Part shown: positions 1 through 64,000 of the stretch, in pieces
Position numbering within the stretch: position 1 is the first letter of the stretch
Layout: every line of letters starts with the position of its first letter
DNA from: Fibrobacter sp.
Lineage (GTDB): Bacteria > Fibrobacterota > Fibrobacteria > Fibrobacterales > Fibrobacteraceae
Direction of reading: 5' to 3'
Length of the DNA stretch: 64,000 bases
Assembly: GCA_017503015.1 (NCBI GenBank)
Contig: JAFVTX010000026.1
Span: 1 to 64,000 of the forward strand
The notes under the pieces: generated by a model
The model's database searches: none
Told to the model about the DNA's origin: nothing
The model's input: only the letters and a program-made list of their open reading frames with translations
Made by a program: the position numbers and the translations under genes

Positions 1-2
1 GA

Positions 3-485
3 AATGCTTCGGTGCTTTCTTTTTTGATGTCTGTTGAACTTATATATTCTAGGTTGTTCTCGCCATTGTATTTAAGAATGTCTTCTTTAAAAAAGAACGA
101 AAAAGTTGATGTTTTTGCTGTTGCTGGGTCTTTGTTTATGGTTGATGCTCGTAAGTTTGCAGAAAAAAAATTATATGACGAAAATATGTTCCTGTATTTT
201 GAAGAATTTGTACTTGGAAAAAATTGTCAGCAGGACCGTTATAAAACTGCTTTACTTCCTAAAATTTTTTTCATTCATAATCATTCTGTTTCAATTTCAA
301 AAACATACAGAAGTGTGTTAAAAAAACAATTCATATATTTACAAAGCTATCGTTATGTTCTAAAAAATTATTTCTTGGCAAATTCTTTTCTTTATTTTGC
401 TTCATATGTAATGAGTGGCATATCTTTAATGGAGGTTTTTGTGTGGAGTAATCTATGTAGATTTTATAGGACTGGACGTTGTTAA
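3..485 (+). CDS. Glycosyltransferase family 2, C-terminal part
   Basis: The frame is open to the left edge, so only the C-terminal ~160 residues are seen. They contain GSLFMVDARKF, then a DENMFLYFEE stretch, then a late IHNHS. This is the order of the acceptor-side half of GT2 enzymes of the rhamnosyltransferase type (a small-residue/aliphatic strand, an F-hydrophobic-E-D/E base motif, a late His). The family moves a sugar from a nucleotide donor to a growing glycan at the inner membrane face. The DNA is very AT-rich, like the next three genes. The donor and acceptor cannot be told. An internal GTG at 12 exists but has no clear ribosome site, so I treat the gene as truncated by the window. 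Confidence 0.6.
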   Translation, partial: NASVLSFLMSVELIYSRLFSPLYLRMSSLKKNEKVDVFAVAGSLFMVDARKFAEKKLYDENMFLYFEEFVLGKNCQQDRYKTALLPKIFFIHNHSVSISKTYRSVLKKQFIYLQSYRYVLKNYFLANSFLYFASYVMSGISLMEVFVWSNLCRFYRTGRC

Positions 486-523
486 ATGGTTGTTTAAAAG
501 AGTTTGATTTAGGGATTTTCTAT

Positions 524-1423
524 ATGAAATTTGAAGATTGTTACAGGGCTCTTGAAAAATTAAATGCAGAGTATTTAAAGCTCGAAAATTCTTCAGAACT
601 GAAAGTAGGTAAGATTATTAAGGTCGTGTTATCTATGAATGTTTGGAGAATATATGCGTGTGTTGTTTCTGCCATAAGGGCGAGAAAAATTAAGAATGTT
701 GAGCTTTCGTCATCTGTGGCTTACTCTCGTGGTGCTTTTGTTGATGACGATAAGAAAGTTGCTGTTTATAGCTGTATCACTGGAAAGTATGATGTTATGT
801 CAAGCCCTTTGTTAATTGATGATCAACTTGACTATTATTTAATTAGCGATGTTGACTCGAAAGTTGATTCCGTGTGGACGCATCTCTCAATTCCTTTGGA
901 TGCTACAAAATATGGTGGCGGAATGGTGAACCGTTTTTGTAAATTGAATCCTTGGATTTACTTTCAAAATTATGATTATTCGATTTATGTAGATGGAAAT
1001 ATTGAGATAGTTTCTGATATCCGTAGTCTGTGCTCTTTGGCTAGAGACTCAAAAATAGGTATTGCTATGCATTTACATGACTCTCGTGATTGTGTTTATA
1101 AAGAACGAGACGTCTGTAAATTATATAAGCGAGGTAATGCTGAAGCAATTGATAAACAACTAAATAAATTTCGTGCAGAGGGGTTTCCTGAGCATTTTGG
1201 TATGGTTGAAGCAACTATAATTATTGTTGACCTGAAAAATGAGACGGCTAAGAAAATTATGTCTGCTTGGTGGAGCGAATTGGAATGTTCTAATAGTGGC
1301 CGTGATCAAATTTCTTTTCCTTATGTGTTATGGAAAAACGGTTATAGGATAGAAGATGTTGGCTGTTTAGGCAATAATCGACGAAAAAATCCGAAGTTTA
1401 GGACAAAGTCACATGGTGGGTGA
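524..1423 (+). CDS. DUF616 (TOD1/MUCI70-like) glycosyltransferase-like protein
   Basis: About 299 residues. Family hallmarks: KVAVYSCITGKYD near the N terminus, a YYLISD strand, the WIYFQNYDYSIYVDGNIEI core with a D-G-N in place of a DxD, and WWSELECSNSGRDQISFPYV near the end. DUF616 proteins are nucleotide-sugar-dependent glycosyltransferase-like proteins, found in bacterial capsule and O-antigen clusters and in plants. I chose the ATG at 524 because AGGGA lies 8 nt upstream; the frame also opens from a TTG at 479 that would overlap the previous gene by 7 nt. It sits between glycosyltransferases in the same direction, so a role in the same glycan is likely. The substrate is unknown. Confidence 0.75.
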   Translation: MKFEDCYRALEKLNAEYLKLENSSELKVGKIIKVVLSMNVWRIYACVVSAIRARKIKNVELSSSVAYSRGAFVDDDKKVAVYSCITGKYDVMSSPLLIDDQLDYYLISDVDSKVDSVWTHLSIPLDATKYGGGMVNRFCKLNPWIYFQNYDYSIYVDGNIEIVSDIRSLCSLARDSKIGIAMHLHDSRDCVYKERDVCKLYKRGNAEAIDKQLNKFRAEGFPEHFGMVEATIIIVDLKNETAKKIMSAWWSELECSNSGRDQISFPYVLWKNGYRIEDVGCLGNNRRKNPKFRTKSHGG

Positions 1424-1429
1424 TGAAAT

Positions 1430-2581
1430 ATGAATATATTGATATATGTAAATTCTTTAGATGGAGGTGGTGCTGAACGAGTTGCGGCATTATGGGCCAA
1501 AGGTTTTTTTGAGAACCATCATAATGTAAGCATTGCTGTCAATTATATAAATTCTATCTCGCATTATGAAGTACCTGATGGTGTGAGAATTTATCGTCCA
1601 TTTGCTGTCTATGATTCTCTACAGAAAATTTTTCCATGCTTGTTATGGGATCAGATATTTAGTCGCATCTATAATTTTGTTTCTGAAAAGGTCAAGAGAC
1701 ACCTTTTGGGAAAGATTTTGTCTAAAGTGAACCCAGAAATAATTATAGTTGTTTTGCCAGAGTTGTATGATCGGATAAGGACTGCTCAAAACATATGTAA
1801 TAAAAAAATTTTGACTATTGTAACGGATCATAATTCTTATGAAAGGCCTGATAATGCGCCTTTTTCACCATTACAGTTAGAATTAAAATTTAAGAAATGC
1901 TATGAATATGATTATTTAACTGTGCTAACTAAGGTTGATCAATCTATATTATTGAAGACGATGAAAAAATCTTTTATGAATAAGGTCTCGGTTCTTCCGA
2001 ACCCACTATCGTATGAGCCCTCAAATGATGTTCCGCCTAAAGAAAAGATTGTTCTAGCCGTGGGACGATTAAATGTGTGGTTCTGCAAAGGGTTTGACTT
2101 GTTATTAAAGGTATGGGCAAAAATTAGTAAGGATTTCCCAGACTGGAAATTAGAAATTGCAGGTAATGGTGATAAAACTTTTTTATTGAAAATTTGCGAG
2201 AAATTGAATATTACAAATAGTGTTGTTTTTTTGGGATATGTAAATGTTAAAGAATACTATGAGAAGGCTTCAATTTTTGTTATGAGTAGCCGCTATGAAG
2301 GCTTTGGGATGGCTCTTACTGAAGCTATGAGTCAAGGTTGTGCGTGTGTGGCTTGTGATTATAATGGTCGCCAACGTGAAATTATAGAGAATGAGTCACA
2401 AGGGTTGATTTGTAATCCAGATGACGAAAGTTCGATTGAAAGCGCATTGCGTAGAGTCCTTTCTGATGAGGGGTATCGTTTTTATATACAAAAAAATGCT
2501 ATTGAACGATCTAAATATTATGGTTTGTCAAATATAATGAATTGTTGGAATGGAATATTTAAGAAAATAGGTCTGGTGTAA
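1430..2581 (+). CDS. Glycosyltransferase family 4
   Basis: 383 residues with a GT-B layout. The N-terminal Rossmann half opens with MNILIYVNSLDGGGAERVA, the usual acceptor-side glycine loop. The C-terminal half has VLAVGRLN, a GNGD strand, and EGFGMALTEAM, the E-x7-E nucleotide-sugar-binding motif. GT4 enzymes are retaining transferases acting on lipid-linked glycans at the cytoplasmic membrane face. It starts 6 nt after the DUF616 gene, in the same operon. The base composition is AT-rich. The donor sugar cannot be assigned. Confidence 0.85.
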   Translation: MNILIYVNSLDGGGAERVAALWAKGFFENHHNVSIAVNYINSISHYEVPDGVRIYRPFAVYDSLQKIFPCLLWDQIFSRIYNFVSEKVKRHLLGKILSKVNPEIIIVVLPELYDRIRTAQNICNKKILTIVTDHNSYERPDNAPFSPLQLELKFKKCYEYDYLTVLTKVDQSILLKTMKKSFMNKVSVLPNPLSYEPSNDVPPKEKIVLAVGRLNVWFCKGFDLLLKVWAKISKDFPDWKLEIAGNGDKTFLLKICEKLNITNSVVFLGYVNVKEYYEKASIFVMSSRYEGFGMALTEAMSQGCACVACDYNGRQREIIENESQGLICNPDDESSIESALRRVLSDEGYRFYIQKNAIERSKYYGLSNIMNCWNGIFKKIGLV

Positions 2582-2622
2582 TCTGTATAAAAGGCTCGTT
2601 AATATTAAAAAGGATGATAAAT

Positions 2623-3756
2623 ATGAAAGTTGGTGTTGTAACGTATTCTAGCACAATAGATAATTATGGACAGGTTTTACAATATCTAGCCACACAAGAA
2701 TTTCTAAAGGATTTTGATTTTGATGTTTTTTTATTACGAGAAAAAGTAAATAATCCCTTGTGGAAACGTTTGCTTAGACCTTTATATTATTTTATAAAAA
2801 ATATTATTTTACGTAAAAGATTAGATTCTGAATTCAAACAAAAAAGAATGAAATTTAAGAAATGGCATTCTATTTCCGATAAAATGGAAAAAAAACATCC
2901 AAGACATTTTGAAGAGTTTCGAAAAAAAAATTTTAAGATTGTTGAAGACGATGGATCGTATTTTTATAATGCTAAATTTGATGCTTTTTGTGCGGGAAGT
3001 GATCAGATTTGGTCTGAGTCTCCGTTTTATTATTTTTTGAGGTTTGCCCCAAAAGAATGTATTCGCTTTAGTGTTGCGTCTAGTGTGGGTCATCGTCCAA
3101 TTACAAATGAATTTGTAAATGATGTTAAGGAAGATCTATCCCTTTTTTCTTTCATTACTGTACGAGAAAAGAATGGAGTTGAACTTTGTCGAAAGGCTGG
3201 GCGTTGTGATGCTCATTTAGTTTTAGATCCGACTTTTTTAATATCTAGTGATAGGTATTTTCGTTTTTCTTTGCCGTTGAGAAAAAAACGACCCTATATT
3301 TTTTTGTATTTGTTGGGTGCTGATATTTCTGTGTCAGTTGAAGATATTTTTAGTTTTGCTGAAGAGAAAAATATGGATGTGAAATATGTGGCAAGCCAGG
3401 GACGATGTGATTCGTTTCCAAAAATATATGCAACTGTAGAGGAGTGGCTGTCATTACTTGTGAATGCTGATTATGTGCTTACAAATTCTTTTCATGGAAT
3501 GGCGCTTTCCTTAATACATCATAAAAACTTTTTAGTATTTCCAGTTGTAGGTGTTCTTTCTACGCTAAATGGTCGAATAGAAAACATTGCAAGTATATTT
3601 GCCTTGACAAGTCGAATATATGATAAATCGATGGAAATACTTTTTGATTCAATAGATTGGTGCGGAGTTGATTCTGTGATTGAAAAAAATAAACAATTTA
3701 TGAGTTCGTTGATGGGTACATTGGTTCATAAAAAATGCAATCTCAACTTAAAATAG
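2623..3756 (+). CDS. Polysaccharide pyruvyl transferase family protein
   Basis: 377 residues. Family features are the N-terminal VGVVTYSSTIDNYGQVLQY, the central DAFCAGSDQIW, RFSVASSVG, and the late LTNSFHGMALSL with the conserved S-F-H-G. The family (CsaB/WcaK type) transfers pyruvate from phosphoenolpyruvate to sugars as a ketal; some members have other roles. An upstream ATG at 2614 is possible, but AAAAAGGA at about 2606-2613 suits the ATG at 2623. The gene overlaps the flippase by 22 nt. Its partner in many clusters, an FrhB-like Fe-S protein, lies four genes downstream (6302). AT-rich. Confidence 0.8.
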   Translation: MKVGVVTYSSTIDNYGQVLQYLATQEFLKDFDFDVFLLREKVNNPLWKRLLRPLYYFIKNIILRKRLDSEFKQKRMKFKKWHSISDKMEKKHPRHFEEFRKKNFKIVEDDGSYFYNAKFDAFCAGSDQIWSESPFYYFLRFAPKECIRFSVASSVGHRPITNEFVNDVKEDLSLFSFITVREKNGVELCRKAGRCDAHLVLDPTFLISSDRYFRFSLPLRKKRPYIFLYLLGADISVSVEDIFSFAEEKNMDVKYVASQGRCDSFPKIYATVEEWLSLLVNADYVLTNSFHGMALSLIHHKNFLVFPVVGVLSTLNGRIENIASIFALTSRIYDKSMEILFDSIDWCGVDSVIEKNKQFMSSLMGTLVHKKCNLNLK

Positions 3757-5249
3757 GTGCGTTGCTCTCGTATGTAGTTCTTGCTCTCCAAAACTTGGTG
3801 GGCCTGCTGTATACGCCATTTATGCTTCGCATGATGGGCAAGTCGGAGTATGGCCTTTATTCCATTGCTGCGTCTATTATCGCTTATTTGACCATCCTTG
3901 ATTTGGGCTTTGGTAACGCTATTGTCCGCTATACGGCGAAATTCAGGGCAGAAAATAAAAAAGAAGAACAGTATGAAATGTTTGGAATGTTTTTCTTGCT
4001 GTATTGTGGCATCGGCCTGATTGCTTTGTTGGCTGGTGGCGTTTTGTATTGGAATGCGGAAAATATCTTTGACGCTTCGATGACGGTGAATGAACTTTCT
4101 CGAACGAAAATCATTCTTGCCTTGATGGTTTTCAATTTGGCGGTTACGTTCCCGTTCGGTCTTTTTGGCTCAATCATTACGGCGTACGAACAGTTTGTTT
4201 TTCAGAAAGTAATCGCCATTGTGCGTATCATTTTGAATACAGCGACGATGATCGTCCTTTTGAATTTGGGCTACAAGGCTATCGCCATGGTGGTTGTTGC
4301 GACGATTTTCAATGTTTTGACACTTGGTCTAAATTTTTGGTATTGTAAGCATTATTTGAAAATTAAATTGAAATTTGCCAGATTCAAGTGGGACTTTTTG
4401 AAAGAAGTCTCGATTTATTCTTTCTGGATTTTCTTGAATGTCATTATGGATCGTATTTATTGGAGCACTGGTCAGTTTGTGCTTGGAGCATACGCTGGCA
4501 CGGTCGTTGTCGCGGTATTTGCGGTCGCCATTCAGTTGGAACACATGTATATGAGTTTTTCAACGGCCATTAGTGGGGTGTTTTTACCGAAAGTGACGGC
4601 TATGGCTGTGCGAGAATCCGATGGTAGGGCGATTTCAGATTTGTTCATCAAGACGGGTCGAATCCAGTATTGTGTGATGATTTTGGTGCTTACAGGGTTC
4701 TTCCTTTTTGGTCGACAGTTTATTCGCCTATGGGCAGGCGAGGGCTATGACGATGCCTATATTATTGCGATGCTGTTCTTTGTTCCGTTGACGGTGCCGC
4801 TGATTCAGAATTTGGGTATCACGATTTTACAGGCCCGCAATCAGATGAAGTTCCGATCGCTTCTTTATTTGGTTATTTCTCTTGTGAGTCTAGGTGCGCA
4901 AATCCCGTTATCCAAGTATTATGGCGGAATCGGTTGTGCTTGTGCTATTGCGGGTGCACTTGTGTTAGGGCAGATTATCGTGATGAATGTGTATTATCAG
5001 GTCAAGCAGAAGATTGATATTGTCGGATTCTGGATTGAAATCATAAAGATGTCTATTATTCCTGGTATATTGACCGTGCTGACTTACTACGTTTTGCAGC
5101 AATGTGCCCTTGATACGGTTGTGAAACTCGTTGCGGGTATAGTCCTTTATCTTGTGGTTTATTTGCCGCTATTCTTTAAGCTCTCGATGAACGCCTACGA
5201 ACGCGACTTGATTTTGAAACCGATTAAGAAAATTTTGAAGAGCCGATAG
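3735..5249 (+). CDS. Oligosaccharide flippase (Wzx/MOP superfamily)
   Basis: 504 residues with about 14 predicted membrane helices. The N terminus LQNLVGLLYTPFMLRMMGKSEYGLYSIA is typical of the MOP/PST flippase family, which moves undecaprenyl-linked repeat units across the inner membrane. It overlaps the pyruvyl transferase by 22 nt, which implies translational coupling. From this gene on the base composition is less AT-rich than in the preceding glycosyltransferases, which suggests a mosaic cluster. No polymerase (Wzy) is seen in the window and may lie to the left. Confidence 0.85.
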   Translation: MQSQLKIGALLSYVVLALQNLVGLLYTPFMLRMMGKSEYGLYSIAASIIAYLTILDLGFGNAIVRYTAKFRAENKKEEQYEMFGMFFLLYCGIGLIALLAGGVLYWNAENIFDASMTVNELSRTKIILALMVFNLAVTFPFGLFGSIITAYEQFVFQKVIAIVRIILNTATMIVLLNLGYKAIAMVVVATIFNVLTLGLNFWYCKHYLKIKLKFARFKWDFLKEVSIYSFWIFLNVIMDRIYWSTGQFVLGAYAGTVVVAVFAVAIQLEHMYMSFSTAISGVFLPKVTAMAVRESDGRAISDLFIKTGRIQYCVMILVLTGFFLFGRQFIRLWAGEGYDDAYIIAMLFFVPLTVPLIQNLGITILQARNQMKFRSLLYLVISLVSLGAQIPLSKYYGGIGCACAIAGALVLGQIIVMNVYYQVKQKIDIVGFWIEIIKMSIIPGILTVLTYYVLQQCALDTVVKLVAGIVLYLVVYLPLFFKLSMNAYERDLILKPIKKILKSR

Positions 5250-5262
5250 AGTTTGGTCTTAT

Positions 5263-6300
5263 ATGGAACAAAAGCGTGAGACATATTATGATTTCTTAAG
5301 AGGATGCGCAATCATCTTTGTTATCTTGATACACTCTTTTGCAATTTCTTTTGCTGGCGAAATCTTTCCAGTTCCGTCCGTAATCCTACGAAATTTTTTT
5401 AATATTGCTGTTCCTGTTTTTCTTGCTTGTAGCGGTTTCTTTATGGCTCGTAAGCAAATAGATGGAAATAATTATTTGCTGTTTTTTAAGAAACATTTTT
5501 TTAGAGTCTATTTACCAGTTCTCTTTTGTTCAATTCCGCTATTTGCGATAGACATTGCCTGTGATCGAAGTGTGTTAAAGAGCGTATTTCTATTATTTTT
5601 TTGTGGCTACTCGGTTTATTATTTCGTTGCTGTAATTATTCAATGTTATCTTTTGTTGCCTTTCCTGAATTTACTTTATAATAAAGGCAAAAATGTGTAT
5701 GTCGTTGTAATGGTCTGTTCTTTATTGCTCTCGGTTTGCGGATGGTTTGTTAAGTCTTATGTTCTGCCCAAATTAGGAATGTCGCTACCGTTAATTGCTT
5801 ATGCGGGTGGTTTTTGGATGTGGAGTGTTTTCTTCATATTTGGTTATTATTTGGGACGAAAAAAAGAACGAATTTACCCTATAAGATTATGGATTTTGTT
5901 GTCCTTTTTGTCTTTTGTTTTATGTATTTTCGAAAGTTTGTTTTTGGATAAATTGGGTTATGGTATTGGTGTGGGGCAGAAACCATCGGCAATGCTATTT
6001 TCATTTTGTTTAATTCCCCTTTTGTTTTCTGAAAAAATCAAAGATACTTTTGATAATTTAAATTGTAAAGGAACGATCTTTTTAAGTTCCATCGGGTTTT
6101 ACTCTTTTGGGATATACCTAATTCATTGCTATGTTCTTTTGGCTTACCGCATTGCTGTAAAAAAATGTTTACACGCTCCCGTGGACGGATATTTGCAATG
6201 GGTTTGTCTGACAACAGCTGTTTTAATGATTTCCTATGGTTTTCTTTGGGGAATGAAAAAGTTTTTTCCGCGGTTGACTAGGGTTTGTTTAGGAGTTTAG
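5263..6300 (+). CDS. Acyltransferase 3 family membrane protein
   Basis: 345 residues, about ten membrane helices. The N terminus YYDFLRGCAIIFVILIHSFAI carries the conserved Arg and helix-1 His of acyltransferase-3 (OafA/YrhL) proteins. These pass acyl groups from cytoplasmic acyl-CoA to sugars outside the membrane, for example O-acetylation of O-antigen or capsule. It follows the flippase after 13 nt and is followed at once by the FrhB-like gene, so it probably decorates the same polymer. Confidence 0.8.
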   Translation: MEQKRETYYDFLRGCAIIFVILIHSFAISFAGEIFPVPSVILRNFFNIAVPVFLACSGFFMARKQIDGNNYLLFFKKHFFRVYLPVLFCSIPLFAIDIACDRSVLKSVFLLFFCGYSVYYFVAVIIQCYLLLPFLNLLYNKGKNVYVVVMVCSLLLSVCGWFVKSYVLPKLGMSLPLIAYAGGFWMWSVFFIFGYYLGRKKERIYPIRLWILLSFLSFVLCIFESLFLDKLGYGIGVGQKPSAMLFSFCLIPLLFSEKIKDTFDNLNCKGTIFLSSIGFYSFGIYLIHCYVLLAYRIAVKKCLHAPVDGYLQWVCLTTAVLMISYGFLWGMKKFFPRLTRVCLGV

Positions 6301-6301
6301 C

Positions 6302-7477
6302 GTGAATATCCCCGTTCAGAACTGTTCCTCCTGTGCGGCTTGTGCCAATGTCTGCGCCCGTAGCGCGATTTCTATGCAGTTGGATGTCGAGGGCTTCTAC
6401 CGCCCCGTCATAGATGCTGAAAAATGCGTGCAATGCGGAGCTTGTGAACGGATTTGCCCATGGAACAAGCCTGTCGAAAACCCGAATGTCGCGGATGTTT
6501 CGCCGAAAACGGTGGCCGCCTACGCGAAGGACGAGTCTGTCCGTCTGCTGTCTTCCAGCGGCGGAATCTTCACCGTATTGGCGGAACGTGTCCTGGATGA
6601 CGGCGGGGTAGTGGCCGGTGTTGCTCAGACTGCTCCGACCCGTTTCGGGCACATCATTGTTGACAACAAGGCGGACTTGGAAAAACTGCGCGGATCCAAG
6701 TATGTGCAGGCCGATGTCGGGCTCGTGTATCGCGAAGTCCGTAGTTTGCTCAAGGCAGGGCGCAAGGTTCTGTTCTCTGGGACGCCCTGTCAGGTGGCGG
6801 GCCTTTATGCGGTACTTGGCAATGCTGCCGCCTCTGCTGACCTGTTTACGGTGGATATTGTGTGCCACGGCACGCCCAGCGTGAAGGTCTTCGAGAAATA
6901 CGTCCGGGAAATGGAGAAAACGGGCAATTCTGCTCTGGACGGCGTCAATTTCCGCGACAAGTCGGAAGGCTGGAGCGGCTATGCGCTGCTGCATCGTTTC
7001 AGGTCCGGAAAATACGTATCTGTGCATCATGGCCGCTCGAAATACATGCGCCTGTTCCTGAGCCGCATTTGTCAAAATGTCTCCTGCGATGACTGCCATT
7101 ACCGCAAACTCCCCCGGATTGCCGACATCACCCTGGGCGACTACTGGGGCATATCCAGGTATCACCCCGAAATGAACGACAACAAGGGAACATCGGTTGT
7201 TCTGCTGAATACTACTCCGGGTAGTATGCTGTTCGAATCCGTCGCCGACAAGGTCGTCCAATGTGACTCCAAGGTCGAATACGCCATTGCCGGTAACCCC
7301 TGCATCGTCTGCTCCAGTACGCCGCACCCCAAGCGCGCCGAATTCTTCGCCAACCTGGACAAATACACCCTCGACCAGCTGATAAAGATGTATTGCCCTT
7401 TCCCGTCACCCCTCAAGCGGGTGTATATCCGGATGCGTGGGCTGCTCGGGCGGGTCAAGCGGAAAATTGCGGGGTAG
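6302..7477 (+). CDS. F420 hydrogenase/dehydrogenase beta-subunit family Fe-S protein
   Basis: 391 residues. Two ferredoxin-type 4Fe-4S motifs open the protein: CSSCAACANVC at about residue 8 and CVQCGACERICPW at about residue 40. FrhB-type N- and C-terminal domains follow (SSSGGIFTVLA, LFSGTPCQVAGL, ITLGDYWGI). The family reduces flavins or F420; in polysaccharide clusters it often accompanies pyruvyl transferases and its exact reaction is unclear. The start is GTG at 6302 with AGGAG at 6291-6295, one base after the acyltransferase stop. Its GC-rich codon use differs sharply from the glycosyltransferases upstream. Confidence 0.8.
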   Translation: MNIPVQNCSSCAACANVCARSAISMQLDVEGFYRPVIDAEKCVQCGACERICPWNKPVENPNVADVSPKTVAAYAKDESVRLLSSSGGIFTVLAERVLDDGGVVAGVAQTAPTRFGHIIVDNKADLEKLRGSKYVQADVGLVYREVRSLLKAGRKVLFSGTPCQVAGLYAVLGNAAASADLFTVDIVCHGTPSVKVFEKYVREMEKTGNSALDGVNFRDKSEGWSGYALLHRFRSGKYVSVHHGRSKYMRLFLSRICQNVSCDDCHYRKLPRIADITLGDYWGISRYHPEMNDNKGTSVVLLNTTPGSMLFESVADKVVQCDSKVEYAIAGNPCIVCSSTPHPKRAEFFANLDKYTLDQLIKMYCPFPSPLKRVYIRMRGLLGRVKRKIAG

Positions 7478-7501
7478 GAAGGGCTTTTCCATATTTCTGC
7501 A

Positions 7502-7571
7502 CCCGCGTTAGGGATCGAAGCCCGAAGGGCCGGGAGGACCGCTGGTGTCCCGCGCTCGGCCCTCTAGGCGG
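7502..7571. repeat. 70-nt direct repeat, copy A (left edge of defence island)
   Basis: Matches 14087-14156 at 68 of 70 positions by eye, in the same orientation. It contains AGGGCCG and CGGCCCT arms able to form a hairpin. Both copies lie just outside the AT-rich block of defence-like genes. A shorter shared tail (CGCAATTTTAT) follows at 7588-7601. Confidence 0.85.
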
Positions 7572-7587
7572 GGGAACCGTGGGGTGA

Positions 7588-7601
7588 GACCGCAATTTTA
7601 T
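7588..7601. repeat. Short shared tail, copy 1 (CCGCAATTTTAT)
   Basis: GACCGCAATTTTAT here recurs as GGCCGCAATTTTAT at 14207 and 16479, in each case in the gap after an island gene. The longer copies at 14207 and 16479 continue with similar sequence (see those entries). Confidence 0.6.
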
Positions 7602-7623
7602 ACCGCCCTTCTTTTTGGCGTTT

Positions 7624-10600
7624 TTAGGTCATTTTGTGAGTATAATCCTTTAGGTCAATGCATATAACACTGATGTTATTCTTGTATTTGCCTATTATTC
7701 CTTGCTGCAATTCTTTTTGAAGTTTGTCAGGGTCTTTTTTGAAACAGAAAACCAAATAAACGCCATTATTAACGTGGGTGTGCTCTAGGTATTTTGTTAT
7801 AAGTTGTTCACTTACAGCCGTTTTTAATTTTGGATGTTTATCGACTTTGCATTCTACACGAACTGTGTATTCGTCCATCTCTTTCCATTTAATGTTAATG
7901 TCAACACGGTTGTCGCCAATATGCTGCTCGCGTGTTGCTGTCGCAATCCTGCCATATCGATCACGCCAGCGTTGAACGATGATATCGCGACATTTGTTTT
8001 CATCACCATTGGTTAACGCAAATATTTCTTTTTGATTGTCTTCTCCGTTTTCTACGTCATCTTTGATAGACTGAAGTTTTTCGCTCACATCTATCCAAAA
8101 GTCACGGTCGTTTGAGAATGTTTTACTAAAAAACAATTCTTTTGCTTGCCTTATGTCAATTGCCTCAATGGAATCTTTGTCGTTATTTTTTGTTTTTAAT
8201 TCGTATATCTTGCTTTGAATACGGTTTGTCCAATAATCATTCGGATGTCTATCTTTGAGATCTTCCAAAATTTTTACCCATTTGTGGTCGTCCATTTGGT
8301 TCCACATTGTATGGTTGACAAACCAAGCGCACATGTCTTGTGAAGACTGGATTCCTGAATGAAATCCAAGTACTTGCTCATTATTGAATGTGGATAGAAA
8401 GATATTTACCAACTTAAAACAGTTTTCTGATGAAAGGTTTTTATATACGTTTTTGCTTTGATCAAGCATGTTAAATAGCAAAATGGCTTCATTGATGGAC
8501 CAATTGTCGGAACCATTATGAAATTTTAGGATTAGACTTGTTGTTTTGTCAATATCTTCATTTATTATCCCCATTTCTTTAATTAGGTTACTTGGTAATG
8601 TGAGTGCGTATCTGTCAATTATATTCTTGAATAATGTGATTGCGCAATCTTTTGCTGAAGATGAAAAGAGCCCATATGTCAAATCTTTTATTTTGCTTAA
8701 ACATTCATTTTTTTGCCATTTATTTTCTAATTCCGAAATGATTTTTGAAAAGATCTGTTCTTTTTCAGGGAGGTTGTAGTGGATGATCTTTTTCAAATAC
8801 TTCTCTATCAGGGAGGCTGTTTTATCTGGATTCTCTTTCTCAATAACATCACAGAAAGAATTCTTTTTTATGTTGCCGATTCGTTTCTGTAGTAAGGCTG
8901 AAATGTAAAGATAATCCTTAATACTTTTAGGGTGGATAGATTTGTATTCTTTGGTAGAGTTGAGACAAAGACAGGCATAATATAGTTCGTCTATATTTCG
9001 ACCTGCTCTAGGAGCGTGTTGCGCCAAGGATTCTAATGATAGGTATTCTTTATATGGCGATTTTTCGATGATTTTTAACAGATTCTTTTTCATTAATTCA
9101 AGAATCTGCTGGTATGTTTTTTTTGTTAGGCCTACTGATTCCTCTTTGAAGCTATTGTTAAAAAGATAATGCGGTGTTATGTATAAGAAGAAATTCCAGG
9201 CATTCTTTTTTTGTTCATCCGTTAATTTGTTGAATTTTGTTTCGTTATCTTTAATGATGTTCTGTAATCTTTCTTTGTGCTCGGCCTGGATTTTTTTACC
9301 TTCCAATTCAATTTTGGCTATTTCAGGGTCTTTTTTCCAATATTTTTTCCAAAAATCTACTAGGCCATACTGTTTTGCTAATGCTGTACAGTGTTTTTTT
9401 GCAATTTTTGTTGTATCCTTCTTGCATCGCATTCCCTCGTATATCTTCCGGAGCAAGCATTTTTTTGCGGGGAACTCAGTTTTCTTTTGAATCATTTTAC
9501 TCAAAATTTCGTAGTTTTTTTGAGGTAAAATGGAATTCTCTAAGTGTCGAAGGCCAAATTCTTTTTTCCAACATTCGCTAATGTGGTTATCATCTTGTGG
9601 AAGAATGAACTCGATAAATCGGACATAGAATTTCTGTTTTGTTTTCTCGTCCCATTGTTTTATTTTTTTAGAGATATTGCTCCAGGCATTTTCGGAAAAG
9701 GATATGTCAATTTCGTTGTGCTGTAGTAATATGCTAAATGCGTCTTCCGCGGTTTCCTTTGTCATCATTTCATAATAGAAATCACCGACAAAACATTCTA
9801 AATCATAGGCTCGCCGGGTTTCTCGCCTCAATTTTTCAGAATCTGCGTCGAAAATCTTCGAAACGATAACTTTTCTGTGTTCGTATGATATTGGCTTTCT
9901 TAAATATGAAAAATGACCATGATGTATGTCGGATGTTTCTTTATATTTCTTTATGTAGTCTATAATTTCATTGTATTTAATTTTTGATGGGTAAAGATAT
10001 CCGATGGCTTCGTCCAATATTTCGTCATCGTAATCCATTATCTCTTCGTTATAGATTTTTTCTATAATATTTTTCAGGTATGTACTATTGTTTTTTAATA
10101 ACGGCAAAAGTTGTTTCTTGTACATATCCTTGAGATTTGAATCGCAAATCATTGAATGTGCAAATTTCTGTAGATCTTTTGAAGGCGTAATGGCCGATTG
10201 CATTAAATCGCTTAGCAAGAATAGGTAATGATTATCATCATTTTTAGCAGATTTGTATTCTGTTATGAGAAAATCGTCTAATTTGGGCTCATAGAATGTA
10301 TTTGGTCCGTAATTACGGCCAATGGAAAGAAAATAAGGTGATTCCTTCGCGAAGGTCCTTATTCCCTGCAGAACATTTCTCTTGTTGCTAATGCTGAAAA
10401 GAGAATTATCCCCATAAATGTACTGCCCGTAAGGGTCGACTTCGAATAATTCCGGGCTTTCTGTAAAACAGCATGCCCATGCGAAAACACCTCTATATTC
10501 AGATGCGATTTTACTGCTCTTTGGAACCATGCATAGGTTTGTGAATCTTTTTGTTGAAAGATTCCCTTGGTCTAGCAAAAATTTTGCACTTAGAAATTCA

Positions 10601-11484
10601 GCAATCGTTCTGTGAGTGAATGTTGGGGAGGTCTCTTTTTTGAAAAGACTTGTATTTAGAACGTCATTTATTTTATTTTGTGGGAACCCTTTGGATTCGT
10701 CTGCAATTTCAGAAATGATTTTTTCATCGATTTTGTTCATTCCTGCGAAAATATTGTAGTATGCTAGATAACCGGCATATTTATATATTTCGTCAACGGC
10801 TAAAGTTGCTGAATTTTTTAGTCGTCTCTTATTCTTTTCGCGTGAAGATTCTATGAATTTTTCGTAAATCTCTTTCTTTGTTTTGGGGAAAGAATTGTTT
10901 TTCGTGTCCTTGTATGATTCAAGGAACATTGTCAATATTTGTGGGTTGTCTAGAATCGGGCAGATGCCGATTTTTTCAAGAAAAACCTCAGATGCTTTGC
11001 CCAAATGTTGCTTTGTAAGCTTAATCCGCTGTTCCCTGCTTAAAGGCTGAATGAAAAAGACTGAAGGAGCAAAATCTTTGTTGATAATTCGTAAATCTTC
11101 GCTATCGTACCAGTCCATGGCCCTGCAGCTAAGAACAATTTTAATTTTTTTATTTTTCTTTTTGATGTCGTTTATGATGTTGTTGGTTTTATAGAGAGGC
11201 TCAAATTTGTCGTTGCTGGAAGAACGAAGTTCGTCAAATCCGTCTATTAGTAAATAGTCTTTTTTGCTGACATTTGTAGCAATATCGTTCCTATAGAGGA
11301 ACTCTCTTATGTTATATAGGGCTGCTTCGTAGTTTTGGGCAAAATGATTGAGAAGAGTTGTTTTGCCGCTTCCAGGATTGCCTAACAAAACGACAAAGTC
11401 AGTTCCCTTCAGGGCGCTGTCTAACAAGAACTCTTCTTCATCGCCATATTTTTTTAATGTCAGATCAACAAAAATACTGTTCAT
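7624..11484 (-). CDS. NACHT/STAND-type NTPase with C-terminal PD-(D/E)XK nuclease domain (candidate defence effector)
   Basis: About 1286 residues. Seen: a Walker A motif GNPGSGKTT at residues 35-43, Walker B LLIDGFDE at 78-85, a sensor-like SCR at 119-121, NPQILTMFL at ~180 and FTHRTIAEFLSA at 289-300, the usual sequence of a NACHT/STAND module. A long helical middle part without a recognised repeat follows. The last ~130 residues contain D1195, E1211-C-K1213 and a following Q1227, the order of a PD-(D/E)XK restriction-like nuclease. The ATG at 11484 overlaps the stop of the cyclase-like gene as ATGA; an in-frame ATG lies 9 nt upstream. STAND proteins with nuclease domains act in phage defence (Avs family), but there the nuclease is N-terminal. 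I infer sensing by the middle part and DNA cleavage by the C terminus. AT-rich, so probably transferred. Confidence 0.7.
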   Translation of the reverse strand: MNSIFVDLTLKKYGDEEEFLLDSALKGTDFVVLLGNPGSGKTTLLNHFAQNYEAALYNIREFLYRNDIATNVSKKDYLLIDGFDELRSSSNDKFEPLYKTNNIINDIKKKNKKIKIVLSCRAMDWYDSEDLRIINKDFAPSVFFIQPLSREQRIKLTKQHLGKASEVFLEKIGICPILDNPQILTMFLESYKDTKNNSFPKTKKEIYEKFIESSREKNKRRLKNSATLAVDEIYKYAGYLAYYNIFAGMNKIDEKIISEIADESKGFPQNKINDVLNTSLFKKETSPTFTHRTIAEFLSAKFLLDQGNLSTKRFTNLCMVPKSSKIASEYRGVFAWACCFTESPELFEVDPYGQYIYGDNSLFSISNKRNVLQGIRTFAKESPYFLSIGRNYGPNTFYEPKLDDFLITEYKSAKNDDNHYLFLLSDLMQSAITPSKDLQKFAHSMICDSNLKDMYKKQLLPLLKNNSTYLKNIIEKIYNEEIMDYDDEILDEAIGYLYPSKIKYNEIIDYIKKYKETSDIHHGHFSYLRKPISYEHRKVIVSKIFDADSEKLRRETRRAYDLECFVGDFYYEMMTKETAEDAFSILLQHNEIDISFSENAWSNISKKIKQWDEKTKQKFYVRFIEFILPQDDNHISECWKKEFGLRHLENSILPQKNYEILSKMIQKKTEFPAKKCLLRKIYEGMRCKKDTTKIAKKHCTALAKQYGLVDFWKKYWKKDPEIAKIELEGKKIQAEHKERLQNIIKDNETKFNKLTDEQKKNAWNFFLYITPHYLFNNSFKEESVGLTKKTYQQILELMKKNLLKIIEKSPYKEYLSLESLAQHAPRAGRNIDELYYACLCLNSTKEYKSIHPKSIKDYLYISALLQKRIGNIKKNSFCDVIEKENPDKTASLIEKYLKKIIHYNLPEKEQIFSKIISELENKWQKNECLSKIKDLTYGLFSSSAKDCAITLFKNIIDRYALTLPSNLIKEMGIINEDIDKTTSLILKFHNGSDNWSINEAILLFNMLDQSKNVYKNLSSENCFKLVNIFLSTFNNEQVLGFHSGIQSSQDMCAWFVNHTMWNQMDDHKWVKILEDLKDRHPNDYWTNRIQSKIYELKTKNNDKDSIEAIDIRQAKELFFSKTFSNDRDFWIDVSEKLQSIKDDVENGEDNQKEIFALTNGDENKCRDIIVQRWRDRYGRIATATREQHIGDNRVDINIKWKEMDEYTVRVECKVDKHPKLKTAVSEQLITKYLEHTHVNNGVYLVFCFKKDPDKLQKELQQGIIGKYKNNISVICIDLKDYTHKMT

Positions 11485-12233
11485 AAAACCCATTCCTTAT
11501 AATTCGGTATCTCTATGCCCCAACACTGCTTGAAATACTTGTAAAGCCATATGTATTTTAGGCGAACTTTATTTGGATAATCTTTTTTCTCAAATTCAAG
11601 AATTTTATTGTCAAAGTACATTTCAACGCTTTTTTTGTATGACGGATCTATTTTTTTAATTTGATTTGCGAACTCTATAAAATAAACTGTATCTCCTGCT
11701 TCATTTACGGATGTGGCCAAATTGAGTGATTTAAGTGTTTGTTCTTGACTCACGTTAAAATTTTTGCTTAGCTCGTCTAAAACATCTTGATCCATACCGA
11801 TAATGGGCCAGGAAATTTTTTTACTTTCTAATCCATATGCTTTTGCCATTCCTCTGCTAATAAATTTACTTTCTTTCCAATTGTCTTTATTGATTGTTTC
11901 GCCGATGCCAATACCGCCGCGGACAACTTGCTGTTGATTGATAAAAAAATTTATTTGTCTTTTGGCGATTTGTGTGAAGATGTCCTTGATTCTGTCAATG
12001 TCCCAAGGTTTTTTCTCAATATCAATTGCAATCAGAATGCCGTCGGAAAGATGCATCACTTTCGAGGAAACATTTCGAAATGTGCTTCTAAAGGCCTCTA
12101 GTTTTTTTGAGAGGTTCTCTTTGTTCCCGCTTTTTTCTAATTCCTTTGAAAATCCCAACAAATCAAGCCAGATATACAGGCTTTCGGGTTCAAAAATAGA
12201 GACATCGGTCTTATCAGATACAAGATTGGCCAT
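11481..12233 (-). CDS. Class III nucleotidyl cyclase-like domain protein
   Basis: 250 residues with no signal peptide or membrane segment. The order of short motifs fits a class III (adenylate/guanylate) cyclase homology domain: WLDLLGFS with D24, HLSDGILIAID with D64 (the two putative metal-binding Asp), RGGIGIGE at 105-112, then ISRGMAKAYGLESKK at 126-139, like the G-x-A-x-x-x-A-Y-x-L-E signature. Residues 150-250 form a tail with no recognised domain. In Pycsar defence, related cyclases make cCMP or cUMP to trigger an effector. Here the coupled downstream gene is a NACHT-nuclease, so a signalling or allosteric role is inferred. Whether it is active and on which base cannot be told from sequence; a catalytically dead sensor is the alternative. 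Confidence 0.6.
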   Translation of the reverse strand: MANLVSDKTDVSIFEPESLYIWLDLLGFSKELEKSGNKENLSKKLEAFRSTFRNVSSKVMHLSDGILIAIDIEKKPWDIDRIKDIFTQIAKRQINFFINQQQVVRGGIGIGETINKDNWKESKFISRGMAKAYGLESKKISWPIIGMDQDVLDELSKNFNVSQEQTLKSLNLATSVNEAGDTVYFIEFANQIKKIDPSYKKSVEMYFDNKILEFEKKDYPNKVRLKYIWLYKYFKQCWGIEIPNYKEWVL

Positions 12234-12360
12234 TTGTTTCCTATTTATCGGTTGTTGAAAATATATAATGTATTTTATTATTGGTCAATATGGCAGAAAT
12301 AGTTTATGAGGGAAAAAATGTTTTGAATAATTGAAAACGGACAATCGTATGTGGTTCTAT

Positions 12361-12387
12361 GGTGTGTGGGTTCGACTCCCTCCCTTT
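12361..12387 (+). other. Possible tRNA/tmRNA 3'-end remnant
   Basis: The sequence GTGGGTTCGACTCCCTC has the layout of a T-arm: a 7-nt TTCGACT loop between arms pairing at four of five positions. No matching acceptor, D-arm or anticodon arm can be built upstream, so it is not an intact tRNA. It lies in the 216-nt gap between the divergent cyclase-like and HEPN genes and could be a scar of integration at a tRNA or tmRNA gene. Confidence 0.3.
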
Positions 12388-12449
12388 TAATATATATTTT
12401 ATCAGTTGAATTCTAAAATATGCTCTAAAACGGAATAGGAGGCCAGTAA

Positions 12450-14060
12450 ATGGAAAACTTTGAAGTAAATTTTGTTATAGATGGTTTCCCTTGCCAAGGA
12501 TTTCTGAACAGGGAAGGGAACTTATTCGATTTGGATGTCAAATCATCTCTTCCCACCATTTCTTACAAACCGAGAAAAATCACTTGTTGGCACGAACACC
12601 GGGCTTTCGTTCTGTATAATAATCAAATCCGTTCAAGAAAGATTTTTCCTGAGTTCGTCATTGAAAATTACGAAACTCCATTTTTTAAAACCTTTGAGTT
12701 TTGTTTAGACGGTCTACAGGATTTTTTGTCTGTCTCTGAACTTTATGACAGAAAAGTTTTTTCTGAAAAAGTGGTAATTGACAAGATTAGTTATCTCTGC
12801 GAATGTGTCACCGATGCCGAGAAAACCACTGTCAAGATAACGCCCCTTTGCCAGCGCGCTGAACTTGAAAAGATTAACGGTATTGTTCAGCGATTTGTTC
12901 AGCTGTTTACGCTTGTAAGTTACAAACGGGTGACATGTACATCAATACATATTGTAGAAGATAGGGAAAAGCATGAATTCTTTTCATGGCGGTGTAAGCC
13001 TTTTACGGGGATTAAAAGCCGCCATTATTCTTTACTTCATGCTGGCTTGATATATAGTAAAGGTTTGTGGAAGAATATTCTCGATAATTATTTTGGGGTG
13101 AAAATTGATTTCTTTGAATCATGTTTGAATGGTTATATTGATTTGATTGATGGTGATTCTCTTTTTGCGCATAATATCATTAATGTTTGTGGAATTTGGG
13201 ATTATTACACTAAATTGACCAGAGAGAAAGTGGATTGTCAATACACATCCCAAGATTTTGATGATGTTTTTGACTTTTTGCAAAAAACGACAAAAAAAGA
13301 ATATATGAAATTTAGTGAACCACAACAAAAGGTTATTGATGTTTTATTTGAAAAAAGAGAATCGGTAAAAAATACCATTGGGCCACATTTATATGAAAAA
13401 ATTTGCGTTTTATATAATCAATTTGATGAAAAATTTCGTCTTTTGTTCCCTTCTGCCTTGCATGATTTTAAATCTCTAAAAAAAGCAAGAGCTAAATATG
13501 CTCATGGAGAGATAAGTTATAGGCCTAAAGAAGGATTTGAGGAACTATATCAAATATACCGTAGAATTCGATTAATGACTATTGTCTTTATATATCAAGA
13601 ATTAGGTATTTCATTGGTCGAAATTTGTAAAGGCCTGCGTAATTCTCTACATGGAAGTGTGATAAATGTTGAATTAGATAGATTCGTATTGTCATCTATT
13701 GTTGATGACACTCCGTTTTTTAATGTTGATGAAAAAACTTGGGAATATTTCTCCCAGCCACGGATTTTCTCGTGCTTTGTTTATAATCCATCACTGAATT
13801 TATTGGAACTTGATAAAACTACGACTGAACTTGCTTGGAAGGAGCATTTGCGGAGCGACGAGCCTTTATATGGAAACTATGTAACCAAGGTTTATCCGAA
13901 ATGTAAGGATCCAGTGTATCAAAACAACATCTTCATTATTTTCGGTGACGCACATAAAGAAATCAACGGTTCGTTCTTGCTTAATTACGAAGATGTCCCC
14001 GTAGAATTAAAAGAGAAATGCGAAAAACAACGGACGGACCGTTTGCTACGAAAGGGTTAG
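12450..14060 (+). CDS. ApeA-like HEPN protein (candidate anti-phage RNase)
   Basis: 536 residues. The N-terminal ~300 residues resemble the beta-rich N-terminal domain of ApeA-type proteins (GFPCQGFLNREG near the start). The C-terminal half is helical and holds R347-x4-H352 within KARAKYAHGE, the Rx4-6H catalytic signature of HEPN ribonucleases. ApeA proteins are single-gene anti-phage defence factors thought to cleave RNA on infection. The start ATG has AGGAGG 9 nt upstream. It is divergent from the cyclase/NACHT operon, so it may act alone. The family call rests on layout and the HEPN motif; an unrelated HEPN protein is possible. AT-rich. Confidence 0.55.
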   Translation: MENFEVNFVIDGFPCQGFLNREGNLFDLDVKSSLPTISYKPRKITCWHEHRAFVLYNNQIRSRKIFPEFVIENYETPFFKTFEFCLDGLQDFLSVSELYDRKVFSEKVVIDKISYLCECVTDAEKTTVKITPLCQRAELEKINGIVQRFVQLFTLVSYKRVTCTSIHIVEDREKHEFFSWRCKPFTGIKSRHYSLLHAGLIYSKGLWKNILDNYFGVKIDFFESCLNGYIDLIDGDSLFAHNIINVCGIWDYYTKLTREKVDCQYTSQDFDDVFDFLQKTTKKEYMKFSEPQQKVIDVLFEKRESVKNTIGPHLYEKICVLYNQFDEKFRLLFPSALHDFKSLKKARAKYAHGEISYRPKEGFEELYQIYRRIRLMTIVFIYQELGISLVEICKGLRNSLHGSVINVELDRFVLSSIVDDTPFFNVDEKTWEYFSQPRIFSCFVYNPSLNLLELDKTTTELAWKEHLRSDEPLYGNYVTKVYPKCKDPVYQNNIFIIFGDAHKEINGSFLLNYEDVPVELKEKCEKQRTDRLLRKG

Positions 14061-14086
14061 ATTCTTCCTGCATCCTGTCTCCCGCG

Positions 14087-14156
14087 CCCGCGTTAGGGAT
14101 CGAAGCCCGTAGGGCCGGGAGGGCCGCTGGTGTCCCGCGCTCGGCCCTCTAGGCGG
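14087..14156. repeat. 70-nt direct repeat, copy B (right edge of defence block)
   Basis: Second copy of the 7502-7571 element, two mismatches, same orientation. It starts 27 nt after the stop of the HEPN gene. The two copies enclose the three AT-rich defence-like genes, as expected if the block was inserted or excised by recombination between the repeats. Confidence 0.85.
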
Positions 14157-14165
14157 AAAAATTGC

Positions 14166-14190
14166 GGCCAGATTCCGGGTCAAGCCCGGA
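14166..14190. repeat. REP-like palindrome ending in ATGAC
   Basis: ATTCCGGG and CCCGGAAT arms around a short loop, followed by GAC. Together with 14255-14280 and 41333-41353 it belongs to a class of palindromes with a conserved ATGAC tail seen in many bacterial genomes. Confidence 0.6.
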
Positions 14191-14206
14191 ATGACGTGGG
14201 AGGGAA

Positions 14207-14305
14207 GGCCGCAATTTTATGTCGCGAGAGCCCGACCCTGCCACGGACCGCAAGTGGATCCCCGCCTTCGCGGGGATGACGAAAAAGTGGCAGGGAACGC
14301 CCTTA
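14207..14305. repeat. Module-tail repeat, copy 2 (long form, with REP-like palindrome)
   Basis: It starts GGCCGCAATTTTATG, continues with a CGAGAGCCCG block and ends near AGGGAACGCCC. The same blocks occur in shorter form at 16479-16530. Copy 2 carries an extra insert with a REP-like palindrome (ATCCCCGC/GCGGGGAT plus GAC, 14255-14280). A short reading frame through it is not a gene; its IPAFAGMT-like translation is typical of REP sequence. Confidence 0.6.
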
Positions 14306-14530
14306 CCCCTTCATGGCCTCGATCAAATCGAAACCGTCGCTGACCTCCGGCAGGGCTCCGTATTTCTTGTCGAAGTAGTCCTTTTCGAAAATCCTGTCCC
14401 TGCGGACCTTGCGGAATTCACCCTCGTCGCTCATCTCGATTCCGCTAAGCCGCTTTAGCACCGTCGCTTCGTGGGGCTTGTCCTTCTCGGCGAACCAAAT
14501 CTGGTCACGATATTGGGCGATTTTTGTAAA
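14303..14530 (-). pseudogene. 3' remnant of an AAA15-type (COG1106) ATPase gene
   Basis: On the minus strand the frame from about 14530 to the stop at 14303 reads YRDQIWFAEKDK, then EGEFRKVRRDRIFEKDY, then KKYGALPEV. This is the conserved C-terminal end of COG1106 (AAA15, OLD/RloC-like) ATPases, typically DQIWFxEKD, VRKDxxFEKDY, GxYGAxPxx. Nothing upstream continues the homology; the frame meets a stop at 14555-14557. Only about 75 of some 400 residues remain. COG1106 ATPases are often parts of abortive-infection or restriction loci, so this is likely the stump of an earlier defence gene. Base composition is GC-rich, unlike the neighbouring HEPN gene. Confidence 0.65.
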
Positions 14531-14685
14531 ATTATTCTTACAAGATTGATGACTTTAATTGGTGAAATTCGCTCAAAAAAGCAAAAAGTCGGCTCTTTTG
14601 TAAACTTTTTCGCGCCGGCGGAGTGGTGCTTTTTGCGGTAATTTGATATTCCCCTGCTATATATATAATAGGAGCTTTTCTCCAA

Positions 14686-14917
14686 TGCAGGAGGGTTGTC
14701 TAAACCTCGCTAAGGTTCGTGTAATCTTGGCGGGAAACAGTAAACAATTAACCAAGGACGGTATGTCATGGGGTAGGCGAGAATTCCCTGCCGCTTGAAA
14801 ACGGGATAAATAACACTGAATTTATAAGAATTTCATAAAAATGACTTTTTTTGATGTGGAAAAGCTTTTTTTGTTTAAATGCCTGACGATTTTGTCAGCA
14901 TAAGAAAGGAGGTCAAT
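14686..14917 (+). other. Non-coding leader with pairing potential upstream of the 57-aa gene
   Basis: No convincing gene. Several short complementary arms exist: CGCTAAG/CTTGGCG around 14709-14740, GGTAGG/CCTGCC around 14774-14793 and CTGAC/GTCAG at 14883-14898, the last just before the ribosome site. It could be a structured 5' leader or a small RNA. I do not recognise a known RNA family. Confidence 0.35.
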
Positions 14918-15091
14918 ATGGCAAGAAATCTACCATATGGCGATAATCACAGAATCGGGGCGGTGCGTTCGCGTTCGCAAACGTTAAACCCTAAGACCAA
15001 TCTATTTACAAAGCGTAATACCGAAACGGGCCGCTTTATGGATGTCAAGCAAAATGGTGCGCCATTTAAGGGGGTAAGAAAGGAAAAGTAG
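14918..15091 (+). CDS. Conserved 57-residue protein of unknown function
   Basis: Start ATG at 14918 with a strong AAGGAGG at 14906-14912; an earlier in-frame ATG at 14879 has none. The protein is short, basic and soluble: NLPYGDNHRIGAVRSRSQ near the start, TKRNTETGRFMDVK in the middle, and a PFKGVRKEK end. From memory, small proteins with this PYGDN...GRFMD.K...FKGVRKEK pattern are widespread in Bacteroidota and Proteobacteria with no assigned function. It stands alone in front of a YhcG-type nuclease gene with a 176-nt gap and its own probable terminator, so co-function is only suggested by position. Confidence 0.7.
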   Translation: MARNLPYGDNHRIGAVRSRSQTLNPKTNLFTKRNTETGRFMDVKQNGAPFKGVRKEK

Positions 15092-15118
15092 ATTATCTAG
15101 ACATTTCCATCCTAATTT

Positions 15119-15165
15119 CGTGAGCGGTGACTCTGTCGCCTCTCACGGAAGGGGATGATTTTTTT
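15119..15165 (+). terminator. Possible terminator after the 57-aa gene
   Basis: GTGAG-CGGTGAC pairs with GTCGCCT-CTCAC across a short loop at 15120-15146. A run of seven T begins about 12 nt after the stem, further than in a classical intrinsic terminator. Confidence 0.4.
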
Positions 15166-15177
15166 GAAAAAAGGGCT

Positions 15178-15200
15178 ATTTTGTCATTTTATGACAAAAT
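15178..15200. promoter_or_regulatory. Perfect 10-bp inverted repeat upstream of the YhcG-like gene
   Basis: ATTTTGTCAT and ATGACAAAAT are exact reverse complements separated by three bases. It lies 68 nt before the start codon and could be an operator or a hairpin. The A/T run on either side would also suit a bidirectional terminator. Confidence 0.5.
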
Positions 15201-15267
15201 GGGAATGTATATTTAACCGTGAGAGAAATGTTAAAAATGAATTTTGCTTATAGACTGGAGGAAAGAG

Positions 15268-16464
15268 ATGTCTGATTCGATAAAGAAGATGAGTGTTAGG
15301 ATGTTGCAGTCCCAGTTCTCTGCGATTTTGGCCGGAATTCAGAAAATGCGTTCTCAGGCAGCTGCCGCCGTGAACGAAAAACATCTCAATTCGGTATGGT
15401 TCGTGGGTGGGCTTGTAAGCCACAAAATAAAGAGCAACGAATGGGGTGCCAAGGTCGTTTCGGACCTTGCTGATTATATTCGCACGCAAGATCCTACTTT
15501 GAGGGGTTTTAGCAAGAGGAACATCTACAATATGGTGATGCTCTATGATGAGTATTCGTCTGTGGATTTCCTTAATTTTGTTCGGTCAAAACTGAATCCT
15601 GAATTTGTGCAGTTGGAAACTGCACAATTGGAAAATATTCAAAAACGGGATGCGATTAATTCGTCGTCGTTAATTGTGCAATCGGAAACGGCACAATTGC
15701 CAGCCTTCCCGAAGTTTATCGGCTTGACTTCATTTACAAATCATGTAGCGATTCTTTGCAATTGCAAGTCGTATGAGCAGAGATTGTTCTACATGCTATA
15801 TGCTAATAAAGAAAGACTGTGCTGCGATGAATTGAAACGCAGCATTGCAAACGATACGTTTACGACCCTCTTGCGGTCAAAGAAGAATCTGTCAAAGGGA
15901 ATGTTGAAAAATTATCCGCAGGCAGGCATAACCTTCAAAGACGAACTTTTTCTGGATTTTTTGAATTTGCCGGAGAAACATTCGGAAAACAAGCTGAAAA
16001 AGTCTATCGTGGAACAGATGAAAAATTTCATTCTGGAACTCGGCAGCAAGGAATTTTTGTTTGTTGACATGGAGTATGTTCTGCAGGTGGGCGCATCTTC
16101 CTACAAGGCTGATTTGCTCTTTTACCATAGAGGCTTGCAGGCCCTGGTGGCGATTGAGCTCAAAACGACAAAGTTCCATCCGAAGGATTTGGGGCAACTT
16201 GAGTTTTACTTGGAGGCATTGGATCGGGATGTTCGAAAGTCCAACGAAAATCCGTCTATCGGCATGATTCTTTGCCCATCGGCAGACCAGGTCGTTGTCG
16301 AATATGCGATGAATCGTTCTATGAGCCCGACTTTGATTGCCGAATACAAGAAGAAACTGATTCCGCAGGAAACGGTCCAGAAACTGCTTGGCGAATACTG
16401 CGCCTCATTTGAAATGGGAGCGACACAAAGGAAAAAGGTCTCAACGAAACGAAAGAATAAGTGA
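15268..16464 (+). CDS. YhcG/DUF1016 family PD-(D/E)XK nuclease
   Basis: 398 residues. The N-terminal DUF1016 helical part has the usual SVWFVGGLVSHKI and RGFSKRNIYNMVMLYDEY. The C-terminal nuclease fold has VEQMKNFILELG, KADLLFYH and ALVAIELKTTKF, giving the D...ExK catalytic pattern, then GQLEFYLEAL. YhcG-like nucleases are found with restriction systems and genomic islands; no precise reaction is settled. I chose ATG 15268 with GGAGGA just upstream over an earlier in-frame ATG at 15244. The middle part holds a small internal repeat (two ETAQL blocks). Module tail repeats lie on both sides. Confidence 0.85.
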   Translation: MSDSIKKMSVRMLQSQFSAILAGIQKMRSQAAAAVNEKHLNSVWFVGGLVSHKIKSNEWGAKVVSDLADYIRTQDPTLRGFSKRNIYNMVMLYDEYSSVDFLNFVRSKLNPEFVQLETAQLENIQKRDAINSSSLIVQSETAQLPAFPKFIGLTSFTNHVAILCNCKSYEQRLFYMLYANKERLCCDELKRSIANDTFTTLLRSKKNLSKGMLKNYPQAGITFKDELFLDFLNLPEKHSENKLKKSIVEQMKNFILELGSKEFLFVDMEYVLQVGASSYKADLLFYHRGLQALVAIELKTTKFHPKDLGQLEFYLEALDRDVRKSNENPSIGMILCPSADQVVVEYAMNRSMSPTLIAEYKKKLIPQETVQKLLGEYCASFEMGATQRKKVSTKRKNK

Positions 16465-16478
16465 ATGTGGCTGCGTGA

Positions 16479-16530
16479 GGCCGCAATTTTATGCCACGAG
16501 AGCCCGCCCCTGCGCAGCAGGGAACGCCCG
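16479..16530. repeat. Module-tail repeat, copy 3 (short form)
   Basis: GGCCGCAATTTTATG followed by a CGAGAGCCCG block and AGGGAACGCCC, as at 14207-14305 but without the palindromic insert. It begins 15 nt after the YhcG-like gene and marks the right end of the accessory island. Confidence 0.6.
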
Positions 16531-16640
16531 TGGAATGCTCTTTTGGGGTGCAAAAGAAACTCTAAAATAAGGTGTCGTGGGGCAATTTTGTCTTTTTTTT
16601 CGATTATATTCTTATATTTATCTGAAAAAGTGAGGTTTTT

Positions 16641-17831
16641 ATGAAGAAGTCTTTTTTATTGGCTGGCGGTTTTGCCTTGGCCCTTTTCTTCGCTGCCTGC
16701 GGCGATGACAGCAGTTCCGGTAACAGCGTGGACCAGGAGACGGATGAATCCTCTTCTAGCGTAGAAGATTCTACGGATGTGTCTTCTTCTTCGTCGGAAT
16801 ACAAGGACCCGAGTTGGCCCGAAGGGGCGAGGGCAGCAACCCTGGATGACCTTAAAAAGTACTACCTCGTAAAAATCAAGGGCGAAACATTCCACTTGGG
16901 CACCGGCTCCAAGAACGGTATGTTCTCCCTCTGGGGAATCGATGAGTCCAACGGCAATCCGCACCAGGCTTTGTTGTTGATTATGTCTGATTTCAAGGAT
17001 GGCATTATCAAGATGAATTCTTCCAACACCATGGATCCCCTGGTCTTGGACGAAAAAATCGCCACCAACAAGATCCTGAAGGATATCATGAAGTCCTCGA
17101 AGGATATGGAACTGTCGTTTATCGTGAACGGCGACAAGCTGATGTATCGTGTGGATAAGGGTGATTTTGCCGAGGCTGAGGTGGAACAGTTGAAGGCTGA
17201 CCAGTCTTTGGTCACCGATGCCGCAAACTTTGAGAAAAAGCGCCTGGCTTGCACAGTTGCTGGCAACGATACGACTCAGGTCTATAGCTTCTACAAGGGT
17301 CGTTACATTATGGAACGTGTCGTAGGCAAGGATACGGTGTCCTGGAATGCCGGCTATGTGGATACCTACAGGGGCTACACCTTCTTTGTGTCCAAGTTTG
17401 CCACCGGTGCAGACCTGGCCATGATGACCCGCCAGGTTACGGCGTCCATGGATTCGATCCGTGGTAATTCCAAGTGCGTCAAGTCCGATTTCAAGTACTC
17501 CGACGTGGACGTGGCCTCTTTGAAGGGTGACTGGGCTACCTTGGACAAGTCTACCAACACGGATTGGGAATTCAACTTGAAGGCCCCTATGCAGTACACC
17601 CTGGTTGCCAATGCCGGCATGAACGAGAACAAGTCTGGAGCCTGGGATGTTTATGGTGACGTGCTGCTCCTGAAGGTCGAAAAGATGCTTAAGGCCGACG
17701 AACGCAAGTGCGCTAGCGCCATCAAGGGGAATGTGACAGGCATCTCCGAAAAGGGCTTCACCTACAATCATTCGGACAAGTGTTCTCCCGCAATGCCAAA
17801 GACATGGGAAGTACCTGTTTACGAAGAATAA
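16641..17831 (+). CDS. Fibrobacter-type lipoprotein of unknown function
   Basis: 396 residues. A lipoprotein signal peptide ends in FFAAC (Cys20), followed by GDDSSSG and an acidic Ser-rich linker to about residue 55, a style common in Fibrobacter surface lipoproteins. The rest has no recognised domain; it is rich in beta-prone stretches and has few cysteines (near 204, 276 and the C terminus). It should be anchored in the outer membrane or periplasm. The next gene, an outer-membrane barrel, starts 13 nt later in the same direction, so they may form one unit. A TATATTTA stretch about 25 nt before the start resembles the local promoter element. Confidence 0.7.
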   Translation: MKKSFLLAGGFALALFFAACGDDSSSGNSVDQETDESSSSVEDSTDVSSSSSEYKDPSWPEGARAATLDDLKKYYLVKIKGETFHLGTGSKNGMFSLWGIDESNGNPHQALLLIMSDFKDGIIKMNSSNTMDPLVLDEKIATNKILKDIMKSSKDMELSFIVNGDKLMYRVDKGDFAEAEVEQLKADQSLVTDAANFEKKRLACTVAGNDTTQVYSFYKGRYIMERVVGKDTVSWNAGYVDTYRGYTFFVSKFATGADLAMMTRQVTASMDSIRGNSKCVKSDFKYSDVDVASLKGDWATLDKSTNTDWEFNLKAPMQYTLVANAGMNENKSGAWDVYGDVLLLKVEKMLKADERKCASAIKGNVTGISEKGFTYNHSDKCSPAMPKTWEVPVYEE

Positions 17832-17844
17832 AGTCCTTTAGGTA

Positions 17845-19416
17845 ATGTTCTTGAAAAACGTTCACCGAATTATTTTTGCGGCAACTCTGTTTACCGCTGG
17901 TGTTACCGTTGCATGGTCTGCGTCTCCTGTGCTAGGGCCTGACCATCATCGGAATCTGAAACTTTTGGAAACGGCACCGCTCCTGTTCGAGTACCACCGC
18001 TTGACCACGGGGGACATGCCCCAGTCCTTTGCGTACCCCCGTCGGGATACGACATTCCAGAAGAACTTCGTGAAGACGGAACGCAACGCCCTGCTGTATT
18101 ACGATAATGCTTGCGGTGCGATGATTTCTGGGCATTTTGGGACGGATTCTCTCGGAACTCAGGATTCTTGCCGCGCTCGTGCGCCCCGTATAGCCCTTGC
18201 TACTAGCGTGGTGGGCGGTATCGACTATCGTGGGGGAGAATCCCTTGGCGATACTATTTGGCCGGGCGTTGATGGAGGCATCTATATGCGGGGTTACGCG
18301 GACTCCGTGGACTTTGTGCTGGATGCCCGCATCTATGACGAGTCCCACACGGCGGCAACGCCAAAGTCTTTTGACCGGGAGTTTGTAGAGGTCCAGAAAG
18401 AAGAAAATAATTCGGGCGTGGAGTATGCGAGCTACGCCCGCTACCGCACTCATTTCGGATTCAATTACGATTGGCTGCGCGTTGATCTGGGCCGTGACGT
18501 GATGCACTGGGGACCCGGTTATTATAACAACCTAACGCTGAACCAGTTTGCCCTCCCGTACAACATGCTTGCCATGGACATGCGGTTTGGCCCCTTGCGC
18601 GTTATCAGCTTTTATGCGGACTTGCGTGTTTACAACAACAGCATGAGCATGAAAAACAAGGACGACACGCGAAACCTGTTCGGCCACCGCTACGAACTGT
18701 CTGTAGGGAATGCCACCATCGGCATCAGCGAGCTGACGGTGCTTTATGACAACATGAAGCCCTGGCTCTTTGTACCGACGGCGCCCTTGTTTATGGAAAA
18801 GGGAAACTATTCCGAAAACAGCAACAACGGAGCCCTGGCCTTTGACTTGAACTATCGCCTGTTCCAGTTTGCCCGTGTCTATACGGAATTTTTCCTAGAT
18901 GACATGGAAAGCCCGGTGAGCCTGGTCAAAAATGATAACATTGAGGCCAAGTGGGCCTGGATGGCAGGCTTGCAGGCGGGTCACGACTTTTATTTCAAGG
19001 GCCATAAGCTTGAATTGGGAACCATTGCGGAATATGCCCGCATAGAGCCCTATGTGTATGGGCACTTCGAAAAGAATACGGCCCAGATGGCCCACCTGGG
19101 TTACCCTCTCGGGAACCAGGCCGGCCCCAACAGCCGCACGGTAGATTGGAGCGTCTTTGCCCGCTTGGATAACCACATCTTTGCAGGAATCCGGAACACC
19201 TGGTTCTGGAAGGGCACGGACTACGGCAGCGCCATAAACGATACTACTCCTCTTCACAACCACATGAAGATCCACAAGAAGTATCTGGCCGGTGCGGAAA
19301 TGCTTTACTCCCTGACGCCTGCGCTGAGCTACGAAGGACAGTTCGTGAGCTTCCTTGGCGAAGTGACCTTGTTCGACGACAAGAAGGTTTACCTGAGGGC
19401 CGGGTTCAAGTGGTAA
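17845..19416 (+). CDS. Wzi-like capsule assembly outer-membrane barrel protein
   Basis: 523 residues. A signal peptide at about 1-26 ends in WSASP. The core motif VDLGRDVMHWGPGYYNNL, followed by FALPYNML, matches the capsule-assembly Wzi family, in which G-R-D-x-x-x-W-G-P-G is conserved. The protein ends in FKW, an aromatic C terminus as used for barrel insertion by BAM. Wzi proteins help attach capsular polysaccharide to the outer surface. It follows the lipoprotein gene closely. Its partner glycan could be that of the cluster at 1-7.5 kb, but this is inference. Confidence 0.65.
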   Translation: MFLKNVHRIIFAATLFTAGVTVAWSASPVLGPDHHRNLKLLETAPLLFEYHRLTTGDMPQSFAYPRRDTTFQKNFVKTERNALLYYDNACGAMISGHFGTDSLGTQDSCRARAPRIALATSVVGGIDYRGGESLGDTIWPGVDGGIYMRGYADSVDFVLDARIYDESHTAATPKSFDREFVEVQKEENNSGVEYASYARYRTHFGFNYDWLRVDLGRDVMHWGPGYYNNLTLNQFALPYNMLAMDMRFGPLRVISFYADLRVYNNSMSMKNKDDTRNLFGHRYELSVGNATIGISELTVLYDNMKPWLFVPTAPLFMEKGNYSENSNNGALAFDLNYRLFQFARVYTEFFLDDMESPVSLVKNDNIEAKWAWMAGLQAGHDFYFKGHKLELGTIAEYARIEPYVYGHFEKNTAQMAHLGYPLGNQAGPNSRTVDWSVFARLDNHIFAGIRNTWFWKGTDYGSAINDTTPLHNHMKIHKKYLAGAEMLYSLTPALSYEGQFVSFLGEVTLFDDKKVYLRAGFKW

Positions 19417-19452
19417 TTAGAGGTTAGGGGCTAGGATCTAGGGGCTAGTGAA
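19417..19452. repeat. CTAG-word intergenic repeat
   Basis: Words such as GGGGCTAGGATCTAG are strung between the stop of the barrel gene and the start of trhP. The same vocabulary recurs at 40050-40170 and 45614-45648. Confidence 0.6.
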
Positions 19453-19457
19453 TATTT

Positions 19458-20786
19458 ATGGAAAAGCCTGAATTGCTTGCACCGGCGGGGGATTTGACCC
19501 GCATGAAATACGCCTTGGCCTATGGGGCCGATGCGGTGTACGCAGGCCAGCCCGCTTTTTCCTTGCGGGCCCGGGAGAACGGTTTCAAGAATCTGGACGA
19601 CCTGGCAGAGGGGGTTGCCTACGTTCACGGCCAGGGAAAAAAGTTCTACTTGACCAGTAACGTGATTCCCCGGAACACCAAGGTGGAACCATTCCAGAAA
19701 GCCTTGCTTGCCGCACTGGAATTGAAACCGGACGCTTTGATTGTGGCAGATCCCGGTTTCGTAGGCTGGCTTCGCAAAGTTTCTCCTCAGACCGAAGTTC
19801 ATTTGTCTGTGCAGGCCAACACCACCAACTATTTGACTGCCTCATTCTGGAAAGACCTGGGGGTTCGCCGCATTATCTTGAGTCGTGAACTTCGGTTGTC
19901 TGAAATCCTGGAAATCAAGGAACGGGTTCCTGACCTGGAACTGGAAGTCTTTGTCCATGGGGCGGTGTGCATGGCCATGTCGGGCCGTTGCATGCTTTCG
20001 AACTGGGTGACTAGGCGTGATGCCAACCAGGGCGCTTGCGATAACAGCTGCCGCATGCCTTACCGGCTCTACGCCAACGAAGGCCCGCAGTGCGAAGGCT
20101 ACAAGGAACACGAGGGAGAATTTTTCTTACAGCGGACCGATCGGCCAGAACTCCAGCCGGTGGCCCTGGACGAAGACACCTGGGGAACCTACTTCATGAG
20201 CAGTCGGGACCTGTGCGCCCTGGATGTTGTGCCCGAGCTTGTTCGCGCGGGTCTGGATTCCTTCAAGATAGAGGGCCGCACCCGTTCGGTCTATTATTTG
20301 AGCCAGGTGGTCCGTGCCTACCGCATGGCCATCGATGCTTCCGTTAATGCTCTGGAATCGAACGGTTCTTCGTCTGCAGATTTGAAGGATGCCCGCCATG
20401 CACTGGATTTTGTGGATGGTCGCGGGTTCATGCCTGGATTTTTGAAGGGTCCCTTGCCCCAGAACTACGAGTCCACCCACGTGGATGCCCCGTCGGGTTG
20501 TGTCTGTGCCCAGATTTTGGACTACGACGCCCAGAGCCGTTCTTTCCGCGTGAATGTGAAGAATCAGTTTTCTATGGACGACTCCTTGGAGTTTATGACT
20601 CCCGAAGGAATGTCCCTTTGTAAAATCTCGTCGTTGAAGAATTTCAGGGGCGAAGACGCCGACCGGCTGAATCCCGGCACAGAAGGAAGGGTCTTTGTAC
20701 AAGATAGTGGGGACTTTTCTCTGAAAAATGTAAAATTTGGCTTTTTTGTTAAGCGGACGTGCCCAAATTCCGGTACAAATACATAA
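19458..20786 (+). CDS. trhP: U32-family tRNA hydroxylation protein TrhP (YegQ)
   Basis: 442 residues, close to the 453 of E. coli TrhP. It matches that protein along the N-terminal TIM-barrel half: PELLAPAGDLTRMKYALAYG, DAVYAGQPAFSLR, HLSVQANTTNY and VFVHGAVCMAMSGRC. Four conserved cysteines around CMAMSGRC and NQGACDNSCR probably bind an Fe-S cluster. TrhP acts with prephenate-derived hydroxylation to make 5-hydroxyuridine at U34 of certain tRNAs. The C-terminal half has IEGRTRSVYYLS, also conserved. The gene is preceded by CTAG repeats and followed within 10 nt by a small gene. Confidence 0.85.
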   Translation: MEKPELLAPAGDLTRMKYALAYGADAVYAGQPAFSLRARENGFKNLDDLAEGVAYVHGQGKKFYLTSNVIPRNTKVEPFQKALLAALELKPDALIVADPGFVGWLRKVSPQTEVHLSVQANTTNYLTASFWKDLGVRRIILSRELRLSEILEIKERVPDLELEVFVHGAVCMAMSGRCMLSNWVTRRDANQGACDNSCRMPYRLYANEGPQCEGYKEHEGEFFLQRTDRPELQPVALDEDTWGTYFMSSRDLCALDVVPELVRAGLDSFKIEGRTRSVYYLSQVVRAYRMAIDASVNALESNGSSSADLKDARHALDFVDGRGFMPGFLKGPLPQNYESTHVDAPSGCVCAQILDYDAQSRSFRVNVKNQFSMDDSLEFMTPEGMSLCKISSLKNFRGEDADRLNPGTEGRVFVQDSGDFSLKNVKFGFFVKRTCPNSGTNT

Positions 20787-20795
20787 ATTGTTGCC

Positions 20796-21233
20796 ATGGC
20801 TGTAGACGAAGCTACAAAGAAACAAGATGCGCTGGAGCTCTATCAGATAGACGATAAGGCTATTGTGCCCTTTTTTAAGGCCCATCTTGACGAATTGCAG
20901 AAATTTCTACAGGAACACAAGGGCGAAAACCTTTCCCTGTTGGTCAAGCTCAAGCAGTTTATCCGGACTTACCGTTTGCCTTTCAACATGCAGCGCTACA
21001 TGGAGGTCCAGAGGACTTACATCCAGCAGAGTCTGCAGACCCAGGTGCAGAACCGCCAAGAGGCGGTGAGCCACTGGATTCAGGAACACGCTTGCAGGCA
21101 CCGTAACCGCATGATACAGCTCCAGTGCCTCTATTTGGAGCGAATCAAGGACAAACTGATTCCCGAAGTTCAGGCTATGCTGGAGCGCAAGCTTGAAAAA
21201 CTTCAGTCTGAATCTCAGGATAACAATTCCTGA
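20796..21233 (+). CDS. Hypothetical helical protein (145 aa)
   Basis: No family recognised. The protein is soluble and charged, with strong alpha-helical and coiled-coil character, for example the Q/E/K-rich C-terminal third from about residue 95. It lacks a signal peptide or membrane segment. It starts 10 nt after trhP and probably shares its transcript. It is convergent with sufD, whose stop lies 22 nt beyond its own. Confidence 0.55.
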   Translation: MAVDEATKKQDALELYQIDDKAIVPFFKAHLDELQKFLQEHKGENLSLLVKLKQFIRTYRLPFNMQRYMEVQRTYIQQSLQTQVQNRQEAVSHWIQEHACRHRNRMIQLQCLYLERIKDKLIPEVQAMLERKLEKLQSESQDNNS

Positions 21234-21254
21234 TTGGTTCGAGAAACTTTTTAT

Positions 21255-22238
21255 TTACAGTTTTGACACAACCTGTTCCAGGCGTTCCTTGGCGGGGGAG
21301 TCGGACATGGGCATGAACAGTTCCTTCGCAAATGCCTGGGTCAGGAGTTCCCTGGCCTTTTCGACGGGTATTCCCCTGCTGGTCAGGTAGAAGAGCTGTT
21401 CGGCATCCAGTTCTCCGCAGGTGTTCCCGTGGGTACATTCCACGTCGTCGTGGTAGATTTTCAGCACTGGCTTTACGGACACGGAACTGCCTTCGGAAAG
21501 GAGGATGGTGTTCACCAGCTGGGACGAAAACACCTTGGAGCAGTTTGCGCCCGCCACCACGCTACCGTCGTAGCTGGCATTGGACTTTCCGTTCAGCAGG
21601 TTCCTCGCGAACTGGACGCTTTCCGTTTCGGGCGCTTCGTGCCTGATGGTGATGCGGTGGTGTACGGAATCGTCTCCATTGAGTACGTTCAGGGAGCGGA
21701 TTTCTAGTCGGGCACCGCTACCTTTCAAGAAGGCGTCCAGGCTGGTGCGCTTGATTCCCGTGCCCCGCTCGATTTCGGAGAAATAGACTTTCGAACCCGC
21801 CTCCTGCACGATTCGGAAATGGCGGAACCTCAGGGGCACGCCGTCGGCAGGGTTTGCAAAGAAAATGTGGACGGAAGCGTTTTCGCCTTCGTAGATGTCG
21901 AACCGTTCGGCGCAGATTTCGTGGGCCACCTTGTTGTCGAGAATCTCGAGGCTGGCCGTTGCGTTCTTGCCGATGTCCAGCACGGTATGGCCAAAGTCGT
22001 TGTTGCACTTGAGCATGGCCATTTCGTTTGCACCGTCGGCAATATCCTGCTTCATGGTCCGCGCATTAAACGCTATGGGCAGGAGTGCCGCAAAGTCGTC
22101 TTCGTCGGAATAGTCTGCGGTATCGTTGCAGGTTTCGGGGAATTCCGGCATAGGAATTTTTGTCACGGGGAAAAACGTCCACAACTCGTTGTTGCGGCGG
22201 GGCATGCCGATTTGCTTGATGCGGGAAATAGCGTCCAT
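21255..22238 (-). CDS. sufD: SufD, Fe-S cluster scaffold complex subunit
   Basis: 327 residues, somewhat shorter than usual. The SufB/SufD beta-helix core is clear, with HHRITIRHEAPETES, FARNLLNGKSNASYDG and the late VKPVLKIYHDDVECTHGNTCGELD, which carries the conserved C-terminal H and D/E residues. SufD joins SufB and SufC in the SUFBCD scaffold for Fe-S assembly. Its start overlaps the sufC stop as TAATG. No sufB is visible nearby. Confidence 0.9.
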   Translation of the reverse strand: MDAISRIKQIGMPRRNNELWTFFPVTKIPMPEFPETCNDTADYSDEDDFAALLPIAFNARTMKQDIADGANEMAMLKCNNDFGHTVLDIGKNATASLEILDNKVAHEICAERFDIYEGENASVHIFFANPADGVPLRFRHFRIVQEAGSKVYFSEIERGTGIKRTSLDAFLKGSGARLEIRSLNVLNGDDSVHHRITIRHEAPETESVQFARNLLNGKSNASYDGSVVAGANCSKVFSSQLVNTILLSEGSSVSVKPVLKIYHDDVECTHGNTCGELDAEQLFYLTSRGIPVEKARELLTQAFAKELFMPMSDSPAKERLEQVVSKL

Positions 22239-22984
22239 TACTTTTCCTCGATCCAGTCGTAACCTTTTTCTTCCAGTTCAAGGGCCAGTTCCGGGCCACC
22301 GCTCAAGATGATTTTCCCGTGACGGAGCACGTGGACAAAGTTGGGCTTGATGTAGTCCAGAAGCCTCTGGTAGTGGGTCACCAGAATCACCGCCTTGTCG
22401 GGGCCCATAATGTGGTTGATACCGCCGGCCACGATGCGCAGCGCATCGATGTCCAGGCCGGAATCGGTTTCGTCCAGCAGGGATACTTTCGGGTCTAAGA
22501 TGGCCATCTGCAGAATCTCGTTGCGTTTCTTTTCGCCGCCGGAGTAGCCTTCGTTTACGCCACGGTCACGGTAGCGTTCGTCCATTTCCAGAAGTTCCAT
22601 CTTTTCGTCGATGAGTTTCTTGAATTCGGCTTCTCCGATTTCGGGCAGGCCCAAGAAGGCCCGCTTGCTGTTTAGCGCCATCTTCAGGAATTCCACGTTG
22701 TTTACGCCGGGGATTTCCGTAGGGTACTGGGTGCTGATGAACAGTCCGCTGTTAGCCCGCTCGTTGATTTCCATCTGGAGCAGGTCCTTGCCGTCTAAAG
22801 TGACGGAACCGCCATCTACGTGATAGGCGGGGTGACCGGCGATGACCTTGGAGAGGGTGCTTTTACCGGAGCCGTTTGGGCCCATGATGGCGTGGACTTC
22901 TCCCGCCTTGACTTCCAGATTGATTCCTTTCAGAATCTGGGTTCCGTCTTCGATGCTTGCCTTTAAGTCTTTAATGGATAACAT
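22238..22984 (-). CDS. sufC: SufC, Fe-S assembly ABC ATPase
   Basis: 248 residues. It has Walker [10 protein letters not shown], the SufC-type signature [12 protein letters not shown], Walker [13 protein letters not shown] and the H-loop VTHYQRLL. SufC hydrolyses ATP to open the SufB-SufD scaffold. The start ATG at 22984 lies inside the 3' end of dnaG (14-nt overlap), so it is coupled to dnaG translation. An open frame continues upstream but is only a shadow of dnaG. Confidence 0.93.
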
Positions 22985-24836
22985 GGATGAGCCTATCCTT
23001 GCTGCTGATAATTCTGTCTGCAAATTGGTTGATGTCGATGCCGCCTTTCTTGTAGGAGGCGTCCAGTTTCTGCAATTCCTGCGTGAACGCATAGAGGTCC
23101 ATGCGTTTCTGGATTCCTTCGGCACTGTCCAGCTGGATGTTCTTTTTTTCCCTGTCGCAAAAACGCAACATGAGCACCATGAGGGTGTCGTAGAACTCGT
23201 TGATTTCCTTGGGCGGTGTCCAGGTTTCTTCGGGCAGGCCTTCCATAAAGAGCTGGCCCTGCCTTGGCAGGATTTCGTAAAGCGTTTGGGGCGAAAAGTA
23301 ACCCGTTTCGGCGTAGTGGGCGATGGCGGTGTTCACGAATTCGTCTACGACGGAAGATTCCAAAAGCTGGATGCCGCTTTCGGCCAGGTTCATGTCGAAA
23401 AATTCGCATGCTCTGTCCAGCAACGTAGGGTTTCGGTACAGTAGGTTTGCAAACCGGATTTCCAGGGGCGGAATCAGGTTCCACTGGACCATGGCCGCTT
23501 CTTCTTGAAGGACTTCTTTCGCTTGTTCCTGTTCGGCAGTCGGTTTGTGCTTCACGTGGATTTGCTGGACGTCGTTTAAGGACCTGCTGGTGTCGAAACG
23601 CTCCGAAAGGAGCTTTACGTACTGGTTCCGAAGTTCTGTGTTCCCGATGCTCTTGATGAGGGACTTGGCGTAGGTGATAAAGCTTGCCCGGGCCTCGATG
23701 CTGGAAAGGTCCTTCATGTGGGATAGGTAGCTGAGCCAGTCTTCGGCATTCTTCAGTTCGTTGCGGAAGGCCTCTGCGCCTCGCTCGTTTACGAAGTTGT
23801 CGGGGTCGATCTTGGTGCCGTCGGGTCTCGAAAGGGCGAATACCTTCGGGCCGATTCCCTTGGGGAGCACGATTTCCAGGGAGCGGAGGGTGGCCTTTTG
23901 GCCAGCCGCGTCGCCGTCGAAGACCAGATAGGCGGTTTTTGCGTAGCGGGAAAGGATGCTGGCGTGGTTCTCGGTAAGGGCAGTGCCGGAGGCCGCCACC
24001 ACGTTTTGCACGCCGCCCTGGTAAAGGCTTATCAGATCGAAATAACCTTCTACGATGATGACCGCGTTTTCTTTGGCGATGGCGTTCTTGCTGTGGTTCA
24101 GCCCGAAAAGGATATCGCTTTTATGGTAAAGGATAGTTTCCGGGCTGTTCATGTATTTTGCCGGACTCTTGCCGGAAAGGTCGCGCCCTCCGAAGGCAAC
24201 CACCACGCCGGAAATGTTCTGGATGGCAATCATCAGGCGGTCCCGGAACTTGTCGGAAATACCGCCGTTCTCCTTTTCTACGGCAAGGCCCGCCTTGACG
24301 CATTCCTTGGGAGAGAACCCTTTCTTGGCGGCGTAGCCTACGAAACCTTCGCGGCCGTCGGGAGCGTAGCCGATGTGGAACTGCTTGCGGGTTGGTTCGG
24401 AAATATGGCGGCTGTTCAGGTATTGAAGAGCCTTTGGACTGCGGGTCAGCTGTTCTTCGAACCACTCACAGGCCAGTTCGTTCAATTTGCGGACCAGTTC
24501 CCGCTCTTCGGTGATTTCGGCCCGTTCGGGGTTGCCCACGCTGGGTAACTCAAAACTGCAAAAATCCGCCACCCATTTCACGGCGGCGTTGAAGTCTATT
24601 TTTTCGTGTTCCTGCACGAACTTGAACACGTCTCCGCCGGCACCGCAGGCGAAGCACTTGTAGATGCCCAGGGTGGGGTTTACGTACATGGAGGGGGAGT
24701 GGTCGTCGTGGAAGGGGCACACCCCAACGTAGCGTCCGTTGCCCGACCTTTTCAGGGGCAAAAACTGCTCAATGACGGCCGTGATGTCGGCTTCGGATTT
24801 GAGCTGTTGGATGACTTCGTTAGGGTAAAAGGGCAT
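22971..24836 (-). CDS. dnaG: DNA primase DnaG
   Basis: 621 residues, normal for DnaG. The CHC2 zinc site has C40, H43, C61 and C64. The TOPRIM core shows [16 protein letters not shown] and the metal-binding [11 protein letters not shown]. The C-terminal part, which binds the DnaB helicase, is less conserved. It makes RNA primers for replication. The start codon stands 4 nt after a TAAATTTG promoter box, with no room for a Shine-Dalgarno site, so the mRNA is probably leaderless. Downstream, sufC and sufD overlap in one operon. Confidence 0.95.
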
Positions 24837-24840
24837 GGCC

Positions 24841-24848
24841 CAAATTTA
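24841..24848 (-). promoter_or_regulatory. TAAATTTG promoter box of dnaG
   Basis: On the minus strand TTCTAAATTTGGGCC runs directly into the ATG of dnaG. The spacing places the transcription start at or next to the start codon. Confidence 0.6.
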
Positions 24849-24871
24849 GAAAACTGCAGGAATCTTTATAA

Positions 24872-24937
24872 AAAAGTTTGCTTCGGGAGGTACTTTGCAC
24901 GCTCACACATTCACTTCGTTCGAGTGCTCGCTTTGCG
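24872..24937. repeat. 66-nt direct repeat, copy 1
   Basis: One mismatch against 25096-25161, in the same direction. It contains CACT-TCGTTCG-AGTG, able to form a small hairpin. It lies upstream of dnaG in the 328-nt gap to the MATE gene. Confidence 0.85.
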
Positions 24938-25095
24938 AAGTTCCTCCCTCCGCAAAGAAAATAACGTGGTTTCTGGAATAAAACAGTTTCCGTCACAGGC
25001 CATGCAAGGGAAGGCACTGCGGAGGACCTTGTGACTGTTAGTCCCTGCGGCCCTCCGCGAGACTCGGGTCAAAAGAAAACGGCAAAAAGTTTGTG

Positions 25096-25161
25096 AAAAG
25101 TTTGCTCCGGGAGGTACTTTGCACGCTCACACATTCACTTCGTTCGAGTGCTCGCTTTGCG
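25096..25161. repeat. 66-nt direct repeat, copy 2
   Basis: Second copy, ending three bases before the stop of the MATE gene. The 158 nt between the copies hold no gene that I can support. Confidence 0.85.
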
Positions 25162-25164
25162 CTT

Positions 25165-26499
25165 TTATACCACGGCCTTGGTTCTCCAGCGGCCGCTTTT
25201 CCAGCGCCAGAAGTTGGCGATGGAACGGTAGAACTCGTCGCTGGCCATGCCGAGCCAGAGCCCCGCCAGTCCAAGTTTCAGCCCAAAGGCGAGGAACAGT
25301 GCGGTGCCCACGCCCAGAGTCCACATCATGGCGCTTCCGACGATAGCGGGAAACTTGGAATCTCCGATGGCGCGGAGAGATGAGGTGATAATGAAGTTGA
25401 CGGCTTTAAACGGCTGCAGCGCTACATCGCACCAGAGGCAGATGCAGCCCAGACGAATCACTTCGGGATCCTTGGAGAAAATGCCGATAAGATGCTCGCC
25501 ACAGAGGGCCACCGCAATGGAGAAAATAAGCCCGCTAATGCTTCCGATGATAAATGTGCGTTTTATTTTTTCAGAGGCCCGGTCGTATTCGTGAGCGCCC
25601 ACCAGGTGGGCTACGAGAATCTGGTTTCCGCTGCCCAAACCGATTCCCAAAATGCAAGACACTGCTGAAAAGTTTCCGGCAAATACGCGGGCCGTTATGG
25701 CGGTGGTGCCAACATAGACCACCATGGCGGTAATGAACACCTGAAACAGCTGGAAACTGATGGGTTCTGCGGCTGCGGGAAGCCCGATACGAATCCAGTC
25801 GGGCAAGATAATCCTGGAACGAACAAGGTCCCGCTTGTTTGTTTTATGGCGAATTTTGAAACGCAATACCAGCCAGAGCATGAACGAAGCCAGTCCCCAA
25901 GAAATGCCTGTGGCCAGGGCCACGCCGTAAACGCCCATTTTTGGGAGGCCAAAAAGACCTTCCAAGAAGATGTAGTTCAGTACGGCGTTGCTCACAATGG
26001 TAAGCACGTTGCTGATCAGGTTCCAGATAGTAAGGCCGTGGGTGGCGATTAAGGCAATGAGGGTGGCCTGCAGGGCCCGGAAGGCAAAGCCGAAGGCCAC
26101 TACGGAAAGGAATTGGTTCGCATATAGGGCCGTGTCGTCGGTAAGGCCCATCAGGGAGACGATGGTGCCCGAAAGGGGAAACACCAGGAGAGTAATGGAA
26201 ATGCCGAGCAAAAAGCTGCCCACAAGTACCAGGGTCTGTGTAGTCCTGGCGTGGCTACTTTGCCTTGCCCCGATGTACTGGGAGGTAATGCTTGCGCCTG
26301 CCTGGGAAAACGCGTGGAGGGCGGTAAAGATGGTGGCGATGATGGGCATTAACGCGCCTACGCCGGCGGCTGCCGTTTCCGAGGTGCGGGAAAGGAACCA
26401 GCTGTCCATCATGGGCTGGAAAATCCCGACGGCAAAGGTCAGGATAAGGGGCCAAGAAAGACTGATAAGGGAACGGTCCTTGACTTGTTTTCCAGTCAT
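25165..26499 (-). CDS. MATE-family multidrug/cation exporter
   Basis: 444 residues, about 12 membrane helices. It has the MATE-type N terminus SLSWPLILTFAVGIFQPMMDSWFLSR and internal ASITSQYIGARQ. MATE carriers export cationic drugs or metabolites in exchange for H+ or Na+. The ATG follows 5 nt after TAAAATTG, a one-mismatch form of the promoter box seen before dnaG, so it probably has its own near-leaderless transcript. Substrate unknown. Confidence 0.85.
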   Translation of the reverse strand: MTGKQVKDRSLISLSWPLILTFAVGIFQPMMDSWFLSRTSETAAAGVGALMPIIATIFTALHAFSQAGASITSQYIGARQSSHARTTQTLVLVGSFLLGISITLLVFPLSGTIVSLMGLTDDTALYANQFLSVVAFGFAFRALQATLIALIATHGLTIWNLISNVLTIVSNAVLNYIFLEGLFGLPKMGVYGVALATGISWGLASFMLWLVLRFKIRHKTNKRDLVRSRIILPDWIRIGLPAAAEPISFQLFQVFITAMVVYVGTTAITARVFAGNFSAVSCILGIGLGSGNQILVAHLVGAHEYDRASEKIKRTFIIGSISGLIFSIAVALCGEHLIGIFSKDPEVIRLGCICLWCDVALQPFKAVNFIITSSLRAIGDSKFPAIVGSAMMWTLGVGTALFLAFGLKLGLAGLWLGMASDEFYRSIANFWRWKSGRWRTKAVV

Positions 26500-26532
26500 G
26501 GGCCCAATTTTAGCAATTTGGAGGGCTTTTCG

Positions 26533-27039
26533 CTAGGGTTTTTCGGGAGAGGTGTTTGCTCTTGTAAACAGGCTCTTCAACTGCTTGCGGGATTCCCGGC
26601 GGGCGAGGGCCTCTTCGAAACGGCGCTTTTCTTCGTCGGTTTTGGGGATTACCTGGGCGATGCCGGTGGGCTTGCCCTTGCTGTCCAGGGCGGCAAAGGT
26701 CATGTAGGCGTGGCAGATATCGTAGGTCTCTGTCTGCTCCAGGGGGGTACCCGTCACCTTGACGCCGATTTCCATGGAAGAATTGAACACCCGGTTGATG
26801 GAGGCCTTGATATTGAGAATCATGCCCACTTCTGCAGGTCTAAAAAAGCGGACACCGTCGATACCTACGGTAGTCACGCGGCCTTCGCAGTGCCTGCGGG
26901 CGGCAATGCAGGCCGCCTTGTCCAGAAGCCCCATCAGGTAGCCCCCGAAGGCGATTCCGTAAGAATTGGAGTCGCCCGGGTGGACGATGTCGTGGGTGAC
27001 GGTGGCGGATTCTTTGACAGTCTTGGGTGCTTTTTCCAT
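26533..27039 (-). CDS. Acyl-CoA thioesterase, hotdog fold (YciA-like)
   Basis: 168 residues. Family features: VHPGDSNSYGIAFGGYLMGLLDKAACIAA with a conserved N-x-x-G-x-x-F/G-G-G pattern, then VGIDGVRFFRPAEVGM and an ASINRVFNSSMEIGVKV strand. YciA/BFIT-type thioesterases hydrolyse acyl-CoA, often short or medium chains. No Shine-Dalgarno site is visible before the ATG at 27039; TATATTTC lies 5 nt upstream. It is divergent from rfbD. Confidence 0.8.
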   Translation of the reverse strand: MEKAPKTVKESATVTHDIVHPGDSNSYGIAFGGYLMGLLDKAACIAARRHCEGRVTTVGIDGVRFFRPAEVGMILNIKASINRVFNSSMEIGVKVTGTPLEQTETYDICHAYMTFAALDSKGKPTGIAQVIPKTDEEKRRFEEALARRESRKQLKSLFTRANTSPEKP

Positions 27040-27084
27040 GTGGAGAAATATAGATTTTTGTAAATTGCGGTCAAAGAGGCTTTT

Positions 27085-28002
27085 ATGAAAGTTTTTGTGA
27101 CAGGTGTAGCAGGCCAGCTTGGCCACGACGTGATGAACGAATTGGCAAAGCGCGGTTACGATGGGGTAGGGAGCGACATTGCCCCGGCCTATGCCGGCGT
27201 GCAGGACGGTTCTCCTGTAACTAAAATGCCCTATGAACCGCTGGACATTACCAATGCGTCTGCGGTAGAAGAGGTGCTGAGCCGGGTAAAGCCCGACGTA
27301 ATCGTTCATTGCGCCGCCTGGACTGCCGTAGACCTGGCCGAAGATGAGGACAAGCGGGAGAAGGTTTTTGCCATCAACGCCCGCGGTACAGAAAATATCG
27401 CCAAGGTCTGTAAGAAGGTTGATGCCAAGATGGTCTATATCAGCACGGACTACGTCTTTGACGGCCAGGGTACAGAACCCTGGAAGCCCGACTGCAAGGA
27501 TTACAAGCCCCTGAATGTTTATGGCCAGTCCAAGCTGGAAGGGGAACTTGCGGTAAGCGGACTTCTGGAAAAATACTTCATTGTCCGTATCGCCTGGGTG
27601 TTCGGCCTCAACGGCAAGAATTTCATCAAGACCATGCTGAACGTGGGCAAGACCCACGACACCGTACGGGTGGTGAACGACCAGATCGGAACGCCTACCT
27701 ACACCTACGACTTATCTCGCCTTCTGGTGGATATGATCGAGACTGAAAAGTACGGCTATTACCACGCTACCAACGAGGGCGGCTTTATCAGCTGGTACGA
27801 TTTTACCAAGGAAATCTACCGCCAGGCCGGACTTTCCACGGTTGTAAATCCTGTGACCACGGCGGAATATGGCCTAAGCAAGGCGGCCCGCCCCTTCAAT
27901 AGCCGTTTGGACAAGAGTAAACTGGTGGAAGCGGGTTTCAAACCGCTCCCTACTTGGCAAGACGCCCTTAAACGGTATCTTAAAGAAATAAATTGTGGCT
28001 AA
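27085..28002 (+). CDS. rfbD: dTDP-4-dehydrorhamnose reductase
   Basis: 305 residues, an extended short-chain dehydrogenase. The Rossmann motif is TGVAGQLG at 6-13; the catalytic Y-x-x-x-K is YGQSK; STDYVFDG and RIAWVFG are typical. It makes the last step of dTDP-L-rhamnose, a sugar for surface polysaccharide. The other rhamnose genes (rfbA, B, C) are not near. It converges with argS over a word-repeat palindrome. Confidence 0.9.
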   Translation: MKVFVTGVAGQLGHDVMNELAKRGYDGVGSDIAPAYAGVQDGSPVTKMPYEPLDITNASAVEEVLSRVKPDVIVHCAAWTAVDLAEDEDKREKVFAINARGTENIAKVCKKVDAKMVYISTDYVFDGQGTEPWKPDCKDYKPLNVYGQSKLEGELAVSGLLEKYFIVRIAWVFGLNGKNFIKTMLNVGKTHDTVRVVNDQIGTPTYTYDLSRLLVDMIETEKYGYYHATNEGGFISWYDFTKEIYRQAGLSTVVNPVTTAEYGLSKAARPFNSRLDKSKLVEAGFKPLPTWQDALKRYLKEINCG

Positions 28003-28064
28003 TGTGAAATGTGTAGTGTGTAATGGATAATTTTACATTACACATCCCACATCACACATTGTTA
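28003..28064. terminator. Word-repeat palindrome between convergent rfbD and argS
   Basis: Left arm AATGTG..ATGTG..TGTGTAATG and right arm CATTACACAT...ATCACACATT form an imperfect inverted repeat of about 25 nt around a TTTTA-rich loop. Its place between convergent stops suggests a bidirectional terminator made of the CACATTTCACA-type words seen elsewhere. Confidence 0.5.
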
Positions 28065-29792
28065 CTACATCTGCCTAATCGGGAAAAGTCCCAGCAGGTC
28101 GAGCACGTTTTCCAGCACAATCTGCGTGGCCTGAACCAGGAACAGACGGGACTTCTCTTCGGCACTCCCGAGCACGCGGTCTTCGTGGATGAACTTGTGC
28201 GCAGCTTCCGCGATTTCCAGGGCGTACTGGGCGAGAACGCTCGGTTCGTCACCGGCCACGGCATCCAGAATCTTCTTGCCCTTCTTTGACAGAATATTGA
28301 TGAGGCTGTAGGCTGCATCGTCGGTAAGTTCTGCGAAGTTCACGTCCTTGATTGCGGCAGCCAGGTCTGCACGTTCAATGCCTGCCTTGCGCATAATGCT
28401 GCACAGGCGCACGTGGGCGTTCTGCACATACGGACCGGTATCGCCTTCGAAGCTCATCACGGCGTCCCAATCGAAACGCACGTCCTTCAGGCGGCTGTTC
28501 TTCAGGTCGTTGAAGGTAAGGGCAGAAATGCCAATCTGGCGGGCGATGAGTTCCTTGTTTTCGAGTCCCGGATTCTTCTGGTCGATGAATTCGAGAATCT
28601 TCTTCTGGGCGGCTTCGATGACGTCGCGCAGCAGGCTTGCAGTACCCGTGCGGGTCTTGCCCTTTTCCCACTTGCCGTCTACCAGCTGCAGAATCACGCC
28701 GAACGGAATGTGGTACATGTCCTTGTACCATTCACGGCCCATCTTCTTCAGCACATGGAACACCTGCTTGAAGTGGAGCGCCTGGCCCAGGTCCACCACA
28801 TAAAGGCACTTGTCGAAGTTGTATTCCTTCTTGCGGTAGCAGGCGGCGGCGAGGTCGCGGGTCGCGTACAGCGTAGAACCGTCGCTCTTGCGGATCAGGC
28901 AGGGGTTCAGGTCGAATTCGTCCAGCATCACCACGTCCAAATCCTGGCTCTTGACCATCAGGTTCTTTTCGCGGAGTTCGTCGAGAATGGCCGGAATCTT
29001 GTCTTCGAAGAAGGATTCGCCGGTGTAGTGGTCAAAGCCCACGCCCATCATGTCGTAGATGCGCATGAGTTCCTTCAGCGTTGCGGCGCGGAAGGCGGTC
29101 CAGAGCTTGCGGTAGAATTCGTCACCCTGTTCCAGCTTGGTGAATGCGGCGCGCGCTTCATCTTCGAGGCCGGGTTCTTCTTTGCTCGCCTTGGAGAAGG
29201 CTGCGTAAAGGATGTTCAGTTCCTTCACAGTCAGGCTATTGAGCGTGGCGTCATCCGTCGGGCGGTTTTCGCGCAGGTACATCACGATGAGCTTGCCGAA
29301 GGCGGTACCCCAGTCGCCCAGGTGGTTGATGCGTTCCACCTTGTAGCCCGCGGCCTTGTAGATTCGGGAAAGCGAGTTCCCGATCATCGTGGAGCGCAGG
29401 TGGTGGAAGGCGAGTTCCTTGCCGATGTTCGGGGAGCTGAAGTCGATGCACACGACCTTGCCATTCGGGGCGGCGTGACCATATTCCAAACCCCTCGCGG
29501 CGATTTCTTCAAGAGTGGACTTCGCGAGGAATCCGCGGTCAATGAAGAAGTTCAGGTAGCCGTTTACGGCTTCCACTTTCGAGAGACCTGCCGGGAGCTT
29601 CACCTGTGCGGCGAGCTCTTCGGCAATCATCTTCGGGGCCTTGCGCATCACCTTCGCGAGCGAGAAACACGGGATGGTAAAGTTGCCGTGCGTAGTATCA
29701 GGCGGCACGGAGATAAGCTTGAGTGCGGCTTCCTTCTCGAAGGATCCTGTGGCGGCGAGCGCTTCTGCGATTTCTTGCTCAAACGAGTTCAT
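28065..29792 (-). CDS. argS: Arginyl-tRNA synthetase
   Basis: 575 residues. It has SSPNIGKELAFHHLRSTMIGNSL in two halves (SSPNIGKELAF and HHLRSTMIGNSL), the class I ArgRS core, then INHLGDWGTAFGK and the C-terminal DALR helical domain. The position of the HIGH motif reads AFHH, so the usual Gly is His, and KMSK is represented by KGKTRTG. It charges tRNA-Arg. Its start overlaps rsfS by 14 nt, giving the operon lipoprotein-rsfS-argS. Confidence 0.93.
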   Translation of the reverse strand: MNSFEQEIAEALAATGSFEKEAALKLISVPPDTTHGNFTIPCFSLAKVMRKAPKMIAEELAAQVKLPAGLSKVEAVNGYLNFFIDRGFLAKSTLEEIAARGLEYGHAAPNGKVVCIDFSSPNIGKELAFHHLRSTMIGNSLSRIYKAAGYKVERINHLGDWGTAFGKLIVMYLRENRPTDDATLNSLTVKELNILYAAFSKASKEEPGLEDEARAAFTKLEQGDEFYRKLWTAFRAATLKELMRIYDMMGVGFDHYTGESFFEDKIPAILDELREKNLMVKSQDLDVVMLDEFDLNPCLIRKSDGSTLYATRDLAAACYRKKEYNFDKCLYVVDLGQALHFKQVFHVLKKMGREWYKDMYHIPFGVILQLVDGKWEKGKTRTGTASLLRDVIEAAQKKILEFIDQKNPGLENKELIARQIGISALTFNDLKNSRLKDVRFDWDAVMSFEGDTGPYVQNAHVRLCSIMRKAGIERADLAAAIKDVNFAELTDDAAYSLINILSKKGKKILDAVAGDEPSVLAQYALEIAEAAHKFIHEDRVLGSAEEKSRLFLVQATQIVLENVLDLLGLFPIRQM

Positions 29793-30192
29793 TGTCGTCG
29801 GCCTTCTTGTCGTTAGTCTTTACAAAGTCATTTTCGTCAAGTTCCACGATTGTTCCGTCGGCGTACAGACGGTCCAGGGAAATCTCGTTACGCTTTTCTT
29901 CTTCGAACAGGTGAACCATCAGGTCGAGGCCCGCATCGAACACGGCCCAGCGCACGCCTTCCTTGTATTCCACGCCCACGGAGGGAAGCTTGTTCGCCTT
30001 GAATTCCTTGCGGAGTTCGTTCAAAATGGCCTGCATCTGGGCTTCACTTTCGCAGGTAGCTACAAGGAAAAAGTCGGTCACGTCCTTGATGCCCCGCAGG
30101 TCAATCAGCTGCACGTTCTGGGCGCGCAGTTCAAACAAAATGCTGGCACCGATTTTCACGGACTCTGGAAGTTCTTGCTTCTTAGTTGTCAT
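29779..30192 (-). CDS. rsfS: Ribosome silencing factor RsfS
   Basis: 137 residues. The DUF143/Iojap core shows VQLIDLRGIKDVTDFFLVAT and WAVFDAGLDLMVHLFEEEKR, matching the usual D...DYxxI..G.S and W...D.g..vvHif motifs. RsfS binds ribosomal protein uL14 and blocks subunit joining during starvation. It overlaps its neighbours on both sides by 11-14 nt. The C-terminal extension of about 25 acidic residues is not part of the domain. Confidence 0.9.
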   Translation of the reverse strand: MTTKKQELPESVKIGASILFELRAQNVQLIDLRGIKDVTDFFLVATCESEAQMQAILNELRKEFKANKLPSVGVEYKEGVRWAVFDAGLDLMVHLFEEEKRNEISLDRLYADGTIVELDENDFVKTNDKKADDNELV

Positions 30193-30610
30193 CTGTTTCT
30201 CCCTGGTCGGGTTTTATTATTTGTTCAAAATCTTTTCCGATATAGACAGAGGCGTCCACTACGGCCCGCTTGCTAAAAACGGTCATTACGTTTTCGGTCT
30301 TGAGCGCTTTGGCAAGAGCCTTTGCGCCTTCCCACTCGGGGTTGCGGAGCACCAGGATGGTCTCGTCGTAATTCTGCAGGCGGTCGTTGCGGTAGCTCAC
30401 CACGTCAAAGCCGTTTTCCCGCAGATAGGCCCGCATCTTGGCGGCAGCACCTTGCATACCGCAACTGTTCAACACCTCGATATCGCCCTTGTAGTGGCGG
30501 ACGGGTTGTTTTTCTTCTACGACTTTTTCTTCTTTGCAGCCGCATAGGCATAACGAGGTAGCAACGACTGCAACCACCGCAAAGAAAGAAAAATGAGTGC
30601 GAAAAAACAT
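30182..30610 (-). CDS. Lipoprotein with LytR C-terminal-like domain
   Basis: 142 residues. The signal peptide ends in the lipobox LCGC (Cys25). The mature part, from DIEVLNSCGMQGAAAKMRAYLRENG, resembles the LytR_C domain (VxVLNGTGxxGxAxxxxxxLxxxGF). The domain is found in envelope proteins and its ligand is not settled. The ATG lies 5 nt after a TAAATTTG box, so the transcript is near-leaderless. It heads the rsfS-argS operon. Confidence 0.7.
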   Translation of the reverse strand: MFFRTHFSFFAVVAVVATSLCLCGCKEEKVVEEKQPVRHYKGDIEVLNSCGMQGAAAKMRAYLRENGFDVVSYRNDRLQNYDETILVLRNPEWEGAKALAKALKTENVMTVFSKRAVVDASVYIGKDFEQIIKPDQGETDDN

Positions 30611-30615
30611 TATCC

Positions 30616-30623
30616 CAAATTTA
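30616..30623 (-). promoter_or_regulatory. TAAATTTG promoter box of the lipoprotein-rsfS-argS operon
   Basis: Minus-strand TTCTAAATTTGGGATA is followed directly by the ATG at 30610. Confidence 0.6.
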
Positions 30624-30647
30624 GAATAATCTTAGTGCGTGCGTGAC

Positions 30648-31256
30648 TTATCTACAGTAATACGGGTCGCTCCAGACACGACAACGCCCGTAGTGGTAAC
30701 GCCATGGGCCGTAGGCCTTGGCTGCATCGTTTTCGTTGATAAGCATTAGCCGGAATGTGGTGTTGTTGGTGGGCTTGTATTCTAGTTCCACTCCGGGCAT
30801 CACGAACTGAACGTTTCCCTGCTGTACGTCTTCTTTGGCAATCGGTGTGCCGGTGCGAAAATTTGCATACAGCGGCATCCACAAACCTAAATCGGCATAC
30901 AAGTGAAGTTCCGGCGAAAATTCATAGGCCAGGTGGGCGAGGTAGCTTTGCTGGGCAAATGTGCCGAAACTTCCTCCTATAAAACTCACCGAATAGGTGT
31001 AGGCCACACTCAGGGCCGGATCGAAGGTTTCGTGCCGCAGCAGGCGGTTCGGATCAAAGTATTCGTTGTTCCAGGGAATGCCGCTAGCCGTGCTTACGTA
31101 AACCGTGTCGTAGATGGTGTCGGCTGCAGGTTCAACTGTCGGCTTGACAACGGTGTCGGACTTTGCCTTGGCTACCTTTAAGGAGTCTCCGTCCTTTGCA
31201 GGGACTGCCGAAAAGGCAAACGCCACGAAGGCAACTGTCAGCAGCAAAAATCGCAT
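30648..31256 (-). CDS. Hypothetical exported protein, possible barrel fragment
   Basis: 202 residues. A signal peptide (about 1-20, ending AVPAKDG) is followed by a Lys/Thr/Val-rich linker and a beta-rich part from about residue 70 (VAYTYSVSFIGGSFGTF, LHLYADLGLWMPLYANF, VELEYKPTNNTTFRLML). I recognise no family. The alternating strands suggest a small outer-membrane or periplasmic beta protein. Two Cys lie at the very C terminus. Confidence 0.55.
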   Translation of the reverse strand: MRFLLLTVAFVAFAFSAVPAKDGDSLKVAKAKSDTVVKPTVEPAADTIYDTVYVSTASGIPWNNEYFDPNRLLRHETFDPALSVAYTYSVSFIGGSFGTFAQQSYLAHLAYEFSPELHLYADLGLWMPLYANFRTGTPIAKEDVQQGNVQFVMPGVELEYKPTNNTTFRLMLINENDAAKAYGPWRYHYGRCRVWSDPYYCR

Positions 31257-31285
31257 ATTATGAATATAGATAATTCAAAATGATT

Positions 31286-31330
31286 TGAAGTGTGTAATTA
31301 CGCACTTCAAATTTCACAATACACACTGCA
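31286..31330. repeat. CACTTCAAATTTCACAA-word intergenic repeat
   Basis: GTGTGTAATTACGCAC and CACTTCAAATTTCACAA-like words, partly self-complementary, fill the gap before panD (minus). The vocabulary is shared with 28003-28064 and 33598-33648. Confidence 0.5.
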
Positions 31331-31339
31331 CCGCAGGTG

Positions 31340-31687
31340 CTACACGATTTCGTTCTTGGCGTTCACGTGGATCACGGTCGGCTTCCACGTCTTGGCTTCG
31401 TCTTCGCTCATAGTGGCGTAGGCAACGATAATTACCAAGTCACCGGGCTGGACCAAGCGGGCTGCAGCTCCATTTAAGCAGATGACGCCAGAACCGGCAG
31501 GACCTTCGATGACGTAGGTGTCAAGGCGGTTGCCGTTGTTCACGTCAAGCACGCCCACCTTTTCGAAGGGGAGGATGTTTGCGGCATCCATCAAATCGCG
31601 GGCAATGGTAATCGACCCCTCGTAGTTGAGGTTAGCGTCGGTCACGGTTGCGCGATGAATTTTGCTTTTGAGTAATTCCAGCTGCAT
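31340..31687 (-). CDS. panD: Aspartate 1-decarboxylase
   Basis: 115 residues, typical of PanD. The self-cleavage site is G24-S25 within LNYEGSITI, which yields the pyruvoyl cofactor; [15 protein letters not shown] and YATMSEDEA are conserved. The enzyme makes beta-alanine for pantothenate and CoA. It lies directly downstream of a hypothetical exported-protein gene (7 nt) with no other pan genes near. Confidence 0.95.
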
Positions 31688-31694
31688 GATGCGC

Positions 31695-32432
31695 TTAGAA
31701 CTTCATCAGGAGGGCGCCGGCCACGCCCTTGTCCGGTGTGGGGAGAATGCCGAAACTGAACCTGTTGGCGTCGGGGTTGCTGTCCCACTGGGTGTCGAAG
31801 AAGGCATCGGCAAAGGACCAGATGTGGGCGCCCACAACGGGGAGCAAGAAGTAGAACCAGTTGGAGCTTCCGCTGGTGGCCATATAAACCGTGGCTCCAA
31901 CGCCGCCGACCCAGAGGGCGTCCATCCAGATGGCCTTCATGGTCTTGTCGGTCTTCCACTGGTAGAAACTGGGGAGGAACAGAGATACGTAGGCGTAGGC
32001 CTGGTCGCCGGAACGGTTGCGGTAAGAACGGTCAATGTCGGCATCTTCCATGCCAGCAGAGCGTTCGTCCAGCCATTGGTCTTCGGAAACGCCGAGCTTT
32101 TCCCAGGGGCGCTGCAGGTATTCGGAAAGGCGCACTCCCAGTTCAACCAGGTGTGTCAGTTTTTCGCGGGAAATACCTTCTTCTTTTGCCTGCTGGAATT
32201 CCCACTGGGTAAGTCCCATTTCTTCATACTTGAAACCTTCCCACTGGTCGCCGCTTGCGGTAGCGCTGCCGACGGAATCATCGGATTCTCCGTCGGCGGA
32301 ATCGTCTGCGGACTCATCTGCTGAATAGCTGGATTCGTCGCTGGCATCGCTGGACTCGTCATCGTCAAACTGAGCGAAGGCCATAGAGCCCGCTAACAGT
32401 ATCATCGACACAACTTTCCACCACTTTGCCAT
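31695..32432 (-). CDS. Hypothetical exported protein with acidic Ser-rich segment
   Basis: 245 residues. Signal peptide ending in MAFAQ, then residues ~22-60 consist mostly of Asp, Glu, Ser and Ala. The central part is charged and helical. The C-terminal third has two hydrophobic stretches (about 165-195 and 200-225) as in DUF5683-like periplasmic/membrane proteins, but I cannot confirm the family. It precedes panD by 7 nt and lies just downstream of tRNA-Leu. Confidence 0.5.
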
Positions 32433-32460
32433 TCTGACCTCTTAATTCCATTCCTTTTAT

Positions 32461-32543
32461 GCCGGGGGAGGGAATCGAACCCTCACACTCTCGCGAGTAC
32501 CGGATTTTGAGTCCGGCGCGTCTACCAATTTCACCACCCCGGC
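32461..32543 (-). tRNA. tRNA-Leu (anticodon CAA)
   Basis: 83 nt. Acceptor arms GCCGGGG and CCCCGGC-type pair; anticodon arm CCGGA-CTCAAAA-TCCGG gives CAA, reading UUG. A long variable arm (ACTCGCGAGAGT) fits a class II tRNA. The T-arm has GGTTCGATTCC. No CCA is encoded after the acceptor. Not interrupted by insertions. Confidence 0.95.
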
Positions 32544-32556
32544 GAGGGTGTTAGCC

Positions 32557-32564
32557 CAAATATA
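32557..32564 (-). promoter_or_regulatory. TATATTTG promoter box of tRNA-Leu
   Basis: Minus-strand TTCTATATTTGGGCT ends 13 nt before the tRNA 5' end, a fit for a short precursor leader. Confidence 0.55.
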
Positions 32565-32624
32565 GAACACTTTGGGGTGTTTTGTAAGGGAAATTCCCAA
32601 AAAATGCGTTTTTTTGCGAGAAAA

Positions 32625-33584
32625 TCATTTTTTCTGGACCGCCTGGAAATCCATCTTCAGGGGGGCGAGTTTTTGAGCCCCGAAGTCCATGGCTGCCTCT
32701 TTGGTCGGGAATTTCCCGGTTTGGACCAGGAACAGCGTGCGGGTTTCGCCGATTCGGGTCTCGATACGGCTTTCGAGCCCCTGCTTTTGCATGTTTTCCG
32801 CCAAAAGCTTTGCGTTGGCCTCCACACCGAAGGCCCCCAGCTGCAATGTCCAGTAGGGAGCGCCGTCAGGAATCTTGGTTTCGGGCTTCGGAGTGGGTTT
32901 TGGTTCGGTTGCGGCTTTTTGGGCAGGAGTTGGAGTAGGCTCGACCACGGGGGCAGGTGCGACCGGTTTTGCGGGTGTCGCAGGTGCTGCTGCGACGGGT
33001 TTGGGTTCGGGAACTGCCGCTGGGGAGGCTTGCGCGGGTTTAGCCTGTGCTGTCTTGTACAGGCTGGAATCTTTTACGGACTTGCACTTGGTGTCTAAAT
33101 CTTGGTGCGGTGCGCGGGAAAGTACTGCGGAACAGACCTTCTGCAGCACTACCGCCTGCTCCGGTTTGGAATTGTCGATGGCCTGAATCAGGATTTCGGC
33201 GGCCCTGGCATTCTTGCCCATGTACAGCATGAACTGTGCCTTGGTGAGGAGCATTTCGGAATAGATCTGCTTTTCGGGAGAGGTGGTGTTGATGAGACTG
33301 TCCAGGCGGTGCCCCGCCACTTTGAAGAGTTTTGAGTTCCCGGTCTGGGATAGGGCGAGAATGTCCCACAGGTAGCATTCGGCACGCAGGGAATCCGGTT
33401 CCTTGGGACATGCAACCTCGTAGGCGTCTGCAGCTTCTTTCCAGTTTCCTGCAACGTAGGCCTTGTGTGCGTCTGCAAGGGTCGGGACGGTCGCGCTACC
33501 CTGCGCCGCCGTCTGTGCAAATGCGCTTGCTGCAAAAGCAGAAAGCAAAACAATCGACACCTTACGAACATTCCAAAACTTCAT
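32625..33584 (-). CDS. SPOR-domain exported protein
   Basis: About 319 residues from the ATG at 33584, which has GAGG 8 nt upstream. A signal peptide (FAASAFAQ) is followed by a helical, tetratricopeptide-like part, a long Pro/Ala/Lys linker (about 190-245) and a C-terminal SPOR domain (APYWTLQLGAFG, FLVQTGKFPTKEAAMDF). SPOR domains bind denuded peptidoglycan glycan at the division septum. It may act in cell division or wall remodelling. It is upstream of tRNA-Leu in the same direction. Confidence 0.75.
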   Translation of the reverse strand: MKFWNVRKVSIVLLSAFAASAFAQTAAQGSATVPTLADAHKAYVAGNWKEAADAYEVACPKEPDSLRAECYLWDILALSQTGNSKLFKVAGHRLDSLINTTSPEKQIYSEMLLTKAQFMLYMGKNARAAEILIQAIDNSKPEQAVVLQKVCSAVLSRAPHQDLDTKCKSVKDSSLYKTAQAKPAQASPAAVPEPKPVAAAPATPAKPVAPAPVVEPTPTPAQKAATEPKPTPKPETKIPDGAPYWTLQLGAFGVEANAKLLAENMQKQGLESRIETRIGETRTLFLVQTGKFPTKEAAMDFGAQKLAPLKMDFQAVQKK

Positions 33585-33597
33585 ACTCATCGCCTCG

Positions 33598-33636
33598 CAC
33601 TTCTCACTACACATTTCACACTCCACACCCCACACT
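33598..33636. repeat. CACTTCACAC-word intergenic repeat
   Basis: Variants of CACATTTCACACTCC repeated about five times. The run fills the gap between miaB and the SPOR gene and touches the end of miaB. Confidence 0.55.
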
Positions 33637-34959
33637 TCACACCAATTTCCCTCTAATCGTCCACCCGCGGATGTCGTCCAGCTTCACCTTCACGTAGTCG
33701 CCGGGCTTCACAATCTGGCCTTCTTCCGGTTTGAACACCACCTTCTTGAAGTTGTCGGTGCGGCCGCGCAGTTCCGTCTCGTCGCGCACGGAGTTCTTTT
33801 CTACCAGCAGTTCCTCGGTGCGGCCGAGCATCATCTGGTTCCTCTTGAGCGTGATGGCGTTCTGCAGTTCTACCAGGCGCGTGTGGCGCTCCTGCTTTTC
33901 GGCCTCGGTGAGAGTCTCCGCTTCCTTGTACGATTCCGTGCCCTTGCGCGGGCTGTAGATGAACATGAAGGCGGAGTCGAACTGGCACGTTTCAAAAGCC
34001 TTGAGCGTCTGCTCGAAATCCTCTTCCGTTTCGCCCACGAAACCACAAATCACGTCCGTCGAAATCCCGTAGAACGGGTCGTGGCTCCGCAACTGCTCGA
34101 TAATCGAGAGGTACTGCTCCATGTTGTGCTGGCGGCGCATCTTCTTGAGCATGGCGTCGGAACCGCTTTGGATAGGGATGTGCGCATAGTGGCAGACCTT
34201 CGGATTGTTCAGCAGCACGTCGATGAGCTCGTTCGTGTAGTGCCTCGGGTGTGGGCTCGTAAAGCGGATGCGGCGGATGCCACCGATTTCAGAAACCTTC
34301 GTAAGCAGGTCCGCAAAATTGCCGCCTTCCGTCTTGTAGGCGTTCACCGTCTGGCCCAGCAGCGTCACCTCGGTAATGCCCTTGTCGGCCGCCTTGCGGA
34401 CTTCGGCAAGAACATCTTCCATGTCGCGGTACTTTTCCGGCCCGCGCAGATACGGCACAATACAGTAGCTGCAGCGCTTGTTGCACCCGCGCTGGATGGC
34501 GACGAAGGTGGTGAAGTCGTTCTGGAGCTTCGCGTATTCGCCCAGGTAGTTCTCGCTCAGGTCCTCGTCGATGAACATCTTGTGGTGCGTCAGATGCAAG
34601 GGACTTTTGGCATCGCCCAGCAACAGCTCCGGAATTTTCTTGTACTGGTCCGGGCCCACGATGTAGCTCACGTTAGGCAGGCGCTTCAAAAGTTCCGGCC
34701 CGCGATTCTTCGCCATGCAGCCGCAAACGACCACCTTCACGTCGGGGTTCTTCTTGTTCAGGTACTTGAGCTTGCTGATGTTCGCGATGGCGGTTTCCTC
34801 GGCCTTTTCGCGCACGCTGCAGGTGTTCACGATGATAAAGTCGGCATCTTCCTGGTTGCTCGTCTCAAGGCAACCGCACATGTCGAGTTCCTGGGCAATC
34901 ATCGCCGAGTCATACTCGTTCATCTGGCAGCCGTATGTGGCCAAGTGGTATTTTTTCAT
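33637..34959 (-). CDS. miaB: tRNA-2-methylthio-N6-dimethylallyladenosine synthase MiaB
   Basis: 440 residues. The N-terminal UPF0004 part starts YHLATYGCQMNEYDS with cysteines for the auxiliary 4Fe-4S cluster (TYGCQ, VNTCSVREKA, VVCGCMA). The radical-SAM motif is CNKRCSYC. The TRAM domain ends the protein (LRGRTDNFKKVVF). MiaB makes ms2i6A37 in tRNAs reading U-starting codons, among them tRNA-Leu(CAA) beside it in this window. Standard length. Confidence 0.95.
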   Translation of the reverse strand: MKKYHLATYGCQMNEYDSAMIAQELDMCGCLETSNQEDADFIIVNTCSVREKAEETAIANISKLKYLNKKNPDVKVVVCGCMAKNRGPELLKRLPNVSYIVGPDQYKKIPELLLGDAKSPLHLTHHKMFIDEDLSENYLGEYAKLQNDFTTFVAIQRGCNKRCSYCIVPYLRGPEKYRDMEDVLAEVRKAADKGITEVTLLGQTVNAYKTEGGNFADLLTKVSEIGGIRRIRFTSPHPRHYTNELIDVLLNNPKVCHYAHIPIQSGSDAMLKKMRRQHNMEQYLSIIEQLRSHDPFYGISTDVICGFVGETEEDFEQTLKAFETCQFDSAFMFIYSPRKGTESYKEAETLTEAEKQERHTRLVELQNAITLKRNQMMLGRTEELLVEKNSVRDETELRGRTDNFKKVVFKPEEGQIVKPGDYVKVKLDDIRGWTIRGKLV

Positions 34960-35292
34960 GCGGGTAAAGATAACTTTTTAGACGAGAGACGAAAGACGAA
35001 AGACGAAAGATTGCTTCAAAAAAGCAAGAGTGCTAAGGAGGGGGAGGCTTCCCCCTCGCTTCCATCGCCAGTCCCAGTGACAAAGGTCCCTGAGCCTGTC
35101 GAAGGGCCGCTACCCTCTCTCCTAGGTGGCTTCGCCCCCTAACACCCCCAAAGGCGAATGCCGTAACAATCGTGCTTGCGCGAATTGCCATGGCTGAACC
35201 GTATGGGTTTCTGTAACACCCTTGATGCTTACGAAATTTTTTTTACTATACTTAAGTTATGAAGGAACCATTTTTTTTGGTTTAAAAATTTT
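34960..35292. other. Intergenic gap with repeats, 333 nt
   Basis: No gene seen. It holds GACGAAA heptamers repeated four times (34981-35010), a CCCTGAGCCTGTCGAAGGG palindromic element (35088-35106), of a type common in many bacteria, and TACCCTCTCTCCTAGG, whose complement is nearly repeated at 41299-41313. The stretch from 35160 on is AT-rich and probably contains the promoter of the following lipoprotein gene. Confidence 0.6.
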
Positions 35293-36282
35293 ATGAGTCG
35301 TCTTACTTGTTTTTTATTGTTATGCCTTAGCTTTGGACTGATCGGTTGTCTTGAACCAGAAGAGAGTTACTGCGATACGCACGAGTGTCTGCCTTCTACA
35401 GAAGTCCGTCATCGTCCAACATCGTTTGCCGTTGAATTGCATGCAGATGATTCATTACGCATAGCGTGGCTTTATACGGTTGATTGCGCCTACCTACCCG
35501 ACGAAAATGCCTTGGAACTCAGCACCTTTTGTGTTGATAGTATTAAGTATGGTGATGACGAGACGCTTCGTCACCTGCCTCAAAAAAGTAAATATGAGGA
35601 ACCGTCGGATTTAAAAGTTTATGTAAACGGATCCGTTTTAGGTTACCATGCTGAGATACCTCTTGATACAGATGACCACCTGCGCTTTGCTCTTGTGGAT
35701 CGAGAATACAAGGAAAAATCCTTCGATATAGACCTCTCTCCCTATGTTAATATATATGAACTCCATGGGGATTCCTTTATCTTTAACCTTCCTCCCAATA
35801 CATCCTTGACCGCCTATAGTCATGATACCACATTTGATAAAGCTAAGTTACCGAAGGCTTTTGTTGTGGCTAAGGATGAAAGTTGTCTCTTTTATTCATT
35901 CACTCGAACGGATTCCGTATTCTATTGCTTTGATACATTAGGGCATTTCTATCCGATGGTGGATTCTAGCTTATGTCCAACGCATAATGTGGAACGAGGT
36001 ATAATCAGTGCACCGAATGCTTACGTGATTCAAAAACCTTGCTATAAAATTGAGTGTGACCATGCAGAAGGCCGGTTAACACTTTCAAATCTGTATTCGC
36101 TTTCTCAATGGAAAGAGTCCGTGAAGGACTCTTTCCCACAAGAAGACAAGGGTATGTCCTACATGGACCTCTTGCGTCAAATTCGACACCCTTGGCATAC
36201 GATAAACTATCTGGATAAGCAGGGCCCAGATGGTGAGGATGATTTCACTATTTATGTGGTCTATCGCGGATATGATGAGTAA
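35293..36282 (+). CDS. Lipoprotein of unknown function
   Basis: 329 residues. Signal peptide with lipobox LIGC (Cys19), followed by LEPEESYCDTHEC. Eleven or so cysteines are spread over the mature protein, more than usual, which suggests disulfides in the periplasm or outside. No domain recognised. Its DNA is more AT-rich than miaB. It starts a block of three lipoprotein genes. Confidence 0.6.
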   Translation: MSRLTCFLLLCLSFGLIGCLEPEESYCDTHECLPSTEVRHRPTSFAVELHADDSLRIAWLYTVDCAYLPDENALELSTFCVDSIKYGDDETLRHLPQKSKYEEPSDLKVYVNGSVLGYHAEIPLDTDDHLRFALVDREYKEKSFDIDLSPYVNIYELHGDSFIFNLPPNTSLTAYSHDTTFDKAKLPKAFVVAKDESCLFYSFTRTDSVFYCFDTLGHFYPMVDSSLCPTHNVERGIISAPNAYVIQKPCYKIECDHAEGRLTLSNLYSLSQWKESVKDSFPQEDKGMSYMDLLRQIRHPWHTINYLDKQGPDGEDDFTIYVVYRGYDE

Positions 36283-36351
36283 GTAAAAAAGTGAAAAACG
36301 GGATGTGTTCCTTTAGTTAAACTTTTAGCAAATAAAAATGATTGAAAAAGT

Positions 36352-36786
36352 ATGGCGGAACTCTTCAGCAAATACCTTGGAAAGTTTGTCCTGATGGTCG
36401 CAGCGGCGCAGCTTGTGGCTTGTGATGCCGGTTGCCCTGATACTGAAGAATATTTGGAAATAAAATCGGTTGTGGCTATTGATACGATTCTTTCTAATAG
36501 GCATTCTTACAGCAATTGTAGTTCGGACAAATGTACTTCTTATGAAATTCCGTTTCAACATGGATATAAAGACACCATATCTTTGAGTGTGGTTGTCTTA
36601 GGCGATACTTTGGATTATGTTGTAAGTGGAAAGGATTTGAACAATACATATATTGTTATTGATACTGTGGAAACGCCATGTGATTCTTCTTATAGAACTA
36701 TTTCAGAAAGAGGCTCAGATCATTATAGGGTGGATTCAAAAGGACTTTATTCATGCGTGTTTTATTTTGAACCCGGTTGTCCGTGA
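36352..36786 (+). CDS. Small lipoprotein (duplicate family, member 1)
   Basis: 144 residues. The signal peptide MAELFSKYLGKFVLM ends in LVAC (Cys24). The mature protein has seven or so cysteines and no recognised domain. The first ~25 codons closely match the gene at 36855 at DNA level, and a piece of its residues ~42-53 (VAIDTILSNRHS) reappears at 36800-36847, so the region was duplicated. Confidence 0.6.
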   Translation: MAELFSKYLGKFVLMVAAAQLVACDAGCPDTEEYLEIKSVVAIDTILSNRHSYSNCSSDKCTSYEIPFQHGYKDTISLSVVVLGDTLDYVVSGKDLNNTYIVIDTVETPCDSSYRTISERGSDHYRVDSKGLYSCVFYFEPGCP

Positions 36787-36799
36787 TTTGACAAGGGCA

Positions 36800-36847
36800 A
36801 TGAAAGTAGCAGAGATTGATACGATTCTTTTTGATAGGTATTCTTAA
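36800..36847 (+). pseudogene. Fragment of a duplicated small-lipoprotein gene
   Basis: The short frame AEIDTILFDRYS-stop matches VAIDTILSNRHS of the 36352 gene, including ATTGATACGATTCTTT at DNA level. It lies just in front of the next lipoprotein gene and is likely the remains of a second copy truncated by the rearrangement. Confidence 0.5.
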
Positions 36848-36854
36848 AACGATT

Positions 36855-37481
36855 ATGGCTAAACTTTTTAGCAAATGCCTTGGAAAGATTGTCCTGATGG
36901 CCGCAGCGGTACTGTGGGCCGGTTGTGACGATTCCGAAAGGAATGATGGTTCTGCCAAGCAGGATAGTTTAAAATTAAAACGTTCTGCTAAAGTTTTTGT
37001 GGCGAAGGCCGTCGCGGACCCTGGAACAATGGATAGTGTTATATCGGCAGGCTTGCTTTATGGTTCTCCTGGAGGAAACTTGCTAGAGGAACGGGGGGTG
37101 GCAATTGTTCCGGCTAAAAGTGAAATTATCCTTTCGGAGAATAGTTCCCTTGATAGTGAAAAAATATTAAAGATTATTTGTGAAAGGATTGATGGGTATT
37201 TACTACATCGTTATAATACTTATCTTGTCCGTACTTATCGTTTTTATCAGCGATTGTTTAATGGTGAAATAATTTTAAGGTTGACTATTGCTGCGAATGG
37301 TTCGGTTGAAAAAATCCAAATTGTATCTTCAACAACGGGTTATGAGGAGTTTGATGAAAGTATTCAAAGAGCTGTAAGTCGCTGGAAATTCCCGAAGGTA
37401 AAATCTGGCGAGACTGTTGCGACGTTCCCAATCAGGTTTTACGAGTATGCGGTGACTTTCCCCTCGTTACAGTCTAAATAA
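36855..37481 (+). CDS. Lipoprotein with TonB-C-like domain
   Basis: 208 residues from ATG 36855; an upstream ATG at 36816 lies inside the duplicated fragment and is less likely. Signal peptide MAKLFSKCLGKIVLM ends in LWAGC (Cys24), near-identical to the 36352 gene. The C-terminal ~100 residues read GEIILRLTIAANGSVEKIQIVSST, then FDESIQRAVSRWKFPK, the pattern of TonB-C/AgmX-like domains (energy coupling or gliding-type complexes). Function unknown; probably periplasmic. Confidence 0.65.
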   Translation: MAKLFSKCLGKIVLMAAAVLWAGCDDSERNDGSAKQDSLKLKRSAKVFVAKAVADPGTMDSVISAGLLYGSPGGNLLEERGVAIVPAKSEIILSENSSLDSEKILKIICERIDGYLLHRYNTYLVRTYRFYQRLFNGEIILRLTIAANGSVEKIQIVSSTTGYEEFDESIQRAVSRWKFPKVKSGETVATFPIRFYEYAVTFPSLQSK

Positions 37482-37487
37482 TGTACT

Positions 37488-37682
37488 ATGTCCCTTCTTC
37501 TAGCCCTTCTTTTTCTTGCGCTTTTTATAAGTGCGATTGTCCGCGGACAGTTCTCTTACGGCAAGGCGGATTACAGTTTCCGGGATCATCCGGTGCAGTT
37601 CGTAATCGTGCTTGTGTTCATCTTGGGCGTGTCGGCGCTTTGCTTTTACCGTTTTCTTGTGGAAATGGAATTCTTGCGGTAA
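37488..37682 (+). CDS. Small two-helix membrane protein
   Basis: 64 residues with two hydrophobic segments (about 2-20 and 37-58) around a polar loop GKADYSFRDHP. No family recognised. It lies tightly between two genes in the same direction and its codon use fits, so I judge it real. The gph-like promoter box overlaps its stop codon region. Confidence 0.5.
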   Translation: MSLLLALLFLALFISAIVRGQFSYGKADYSFRDHPVQFVIVLVFILGVSALCFYRFLVEMEFLR

Positions 37683-37687
37683 ATTTC

Positions 37688-37695
37688 TACATTTG
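37688..37695 (+). promoter_or_regulatory. TACATTTG promoter box of the HAD phosphatase gene
   Basis: TTCTACATTTGGGCG ends 8 nt before the ATG at 37704. Confidence 0.6.
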
Positions 37696-37703
37696 GGCGC
37701 GCT

Positions 37704-38390
37704 ATGCTCCAAAAGAAATCCCTCATCGTGTTTGACCTGGACGGCACGCTGTTCAATACTCTCGGCGACCTTGCCGTGGCGGTGAATTTTGCGCTGCGCC
37801 ATTTCGGGCTTCCGGAACATGACGAACAGCGGGTGCGGACCTTTATCGGGAACGGCTCCGTGAAGCTGATTGAGCGGAGTATGGGGGTGGCGGCCCTCCC
37901 GGAAAACATTGCCCGCACGGGCATTACCATCGAAATGGTTCACAAGGTCTATTCGGATTTTTACTGGGAACACTGCACCGAGCGCACGCTCCCGAATCCG
38001 GGCGTTGTCGAATTCTTGCGCAGTACGACTGCCCGCGTGGCCATGCTTACCAACAAGCCGGAGCGCCCGACATTCAAGTTGCTGGAGCATTTCCACCTTC
38101 GCGACCGCTTTGAATTCGTACTCTGCGGCGACACCACGCCCGAACGCAAGCCGAGCCCCGCGGGTCTCTTGAAAATCATGGAATCCGCAGGGGTCTCTCC
38201 CGCCGAAACGGTCATGGTGGGTGACGACCAGCCCGACATTCTGGCCGCCCGCAATGCCGGCGTTGACTGCGTTACGTTGTTCTGTGGGTTCGGAAAGCCG
38301 GTGAACTTGCTTCCGCTAAAGCCAGAAAACATTGTCCAGAGCTACGAAGAACTCTGGACGCTTCTAAAAAATATTACCGAAAACGGCTAG
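37704..38390 (+). CDS. gph: HAD-family phosphatase, phosphoglycolate phosphatase-like
   Basis: 228 residues. Motif I is DLDGTL with nucleophile D11 and acid D13; FIGNGSVKLIERSMG is the cap; motif II AMLTNKP; motif III/IV lies at KPSPAGLLKIM and MVGDDQPDILAARNAG. This is the layout of Gph, which clears 2-phosphoglycolate from DNA-end repair. Related PGP/PgmB-type enzymes cannot be excluded, so the exact substrate is inferred. Confidence 0.8.
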   Translation: MLQKKSLIVFDLDGTLFNTLGDLAVAVNFALRHFGLPEHDEQRVRTFIGNGSVKLIERSMGVAALPENIARTGITIEMVHKVYSDFYWEHCTERTLPNPGVVEFLRSTTARVAMLTNKPERPTFKLLEHFHLRDRFEFVLCGDTTPERKPSPAGLLKIMESAGVSPAETVMVGDDQPDILAARNAGVDCVTLFCGFGKPVNLLPLKPENIVQSYEELWTLLKNITENG

Positions 38391-38392
38391 GA

Positions 38393-38938
38393 TTATTCCA
38401 GGTCCAATTCGTTCTGTATGGCGTTTTCCATACAAAGTAGTTTACGTTTCAGGTCTGTGCCGAGGGCGTAACCGCCGATTCCTTTGTGGCGGCTCACGAC
38501 CCGATGGCAAGGAACAACCACCTGCAGAGGGTTCCCGTGGAGGGCGTTCCCGACGGAGCGTTCTGCATGGGGGTGTCCGACGGCTTCGGCAATTTCCTTG
38601 TAGGTTCGCGTCTCCCCGTAGGGAATGTTCCGCGTCGCTTCCAGCACCTTCGTCTGGAACTCTGTGCCGTAAATTTTTATGGGAATGGTGAATTTCTTGA
38701 TTTTCCCGGCCAGGTAGAGGTTCAGTTCCCGCCTGGCCTGCTGATAGACCTGGGCGTTTCTCCCGCGGACCTTTCCGACCGCCTCGGGTTCGGCATAGGC
38801 GCAGGCCTTGAGACTGCTGGCCGTTTTTCCGCCCTGGAATTTGAGGCCGCAGAGCTTGATTCCGTCAAAGACAAAAGTCCACTCGCCCCACACGTTGCGG
38901 TGGTGGACCTGAATAAATCTGGAATCGTCGAAATTCAC
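38393..38938 (-). CDS. ogt: Methylated-DNA-protein cysteine methyltransferase
   Basis: 181 residues. The active-site PCHRV motif is present as QVVVPCHRVVSRHKGIGGYA, with RSVGNALHGNP and IPYGETRTYKEIAEAVG before it. It takes the O6-alkyl group from guanine onto its cysteine. Start GTG at 38938: an ATG 5 nt upstream is out of frame. A TATATTTA stretch lies just before it. Convergent with gph. Confidence 0.92.
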   Translation of the reverse strand: MNFDDSRFIQVHHRNVWGEWTFVFDGIKLCGLKFQGGKTASSLKACAYAEPEAVGKVRGRNAQVYQQARRELNLYLAGKIKKFTIPIKIYGTEFQTKVLEATRNIPYGETRTYKEIAEAVGHPHAERSVGNALHGNPLQVVVPCHRVVSRHKGIGGYALGTDLKRKLLCMENAIQNELDLE

Positions 38939-39040
38939 CCCATAAATATATATCCTTGCCGCCTGAGTGCGAAATGGGTGGCCCCTGAATCAGTGAAATT
39001 GCTATATTATGCCCGTTAAAATCTTTAACAAGGATAAATA

Positions 39041-40048
39041 ATGCGTTCTTTTAAGTTGATTTCTCGTGGTATGGCCGCAGTCCTGCTTATGGCTGCCGTG
39101 GCCTCTGCCCAGTTGATGAATGGCAAGAGCTTTGACGTGATTCGCGTGGAAAAGGTGGGCATTTCGGGTGGCAAGATCGATAGCCTTGCCCAGATGCTGG
39201 GTGCCCAGCAGTTCCGTGGCAAGAAACTGACTGACGAGATGATGACCCAGCTGCGCTATGCGGTAATCGACAACCTGGTTGGCCAGGAACTGGTCAAGCT
39301 GGAATGCAAAAAGCAGGGAATTAAGGTCTCTGCCGCCAAGGTGGACAGTGTTTCTGCCCTTTTCAAGGCGCAGTTCCCTAGCGATGCCGCCTTCCAGGCC
39401 GAACTGAAAAAGTCCAACACCACCATGGCCCAGTTCAAAGAAAAGATCGAAGACCAGCTGAAGAGCGAAGTCTTGCTTGAAAAGAAGGTGCCTTATCCGG
39501 CAGAACCCACCGAAAAGCAGCGCCAGGCTTTCTGGGAACTGAACAAGTCCAAGGCCTCCATTAACGATACCGTGAGCGGCGCCCGCATCTTTGTGAGCAC
39601 CAAGGGCAAGAAGGCCCAGGAAATTAGCGATGCCAAGGATATGCTAAAGGGACTTGCCGCCCAGGTCCGTAGCAAGAAGGCCACCTTTGCCCAGCTGGCC
39701 GCCATTTATAGCGACGACCCCGAAGCCAAGAAGACCGGCGGTGTCATGAACAAGTTTATTGCCAAGTCCAAGGGAGATGCCTACGTGAAGGCCATTGCCA
39801 AGATGAACGTGGGTGACATTTCCGACATCATCACCGAAAAAGACGGCATCAGCATCTTCATGCTGACCGAGAAGAATGACGGCAAGTACGAAAGCTACAA
39901 GCACCAGATTGACTACATTCTGCGGGTGCAGGCCGAACAGGACCGCCAGATGCAGCTGAAGGCCTATCTGGACGGACTTGGAAAGGTTTACAAGGTCCAG
40001 TACCTGGACAAGAAGTACACTCCTCCCGAGGCCATCGGAGCGAAGTAG
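39041..40048 (+). CDS. Exported peptidyl-prolyl isomerase/chaperone (SurA/PpiC type)
   Basis: 335 residues. A signal peptide ends in ASAQLM. The N-terminal helical part (LRYAVIDNLVGQELVKLECKKQGI) looks like a SurA N-domain. A parvulin domain lies at about 175-285 (ARIFVSTKGKKAQE, AQLAAIYSDDPEAKKTGGVM, VGDISDIITEKDGISIFML). Such foldases help outer-membrane proteins through the periplasm. One PPIase domain is present rather than the two of SurA. Start ATG preceded by AAGGATAAATA. Confidence 0.8.
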   Translation: MRSFKLISRGMAAVLLMAAVASAQLMNGKSFDVIRVEKVGISGGKIDSLAQMLGAQQFRGKKLTDEMMTQLRYAVIDNLVGQELVKLECKKQGIKVSAAKVDSVSALFKAQFPSDAAFQAELKKSNTTMAQFKEKIEDQLKSEVLLEKKVPYPAEPTEKQRQAFWELNKSKASINDTVSGARIFVSTKGKKAQEISDAKDMLKGLAAQVRSKKATFAQLAAIYSDDPEAKKTGGVMNKFIAKSKGDAYVKAIAKMNVGDISDIITEKDGISIFMLTEKNDGKYESYKHQIDYILRVQAEQDRQMQLKAYLDGLGKVYKVQYLDKKYTPPEAIGAK

Positions 40049-40049
40049 A

Positions 40050-40170
40050 GTCTAGAAATTAGAGACTAGGATCTAGTGATGAAAGTCGCGCACGCTTTGC
40101 GTCTATATCGGATGGCGAAGCCATGATGCTTGCCTCTAGCCCCTAGCCTCTAGATCCTAACCACTAAAGT
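40050..40170. repeat. CTAG-word intergenic repeats on both sides of the gap
   Basis: GTCTAGAAATTAGAGACTAG and GATCTAG words at 40050-40077 and, in reverse order, CTCTAGCCCCTAGCCTCTAG at 40131-40158. The arms are partly self-complementary. Same vocabulary as 19417 and 45614. Confidence 0.6.
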
Positions 40171-40173
40171 TTA

Positions 40174-41287
40174 ATGTCTATGTTCCAAACTACACACACC
40201 GGGCTTATTGAACTGCGCTCCCGCATAGACAAGCTCTGGGGGTATCTTTGACTTAGAGGCAAAGACCGAAGAGCTTTATGTGCTGGAAAAGGATTCCAGC
40301 GACCCGAACCTCTGGAACGACCAGGAAAAAGCACAGTCCATGATGAAAAAAATAGGGAACCTGCGTTCCCTGTTGGACGGCTGGAAAGAAGTTTCCCAGA
40401 CCTGCAACGACCTGGCCGAGCTTTACGAAATGTCCAAGGACGAAAACTCCGCCGAGCTTACGGCTAGCATCGAGGCGGACGTTGCCGCCCTGAAGGCCCG
40501 CATCGAGGAGATGGAATTCAAGAAGATGCTGAACGGGCCCGACGACGCCTGCAGCTGCCTCATGTCTATACATCCGGGCGCAGGCGGTACCGAGTCGCAA
40601 GACTGGGCCTTGATGCTGTTCCGCATGTACACCCACTTCTTTGAGCGGGAAAAGATGGACTTCAAGGTGGTGGACTTTCAGGAGGCCGAAGACGCGGGCC
40701 TCAAGAGTGCCACCATCGAGGTGACCTGCGAAAACGCTTACGGACTGTTGCGTTCTGAAATTGGCGTGCACCGCCTGGTGCGAATCAGTCCCTTCGACGC
40801 CAACGCGCGCCGCCACACCAGCTTTACCGCCGTGTACCTTTACCCTGAACACGAAGACGTGGACTTTGATTTGGACATGTCGGATGTGCGTGTGGACACC
40901 TACCGCAGTAGCGGAGCCGGTGGCCAGTACATCAACAAGACGGATTCCGCCGTGCGCATGACCCACTTGCCTACGGGCATTATGGCCAGCTGCCAGACGG
41001 AACGCAGCCAGATCCAGAACCGGGAGACCTGCTACAAGATGCTCAAGACCATGGTGGCCGAACACTACCGCCTTGAAGAAGAAGCCAAGCGGGATGCCCG
41101 CATGGCCGAAAAGAAAAAGGTGGAGTGGGGAAGCCAGATCAGGAGCTACGTGCTGCAGCCCTACCAGCTGGTGAAGGACCTCCGCACCGGAGTGGAAACG
41201 TCGGATACCGCCGGCGTGCTGGACGGAAAGATCAAGCCTTTTATCAACGCCTACCTGCTCAGCACCAGCGAGAAGCAGGGGTCTTAG
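40174..41287 (+). CDS. prfB: Peptide chain release factor 2 (programmed +1 frameshift)
   Basis: Reading from ATG 40174, codon 25 is CTT (40246-40248) and codon 26 is TGA (40249-40251). A +1 shift continues in the frame starting GAC at 40250 to the stop at 41287, giving a normal RF2 of about 370 residues. The tripeptide recognition SPF is in RISPFDANARRH, and the hydrolysis motif GGQ in SSGAGGQYINKT. RF2 recognises UGA and UAA. Because the start of the gene is in another frame, a reading that begins inside 40280-41287 would miss about 25 residues. It is followed by REP-like hairpins. Confidence 0.95.
40238..40252 (+). promoter_or_regulatory. RF2 autoregulatory frameshift site
   Basis: GGGGG-TAT-CTT-TGA-C: an internal Shine-Dalgarno-like run at 40238-40242, three bases, then the slippery CTT and in-frame TGA followed by C. 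It matches the classical bacterial prfB site, in which low RF2 favours the shift. Confidence 0.95.
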
Positions 41288-41458
41288 GGGATGTGCCCCT
41301 AGGAGAGGGGGTAGCGTAAGACTCAAGGAGATCCCCGACCAAGTCGGGGATGACATAACGCAAGAATGCAAAAAAATCCCGACCGTAAAGGTCGGGACTA
41401 AAAAACTAGTAACTAGTAACTAATAACTAGCCCGTAGGGCGTAACTGCGCGAAGCGTA
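41288..41458. terminator. Convergent-gene gap with two hairpins and ACTAG repeats
   Basis: ATCCCCGAC/GTCGGGGAT followed by GAC (41333-41353, REP-like) and TCCCGACC/GGTCGGGA (about 41377-41398). Between prfB (+) and typA (-), so both could stop transcription. An ACTAGTAACTAGTAACTA run (41403-41430) follows. Similar sequence to 35111 (CCTAGGAGAGGG) occurs at 41299. Confidence 0.55.
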
Positions 41459-43294
41459 TTAGTCATCGTCTTCAGCAGGTCTCTTCGACAGCTGCTTGCG
41501 GCGGATGGGGTCCAGCTCGGTCTTGCGGAGGCGGAGTACTTCGGGCGTGACTTCGATGCATTCGTCTTCGTTGATGAAGGTGACGCATTCTTCCAGGGTC
41601 ATGCGGCGGTAAGGAGTTAGCTGGATCATGTCGTCAGCGGACTTGGAGCGCATGTTGGTAAGGTGCTTGCCCTTGGTGACGTTCACGGTAATGTCCACGT
41701 CGCGGTTGTGTTCGCCCACGATCATGCCCGGATAAACTTCGGCGCCCGGTCCGATGATGAGGTAGCCGCGGTCTTCCAGGTTGGAAAGGGCGTAGCTGGC
41801 GGCTTCGCCCGGTTCCTTTGCAATGAGCACGCCGTTGATGCGGGTGGGGATTTCGCCCTTGTAGGGCTGGTATTCCTTGAAGAAGGACTGGGTCACGGCG
41901 TAACCCTTCGAGAGCGAGAGGAGCTTCGGGCGGATACCGATAAGGCCGCGGGAAGGAACGATGAATTCCAGGGACACGCGGTCGTTGTCGTCGGTGACCA
42001 TGTTCACCATTTCGCCCTTGCGCTGCTGGATTTCCTGGATGCAGGCGCCGCTGAATTCGCTGGGCACTTCCACCTTGAAGTCTTCCACCGGTTCCAGGAG
42101 CTTGCCGTTTTCGTCGTTGTGGAAAATCACCTGGGGGGATCCGATGGTGAATTCGTACAGTTCACGACGCATGTTTTCCACGAGGATGGTGAGGTGCAGA
42201 ATGCCACGGCCCGAAACCTTGAAGGTAGAGGCGCCGTCCACCTTTTCGACGAGGAGGGCGGGGTCTGCCATGTGGGCACGTTCCAGGCGTTCCTGAAGCT
42301 GGTTACCCGTCATGAACTTGCCGCCGTACTTGCCTGCGAGAGGCGAAGTGTTCACGGTGAAAATCATGGAGATGGTGGGCGGGTCGATATGGATGCGGGG
42401 CAGGTGCTTCGGATTGTTCGCGGCGCTGATGGTATCGCCGATGTCGAAGGTGTCAAGCCCAGCAATGAGCACGATTTCGCCCGGACCTGCTTCGTCCACC
42501 GGCTTCGGGGTGAGGCCCTCGTAGCGCAGGATCTTCTGGGGGCGGATGGTCTTCACGGTGCCGTCGGTAAAGGCCTGTGCGTAGGTCTGGTTCGGCTTGA
42601 GCACGCCCTGCTGCACACGGCCCACGGCCAAGCGGCCGAGGAAGGTGGAGTATTCGAGGGATGCAATCTGCAGGAGCGGTTCGGCGGTGGGGTCGCCCTT
42701 CGGGGCCGGAATGCGCTCGATAATCTTGTCCATGAGGATGCTGAAGTCGCCGTCCGGGTCTTCCATCTCGGCCTTGCAGATGCCCTTGCGGCCGGAGCCG
42801 AACACCTTGTCGAAGTCCAGCTGTTCTTCGTTGGCGTCCAGTTCGCAGAAGAGGTCGAACACCTTGTCGAGGGCGCCGTGGGGGTTACAGCCGTCGCGGT
42901 CGATCTTGTTTACCACCACGATAGGGATAAGCCCCAGTTCGAGGGCCTTCTGGGTCACGAATCGGGTCTGGGCCATGGGGCCTTCAAAAGCGTCCACAAC
43001 CAGCAACACACCGTCCACCGTACCGAGAACGCGTTCCACCTGGCCGCCGAAGTCGGCGTGCCCCGGGGTATCCACGATGTTCACGCGGTAGCCCTTGTAC
43101 ATGACGCTGGTGTTCTTGGAGAGAATGGTAATGCCGCGTTCCCGTTCCAGGTTGTCGCTGTCCATCACGCGTTCGTTGACTTCTTCGCCTTCGTGGAAGG
43201 TTCCGCACTGCTTGAGAAGCTGATCGACGAGGGTGGTTTTACCGTGGTCAACGTGGGCGATAATGGCGACGTTTCTGATTTTCGATTGATCCAT
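41459..43294 (-). CDS. typA: Ribosome-associated GTPase TypA/BipA
   Basis: 611 residues, full length. GTPase motifs: AHVDHGKTT at 13-21, RGITILSKN with G2 Thr, DTPGHADFG (G3), NKIDRDG (G4). EF-G-like domains follow and the BipA-type C-terminal domain ends the protein. TypA aids 50S assembly at low temperature and under stress. A TAAATTTG box lies 34 nt before the start. Confidence 0.95.
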
Positions 43295-43328
43295 AAAGGG
43301 CTCTTTTGGTTCTTGTTTATTTTGGGCC

Positions 43329-43336
43329 CAAATTTA
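43329..43336 (-). promoter_or_regulatory. TAAATTTG promoter box of typA
   Basis: Minus-strand TTCTAAATTTGGGCCC, then a leader of about 30 nt before the ATG at 43294. Confidence 0.6.
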
Positions 43337-43393
43337 GAAAAACGTGCTGCGATTTGCAACACGCTGTAATACGCTTAAAGGCTTTTGCAGACC

Positions 43394-44719
43394 TTAGTCG
43401 TGTATGGAATTCTTGAGGCTTTCGATAAGGCGGGCAAAGCTCGGGTCGGAGGCCATTTCCTTTTTTACGGAATTGATGGCGTGAACCACGGTGGAGTGGT
43501 CCTTTCCGCCAAAGCGGGAACCGATGCTCTGGAGGCTGATGGGGGAGAGTTCACGCATCAGGTACATGGCCACCTGGCGGGCTTTGGAAACTTCCTTGGT
43601 GCCGCGTCCGGATTCCACCAGTTTGGCCTCGGGAACTTCGTAGTGGGCAGACACCGTATGGAGTACGGAGTCCAGGCTCACGCGACGACGGAGCGTGGGG
43701 GCGATTTCGGTCACCACCCGTTGGGCGATGCTCATGTCGATATCGTGGTTCAGCAGGCTGGACTGGAGCGTCAGCTTGATGATGGCACTTTCCAGGCAGC
43801 GGACGTTGCTTGCGATGTTTTCTGCCAAATAATGTAAAACTTCGTCGCTGATTTCCAAGTGCCGCTCTTCGGCCTTCTTGTGGAGGATGGCTTCGCGGGT
43901 TTCCACCTCGGGGGGCTGGATGTCAACGGTAAGGCCCCAGGCGAAACGGCTCACCAGACGGTCGGACAGGTTCTTGACTTCGGCGGCGGGGGCGTCGGAG
44001 GTCAGCACGATTTGCTTGCCGGCCTGGTGCAGCGCGTTGAATATCAAGAAGAATTCGTTTTGTGTCTCGTACTTACCGGTCCAGTTCTGGATGTCGTCGA
44101 TGAGCAGGATATCTACTTCGTTGCGGTAGAAATCGCTCATCTCGGTGACCCGGCCTTCGCGGAGGCTCTTCATGTACTGCTGGGAGAAATCTTCGGAAGT
44201 CAGGTAGCAGACCCGCTTTGCCGGATTTTCTTCCAAGATGTAGTTACCGATGGCCTGCAACAGGTGGGTCTTGCCCAGACCCGAGGAACCGTAGATAAAC
44301 AGCGGGTTGTACTGGGAACCGTTGGGGTTCCTTGCAACGGCAAGGGCTGCGTTGAAGGCCAGCTGCGCCTTGTCGCCGGGCACAAAGTTTTCAAAACGGT
44401 AGCTGCTGGAAAGGGGAACGCTAGGCTTGATGAAATCCTTGAAGGATTCGTTTTCGTTCTTGGTGGCCTGGGGAATAACCTCTTGAGGCTGGAACTCGAA
44501 CTCCATGGCCACGTCGTCGTGGTTAGTTTCTTTCCAGGCGAGACGGATAAGTTCCTTGTAGGCGGAATAGACCGACGTGTCCAATCCGGGAGGGATAGAG
44601 ATGGTGGCGTGTCCCGTGGTCTGGCTGATCAGCTTGGTCTGAGCAAAATAGGTTTTGAACACGGAATCAGAAAGCATTCCGCGGAGGTAGTTCAAACTTC
44701 TTTCCCATTCAATTGCCAT
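43394..44719 (-). CDS. dnaA: Chromosomal replication initiator DnaA
   Basis: 441 residues. Domain I (MAIEWERSLNYLRGMLS, then FKTYF), a short domain II, AAA+ domain III with Walker A GSSGLGKT at 144-151 and Walker B ILLIDDIQ, and domain IV with FGGKDHSTVVHAIN, the DnaA-box-binding signature. It opens the replication origin. No dnaN is next to it; typA lies downstream and a membrane protein diverges upstream, so the classical dnaA-dnaN order is broken. Confidence 0.95.
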   Translation of the reverse strand: MAIEWERSLNYLRGMLSDSVFKTYFAQTKLISQTTGHATISIPPGLDTSVYSAYKELIRLAWKETNHDDVAMEFEFQPQEVIPQATKNENESFKDFIKPSVPLSSSYRFENFVPGDKAQLAFNAALAVARNPNGSQYNPLFIYGSSGLGKTHLLQAIGNYILEENPAKRVCYLTSEDFSQQYMKSLREGRVTEMSDFYRNEVDILLIDDIQNWTGKYETQNEFFLIFNALHQAGKQIVLTSDAPAAEVKNLSDRLVSRFAWGLTVDIQPPEVETREAILHKKAEERHLEISDEVLHYLAENIASNVRCLESAIIKLTLQSSLLNHDIDMSIAQRVVTEIAPTLRRRVSLDSVLHTVSAHYEVPEAKLVESGRGTKEVSKARQVAMYLMRELSPISLQSIGSRFGGKDHSTVVHAINSVKKEMASDPSFARLIESLKNSIHD

Positions 44720-44750
44720 ACATCTATCCTTGACCGGTGGACCGGGTTTT

Positions 44751-44758
44751 CAAATCTA
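44751..44758 (-). promoter_or_regulatory. TAGATTTG promoter box of dnaA
   Basis: Minus-strand GATAGATTTGAAAACC, about 31 nt before the start codon at 44719. It overlaps a DnaA-box-like site, which suits autorepression. Confidence 0.45.
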
Positions 44759-45022
44759 TCAACAGGTAGGCCCTACAATCTAGAAAAATAGCCTTTGTTG
44801 TTGATAAGTTCAAGTCAAAGGATTGTAAAAAAGGGGCGAAAAAGACCCCGAACCGGCACTCTAAGTCCTTGATAGTCAAAAAATTAAAAAAACGAGACTT
44901 GGGCTCGAGAGGTGGTTTTGCTTTGCCAGATTGCGCTGTGTTGTTAGTTTGTGTGTAATTATTGGGAAGGGCAAAATGCCTCCCGTTTGAGGCGTAAAAT
45001 CCTTAAATTTTACGAAAATAAC

Positions 45023-45030
45023 TACATTTG
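45023..45030 (+). promoter_or_regulatory. TACATTTG promoter box of the 191-aa membrane protein gene
   Basis: AACTACATTTGGGTTACCT ends directly at the ATG at 45039; 8 nt separate box and start codon, so the leader is very short. Confidence 0.6.
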
Positions 45031-45038
45031 GGTTACCT

Positions 45039-45614
45039 ATGCAGTTTCTTGACCGTCTCGATTATGTGTTCTGGATTCCCCTTGTTTTGTGGGTTCCCCT
45101 GTTTTTTTGGTTTATGCGTTGCTCCTATCCGCTGTTTTTCAAGAAAATGGTGAAAAAGGGAAAGAAATGGGCCTACATGCCCGAAAGGTTCGGAAAAAAT
45201 TCCCCCCGGATGGCAATATATCGTCTTTTGAACGTGCTTTTTTCTCTGGTCGTATCCCTGGGTTCTTCTATTGGTGTGGTCTGGGCGCTGAACAAGTGGA
45301 CCCAGGTTCCTGCGGTTTACGGTTTTGCGTCGGCGATAGCTTTCCTGGTATTTGCGATGGTCCTGTACCGTCTTGCCGTAGGGAAGGTGGCGGTGATTTT
45401 CCAGTCTGCTTACTTTCTGGAATATCGTCGCGCCCACTACGAGTCGGATAGCAAGGGCAAGATGCAGAGCGAGGCGGATATCCACAACCGTGCCATCTGG
45501 AGCTTTACCAAGAACCTGAGGCATGCGGAATCCCACGGCAGGCTCTGGAAATACGTGAACGCCATGGCGAAAACCAAGAAGATTCCTCCCGACATTCTTG
45601 CGGAAGTTTACTAG
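45039..45614 (+). CDS. Hypothetical membrane protein (191 aa)
   Basis: Three hydrophobic segments (about 9-27, 64-86 and 93-113) in the N-terminal 115 residues, then a charged soluble tail with many His, Arg and Glu. I recognise no family. It starts close to its promoter box and precedes a squalene/phytoene synthase gene by 38 nt, so it may belong to the same transcript. Confidence 0.55.
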   Translation: MQFLDRLDYVFWIPLVLWVPLFFWFMRCSYPLFFKKMVKKGKKWAYMPERFGKNSPRMAIYRLLNVLFSLVVSLGSSIGVVWALNKWTQVPAVYGFASAIAFLVFAMVLYRLAVGKVAVIFQSAYFLEYRRAHYESDSKGKMQSEADIHNRAIWSFTKNLRHAESHGRLWKYVNAMAKTKKIPPDILAEVY

Positions 45615-45648
45615 GGTAGGGTCTAGGATTTAGAGGTTAGGATCTAGG
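45614..45648. repeat. CTAG-word intergenic repeat
   Basis: GGGTCTAGGATTTAGAGGT and GATCTAGGTAG words between the membrane protein and the squalene synthase gene. Confidence 0.6.
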
Positions 45649-45652
45649 TAGA

Positions 45653-46762
45653 ATGTCTAACATATTGGATTCCATTGGTGTAGGGGAGAACGTCCTGGAC
45701 GGACGGGCGGCTTGGAAATACGCCGAAGATATTTTGCTGAAGGTTTCTAGGACGTTTGCCTTGAATATCAATGTGCTCAAGGGACGCCTGCACAAGAGCA
45801 TTTTGCTTGCCTACCTTTACCTGCGCATCGCCGATACCGTAGAAGACGACCCGGAGATGACGGCGTCCCGCAAGAACATTGTGCTTGGGCTTTTTTCCGC
45901 CATCTTCAAGACACCAGCCCTTTCTGACGATGCTGTGTCCGCCTTTGAGAAGGCTTTGCCCGACAGCTGGCATAAATCGGATCACCCCTACATGGACCTG
46001 TGCCTCCATACTCATGTGGTAGTGCCCCTGCTGAAAAAAATGCCCGAACGCTACGCTGCTCCGGTGCGGGCGGTGACGGTGGAAATGTGCCAGGGCATGG
46101 CGAAGTTTGCCCTTAGGCAAGAGGCTGCCCTCAGCTCCGGTTGGTTTACGCTGGAGCGTGTGGAAGATCTTGACGAATACTGCTACTACGTGGCGGGAAT
46201 CGTTGGAAAACTGCTCACCAACCTTTTTGCTGCCGATACAAAACTGATAGGCCCTGCCCGCAAGGCGGAACTGCAAAAGCTGGATGTGAGTTTTGGCCTT
46301 GCGCTCCAGGTGGCAAACATCGTGAAGGACTGCGTGGAAGATTCTTCCCGACGGGTGTGCTTTGTGCCCGAAGAAATTTGCCGCCGTCACGGATTCAAGC
46401 ATTCTTACGAGATGTTCGGGCCGCCTATGGGAGACATGGAAGATTACAACAAGCGCCGTGCCGCCGTGATGGAAGAACTGGTGAAAAAGGCCTGGAGTCA
46501 TTTGGACGACGCCATCGCCTATACCAAGCTGTTGCCCAATGTGAAAATGCGGACCCGCCTATTTTGCCTGTGGCCCTTGTTCATGGCTGCCGAGAACATG
46601 AAGATTATCGGCGACGGCTCCAGTATTTTTGCCTCGGACCAGAAGGTGAAAATCACCCGTGAAACGGTGAAGCGGATTATCAAGCAGACCATGATGCATT
46701 TCTATTCGGATAAGTGGATAGACAAGAGTTATGCGAAATTGAAGAAGGAAGCTGGAATTTGA
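45653..46762 (+). CDS. Squalene/phytoene synthase family protein
   Basis: 369 residues. First Asp-rich motif DTVED (61-65) after SRTFALNINVL, and the second in IVKDCVEDSSRR: together the pair of metal-binding motifs of head-to-head prenyl synthases. The S-R-T-F-A-L-N-I start and the length favour a squalene-synthase-like enzyme, joining two farnesyl diphosphates. Phytoene or dehydrosqualene synthesis cannot be excluded. The stop overlaps the TTG start of lspA. Confidence 0.75.
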   Translation: MSNILDSIGVGENVLDGRAAWKYAEDILLKVSRTFALNINVLKGRLHKSILLAYLYLRIADTVEDDPEMTASRKNIVLGLFSAIFKTPALSDDAVSAFEKALPDSWHKSDHPYMDLCLHTHVVVPLLKKMPERYAAPVRAVTVEMCQGMAKFALRQEAALSSGWFTLERVEDLDEYCYYVAGIVGKLLTNLFAADTKLIGPARKAELQKLDVSFGLALQVANIVKDCVEDSSRRVCFVPEEICRRHGFKHSYEMFGPPMGDMEDYNKRRAAVMEELVKKAWSHLDDAIAYTKLLPNVKMRTRLFCLWPLFMAAENMKIIGDGSSIFASDQKVKITRETVKRIIKQTMMHFYSDKWIDKSYAKLKKEAGI

Positions 46763-47325
46763 AAATAATTGATGTCATAAACAAGTGGCCGTTCCATTTG
46801 GGTGTTATCGTATTTAGCATCGTGTCTGACCAACTCACAAAGCTGTGGGCGCTGGTGCGCTTTACCAACGATACGGGCGCCCCGAACCACGACGTGATCA
46901 ACGTGATTGGTGAATGGATTCGGTTCCAGCTGGTGTTCAACAAGGGCGCAGCCTTCAGTAGCCGCCCTCAGGACCTGATGCCTTTCTTGCCGCCTTGGCT
47001 TTTCTTTTTGCTGATTTCCATTGTGGCAAGCGTCGTGCTTTTGTGGTTTTATCGTTCCATCGACAAGCGGGACTGGATGAGTCGTCTGGGCGTGGTGATG
47101 ATTCTGGGCGGTGCCGTGGGGAACTTTATCGACCGCATGCGGCTTTCCATGGTGGTGGATTTTATCGATTGCGATTTGCCCGACTTTATCATGACCCGGT
47201 TCCCCACATTTAACGTGGCGGATTCCTTCGTGACCGTGGGCGTGGCGGTAGTGATTCTTTCGCCTGTGATTTTACGAAAACTGCACAAACAGATTAAGGA
47301 AGAAAAACAAGGCACTGAACATTAA
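46759..47325 (+). CDS. lspA: Lipoprotein signal peptidase
   Basis: 188 residues from TTG at 46759, which overlaps the preceding stop (TTGA) with GGAAG about 9 nt upstream. An in-frame ATG further upstream (46714) would lie inside the previous gene. Four membrane helices; the catalytic Asp pair is in GNFIDR...VVDFID and FNVADSF. It removes signal peptides from prolipoproteins, apt for the many lipoproteins in this genome. Confidence 0.9.
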   Translation: MKIIDVINKWPFHLGVIVFSIVSDQLTKLWALVRFTNDTGAPNHDVINVIGEWIRFQLVFNKGAAFSSRPQDLMPFLPPWLFFLLISIVASVVLLWFYRSIDKRDWMSRLGVVMILGGAVGNFIDRMRLSMVVDFIDCDLPDFIMTRFPTFNVADSFVTVGVAVVILSPVILRKLHKQIKEEKQGTEH

Positions 47326-47405
47326 ACTAGTAATGAGTTATGAGCGGTGAAATATCTTGTTTCCACCATAACTGACAACTCATAACTGACAACTCATAAC
47401 TAACT
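47326..47405. repeat. AACTCATAACTGAC-word intergenic repeat
   Basis: A left run TAGTAATGAGTTATGAGC and a right run of AACTGACAACTCATAACTG-type words, partly complementary, fill the lspA-rluD gap. Confidence 0.6.
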
Positions 47406-48683
47406 ATGAATTATCTCGTAAACGAACAGCATTCCGGTGAGCGCATCGACAAGTTCCTTGTGGGTGTCATGGAAAACGTGTCCCGTACCGACGTGCAAAA
47501 GCTGATTGCCGCAGGCGAAGTCAAGGTGGGCGGTGCGAAGGCTTCCAAGAATTTCCGTGTAGAGACGGGCATGGTGGTGGTGGTGGATAAGATTCCAGAA
47601 AAAGAAGCCAGCACCCTGGAGCCCGAAAATATCCCGCTGGATATCGTTTACGAAGACGATGACATCGTTGTGCTGAACAAGCCCCGCAACCTGGTGGTGC
47701 ATCCGGGAAACGGCGTGCAGAACGGGACCTTGGCGGCAGGCCTGTTGTACCATTTCAAGGAAAATCTTTCGGCGATAAACGGGCCGCTCCGCCCGGGTAT
47801 TGTCCACCGTTTGGACAAAGATACGCCGGGCCTTATGGTGGTGGCCAAAAACGATGCCGCCCACAGGCACTTGGCTCACCAGCTGGAAACCCGTACGCTC
47901 CACCGTACTTATAACGCCCTGGTGTGGGGACATGTCCGTGACCTGGAAGGGACCATCGATGCGCCCATCGGCAGGAACCCCAAGAACCGCTTGAAGATGG
48001 CGGTAGTCAAAGATGGCAAGCCCAGCCGTACCCACTATGTGGCAAAGAAGTTTTTTGCCTTCGCGACCCTGCTGGAACTGCAACTGGAATCGGGACGCAC
48101 CCACCAGATTCGCGTACACAGCCGTTACATGGGCCATCCGGTAGTAGGGGACCCGCTGTATGACGGCCGCGACGGATGCCTGAACCGCGTGTCCCCCCTG
48201 ATGAAGGACATTGCGGCCAAGGTTCTGGAAATTGCTCCGGCCCAGCTATTGCAGGCGGTAAAGATTGAACTGATCCACCCGACCACGGGCAAGAAGATGA
48301 AGTTCAAGGTACCCCTGGAAAAGCCTTTCGAGCAGGTGCTGAAACTCTTGAAGAAGGAATGTCCTGCAGGCGCTCCGACCTTCGACGAAGACGAAGGGTT
48401 CCACGATTTTGATGCGGACATCCGCTTTGACGAAGGATACGAAGAAGAATTCGATGAAGAATCGCTGGACAAGTTCGACGAATGCGTATTTCCGGAACTG
48501 AAGGAAAGAAAGACCCGTGCCCAGCGTCATGCCGAAAAGGCGGCGACGGCTGCTCACCGCAGGGCCAAGGCCGCCGAACGCAAGCGTATCAAGCAGGAGA
48601 AGGCCGCCCGTAGGCGTGGAATCGCTCCCGAGGATTTTGTAGAACCAGGATACGAGCCCACCATCGACCCGGATTTACTGTAA
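47406..48683 (+). CDS. rluD: Pseudouridine synthase RluD-like with charged C-terminal extension
   Basis: 425 residues. An S4 domain at 1-70 (GERIDKFLVGVMENVSRTDVQKLI), the RluA-family active site HRLDKDTPGLMVVAK with catalytic D, and GRTHQIRVH. RluD makes pseudouridines in helix 69 of 23S rRNA. About 100 extra residues at the C terminus are acidic, then very basic (KTRAQRHAEKAATAAHRRA), not part of the family. Confidence 0.85.
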   Translation: MNYLVNEQHSGERIDKFLVGVMENVSRTDVQKLIAAGEVKVGGAKASKNFRVETGMVVVVDKIPEKEASTLEPENIPLDIVYEDDDIVVLNKPRNLVVHPGNGVQNGTLAAGLLYHFKENLSAINGPLRPGIVHRLDKDTPGLMVVAKNDAAHRHLAHQLETRTLHRTYNALVWGHVRDLEGTIDAPIGRNPKNRLKMAVVKDGKPSRTHYVAKKFFAFATLLELQLESGRTHQIRVHSRYMGHPVVGDPLYDGRDGCLNRVSPLMKDIAAKVLEIAPAQLLQAVKIELIHPTTGKKMKFKVPLEKPFEQVLKLLKKECPAGAPTFDEDEGFHDFDADIRFDEGYEEEFDEESLDKFDECVFPELKERKTRAQRHAEKAATAAHRRAKAAERKRIKQEKAARRRGIAPEDFVEPGYEPTIDPDLL

Positions 48684-48716
48684 TTGCTAATTTTAAAGTC
48701 AAACAAAGGATAAAAC

Positions 48717-50159
48717 ATGCGTGATCAATTCGAAAGCCCGCTTAACAAGCGTTATGCCAGCAAGGAAATGAGTTTCATCTTCAGCCCGCAGTACAAGTTC
48801 CAGACTTGGCGGAGGCTCTGGATTTACCTCGCCGAATCTGAAATGGAACTCGGCCTCCCGATTACGCAGGAGCAGGTGGACGAACTGAAGGCCCACGAAA
48901 AGGACATCAACTTTGAAGTCGCCGAAGAAGAAGAAAAGCGCCGCCGTCACGACGTGATGAGCCACGTTTACGCTTACGGCGTCCAGTGCCCCAAGGCCAA
49001 GGGCATCATCCACCTGGGTGCAACGTCTGCCTTCGTGGGCGACAACACCGACCTTATCCAGATGCAGCAGGCCTTGATTCTCGTGCGCAAGCGTCTTTGC
49101 CGCGTGATGGACAAGCTTTCCAAGTTTGCGATGAAGTACAAGGACATGGCCCAGCTCGGCGCCACGCATTTCCAGGCTGCCCAGCTCACCACCGTGGGTA
49201 AGCGCGCTTGCCTCTGGCTCCAGGACATGCTCATCGACCTCGAAGAATTGAACTTCCTCATCGAAGTTCTCCCGTTCCGCGGCGTGAAGGGCACCACCGG
49301 CACGCAGGCCAGCTTCATGGACCTGTTCAACGGCGACGAAGAAAAGATTATGGAACTGGACCGCCGCGTGACCGCCAAGGCGGGCTTCAAGCGCGTGCTC
49401 ACCATCACCGGCCAGACCTACACCCGCAAGTGGGACAACCGCGTGAACCAGGTGCTCAGCTCCATCGCTCAGAGCTTGCACAAGTTCGCCACCGACATGC
49501 GCCTCATGCAGGGCGTCAAGGAAGTGGAAGAACCCTTCGAAAAGACGCAGATCGGCTCTAGCGCCATGGCTTACAAGCGTAACCCGATGAGGAGCGAACG
49601 CATCTGCTCCCTGGCCCGTTTTGTGATGGCCCTGGTCAACAGCACCGCCTTCACGCAGGCAACCCAGTGGTTCGAACGCACTCTCGACGATAGCGCCAAC
49701 AAGCGCCTCGCCATTCCGGAAGCGTTCCTCGCCATGGATGCCATGCTCATCATCGCTGAAAACGTCACCAACGGCCTTGTTGTTTATCCGAAGGTTATCG
49801 AAAAGCGCATCATGGCCGAACTCCCGTTCATGGCTACCGAAAACATCATTATGGAAGGCGTCAAGAACGGCGGCGACCGCCAGGAACTCCACGAAGAAAT
49901 CCGCGTGATGTCCATGGAAGCGGGCAAGGTCGTTAAGGAACAGGGCAAGGACAACGACTTGCTCGAACGCGTGCTGAAGAACGAAAAGTTCCAGAAGCTC
50001 GGCATCACCGAAGCGAAACTCAAGGAAATCCTCGACCTGCGCAAGTTCGTGGGTCGCGCTCCGGGTCAGGTTGTGAAATTTGTGACCGAAGAAGTCCGCC
50101 CGGCGATTGAAGCCATCCCGGATTGGGCTACTATCGACGCCGGCGAATTAAAAGTGTAA
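48717..50159 (+). CDS. purB: Adenylosuccinate lyase
   Basis: 480 residues. Fumarase/aspartase superfamily: [14 protein letters not shown], then [10 protein letters not shown], and the signature [15 protein letters not shown]. It acts twice in purine synthesis (SAICAR and adenylosuccinate). The length and the animal-like ATSxFVGDNxDLI region place it in the longer subfamily. Alone in its transcript as far as visible; a hairpin follows. Confidence 0.93.
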
Positions 50160-50192
50160 AATCGCTTTATAACACATCGCAATACTTTGTCA

Positions 50193-50233
50193 CGCGAGCT
50201 CTCGCTGTATGTTTTATACAGCTTCGGCTCGCG
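50193..50233. other. Hairpin with two perfect 7-bp stems after purB
   Basis: CGCGAGC / GCTCGCG outer arms and GCTGTAT / ATACAGC inner arms separated by a 4x4 internal loop, apical loop GTTTT. No T-run follows, so it may be a processing or barrier structure. Two TTCTAAAGCGATTTT repeats lie downstream (50252 and 50291). Confidence 0.6.
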
Positions 50234-50379
50234 TTCCTTGTCTTGCTCGGTTCTAAAGCGATTTTTTTGCTCGTTTCTGGGCGAATTTTGTTCTAAAGCG
50301 ATTTTGTTTGGCTAGGCACTAAGTCAAATTACTCGTTAGCATAAATTCATTAGTTTCGCAATTTTTCTATTTTCGCCTT

Positions 50380-50958
50380 ATGTTTTTTTCGAAGAAAATT
50401 TTTGCTTTCTTGTCCCTTGCGCTCGCTTGCGCCTGTTTCGCTTTGCCGCAGACGGGAACATTCCGCGATGCTCGCGACGGACACACCTACAGGACGGTCG
50501 TTGTCGGGACCCGCGTCTGGATGGCCGAAAACCTTGCGTTCAATGTGAAAGGGAGTGCCTGCTACGACAACAATCCAGAGAATTGCACAAAGTACGGCCG
50601 CCTCTATAATTTTGAGATGGCAAAGAAGGCATGTCCTACGGGCTGGCACCTGCCAGAAAACGACGAATGGAAACGTTTCCGCACGGTCATCGAAGACAGC
50701 GACGGTAAGGAGGCCGCCTGGGTGAGCCTCAAGTCGCGGGACAAGTGGGATGGCTCTGACCGTTACGGTTTTGATGTAGTGCCAGCGGGCAAGGCTACCG
50801 ACGAATTTGTGGAACTAGGAGTGTCCGCCCATTTCTGGAGCGCCACCAGCGAAGAAGGAGACGCTTACGGCTGGCATTTGGCCCCTCCTGGCGATTTCTC
50901 CATGGAATTTGATTACAGCGGGAATATGTATTCCGTGCGCTGTCTCAAAAATTATTGA
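50380..50958 (+). CDS. FISUMP-domain exported protein (Fibrobacter major paralogous domain)
   Basis: 192 residues. A signal peptide (ACACFALPQ) precedes the domain: FRDARDGHTYRTVVVGTRVWMAENLAF, then CYDNNPENCTKYGRLYNFEMA, CPTGWHLPENDEW, and a late RCLKNY. It is in two halves with the usual GWHLP motif. The domain is abundant in Fibrobacter succinogenes surface and secreted proteins; function unknown, with cell-surface or adhesion roles suspected. TATTTTCG, a near-match to the promoter box, lies just before its ATG. It identifies the phylum. Confidence 0.9.
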   Translation: MFFSKKIFAFLSLALACACFALPQTGTFRDARDGHTYRTVVVGTRVWMAENLAFNVKGSACYDNNPENCTKYGRLYNFEMAKKACPTGWHLPENDEWKRFRTVIEDSDGKEAAWVSLKSRDKWDGSDRYGFDVVPAGKATDEFVELGVSAHFWSATSEEGDAYGWHLAPPGDFSMEFDYSGNMYSVRCLKNY

Positions 50959-51020
50959 TGCTGTTTTCGCATACGCAAAGCGTATGCGGGAGGCAAACTT
51001 TGTTTGCCGACCTCAATAAG

Positions 51021-51491
51021 CTATTTGTATTCCACGTGGAATAGGAAGCGGTCTTTAGATACAAACCAATCGCTGCCATCGCAGGTTTTCACGTATAGGT
51101 GCAATTTGCGGTGGTTGACGGTCTTCGTGTATTCGTGTTTAGGCCCACAATCGCCTTGGTTGCCCTCGTCTGAATCGTATTTCCAGCCCATGTCTTCAAT
51201 GGCCTGGTAAAATTCAGCATATTTTTCATAGTAGAAATAGCATTCCAACCGCCAAAAGGGACCCGAGTATGAGTATTCACCGGGCTTCATGCGTTCGGTG
51301 ACGTCAGTGGTGACATGTTCTTCGGAGTAGCAATCCTCGGGAATGGGGTTTCCTTTGAATTGCATGATAGGGGTCATGTCCCGGAGTTCCTCGGCAGAAA
51401 AGTCTTCTGGCTCGGGGTCGGTAGAACAGGCAGCAAGTCCACAGAGGGCAGTAGAAATAGATAAAAGAATCGTTATGAAGTGTTTTTTCAT
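51021..51491 (-). CDS. Small lipoprotein, paralogue of the 51517 gene
   Basis: 156 residues from ATG 51491. Lipobox LAAC, then EDFSAEELRDMTPIMQFKGNPIPEDCYSEEHVT, shared nearly residue for residue with the next gene. Conserved CGPKHEYTKTV and LHLYVKTC in the middle. Aromatic-rich (FYYEKYAEFYQAI). No known domain. Confidence 0.65.
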   Translation of the reverse strand: MKKHFITILLSISTALCGLAACSTDPEPEDFSAEELRDMTPIMQFKGNPIPEDCYSEEHVTTDVTERMKPGEYSYSGPFWRLECYFYYEKYAEFYQAIEDMGWKYDSDEGNQGDCGPKHEYTKTVNHRKLHLYVKTCDGSDWFVSKDRFLFHVEYK

Positions 51492-51516
51492 TATGAAGCC
51501 AGACCTTGTCCTGTTG

Positions 51517-51990
51517 TCATTCGTCATCTGAACGAATTGCATTGAGCCATTCAGTAAGTTTATCTTCGTAATATTCAACGTGGAACAAAAAACGATCGTC
51601 TGATACGAATATAGAAGAACTGCAGGTTTTTACGTACAGGTGTAATTGGCGGTCGCCGACAGTTTGCTTGTATTCGTGTTTTGGCCCGCAGTCTCCGTCA
51701 TCACCTTCATTTTTTTCGTATTCCCAACCCATGGCTTCAACGGCATCGTAGAAATCTTCGTAATGCTTGAAGTAAAAGTGGCAATACATTCGCCAATAGG
51801 GAGCGTCGCCGTTTCTGTAAGTTACATGGCTTTCAGAATAGCATTTCTCAGGAATGGGATTCCCCTTGAATTGCATGATGGGGGTTAGGTCCCGCAGTTC
51901 TTCGGCTGTGAAATCTTCCGGTTCACTGCACGCTTGTAAAGCGTAGAGGACCAGTACAAGCGGCAGAAATATCAAAACGGAAAACTTCAT
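51517..51990 (-). CDS. Small lipoprotein, paralogue of the 51021 gene
   Basis: 157 residues from ATG 51990; an earlier in-frame start at 52038 would lie within pheT. Lipobox LQAC. Same mature motif EDFTAEELRDLTPIMQFKG and CGPKHEYKQTV. It is the copy nearer to pheT and 25 nt from its paralogue, so a tandem duplication is evident. Function unknown. Confidence 0.65.
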   Translation of the reverse strand: MKFSVLIFLPLVLVLYALQACSEPEDFTAEELRDLTPIMQFKGNPIPEKCYSESHVTYRNGDAPYWRMYCHFYFKHYEDFYDAVEAMGWEYEKNEGDDGDCGPKHEYKQTVGDRQLHLYVKTCSSSIFVSDDRFLFHVEYYEDKLTEWLNAIRSDDE

Positions 51991-51997
51991 TCGCAGG

Positions 51998-54433
51998 TTA
52001 GCGCAGCACAATATCCCCGTTCGCGACGAGCTTGTCACGCAGCTTGTTGTGGGCCTTGTTGACTTCGTCGTCGGTAAGCGTGCGGTCCATGGCCTGGTAG
52101 GTGAGGCTGTAGACCATGTTCTTCTTGCCGGCTTCGATTTTGTCGCCTTCGTAGATGCTCTTGAGAGTAATCTTCGCGAGGTTCTTGGGGTTCAATCCCT
52201 TGATGCGGGCGACAATGTCTTCGTGAGTCATGGACTTCGCCACTTCCAGCGAGATGTCGCGGCTAGACGGCACCTGGCGGCTGAAGGCTTCGAACACGAT
52301 CTTCTTGTGGGTCGCGTGTTCCATCTTGTCCATGTCCAGCTCCATCACGTAGGTGGTGTAGCTGATGTCATTAGCGGCCATCACGGAGGGGTGGAGTTCA
52401 CCCATGGTGCCGAGCACCACGCCGTCGGCGAGGATTTCGGTCTGCTTACCCGGGTGCAGGAAGATTTCAGGCTTGGCGCTCACGCGGAATTCCACCACGA
52501 GGCCCACGCGCTTGAGGAAGCTCTGCACGAATCCCTTGAAGGCGGAAAAGTCAATCTGGGCGGGCTTGTCGTTGAGCGGGTTCACGTCGAAGGCGCCTGC
52601 AACGGCGAGGGCGACGAGGTTCGATTCGTCAAAGCCCGGATCGCGCACGTCCTTGCGGTCGCGCTTGAACTGGCCCTTGGCCACTTCGAACAGGCGCACG
52701 GAACCGGGGCGGTTCTTCTCGTTCTCGGCAACGCTCTTGAGGAGGTTGGGGAGAAGGCTCGTGGGCACGGCGCCCAGCTCTTCGGAGAGCGGGTTCAGGA
52801 GTAGTGCGGGCTTGCTGCGGCGGTCGTCGCTTTCGGGGCCAAAGAGGGCCTCGGTGCGGGCCTTGCTCGTGAAGCGCAGGCTCAGACATTCATGCAGACC
52901 CATGGCAGAAAGCGTCTTGCGGATCTTACGGTTCAGAACTTCAATCGGCGGAAGTTCGTTGGGCTGCATCTTGAAGGAAGGCAGCGTGTACGGGATGTTG
53001 TCGAACCCGACGAGGCGGGCGACTTCTTCGATGAGGTCCACTTCGCGTTCGAGGTCGGGACGGAAGCTCGGAATCTTGAACGTGATGGAGTCCGCCGTCT
53101 TGGAGACGACTTCGAGGGCGATGCCCGTGAGGAACTTTTCCACCTGGGCCATCTCAAGCTTCATGCCGATAACGCGTTCGGCCTGGGCGATGCGGAGCGT
53201 GACCACGTTGTTTTCTTTCTTGTGGTCGTCGCCGGTGTATTCGACGCTGCCCTTGAGGATGCGGCCACCCGCGACTTCCTGGATGAGGGCGCAGGCGTAC
53301 TTGCTGTATTCGTCCTGGGTGGCGAAGTCGATTTCACGTTCAAAACGGTAGCTGGAGTCCGTGGAAATGCAGAGGCGCTTCGCCTGCTTGCGGACCACCG
53401 TCGGGTTGAACCAGGCGCTCTCGAGAAACACGTTCTTGGTGGCATCGACGATTTCGGATTCGACGCCGCCCATCACGCCGGCAACGCAAGCCGGACGGTC
53501 GCCGTCGCAAATCACGAGGTCGTTTTCGACGAGTTCGTGAGCGGTGTGGTCAATCGTTTCGATTTTTTCGCCCTTCACTGCGCGGCGCACCTTGATCTTG
53601 TTGCCGTGCAGCTGGTCCATGTCAAAGCTGTGGAGCGGCTGGCCCACGTCCATCAAGATGAAGTTCGTGATGTCCACCACGTTGTTGATGCTGTTCATGC
53701 CCACGGCGTGCAAAAGCTTTGCGAGCCAGGACGGGGACTTTTCGACCTTCACGTCCTTGATGACGCGGCCCACGTAGCGGGAGCAACCGCAGCCGGGAAC
53801 CACTTCGAGGCTGATAGCGGAACTTGCCGGTTCGGCATCTTCCTTGAGTTCGTAGGCGAGGGGCTTCAGCGGGCGGTTGAACTTCGCGGCCAGTTCGCGG
53901 GCCACACCGCGGTGGCTGAGTGCATCCGGGCGGTTCGGGGTCACGTTCAGTTCATAGCACACGTCGTACATGCCGAGGCTCACGAACGGAGTGCCGGCCG
54001 GAATGCTGTCATCCAGCACCATGATGCCCGCGTGGTCGTCGCTAAGGCCGATTTCGTCTTCGGCGCAAATCATGCCGAAGCTTTCCACACCGCGGATCTT
54101 GGACTTCTTCATCTTGAGGGTGCCGCCGTCGGGGAGCGGAAGTTCCGCGCCAATGGGGGCGAGAACCACGGTCTGGCCTGCGGCTACGTTCGGGGCGCCG
54201 CACACGACCTGGAGCGTTTCCTTGCCGTCGTTCACGGTGGTGATGTGCAGGTGGTCGCTGTCCGGGTGAGCTTCACAGGTGAGGACCTTCGCTACAACGA
54301 GCTTTTCATAGACCTTGCCCGGTTCTTCCATGCCTTCGACTTCGAGGCCAATAGAGGTGAGGGCCTTTGCAACTTCTTCCGCGGATTCCGGAAGATCAAC
54401 GTGACGTCTGAGCCAATTCAAAGAAACTTTCAT
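51998..54433 (-). CDS. pheT: Phenylalanyl-tRNA synthetase beta subunit
   Basis: 811 residues. N-terminal tRNA-binding (EMAP-like) part with VAKVLTCEAHPDSDHLHI; B3/B4 editing part; the B5 and core region with RFERE..DF; and the C-terminal ferredoxin-fold anticodon-binding part (SSRDISLEV). It pairs with PheS, which is not seen nearby: upstream lies alr. The two lipoprotein genes follow within 8 nt. Confidence 0.95.
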   Translation of the reverse strand: MKVSLNWLRRHVDLPESAEEVAKALTSIGLEVEGMEEPGKVYEKLVVAKVLTCEAHPDSDHLHITTVNDGKETLQVVCGAPNVAAGQTVVLAPIGAELPLPDGGTLKMKKSKIRGVESFGMICAEDEIGLSDDHAGIMVLDDSIPAGTPFVSLGMYDVCYELNVTPNRPDALSHRGVARELAAKFNRPLKPLAYELKEDAEPASSAISLEVVPGCGCSRYVGRVIKDVKVEKSPSWLAKLLHAVGMNSINNVVDITNFILMDVGQPLHSFDMDQLHGNKIKVRRAVKGEKIETIDHTAHELVENDLVICDGDRPACVAGVMGGVESEIVDATKNVFLESAWFNPTVVRKQAKRLCISTDSSYRFEREIDFATQDEYSKYACALIQEVAGGRILKGSVEYTGDDHKKENNVVTLRIAQAERVIGMKLEMAQVEKFLTGIALEVVSKTADSITFKIPSFRPDLEREVDLIEEVARLVGFDNIPYTLPSFKMQPNELPPIEVLNRKIRKTLSAMGLHECLSLRFTSKARTEALFGPESDDRRSKPALLLNPLSEELGAVPTSLLPNLLKSVAENEKNRPGSVRLFEVAKGQFKRDRKDVRDPGFDESNLVALAVAGAFDVNPLNDKPAQIDFSAFKGFVQSFLKRVGLVVEFRVSAKPEIFLHPGKQTEILADGVVLGTMGELHPSVMAANDISYTTYVMELDMDKMEHATHKKIVFEAFSRQVPSSRDISLEVAKSMTHEDIVARIKGLNPKNLAKITLKSIYEGDKIEAGKKNMVYSLTYQAMDRTLTDDEVNKAHNKLRDKLVANGDIVLR

Positions 54434-54529
54434 CTTTTCCTCTTTGGCACGGTTTTCGCGCCGTCAGATAGCCGCAAAATCCGTGCCTGCTTAAATTTTC
54501 CCGGGTAAATATAGAAATTACACTCTTTT

Positions 54530-55765
54530 TTACCGCAGCGGGTATTCCTTGTATTCCTTGACGCCGAATTCCTGACGCAGGTAATCCCAGCGCACCAGAC
54601 GGTTTTTCCAGTAGTACTTGCGGTACAGGCGACGGGCCACGCGGCTGGTGAATTCGTAGGGAATGGTGTGGTGGTCGTCGGCCACGCTTTCCATAGAAAT
54701 GCGGTGGTCCAGTTCGCCGTTCACCACATCCACCGTTTCGCCAACCTGCACGTCGGGAATGTGGCTCACGTCCACCATGGTGGCGTCCATGCACACGCGG
54801 CCGAGAATGGGGCAGAGCTGCCCACGGATAAACAGGAATCCCTTGTTGTAGCCACCGCGGAGGTAACCGTCGCCGTAACCGATGGCCACGGTGGCGATTC
54901 GAGTGGGCTGCTGTGCCATCCAGTAGCCGCCGTAACTGACCGTCTCGCCGGGCTTCACGTCGTGAATGTGGCGGATGGTGGACTTGATACGCATTACGGG
55001 CTTAATCGGCCACGGCGAAGGGGCGGCCCCCATGCAGTTGTAGCCGTAAAGGGCAAGACCCGGACGCACCATGTCAAAGTGGCTTTCGGGGCGGGTGAGG
55101 GTGCCTGCGGAACTGCTGCAGTGGCAGATGGCGGGCCGGAGTCCTTCCGCTTCCAGCACGTCCACGAGCCGCGTAAATCTCTGGATTTGGATGTCGGTCT
55201 TGGGGTTCCCCGGCATGTCGGCGGTGGCCAGGTGGGTGAACATCCCTTCGAAATGCAGGTTCTTGAGGCTCAGTGCCGCGCGGATGTTGTTGAAGTCCTC
55301 GGCGTCAAAGCCGTAACGGTTCATGCCCGTATCAACGGCCAGGTGGGCCTTGCAGGTGGTGCCCGTCTCTTTCAGGAACTGGTCAAAGGCCATGGCGGTA
55401 CGGATGTCCGTGATGGCTGCGGTCAGCTGGAATTCCACGAAGTAGGCAAAGTCAGAGGGCGTGCAGGGGCCAAGCACCAGAATGGGAAGGTCCATGCCGT
55501 ACTGACGGAGGAGCATACCTTCGCTGATGTGGGCCACTCCCAGGTAGTCTGCACCGCCGAACTTGGCGGCAAAGGAGCAGGCGAGGCTCCCGTGACCGTA
55601 GGAGTCGGCCTTTACGGGTAAGAGAATCTTGGTGTTTGCGGGAATCTGGCTGCGGATGAACTTGATGTTGTTGCAGAGGGCATCCAGGTTGATTTCGATC
55701 CAATTGGGCCTTGCAATCTTGTTCAGGTCCGGCGGATTTTTTAGAAGTTTCGGTTGTTCGCTCAT
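54530..55765 (-). CDS. alr: Alanine racemase
   Basis: 411 residues from the second plausible ATG at 55765. PLP lysine K52 is in ILLPVKADSYGHGSLA; the conserved MVRPGLALYGYN and GRVCMDATMVDVS follow. It makes D-alanine for peptidoglycan. It lies downstream of the Mla-like operon by 43 nt and upstream of pheT by 97 nt. Typical length is ~370; about 25 additional residues lie at the C terminus. Confidence 0.92.
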   Translation of the reverse strand: MSEQPKLLKNPPDLNKIARPNWIEINLDALCNNIKFIRSQIPANTKILLPVKADSYGHGSLACSFAAKFGGADYLGVAHISEGMLLRQYGMDLPILVLGPCTPSDFAYFVEFQLTAAITDIRTAMAFDQFLKETGTTCKAHLAVDTGMNRYGFDAEDFNNIRAALSLKNLHFEGMFTHLATADMPGNPKTDIQIQRFTRLVDVLEAEGLRPAICHCSSSAGTLTRPESHFDMVRPGLALYGYNCMGAAPSPWPIKPVMRIKSTIRHIHDVKPGETVSYGGYWMAQQPTRIATVAIGYGDGYLRGGYNKGFLFIRGQLCPILGRVCMDATMVDVSHIPDVQVGETVDVVNGELDHRISMESVADDHHTIPYEFTSRVARRLYRKYYWKNRLVRWDYLRQEFGVKEYKEYPLR

Positions 55766-55807
55766 GCTTGCTATCGCCATAAAAAAGGTGCAAGACAATC
55801 TAGCAAA

Positions 55808-56431
55808 TTATTCTATAGAAGAAATCCCCTTCAGGCTTTCTTCCAAGCATTCGCCCAGTAGTTTGGACAGGGCTTCCGCCGTGACTCTCGGTTCGCGACT
55901 GTCGGTGGACTTGCTCTTGTCGCACTTGCCTTCCCAGAGGGAGGTTCCTTGGGATACATCCGTGAATGAAATGCCGAGGAGCAAATGTGCCGACTGGCCC
56001 CCACCGTTATCGACTTCTTCAAGGGCGCCGATGTTTCCGGAGAGTTCGTATTCCGGCATGGTGCCGCCCGCTGTGACGACCGACTTGAACAGCCCGCTCT
56101 TTTCGGCATATTCGGCGACAACTTGGGTAATCATGTGCTCTGGCCGGCTTGCCCACAGGTCCAGTTCGTAGAACATGAAATCGTAGGGGGATTCCCGGTA
56201 GACGATTCCCGTGCGCTGGTAGGCGGGGTCGATGGTGAATTTTTTTATGGCTACAGTTTTTTGTGCAAACTTTGCGCTTGCCTTGGGCTTGGAAATGTTT
56301 TCTACGGCGAGGGTGTAGTAACGCGTGGGTTCTGTGGTTCCTCCGCCGAAACATCCTTGCAGGGTGAACGTTAGCAACAACAAGGCTGCAAGATTCCGGG
56401 CCGCGGTACGGAATAACGAGCAATTAATCAT
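55808..56431 (-). CDS. ABC-transport auxiliary lipoprotein (PqiC/ABC_trans_aux type)
   Basis: 207 residues with lipobox LQGC (Cys27). RYYTL near the start and the YELSGNIGALEE and VSQGTSLWEGKC parts fit the ABC-type transport auxiliary lipoprotein family, which tethers MCE (Mla/Pqi) complexes to the outer membrane. Its ATG overlaps the mlaD stop as ATGA (56431-56428). Confidence 0.75.
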   Translation of the reverse strand: MINCSLFRTAARNLAALLLLTFTLQGCFGGGTTEPTRYYTLAVENISKPKASAKFAQKTVAIKKFTIDPAYQRTGIVYRESPYDFMFYELDLWASRPEHMITQVVAEYAEKSGLFKSVVTAGGTMPEYELSGNIGALEEVDNGGGQSAHLLLGISFTDVSQGTSLWEGKCDKSKSTDSREPRVTAEALSKLLGECLEESLKGISSIE

Positions 56432-57354
56432 TTGCGCCTCTCCTTGTTTTCTGAATGGATGAGCATTGACGGGTTGTTCTTGATTTTCTGCGAGAATTCC
56501 TCCAGGTTCGAAAGCACGGCGTTCAGTTCCGTGACGGCGTTTCCAACCTGGTCTTCGTTCTTGTAAATCATCTGGTCTAGCCGTTTGGTCAACTTGTTGA
56601 CCGATGCCATGGCCTGGTTCAGGTTGTCGTTGATATTCTTGGTGTCAATGGCTTCCAGTTTTTCTTTGAGGACATCCAGGTCTTCTCCCGCCTTGGCGGC
56701 AATTTTAGCCTCCTCGATTTCGGTCATGATATTTTTCATGGAACCGGCGGCTTCCGAGATGTTGTTGATGGGCTTGTCCAGATTCTGGGAGAGGCTGCTC
56801 AGGTTCTTGGTGGCCACTTCCAGGTTCTTGATAGCCTTGCTGATGTTTTCGGCGTTCTCAGAAGAGAAAATGTTGTTCAGGTTATGCAACAGCGTGTCGA
56901 CCCGGCCGACGATGTTTCCTGCCTGGGAGGCTATTTCGTCAAAGGCGGATTCCTCTGCTGGCACAAAACCGCCTTCGGGCACGTCGGGTTCGTCAAAGTT
57001 ACCGCCCGAAAGGATTATCTGTTTTTCGCCTGTCAGGGAGATGCCGTGGGTCATGCCTGCCCGCGTCCCTTTTTTGATGGGTGTCCCCTTGTCTACGCGG
57101 AAAGAAACGATGACCTGGTTCAGGTTGGCCGAGTCGATGTGGATTCCGGTTACGTTACCCACGTCGATACCGTTCAGCTTCACATGGGCCTCGCCGTATA
57201 GACCTGTGACGGACTTGTTGAAGATGGTGTAGTAGTTGTCGTATTCCCTGTTCAGGTATGTCGAAAGCACATATCCCAGAAATACCAGGATAAGGATTCC
57301 GCATAGAAGCATGAATGCGCCAATTCGAACCCGCTCTTTTCGTGTGGTTTCCAT
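56428..57354 (-). CDS. mlaD: MlaD-type MCE domain protein
   Basis: 308 residues. One N-terminal membrane helix (IGAFMLLCGILILVFLGYVL), then the MCE domain (VTGLYGEAHVKLNGIDVGNVTGI), a phospholipid-carrying ring subunit. A long helical, coiled-coil-prone tail (about 150-290) may form a periplasmic tube as in larger MCE proteins. It follows the ATPase by 12 nt. The family role is phospholipid transport across the periplasm. Confidence 0.85.
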   Translation of the reverse strand: METTRKERVRIGAFMLLCGILILVFLGYVLSTYLNREYDNYYTIFNKSVTGLYGEAHVKLNGIDVGNVTGIHIDSANLNQVIVSFRVDKGTPIKKGTRAGMTHGISLTGEKQIILSGGNFDEPDVPEGGFVPAEESAFDEIASQAGNIVGRVDTLLHNLNNIFSSENAENISKAIKNLEVATKNLSSLSQNLDKPINNISEAAGSMKNIMTEIEEAKIAAKAGEDLDVLKEKLEAIDTKNINDNLNQAMASVNKLTKRLDQMIYKNEDQVGNAVTELNAVLSNLEEFSQKIKNNPSMLIHSENKERRK

Positions 57355-57366
57355 GGTAACTCCAAA

Positions 57367-58155
57367 TCAGTCCACAAAGTTAAAATGGTAATAGTCCTTG
57401 TTGTCAATCTCTTTGGGACTTTTCCTGTTAAAGAAGGATTTTAAAACGGGAAGCTCGCTTTCCATACCCTGCTGCAGAGTTCCGTCCATGAGCACGTATC
57501 CGTCCTGTAAATAAATGAATCGGTCGCAGATAATCTTGATACTTTCCAGTTCATGACTCACGATGACCATAGATACGCCCAGGGTATCCCTGAGTTCCAG
57601 CAGGAGTTCGTCCAGGGAGCGGGCCGTCACCGGGTCTAGGCCTGTTGAAGGTTCGTCGCAGAACAGCAGTTCCGGCTTTAGGGCTATGGCACGTGCAAGG
57701 GCGGCGCGCCTCTGCATACCTCCCGAAAGTTCCGCCGGATACTTGTGGAACGCGTGCAGCAGGTGCACCTTTTCGAGCCTGTCGGCCACGATGGCCTCCA
57801 TCTGGCTCTTGGGCATGTAGGGCATACTCCGGATAAGGGGCATCATGGCGTTTTCGGCGACGGTCAGGTCCGAAAGGAGCGCCCCGTTCTGGAAAAGCAC
57901 GCCCATGCGCATTCGGGTGACATAGTCCAGCCCGCTTTTTGCCGAGTAGGTTTTTCCGAAATAGGTGATGGTTCCGCTGGTCGCTTTAATTAGCTTTAGG
58001 ATGTTGTTCAGGAGGGTTGACTTCCCGCAGCCCGAACTTCCAAGAATCATGCGGATTTCGCCTCTCCGCACGTCAAAGGAAATGTCGTGGAGGACTTCTT
58101 TGCCCTTGTACCCTGTTCTCAGGTGTTCTACTTTGAGTGTAATATCGTCGTCCAT
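57367..58155 (-). CDS. mlaF: MlaF-type ABC ATPase
   Basis: 262 residues from ATG 58155. Walker A GSSGCGKST, signature LSGGMQRRAALARA, Walker B LLFCDEPSTGLDP, VSHELES. It powers the Mla-like phospholipid transporter. An open frame reads further upstream but overlaps mlaE, so I take the ATG that follows mlaE by 8 nt. Confidence 0.9.
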   Translation of the reverse strand: MDDDITLKVEHLRTGYKGKEVLHDISFDVRRGEIRMILGSSGCGKSTLLNNILKLIKATSGTITYFGKTYSAKSGLDYVTRMRMGVLFQNGALLSDLTVAENAMMPLIRSMPYMPKSQMEAIVADRLEKVHLLHAFHKYPAELSGGMQRRAALARAIALKPELLFCDEPSTGLDPVTARSLDELLLELRDTLGVSMVIVSHELESIKIICDRFIYLQDGYVLMDGTLQQGMESELPVLKSFFNRKSPKEIDNKDYYHFNFVD

Positions 58156-58163
58156 GGTAACTC

Positions 58164-59225
58164 CTAGTAGAATGCGAAACTGAAAGCGCAGTCGGCGACG
58201 ATGATGCTGGAAATGGAAATGACCACGCTGGAGGTGGTGGCGTGTCCGACGGCGTCGGCACCACCGACGGCGGTCAATCCCTTGTGGCAAGAAATCATGG
58301 TGATGAGCCAGCCAAACACCACGGCCTTTACGGTACTTTTCAAGAAAAGGACTGGTGGAATTCCGTCGCGGATTTCCTGGAAGTAATTGGCAAAGGAAAT
58401 GTCAAAGAAGAAGAAGGCGATGAGGAACCCGGCAAGGCAGCCAGCAATGCCAGCGCAGAACGAAAGGATGGGCGTGCAGATGGTCATGGCGATAAAGCGG
58501 GGAACCACCAGGTACTGGACAGGAGAAATGGCCATGGCCTTGATGGCCTTGACCTCTTCGCAGACGCTCATGTTGGCAATTTCGGCGGCAATGGATGAGC
58601 CGGAGCGGCCCGCCAGGATGATGGTGGTCAGGAGCGGACTGATTTCGGCAAAAATCAGGTAACCCAGGCCCGAGGCCAGGTAGGACCCTCCGCCTACGGC
58701 CTTGAGCATGAAGGAACTCTGCAGGGCCATGGTAAAGCATATCAGGGCCACCATTAAAAAACAGATGCCCATGGCTTCGGCACCGAGCCTGTTGATTTGC
58801 TTAGCCGTCCCGCCGAACTTGCTTTTTCCCTTGTCGAAGTGTCCGTACAGGCTCCAATAGATGCAGGTGTTCAGGAGGACAAAAATCTTGGCGACACTCC
58901 TTGCGACAAGAATCGTGTTTTCGCCGAGCCTTTCGAGAAAGTTCTGGTTGACCTTGTTCTTTGGGGGAATCTTCGGCTTTTTGAGGTGTTGCAGATGAAA
59001 CTTGATGTCGTCGTTAAAGTGGGCGAGGGTAAGCTTGTAACCGCTTTTTTCGCTGGTGTCTGCCAGGAGGGCGAAAAAGGCGTCTCCGCTATAGTCCATG
59101 TACTTCAGGCTCTTCCCATCCAGGAGGAGGGGCCCGCGCTGCAGGGCCTTTCTGCAGTTCTGCAGCAGGACCCTGCTATTTTCAGCGGTGAGGCTTTCCG
59201 GAAGTATGATGGTCTTGCTCTGCAT
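58164..59225 (-). CDS. mlaE: MlaE-family permease with fused N-terminal STAS domain
   Basis: 353 residues, longer than the ~260 of E. coli MlaE. The first ~80 residues resemble a STAS domain (ILPESLTAENSRVLLQNC...GPLLLDGKSLKYMDYSGDAFF), the fold of the separate MlaB subunit. Five or six membrane helices follow with TTIILAGRSGSSIAAEIA, the MlaE signature. A built-in STAS part explains why no mlaB is seen. It begins 8 nt after the reductase gene. Confidence 0.88.
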   Translation of the reverse strand: MQSKTIILPESLTAENSRVLLQNCRKALQRGPLLLDGKSLKYMDYSGDAFFALLADTSEKSGYKLTLAHFNDDIKFHLQHLKKPKIPPKNKVNQNFLERLGENTILVARSVAKIFVLLNTCIYWSLYGHFDKGKSKFGGTAKQINRLGAEAMGICFLMVALICFTMALQSSFMLKAVGGGSYLASGLGYLIFAEISPLLTTIILAGRSGSSIAAEIANMSVCEEVKAIKAMAISPVQYLVVPRFIAMTICTPILSFCAGIAGCLAGFLIAFFFFDISFANYFQEIRDGIPPVLFLKSTVKAVVFGWLITMISCHKGLTAVGGADAVGHATTSSVVISISSIIVADCAFSFAFY

Positions 59226-59233
59226 GCAAAATC

Positions 59234-59989
59234 CTAGAAATTGTCATCCCGGTCAAACATGTGGGTAACGAATTCTACCACCAGTTTCTCGTAGGCTTCG
59301 TCGCTAAAGATAGTCTTTTGCATGAGGTCTATCGCCTCTTTTGAGAGTTTACCTGTCTTTGCAAGTTCTGCGCCGCCTTGCCAGTACCGTTTGCGCAAGA
59401 TGTTTAGCCTGCGTTCCCCGCCCCGGTGGTGCAGGGCCCGCATCTGGGGGCAGGCCACAAGTTGGTAACCCTCGTGACCTAGGATAATGTCGAACTGCTT
59501 TACGATGGGCTCGTAAACAACGTCGATGTCGCACCAGGCACAACTGGACAGCAAGATGATTTTCTGGCCTTCTTTTTGGAACTGAAGCCCGTGGAGGTTA
59601 GAATTGGCCGCGTTAACGCCCTCTCCCAGTTTTTGACCCATGTAGGGGTGAACCATTCCCACGATACGGTCCATCAGCACCTTCATCTGTCCGGGGACGC
59701 CGAATAGGAACAGCGGGAAACTCCAGATGACGATGTCTGAATTGATGAGTTTTTCACGTATGGCGGGAACGTCGTCGTCCTTGATGAAACAGCTTCCGTC
59801 GGGCCGACCCCAGCAACTGAGGCAACCACGACAGGGCTTGATGTTCATCTTGTCGATGAAGATGTACTCGGTTTCGAAAGAACCGTTTTCTTCAAGGCCC
59901 TGAACAAAGGCCTTGGTTGGAATCAGTGTGCCGCTCCGTTCGTTTTTGGGGCTTGCTACCATTACGAGGATTTTTTTTGTTTCTGCCAT
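59234..59989 (-). CDS. Flavodoxin-fold NAD(P)H:FMN-type reductase
   Basis: 251 residues. NADPH-dependent FMN reductase type: MVASPKNERSGTLIPTKAFV (phosphate loop), CRGCLSCW (Cys pair), and WSFPLFLFGVPGQMKVLMDRIVG. These reduce flavin or quinone, or act in Fe-S-related electron transfer. In an envelope-lipid operon its role is unclear. Confidence 0.7.
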   Translation of the reverse strand: MAETKKILVMVASPKNERSGTLIPTKAFVQGLEENGSFETEYIFIDKMNIKPCRGCLSCWGRPDGSCFIKDDDVPAIREKLINSDIVIWSFPLFLFGVPGQMKVLMDRIVGMVHPYMGQKLGEGVNAANSNLHGLQFQKEGQKIILLSSCAWCDIDVVYEPIVKQFDIILGHEGYQLVACPQMRALHHRGGERRLNILRKRYWQGGAELAKTGKLSKEAIDLMQKTIFSDEAYEKLVVEFVTHMFDRDDNF

Positions 59990-60012
59990 TCAGCGGTCCT
60001 AATTCCACTAAG

Positions 60013-60858
60013 TTAGATTTCCAGGAAAGTCTTCAGGTCTTCCATACGCTGTTTTGCCATATCGACGCCGTGCTCATAGGATTCGTTCATCTTGTTCATG
60101 TCGGTATCGAACTGGTCGCAAAGGTCAATAATTGGGCGAATCAGGAACAGTTTCCCCTCTTTTTCCAGGGCTTCCATCTGGATAAACTTTTTTTCGTACC
60201 GCTTGAGCCGTACCATCAATGCTCTAAAGAGATTGGGGTATTTTTGCTTGTACATGGGGTTGAGTATCGCTCTGTACTTGCGGAAATCCGTCACCGCTTC
60301 TCCTGGGTAGTGGGTAGAAATGGCCACTACCTTGTCGCACCCTTTCTCGAAGGCCCGTTCGTAGGGGATGGGTTCGGTAATGCAGCCGTCGGCGTAGTGC
60401 TTGTCGTCTAGCTTTGCCATAGGGAACAGCATGGGCAGGGCGCAACTGGCGCTGATCAGGTCCAGGAGCCGCTTCTTGTCTTGCTTTTCGGACCTGAATT
60501 CGGCGCGACCCGTCTCACAGCAGGTGAGGCCGATTTCGCATTCGACCCTGGAACTTGCGTAGGCTTCAAAGTCCAGGGGCATTTCACCGTCGGCAGACAA
60601 GTAGTTTAGGGCATGAAATTCCTTCTGGATGCCGATGTACTTGCTTGCCCATTTCTTGCCCTTTTGGAGTCGGGTGGGCAAGACGATAAAGCGGAGACGC
60701 CCCTGTTGGCGGGTAATGTAATTGATGGCCGCGTGCGCCCCGGCAGAAACGCCTGCAATGTAGTCAAAGGGGATGTCTTCGTCCATGAAGGTGTCCAGCA
60801 CGCCTGCGCTGAACATGGTCTGGCGGGAACCTCCTTCTAGAACCAGCCCCGTTTTCAT
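60013..60858 (-). CDS. Patatin-like phospholipase
   Basis: 281 residues. Oxyanion loop LVLEGGSRQTMFS, nucleophile GVSAG in IAGVSAGAHAA, and the DG of the Ser/Asp dyad in YADGCITEPIPYE. Patatins release fatty acids from phospholipids. Its start overlaps the acyltransferase by ATGA. A DUF6363-like C-terminal part may follow (not confirmed). Confidence 0.82.
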   Translation of the reverse strand: MKTGLVLEGGSRQTMFSAGVLDTFMDEDIPFDYIAGVSAGAHAAINYITRQQGRLRFIVLPTRLQKGKKWASKYIGIQKEFHALNYLSADGEMPLDFEAYASSRVECEIGLTCCETGRAEFRSEKQDKKRLLDLISASCALPMLFPMAKLDDKHYADGCITEPIPYERAFEKGCDKVVAISTHYPGEAVTDFRKYRAILNPMYKQKYPNLFRALMVRLKRYEKKFIQMEALEKEGKLFLIRPIIDLCDQFDTDMNKMNESYEHGVDMAKQRMEDLKTFLEI

Positions 60859-61562
60859 GCCAGTACCTCTTTTGGAGTTTCTGCGGCAACGGGCAAAGCC
60901 TTCGGCTCGGCTATGCCAAGGGCCTGCTGCTTGAGTTGCCAGACCTTCTGCCTAAAGTGTTCGCTCCGTTCTGTTAGATGTCTTGAAGAGGGGATTCCCT
61001 TCACCCGTTCAATTTTTTCGGCGTCTCCTACCACTATATGGGTGCGGTGTCCAAATTTGTAGATTCCGTCAAGACCGACAGAAAGAACCGGCGCTCCGGT
61101 ACTGCGCGCAAGGAAGGCAAAGCCCGTCTTGAACTCGTTCAGCAGCCCGTCGTAACGGCACTTGCCTTCGGGAAAAATGATGACATTGTTCCCTTTTTCC
61201 AGTTCGCGTTTGGCAAGCAAGGCCCATTCGGTGTCCATGTTGAACCGGTCACAGGGAATCACGCATTTTGCGCGGGTCAGCGCCCAACGAAAATGGGGAT
61301 CTTCAATCTGGTCCTTGGCCACCACGATACTCTTGTGGGAAAAGAAAACCGCAAGCATCATGATGGGGTCAAGCATGCTGGTGTGGTTGGCGATAATCAC
61401 CGACGGAGTTCCGAGATGAACTGACTTGACCGATTCACCTGCAAAGATGACCTTCGGGCGGAACCAGGCGAACATAAAGACCCGCACCGTGTATATCACC
61501 ACGATGACAACGAGATGCATGAAGCATTCTACCAGCGGGTTTTTCCTTGAGTTCCTAGCCAC
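60855..61562 (-). CDS. PlsC-like 1-acyl-glycerophosphate/lysophospholipid acyltransferase
   Basis: 235 residues. Catalytic HX4D in ANHTSMLDPIM; substrate pocket FPEGKCRYDG. An N-terminal hydrophobic segment anchors it in the membrane. PlsC-type enzymes acylate lysophosphatidate; related ones add acyl chains to other lipids, including aryl-polyene or lipid-A-like molecules. Between FabZ and patatin it suggests lipid-head assembly. Confidence 0.8.
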   Translation of the reverse strand: MARNSRKNPLVECFMHLVVIVVIYTVRVFMFAWFRPKVIFAGESVKSVHLGTPSVIIANHTSMLDPIMMLAVFFSHKSIVVAKDQIEDPHFRWALTRAKCVIPCDRFNMDTEWALLAKRELEKGNNVIIFPEGKCRYDGLLNEFKTGFAFLARSTGAPVLSVGLDGIYKFGHRTHIVVGDAEKIERVKGIPSSRHLTERSEHFRQKVWQLKQQALGIAEPKALPVAAETPKEVLA

Positions 61563-61589
61563 TAACCACTAACCACTGACCACGGATTT
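61563..61589. repeat. AACCACT-word intergenic repeat
   Basis: ACTAACCACTAACCACTGACC words (about 61560-61581) between plsC and fabZ. Confidence 0.55.
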
Positions 61590-62036
61590 CTATTTCCCTA
61601 AGGATTCCTTTGGAATGCTCGTAAAGGTGAGGGCGCCCTTGGCGTGGACGTTTCCGTTCACTTTCACGATGCAGTCAAAGCCCACCAGCACGCCGCCTTC
61701 CTTGGTCTTCTTGACGGAAATTTCGAGCTGGTCGCCGGGAATCACCGGCTTCACGAACTTGAATCCGTCAATCTTCAAAAGCACGTAGAGATTCTTTTCC
61801 AAATCTTCGGCAGGTTTTTCAATCACCAGCGAGCAGAGCTGGGCGCAGCTTTCCACAATGAGCACGCCCGGCATAATCGGGGTTCCCGGGAAATGTCCCG
61901 TAAAATACGGTTCGTTCACGCTTACGTTCTTGATACCCACGGCAGATTCGTTCGGCGTAAGTTCCGTGACACGCTCGATCATCTGGAACGGCGGGCGCTG
62001 TGCAATCTTTTCGCTGATTTCGTAAATGTTCATCAT
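61590..62036 (-). CDS. fabZ: 3-hydroxyacyl-ACP dehydratase FabZ-like
   Basis: 148 residues. The hotdog fold catalytic H and E: VNEPYFTGHFPGTPIMPGVLIVESCAQ. RPPFQMIERVTEL is typical. It dehydrates 3-hydroxyacyl-ACP. Two ATGs are in tandem at 62036 and 62033; the first overlaps the fabG stop as ATGA, with GGAGG nine bases upstream. Confidence 0.9.
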   Translation of the reverse strand: MMNIYEISEKIAQRPPFQMIERVTELTPNESAVGIKNVSVNEPYFTGHFPGTPIMPGVLIVESCAQLCSLVIEKPAEDLEKNLYVLLKIDGFKFVKPVIPGDQLEISVKKTKEGGVLVGFDCIVKVNGNVHAKGALTFTSIPKESLGK

Positions 62037-62764
62037 AGGGAAAGTCCTCCGTCCAGCACGAACACCTGGCCGGTCACGTAGGCGAACTGGTCAGAGGCCA
62101 GGGCCGACACGATGTTGGCCACTTCGTCGGCGGAACCGAAACGTTTTAAGGGAATCTTTTCGAGGTACCCCTTGCGGGTCTCTTCGGGAATGGCCTCTAT
62201 CATCTCTGTCGCGATAAAGCCCGGAGCCACGGCATTCACGCGGATACCGAAACCGCCCAGCTCCTTCGCGAGGGTCTGGGTCAGGGAGTTCACGGCTCCC
62301 TTCGTGGCGCTGTAGACGGCCTGGCCTGCCAACGCGAATTTCGACGACACGGAACTCATGTTGATAATCACGCCGGATTTCTGCTTGTACATCTTCACGG
62401 CCACCTGCTGGGCACAGTAGAAGTAGCCCTTCACGTTCAGGTCGAAGCACTTGTCCAAGGTTTCCGGGTTCATCATCATCAGGTATTCGTCGCGCACGAT
62501 GCCTGCGTTGTTCACCAGTACGTCAATGCGGCCGTAGGCCTTGAACACCTCGCGGACCATCACCTTCACCTGGGAGAGGTCGGCCACGTTCGCCTTGTAA
62601 ACCATGCCGTCGCCACCTTCGGCCTTGATCTGATCAAGCGTGGCGTTCGCCGCCTCGTCAGAACTGGAGTAGTTCACTACGACGGTGTAGCCGTCGCGGG
62701 CAAGGCGCAAGGCGCAGGCCTTGCCGATACCCTTTGAAGCACCTGTTACCAAAGCAACTTTCAT
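62033..62764 (-). CDS. fabG: 3-oxoacyl-ACP reductase FabG
   Basis: 243 residues. Cofactor site TGASKGIG, NNAGIVRD, catalytic S, and YSATKGAVNSLTQ with Y and K. It reduces 3-ketoacyl-ACP with NADPH. It sits between the KS-like gene (23 nt) and fabZ (overlap). Confidence 0.93.
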   Translation of the reverse strand: MKVALVTGASKGIGKACALRLARDGYTVVVNYSSSDEAANATLDQIKAEGGDGMVYKANVADLSQVKVMVREVFKAYGRIDVLVNNAGIVRDEYLMMMNPETLDKCFDLNVKGYFYCAQQVAVKMYKQKSGVIINMSSVSSKFALAGQAVYSATKGAVNSLTQTLAKELGGFGIRVNAVAPGFIATEMIEAIPEETRKGYLEKIPLKRFGSADEVANIVSALASDQFAYVTGQVFVLDGGLSL

Positions 62765-62787
62765 GTTTTCGCTCCTTCTACCTGAAA

Positions 62788-64000
62788 CTATTTACCGAAA
62801 ATGACTGCGCTGTAAGACCCGCCTGCCGCAAACGAAATCACCAAAATTTTCTTGAGGCCAGTCGCATCGACCTTCTTGGATGCCACGGAACCGTCTGCCG
62901 CCACAAAGTAGGCGTTGTCGCCTGCAAGTTCACCACTCAGCAGGAGGGCCGCTTCGGCGGCGGCCAGGGCCGCAGACCCCGCACGGCCTTCACCGGTGCG
63001 TTCCTTGACTTCAAAAAGCGGCATCGTGGAAAGTTTTTCGCCGAACACGCGCCTGAGGGAACCCCTTTCGATATCGTCAATCCGCTTGCACCCGTTGGCG
63101 AACCCGCAAACCGCATCGATGTCGCTTACGGTGATACCAGCATCGGCCAGGGCATCTGCAATGGCCTTGTCGAGGGCGTTTTCGGAACCGGCGAGTTTTC
63201 CAAATTTCACGTTCTTGCGGCCGTGCCCAAAGCCCAGCGCATAGCAGTAGACCTTCGCGCCCCGGGACTTGGCATAAGAATCTTCTTCGAGCATGATAGA
63301 CACGGAACCATCGCCCACCACAAAGCCTTCGTTTTCGGCATAGGGTGCGACCACCTTATTTGCCGCCACGCCAAGTTTCTGGGCAAATTCCGTAATAATC
63401 GGCAGGTTTTCGTCTGTACCGGTGGCCATCATTGCCTTTTCCTGGCCGTCGTGAATCACGTTCATGGAGTAGCCGATACTGTCGAGTCCTGAAAGTGGGC
63501 CTGTGGTAATGGTGACGCCGTAGCCCTTGATGCCGGAACAAATGGAAAGGTAGCCGCCAGCCGCATTGTAAACGGTGTGGGGGAACTTGAAGGCCGAACC
63601 CTGGGAGTTGCCTTCCCGTGCAATCAGTTCCTCGAAATCGTAGGTGGCGCCGAGGCCGCCTTCGCTGGTGCCTACGATGATGCCGATATCCTTGGCGTTG
63701 TCGTCGGTTACCGTGAAGCTGGCGTCTTGGAGGGCCCGCATGCCGGATACCGTCTGGAGTTGACCTAGGTTGTCCAGTTTACGGTAGAAGGCCATCTTGA
63801 CCCCGAGTTCCTTGTAGTCTTCGAGGGCGATTGTGGAATGTACCGATGGGGATTCGGGCTTCTTGTCTGCCTTTACTGCTTCCAGGTAGGCCGCCTTGCT
63901 GTTCCCTAGCGGGGACACGATTCCAAGACCGGTTACGGCAATCTTCTTGCCTGCCGCAGACTGGGCGGCAACTTCGCCGGGGATTTTCGAGAAAACAATG
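62788..64000 (-). CDS. Beta-ketoacyl synthase-like protein lacking the catalytic triad (partial)
   Basis: The start lies right of the window; about 404 codons are seen. KS fold: KKIAVTGLGIVSPLGN, GTSEGGLGATYDF, FPHTVYNAAGGYLSI, GFVVGDGSVSIMLEE. The catalytic Cys position (TACxTG in FabF) reads TTGPLSGLDSIG, with Pro at 63496-63498; the first His site reads GFANGCKRIDD and the second KERTGEGRAG. All three residues of the Cys-His-His triad are absent, so it cannot condense by the usual mechanism. It resembles chain-length-factor partners of aryl-polyene and aromatic polyketide synthases. Seventeen residues precede the KS start without a Met, so it may be longer or fused. Confidence 0.7.
   Translation of the reverse strand, partial: IVFSKIPGEVAAQSAAGKKIAVTGLGIVSPLGNSKAAYLEAVKADKKPESPSVHSTIALEDYKELGVKMAFYRKLDNLGQLQTVSGMRALQDASFTVTDDNAKDIGIIVGTSEGGLGATYDFEELIAREGNSQGSAFKFPHTVYNAAGGYLSICSGIKGYGVTITTGPLSGLDSIGYSMNVIHDGQEKAMMATGTDENLPIITEFAQKLGVAANKVVAPYAENEGFVVGDGSVSIMLEEDSYAKSRGAKVYCYALGFGHGRKNVKFGKLAGSENALDKAIADALADAGITVSDIDAVCGFANGCKRIDDIERGSLRRVFGEKLSTMPLFEVKERTGEGRAGSAALAAAEAALLLSGELAGDNAYFVAADGSVASKKVDATGLKKILVISFAAGGSYSAVIFGK

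Follow-up and report, generated by a model that had tools for sequence, protein, structure and literature searches.

A ketosynthase–chain-length-factor fusion of Fibrobacter and its accompanying flavoprotein as a probable dedicated acyl-chain synthase

We found that a ketosynthase (KS) and a chain-length factor (CLF) are encoded as one polypeptide in a genome whose closest named relatives are Fibrobacter, that the core of ACP, KS-CLF, FabG and FabZ genes is conserved around this fusion, and that the gene of a flavoprotein tracks the fusion across the genus. The system probably serves as a dedicated type II acyl-chain synthase for glycerophospholipids, probably unusual membrane lipids, with the flavoprotein as its redox partner, and would be distinct from the housekeeping fatty acid synthase (FAS). 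The window, that is, the whole stretch of 64,000 bases analysed, comprises bases 1-64000 of contig C26 (73,168 bases) in a genome of 2.96 Mb. Its edge (64000) cuts through the KS-CLF gene, which spans 62788-65184 on the minus strand and encodes 798 aa. According to the frame and the genome contig, the in-window part (62788..64000) holds the CLF, an inactive KS domain, together with the linker, and the active KS part (residues about 1-403) lies right of the window, up to 65184 on C26. The two ketosynthase domains share a single frame that is stop-free between the halves. The CLF as a stand-alone gene was rejected, its GTG 'start' at 63918 being internal to the 798-aa gene. The preliminary description of this DNA had read the in-window part as a ketosynthase-like protein; the ketosynthase fold and its CLF type hold, but the part is the C-terminal half of a fusion and not a separate protein. 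An active KS and an ACP had been expected to the right of the window, and both were found there, the active KS within the same polypeptide.

From the ACP gene to the MlaE gene, all genes lie on the minus strand, and neighbours either leave gaps of 8-27 bases or share 4 bases. To the right of the window, the fusion is adjoined by the ACP (81 aa; 65200-65445), a 4HBT thioesterase (65571-65975) and an Omp85-type barrel (66002-67108), which share its strand, and by a giant BadF/DUF2229 protein (67105-71580). Within the window, on the minus strand, there are a FabG-type 3-oxoacyl-ACP reductase (KR) of 243 aa (62033..62764), a FabZ-type 3-hydroxyacyl-ACP dehydratase (DH) of 148 aa (61590..62036), which overlaps FabG by 4 bases, and a PlsC-type (lyso)phospholipid acyltransferase of 235 aa (60855..61562), in agreement with the preliminary description. 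These are followed, also on the minus strand, by a patatin-like phospholipase of 281 aa with DUF6363 (60013..60858), a flavodoxin-fold FMN reductase-type flavoprotein of 251 aa (59234..59989), an MlaE-type lipid ABC permease with a STAS domain (58164..59225), an MlaF-like ABC ATPase (57367..58290; an open frame with a likely start inside it, at MDDD), an MlaD/MCE-like protein (56428..57354) and a PqiC/ABC-transport-auxiliary-like lipoprotein (55808..56431), the last three being named by eye from the sequence.

The N-terminal KS half carries a full active site (NACAAG, HGTGTG, STK and GHCLG). In the CLF half, Cys is replaced by Pro (TTGPLSG), the first His by Phe (VCGFANG) and the second His by Glu (RTGEGRA), so that the loss of the catalytic triad previously read from the window was confirmed, and it extends to the other copies. 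We compared 66 one-piece copies, which include near-identical ones and from which two of 68 loci (L079 and L081) were excluded because contig ends cut them. The KS residues C155, H287, K319 and H324 were invariant in 66/66. The Cys position of the CLF was never Cys (0/66; P in 48, A in 11, other residues in 7), and its two His positions were never His (0/66; F in 64, L in 1 and V in 1 at the first, E in 65 and D in 1 at the second). With the catalytic Cys and His absent from every CLF and the KS residues kept in every copy among the 66, the loss is more than chance. The fusion shares with type II KS-CLFs the Cys-His-His and Lys of the KS, a CLF without Cys and a free-standing ACP with a Ser site, and it departs from them in being a single polypeptide rather than separate heterodimer subunits.

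KS-CLF fusions are already known from PfaC, which is part of a multidomain complex with further DH domains on the same chain. The KS-CLF didomain of PfaC (6riw) was the top Foldseek match of our AlphaFold2 model (mean pLDDT 79, pTM 0.86, with stretches below 50 such as 186-212 and 524-542), and it matched both halves (TMq 0.76), whereas rows 2-50 aligned about half of the model. In PfaC, too, an active KS is followed by an inactive CLF; the identity is 17%, however, and the present fusion ends after the CLF, at residue 798, has only KS domains in Pfam and is adjoined by free ACP, FabG and FabZ. Other fusions were found on plasmids of Priestia megaterium, Pseudalkalibacillus and Streptomyces, among the best 10 of 164 records. 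They are 30-33% identical to ours, with an intact KS, no CLF Cys and ACP, KR and DH nearby; they differ in their other neighbours, in that two of them carry a His at one of the CLF sites, and in that no flavodoxin-family gene was among the genes listed in a gene table that is incomplete.

In a KS/CLF tree of 65 rows, the KS halves formed one group (100/100) and so did the CLF halves (100/100). A branch supported at 95/87 separates the KS halves, together with an ApeO pair and unfused KSs, from the FabFs; the closest join of the KS halves is with the unfused KSs, at a weaker 90/67, and the CLF halves join unfused CLFs (100/97), a join that carries a long-branch warning. Grouping with FabF had been named beforehand as the outcome that would speak against a specialised KS-like partner, and the tree placed both halves elsewhere. 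In both halves, the Fibrobacter copies nest within the Treponema copies and these within the clostridial ones, although some inner forks are weak. Because the nesting is the same in both halves, transfer of the whole fusion is suggested: the sequences suggest that it may have passed as a unit between Fibrobacter, Treponema and clostridial lineages.

The full-length one-piece fusion (at least 77% identity) was detected in 57/167 Fibrobacterota genomes, and in one more (G120) it is split across two contigs. By group, it occurs in 52/80 genomes of the window's genus, in 6/6 of one sister genus and in 0/81 of the other Fibrobacterota. Outside the phylum, it was present in 14/195 genomes of a Treponema family (three of them already known), in 8/397 of a Lachnospiraceae family and in 4/391 Clostridia, the centre genome G168 being counted in both of the last two tallies. 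The fusion is thus patchily distributed among animal-gut bacteria of three phyla. A record named Bacteroidales (L079) is 93% identical and was counted with Fibrobacter. Named carriers are F. intestinalis ATCC 43854 and Lachnospira eligens ATCC 27750, whose copy is 60% identical and stood among the best 10 of the 164 plasmid records matched; L. eligens is a human commensal. Distant Fibrobacterota (e.g. G016, G017, G019, G031, G032, G037 and G038) have one-piece KS-KS frames of 28-33% identity, which may be further KS-CLF fusions. Matches of 35-40% identity in Bacteroidales, Clostridia and others (L090-L116) were rejected as fusions, each being a single FabF-like gene, and seven of them were used as references in the tree.

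Conservation of the neighbourhood was scored at 69 loci, 45 of which were well flanked, with 3 kb or more on the upstream side and 5 kb or more on the downstream side (23 Fibrobacter, 22 non-Fibrobacter). At these 45 loci the ACP was present in 45, FabG in 44 and FabZ in 41; the ACP-KS/CLF-FabG-FabZ core is conserved. PlsC was found in 33/45 (absent near the fusion in 12) and turns up by the core at loci of Fibrobacter, Treponema and Lachnospiraceae alike, and patatin was found in 26/45 (absent in 19). Among 37 Fibrobacter loci, the thioesterase occurred in 10 and the Omp85-type barrel in 16. Phospholipid transport genes had been described as part of the operon; they do follow the fusion here, behind patatin and the flavoprotein, but Mla genes adjoin it in only 5/37 Fibrobacter loci, all close relatives of the window, and Mla-type genes were also seen in a sixth locus outside the 37 (L179). 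The giant protein, which presumably resembles a plasmalogen synthase, was linked in 5/37 Fibrobacter and 1/15 Treponema loci. Given these counts, MlaE and the giant protein are not core. Plasmenylethanolamine is reported from Bacteroides succinogenes (PMC9702350).

In the other products, the following residues and motifs were at least 95% conserved (43 to 68 copies each): the Ser of the ACP, Tyr-Lys of FabG, His and Glu of FabZ, the His and FPEG-type motif of PlsC, GxSxG and Asp-Gly of patatin, and four Cys of the flavoprotein. The acidic residue after the PlsC His was, by eye, Asp or Glu. A patatin orthologue (at least 62% identity) was present in 51/52 fusion carriers of the genus, the exception being G123, and also in G074, in which no fusion was found, and as a fragment in G110; it lies beside the fusion in most carriers and on another contig in some (e.g. 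G062 and G097). In Lachnospiraceae, FabD and a carboxylase subunit accompanied the fusion in 9/9 well-flanked loci. The carboxylase is of the AccD/AccA kind in L088 (ACCA and Carboxyl_trans domains) and PccB-type in L141 and L143, and the L. eligens locus reads ACP, KS-CLF (EUBELI_RS11640), FabG, FabZ, FabD, AccD, an AccA-like frame, flavodoxin (RS11610) and PlsX. At some Fibrobacter loci, genes of the PccB and FabD types lie nearby on the opposite strand, and these were left out of the cluster.

The flavoprotein gene lay near the fusion in 21/22 well-flanked non-Fibrobacter loci and in 6/23 Fibrobacter loci, and a search across the genus detected an orthologue (at least 78% identical) in 54/80 genomes. 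Fusion and flavoprotein were both present in 52 genomes, the fusion alone in 0, the flavoprotein alone in 2 and neither in 26 (Fisher p 5e-19, kinship ignored). The two flavoprotein-only genomes are 81% (G074) and 74% (G137) complete. Restricting the count to the 40 best genomes (completeness 90% or higher, contamination 5% or lower) left 30 with both, 0 with either one alone and 10 with neither. The two genes were not neighbours in 42/52 carriers, some of which are fragmented genomes; in G104 some 1.1 Mb of a single contig separates them, and the flavoprotein stood at the operon in 1/12 flavoprotein regions examined. On a PheT tree of 61/80 genomes (19 were excluded with PheT missing, short or unfetched), the fusion changed 8 times, or 7 without G074, and in independent pairs the flavoprotein changed with it in 7/7 with G074 dropped, an incomplete genome in which flavoprotein and patatin but no fusion were found, or in 7/8 with it (sign test p 0.016 either way). 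These counts come from a single genus, a single marker-gene tree and 7 independent pairs, and the presence lists and the list of linked genomes were compiled by hand from search listings. The flavoprotein gene tracks the fusion across the genus.

The four conserved Cys of the flavoprotein form the motif C53-x2-C56-x2-C59-x7-C67, which presumably resembles that of iron-sulfur flavoproteins. By sequence, its best-scoring solved relative is the FMN flavone ene-reductase FLR (7d38; E 7.6e-7 with the single sequence, 1.2e-13 with a profile; PMC7862272), although the similarity is confined to about 104 positions within about the first 105 residues. By predicted fold (mean pLDDT 77), azo- and quinone-reductases matched better, and 7d38 came at Foldseek rank 49. 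Since the fold prediction fits quinone and azo reductases no less than the flavone ene-reductase, a role as enoyl reductase is one option only; judged from sequence, it is a fair guess that the flavoprotein may be the enoyl reductase of the KS-CLF module.

We infer the chemical product, the reaction of the flavoprotein and the phospholipid destination, and a dedicated synthase of this kind could work as follows. Malonyl units would be loaded on the ACP, drawn in Fibrobacter from the only FabD-type gene of the genome (on C9, its one match to the FabD family) and in Lachnospiraceae from the cluster-borne FabD and carboxylase subunits. The KS half would condense them and the CLF half would shape the tunnel and fix the chain length, and FabG and FabZ would convert each 3-keto unit to a 2,3-enoyl unit; FabA/FabZ-family matches in the genome are two, the operon FabZ and one on C25. 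The flavoprotein might reduce some or all of the double bonds, or catalyse a different redox reaction. PlsC, with PlsX in L. eligens, would then put the acyl chain on a glycerophospholipid, in a position that patatin may have cleared to be refilled. The glycerophospholipid destination is proposed because PlsC, and PlsX in L. eligens, point there; against it, PlsC or patatin is missing near the fusion at several loci and PlsC-type genes are common.

Should the flavoprotein not be an enoyl reductase, a polyene chain would result, as it does with highly reducing type II polyketide synthases (PKSs). A highly reducing type II PKS, which differs from the dedicated phospholipid synthase only in its product and in the role of the flavoprotein, is possible, although we doubt it. 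A classical enoyl reductase was not recognised in a Pfam scan of ten operon products, and KS-CLF, KR, DH and ACP without one are the gene set described for such synthases (PMC10698177). The ishigamide type (6kxd) has this same set, and the tree groups the KS halves with the ApeO pair. The KS half aligned with 6kxd_A at Z 48.4 and rmsd 2.4 over 370 aligned positions, a result tied with those of FabFs. Compared with the ishigamide type, however, KS and CLF are fused here and are accompanied by a flavoprotein, PlsC and patatin. Moreover, the flavoprotein goes with the system and has a flavone ene-reductase as its best-scoring solved relative by sequence, and only at two loci, L141 and L143, did we notice an AMP ligase that might activate a starter.

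It is also conceivable, but unlikely, that the operon is an ordinary second FAS branch, in which the fusion would elongate normal acyl-ACPs in the manner of FabF, the housekeeping FabV would reduce the double bonds, and the branch would tune membrane chain length instead of producing an unusual lipid. Among the models, the highest score of the whole fusion was with the FabF equivalog TIGR03150, at 476.1 bits under a cut-off of 493.75, and it passed the looser FabF subfamily model PRK07314 (463.8 bits, cut-off 387). The KS half scored highest against FabF structures, and in a VIA-align search with the fusion the best 50 rows all fell on that half. FabV stands together with a FabF-like gene on C20, separate from the fusion. 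At three clostridial loci (L145-L147), the fusion has no close FabZ of its own and precedes a FAS-type operon with FabH- and FabK-like genes (named by eye), so that it may work with ordinary FAS there. Against such a branch, FabF needs no CLF, yet a CLF is kept without Cys or His in 66/66 copies; the tree separates the fusion from the FabFs; two other FabF-like KS genes are already present in the genome, on C20 and C30; and ordinary FAS needs no special flavoprotein partner.

A soluble, cispentacin-like small molecule, made by a single C2 elongation and cyclisation on the ACP and with the lipase and acyltransferase adjacent by chance, appears very unlikely. The whole fusion matched the AmcF model of NCBIfam at 275.2 bits, and the ACP and FabZ weakly matched AmcB and AmcE, but all three matches fell under the curated cut-offs (325 for AmcF). 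PlsC recurs by the core in three groups and PlsX is present in L. eligens, and no aminotransferase was found among the ten operon products scanned.

An aryl-polyene (APE) or flexirubin cluster can be set aside as highly improbable: it would share the gene types KS-CLF, ACP, KR, DH and acyltransferase, and FabG matched the FlxB model (235.2 bits, under its cut-off of 340), but the APE genes of this genome lie on C58 and C41, and an aryl-polyene assignment of the operon was rejected. The ApeO-ApeC pair and ApeR are described in PMC8358021. The KS on C58 pairs with E. coli ApeO (100/100, on a long branch of 1.37) and the KS on C41 with ApeR (100/100), and the window's KS lies outside both pairs, even though it shares with the ApeO pair the branch that excludes the FabFs. 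An aromatic amino-acid lyase and an AMP-ligase/ApeI fusion are on C58 and an MMPL protein is on C41; the Pfam scan of the ten operon products recognised no ammonia lyase, aryl-AMP ligase or MMPL protein, and an ApeR-like KS was likewise not recognised at the fusion. The lyase, which occurs patchily in 38/80 genomes of the genus and served as a control for the flavoprotein, showed no significant association with the fusion in the 80 genomes (27 with both, 25 with the fusion alone, 11 with the lyase alone and 17 with neither; p=0.35) or in the 40 best (18, 12, 3 and 7; p=0.15). It changed 19 times on the tree, and in 7 independent pairs the mean was 2.3 changes in the same direction, 1.5 opposite and 3.2 with no difference. 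The preliminary description had favoured an aryl-polyene-like or other specialised lipid cluster, of which the second fits. On the yellow pigmentation of Fibrobacter succinogenes that it cited, none of the 10 papers listed out of 3,255 matches named that species.

We found no paper on a fused KS-CLF with Fibrobacter, nor on Lachnospiraceae with a chain length factor, in the open-licence literature, and the system was absent among the matches listed by title or abstract opening in related open-licence papers, where in two cases the listing covered 10 of 3,255 and 20 of 39 matches; it may be described elsewhere. As a tentative extension, which we hold with considerable doubt, the operon could be a membrane-lipid type II PKS shared by transfer among gut Fibrobacter, Treponema and Lachnospiraceae, in which the four-Cys flavoprotein would be a new class of enoyl-ACP reductase specific to fused KS-CLFs, so that one module would set both the chain length and the double bonds of a special phospholipid. 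If the proposed reading as a dedicated synthase is right, an uncharacterised lipid synthase that has moved between phyla is present in gut bacteria from three of them, the cultured L. eligens among these. The fusion would offer a single-chain KS-CLF for structural work, and the flavoprotein would be a candidate for an unrecognised enoyl reductase, found by co-occurrence where most Fibrobacter neighbourhoods give no hint of it.

In the genome of the window, the aryl-polyene-like genes are divided between two contigs. An ApeR-like KS is accompanied by FabG and MMPL on contig C41 (locus L010), and an ApeO-like KS is found together with a lyase and an AMP-ligase/ApeI fusion on contig C58 (locus L011). 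The distribution of the aryl-polyene lyase is patchy, with 38 of the 80 genomes of the genus carrying it.

KS-CLF relatives were also observed in distant Fibrobacterota, where the KS and the CLF of loci L162–L167 are encoded by unfused gene pairs. Neighbour genes were taken from four of these loci, L162, L163, L165, and L166; in some of them, FabZ, FabG or ACP, FAD amine-oxidase-like proteins, or radical-SAM-like frames lie close by, a neighbour set reminiscent of the proposed ladderane genes. In addition, one-piece frames of approximately 770–1,300 aa, such as those in G016:C90, G031:C7, and G032:C49, are present in distant Fibrobacterota genomes and frequently occur as two in tandem. These frames are 28–33% identical to the KS-CLF fusion across most of its length and may be either additional KS-CLF fusions or synthases of type I.

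KS-CLF fusions were located on large secondary replicons or plasmids in L. eligens ATCC 27750 (on NC_012780), Priestia, Pseudalkalibacillus, and Streptomyces; those of the latter three show 30–33% identity, and their neighbour genes differ. In the Clostridia loci L145–L147, the fusion has a shortened C-terminus (754 aa), lacks its own FabZ close by, and precedes an operon of FAS type, two genes of which were named by eye as FabH- and FabK-like.

Within the window, a 538-aa open frame lies antisense to pheT (52892–54508, plus strand), and similar antisense frames are probably present in other genomes too.

Beyond the right-hand end of the window, C26 67105–71580 (minus strand) encodes a protein of 1487 aa that carries BadF/BcrAD and DUF2229 domains. 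Among the 37 Fibrobacter loci scored for neighbours, 5 have its gene on the upstream side of the operon. The protein is of a kind to which bacterial plasmalogen synthases also belong. The organism formerly named Bacteroides succinogenes is now placed in Fibrobacter. Plasmalogens are reported to be abundant in B. succinogenes (PMC9702350).
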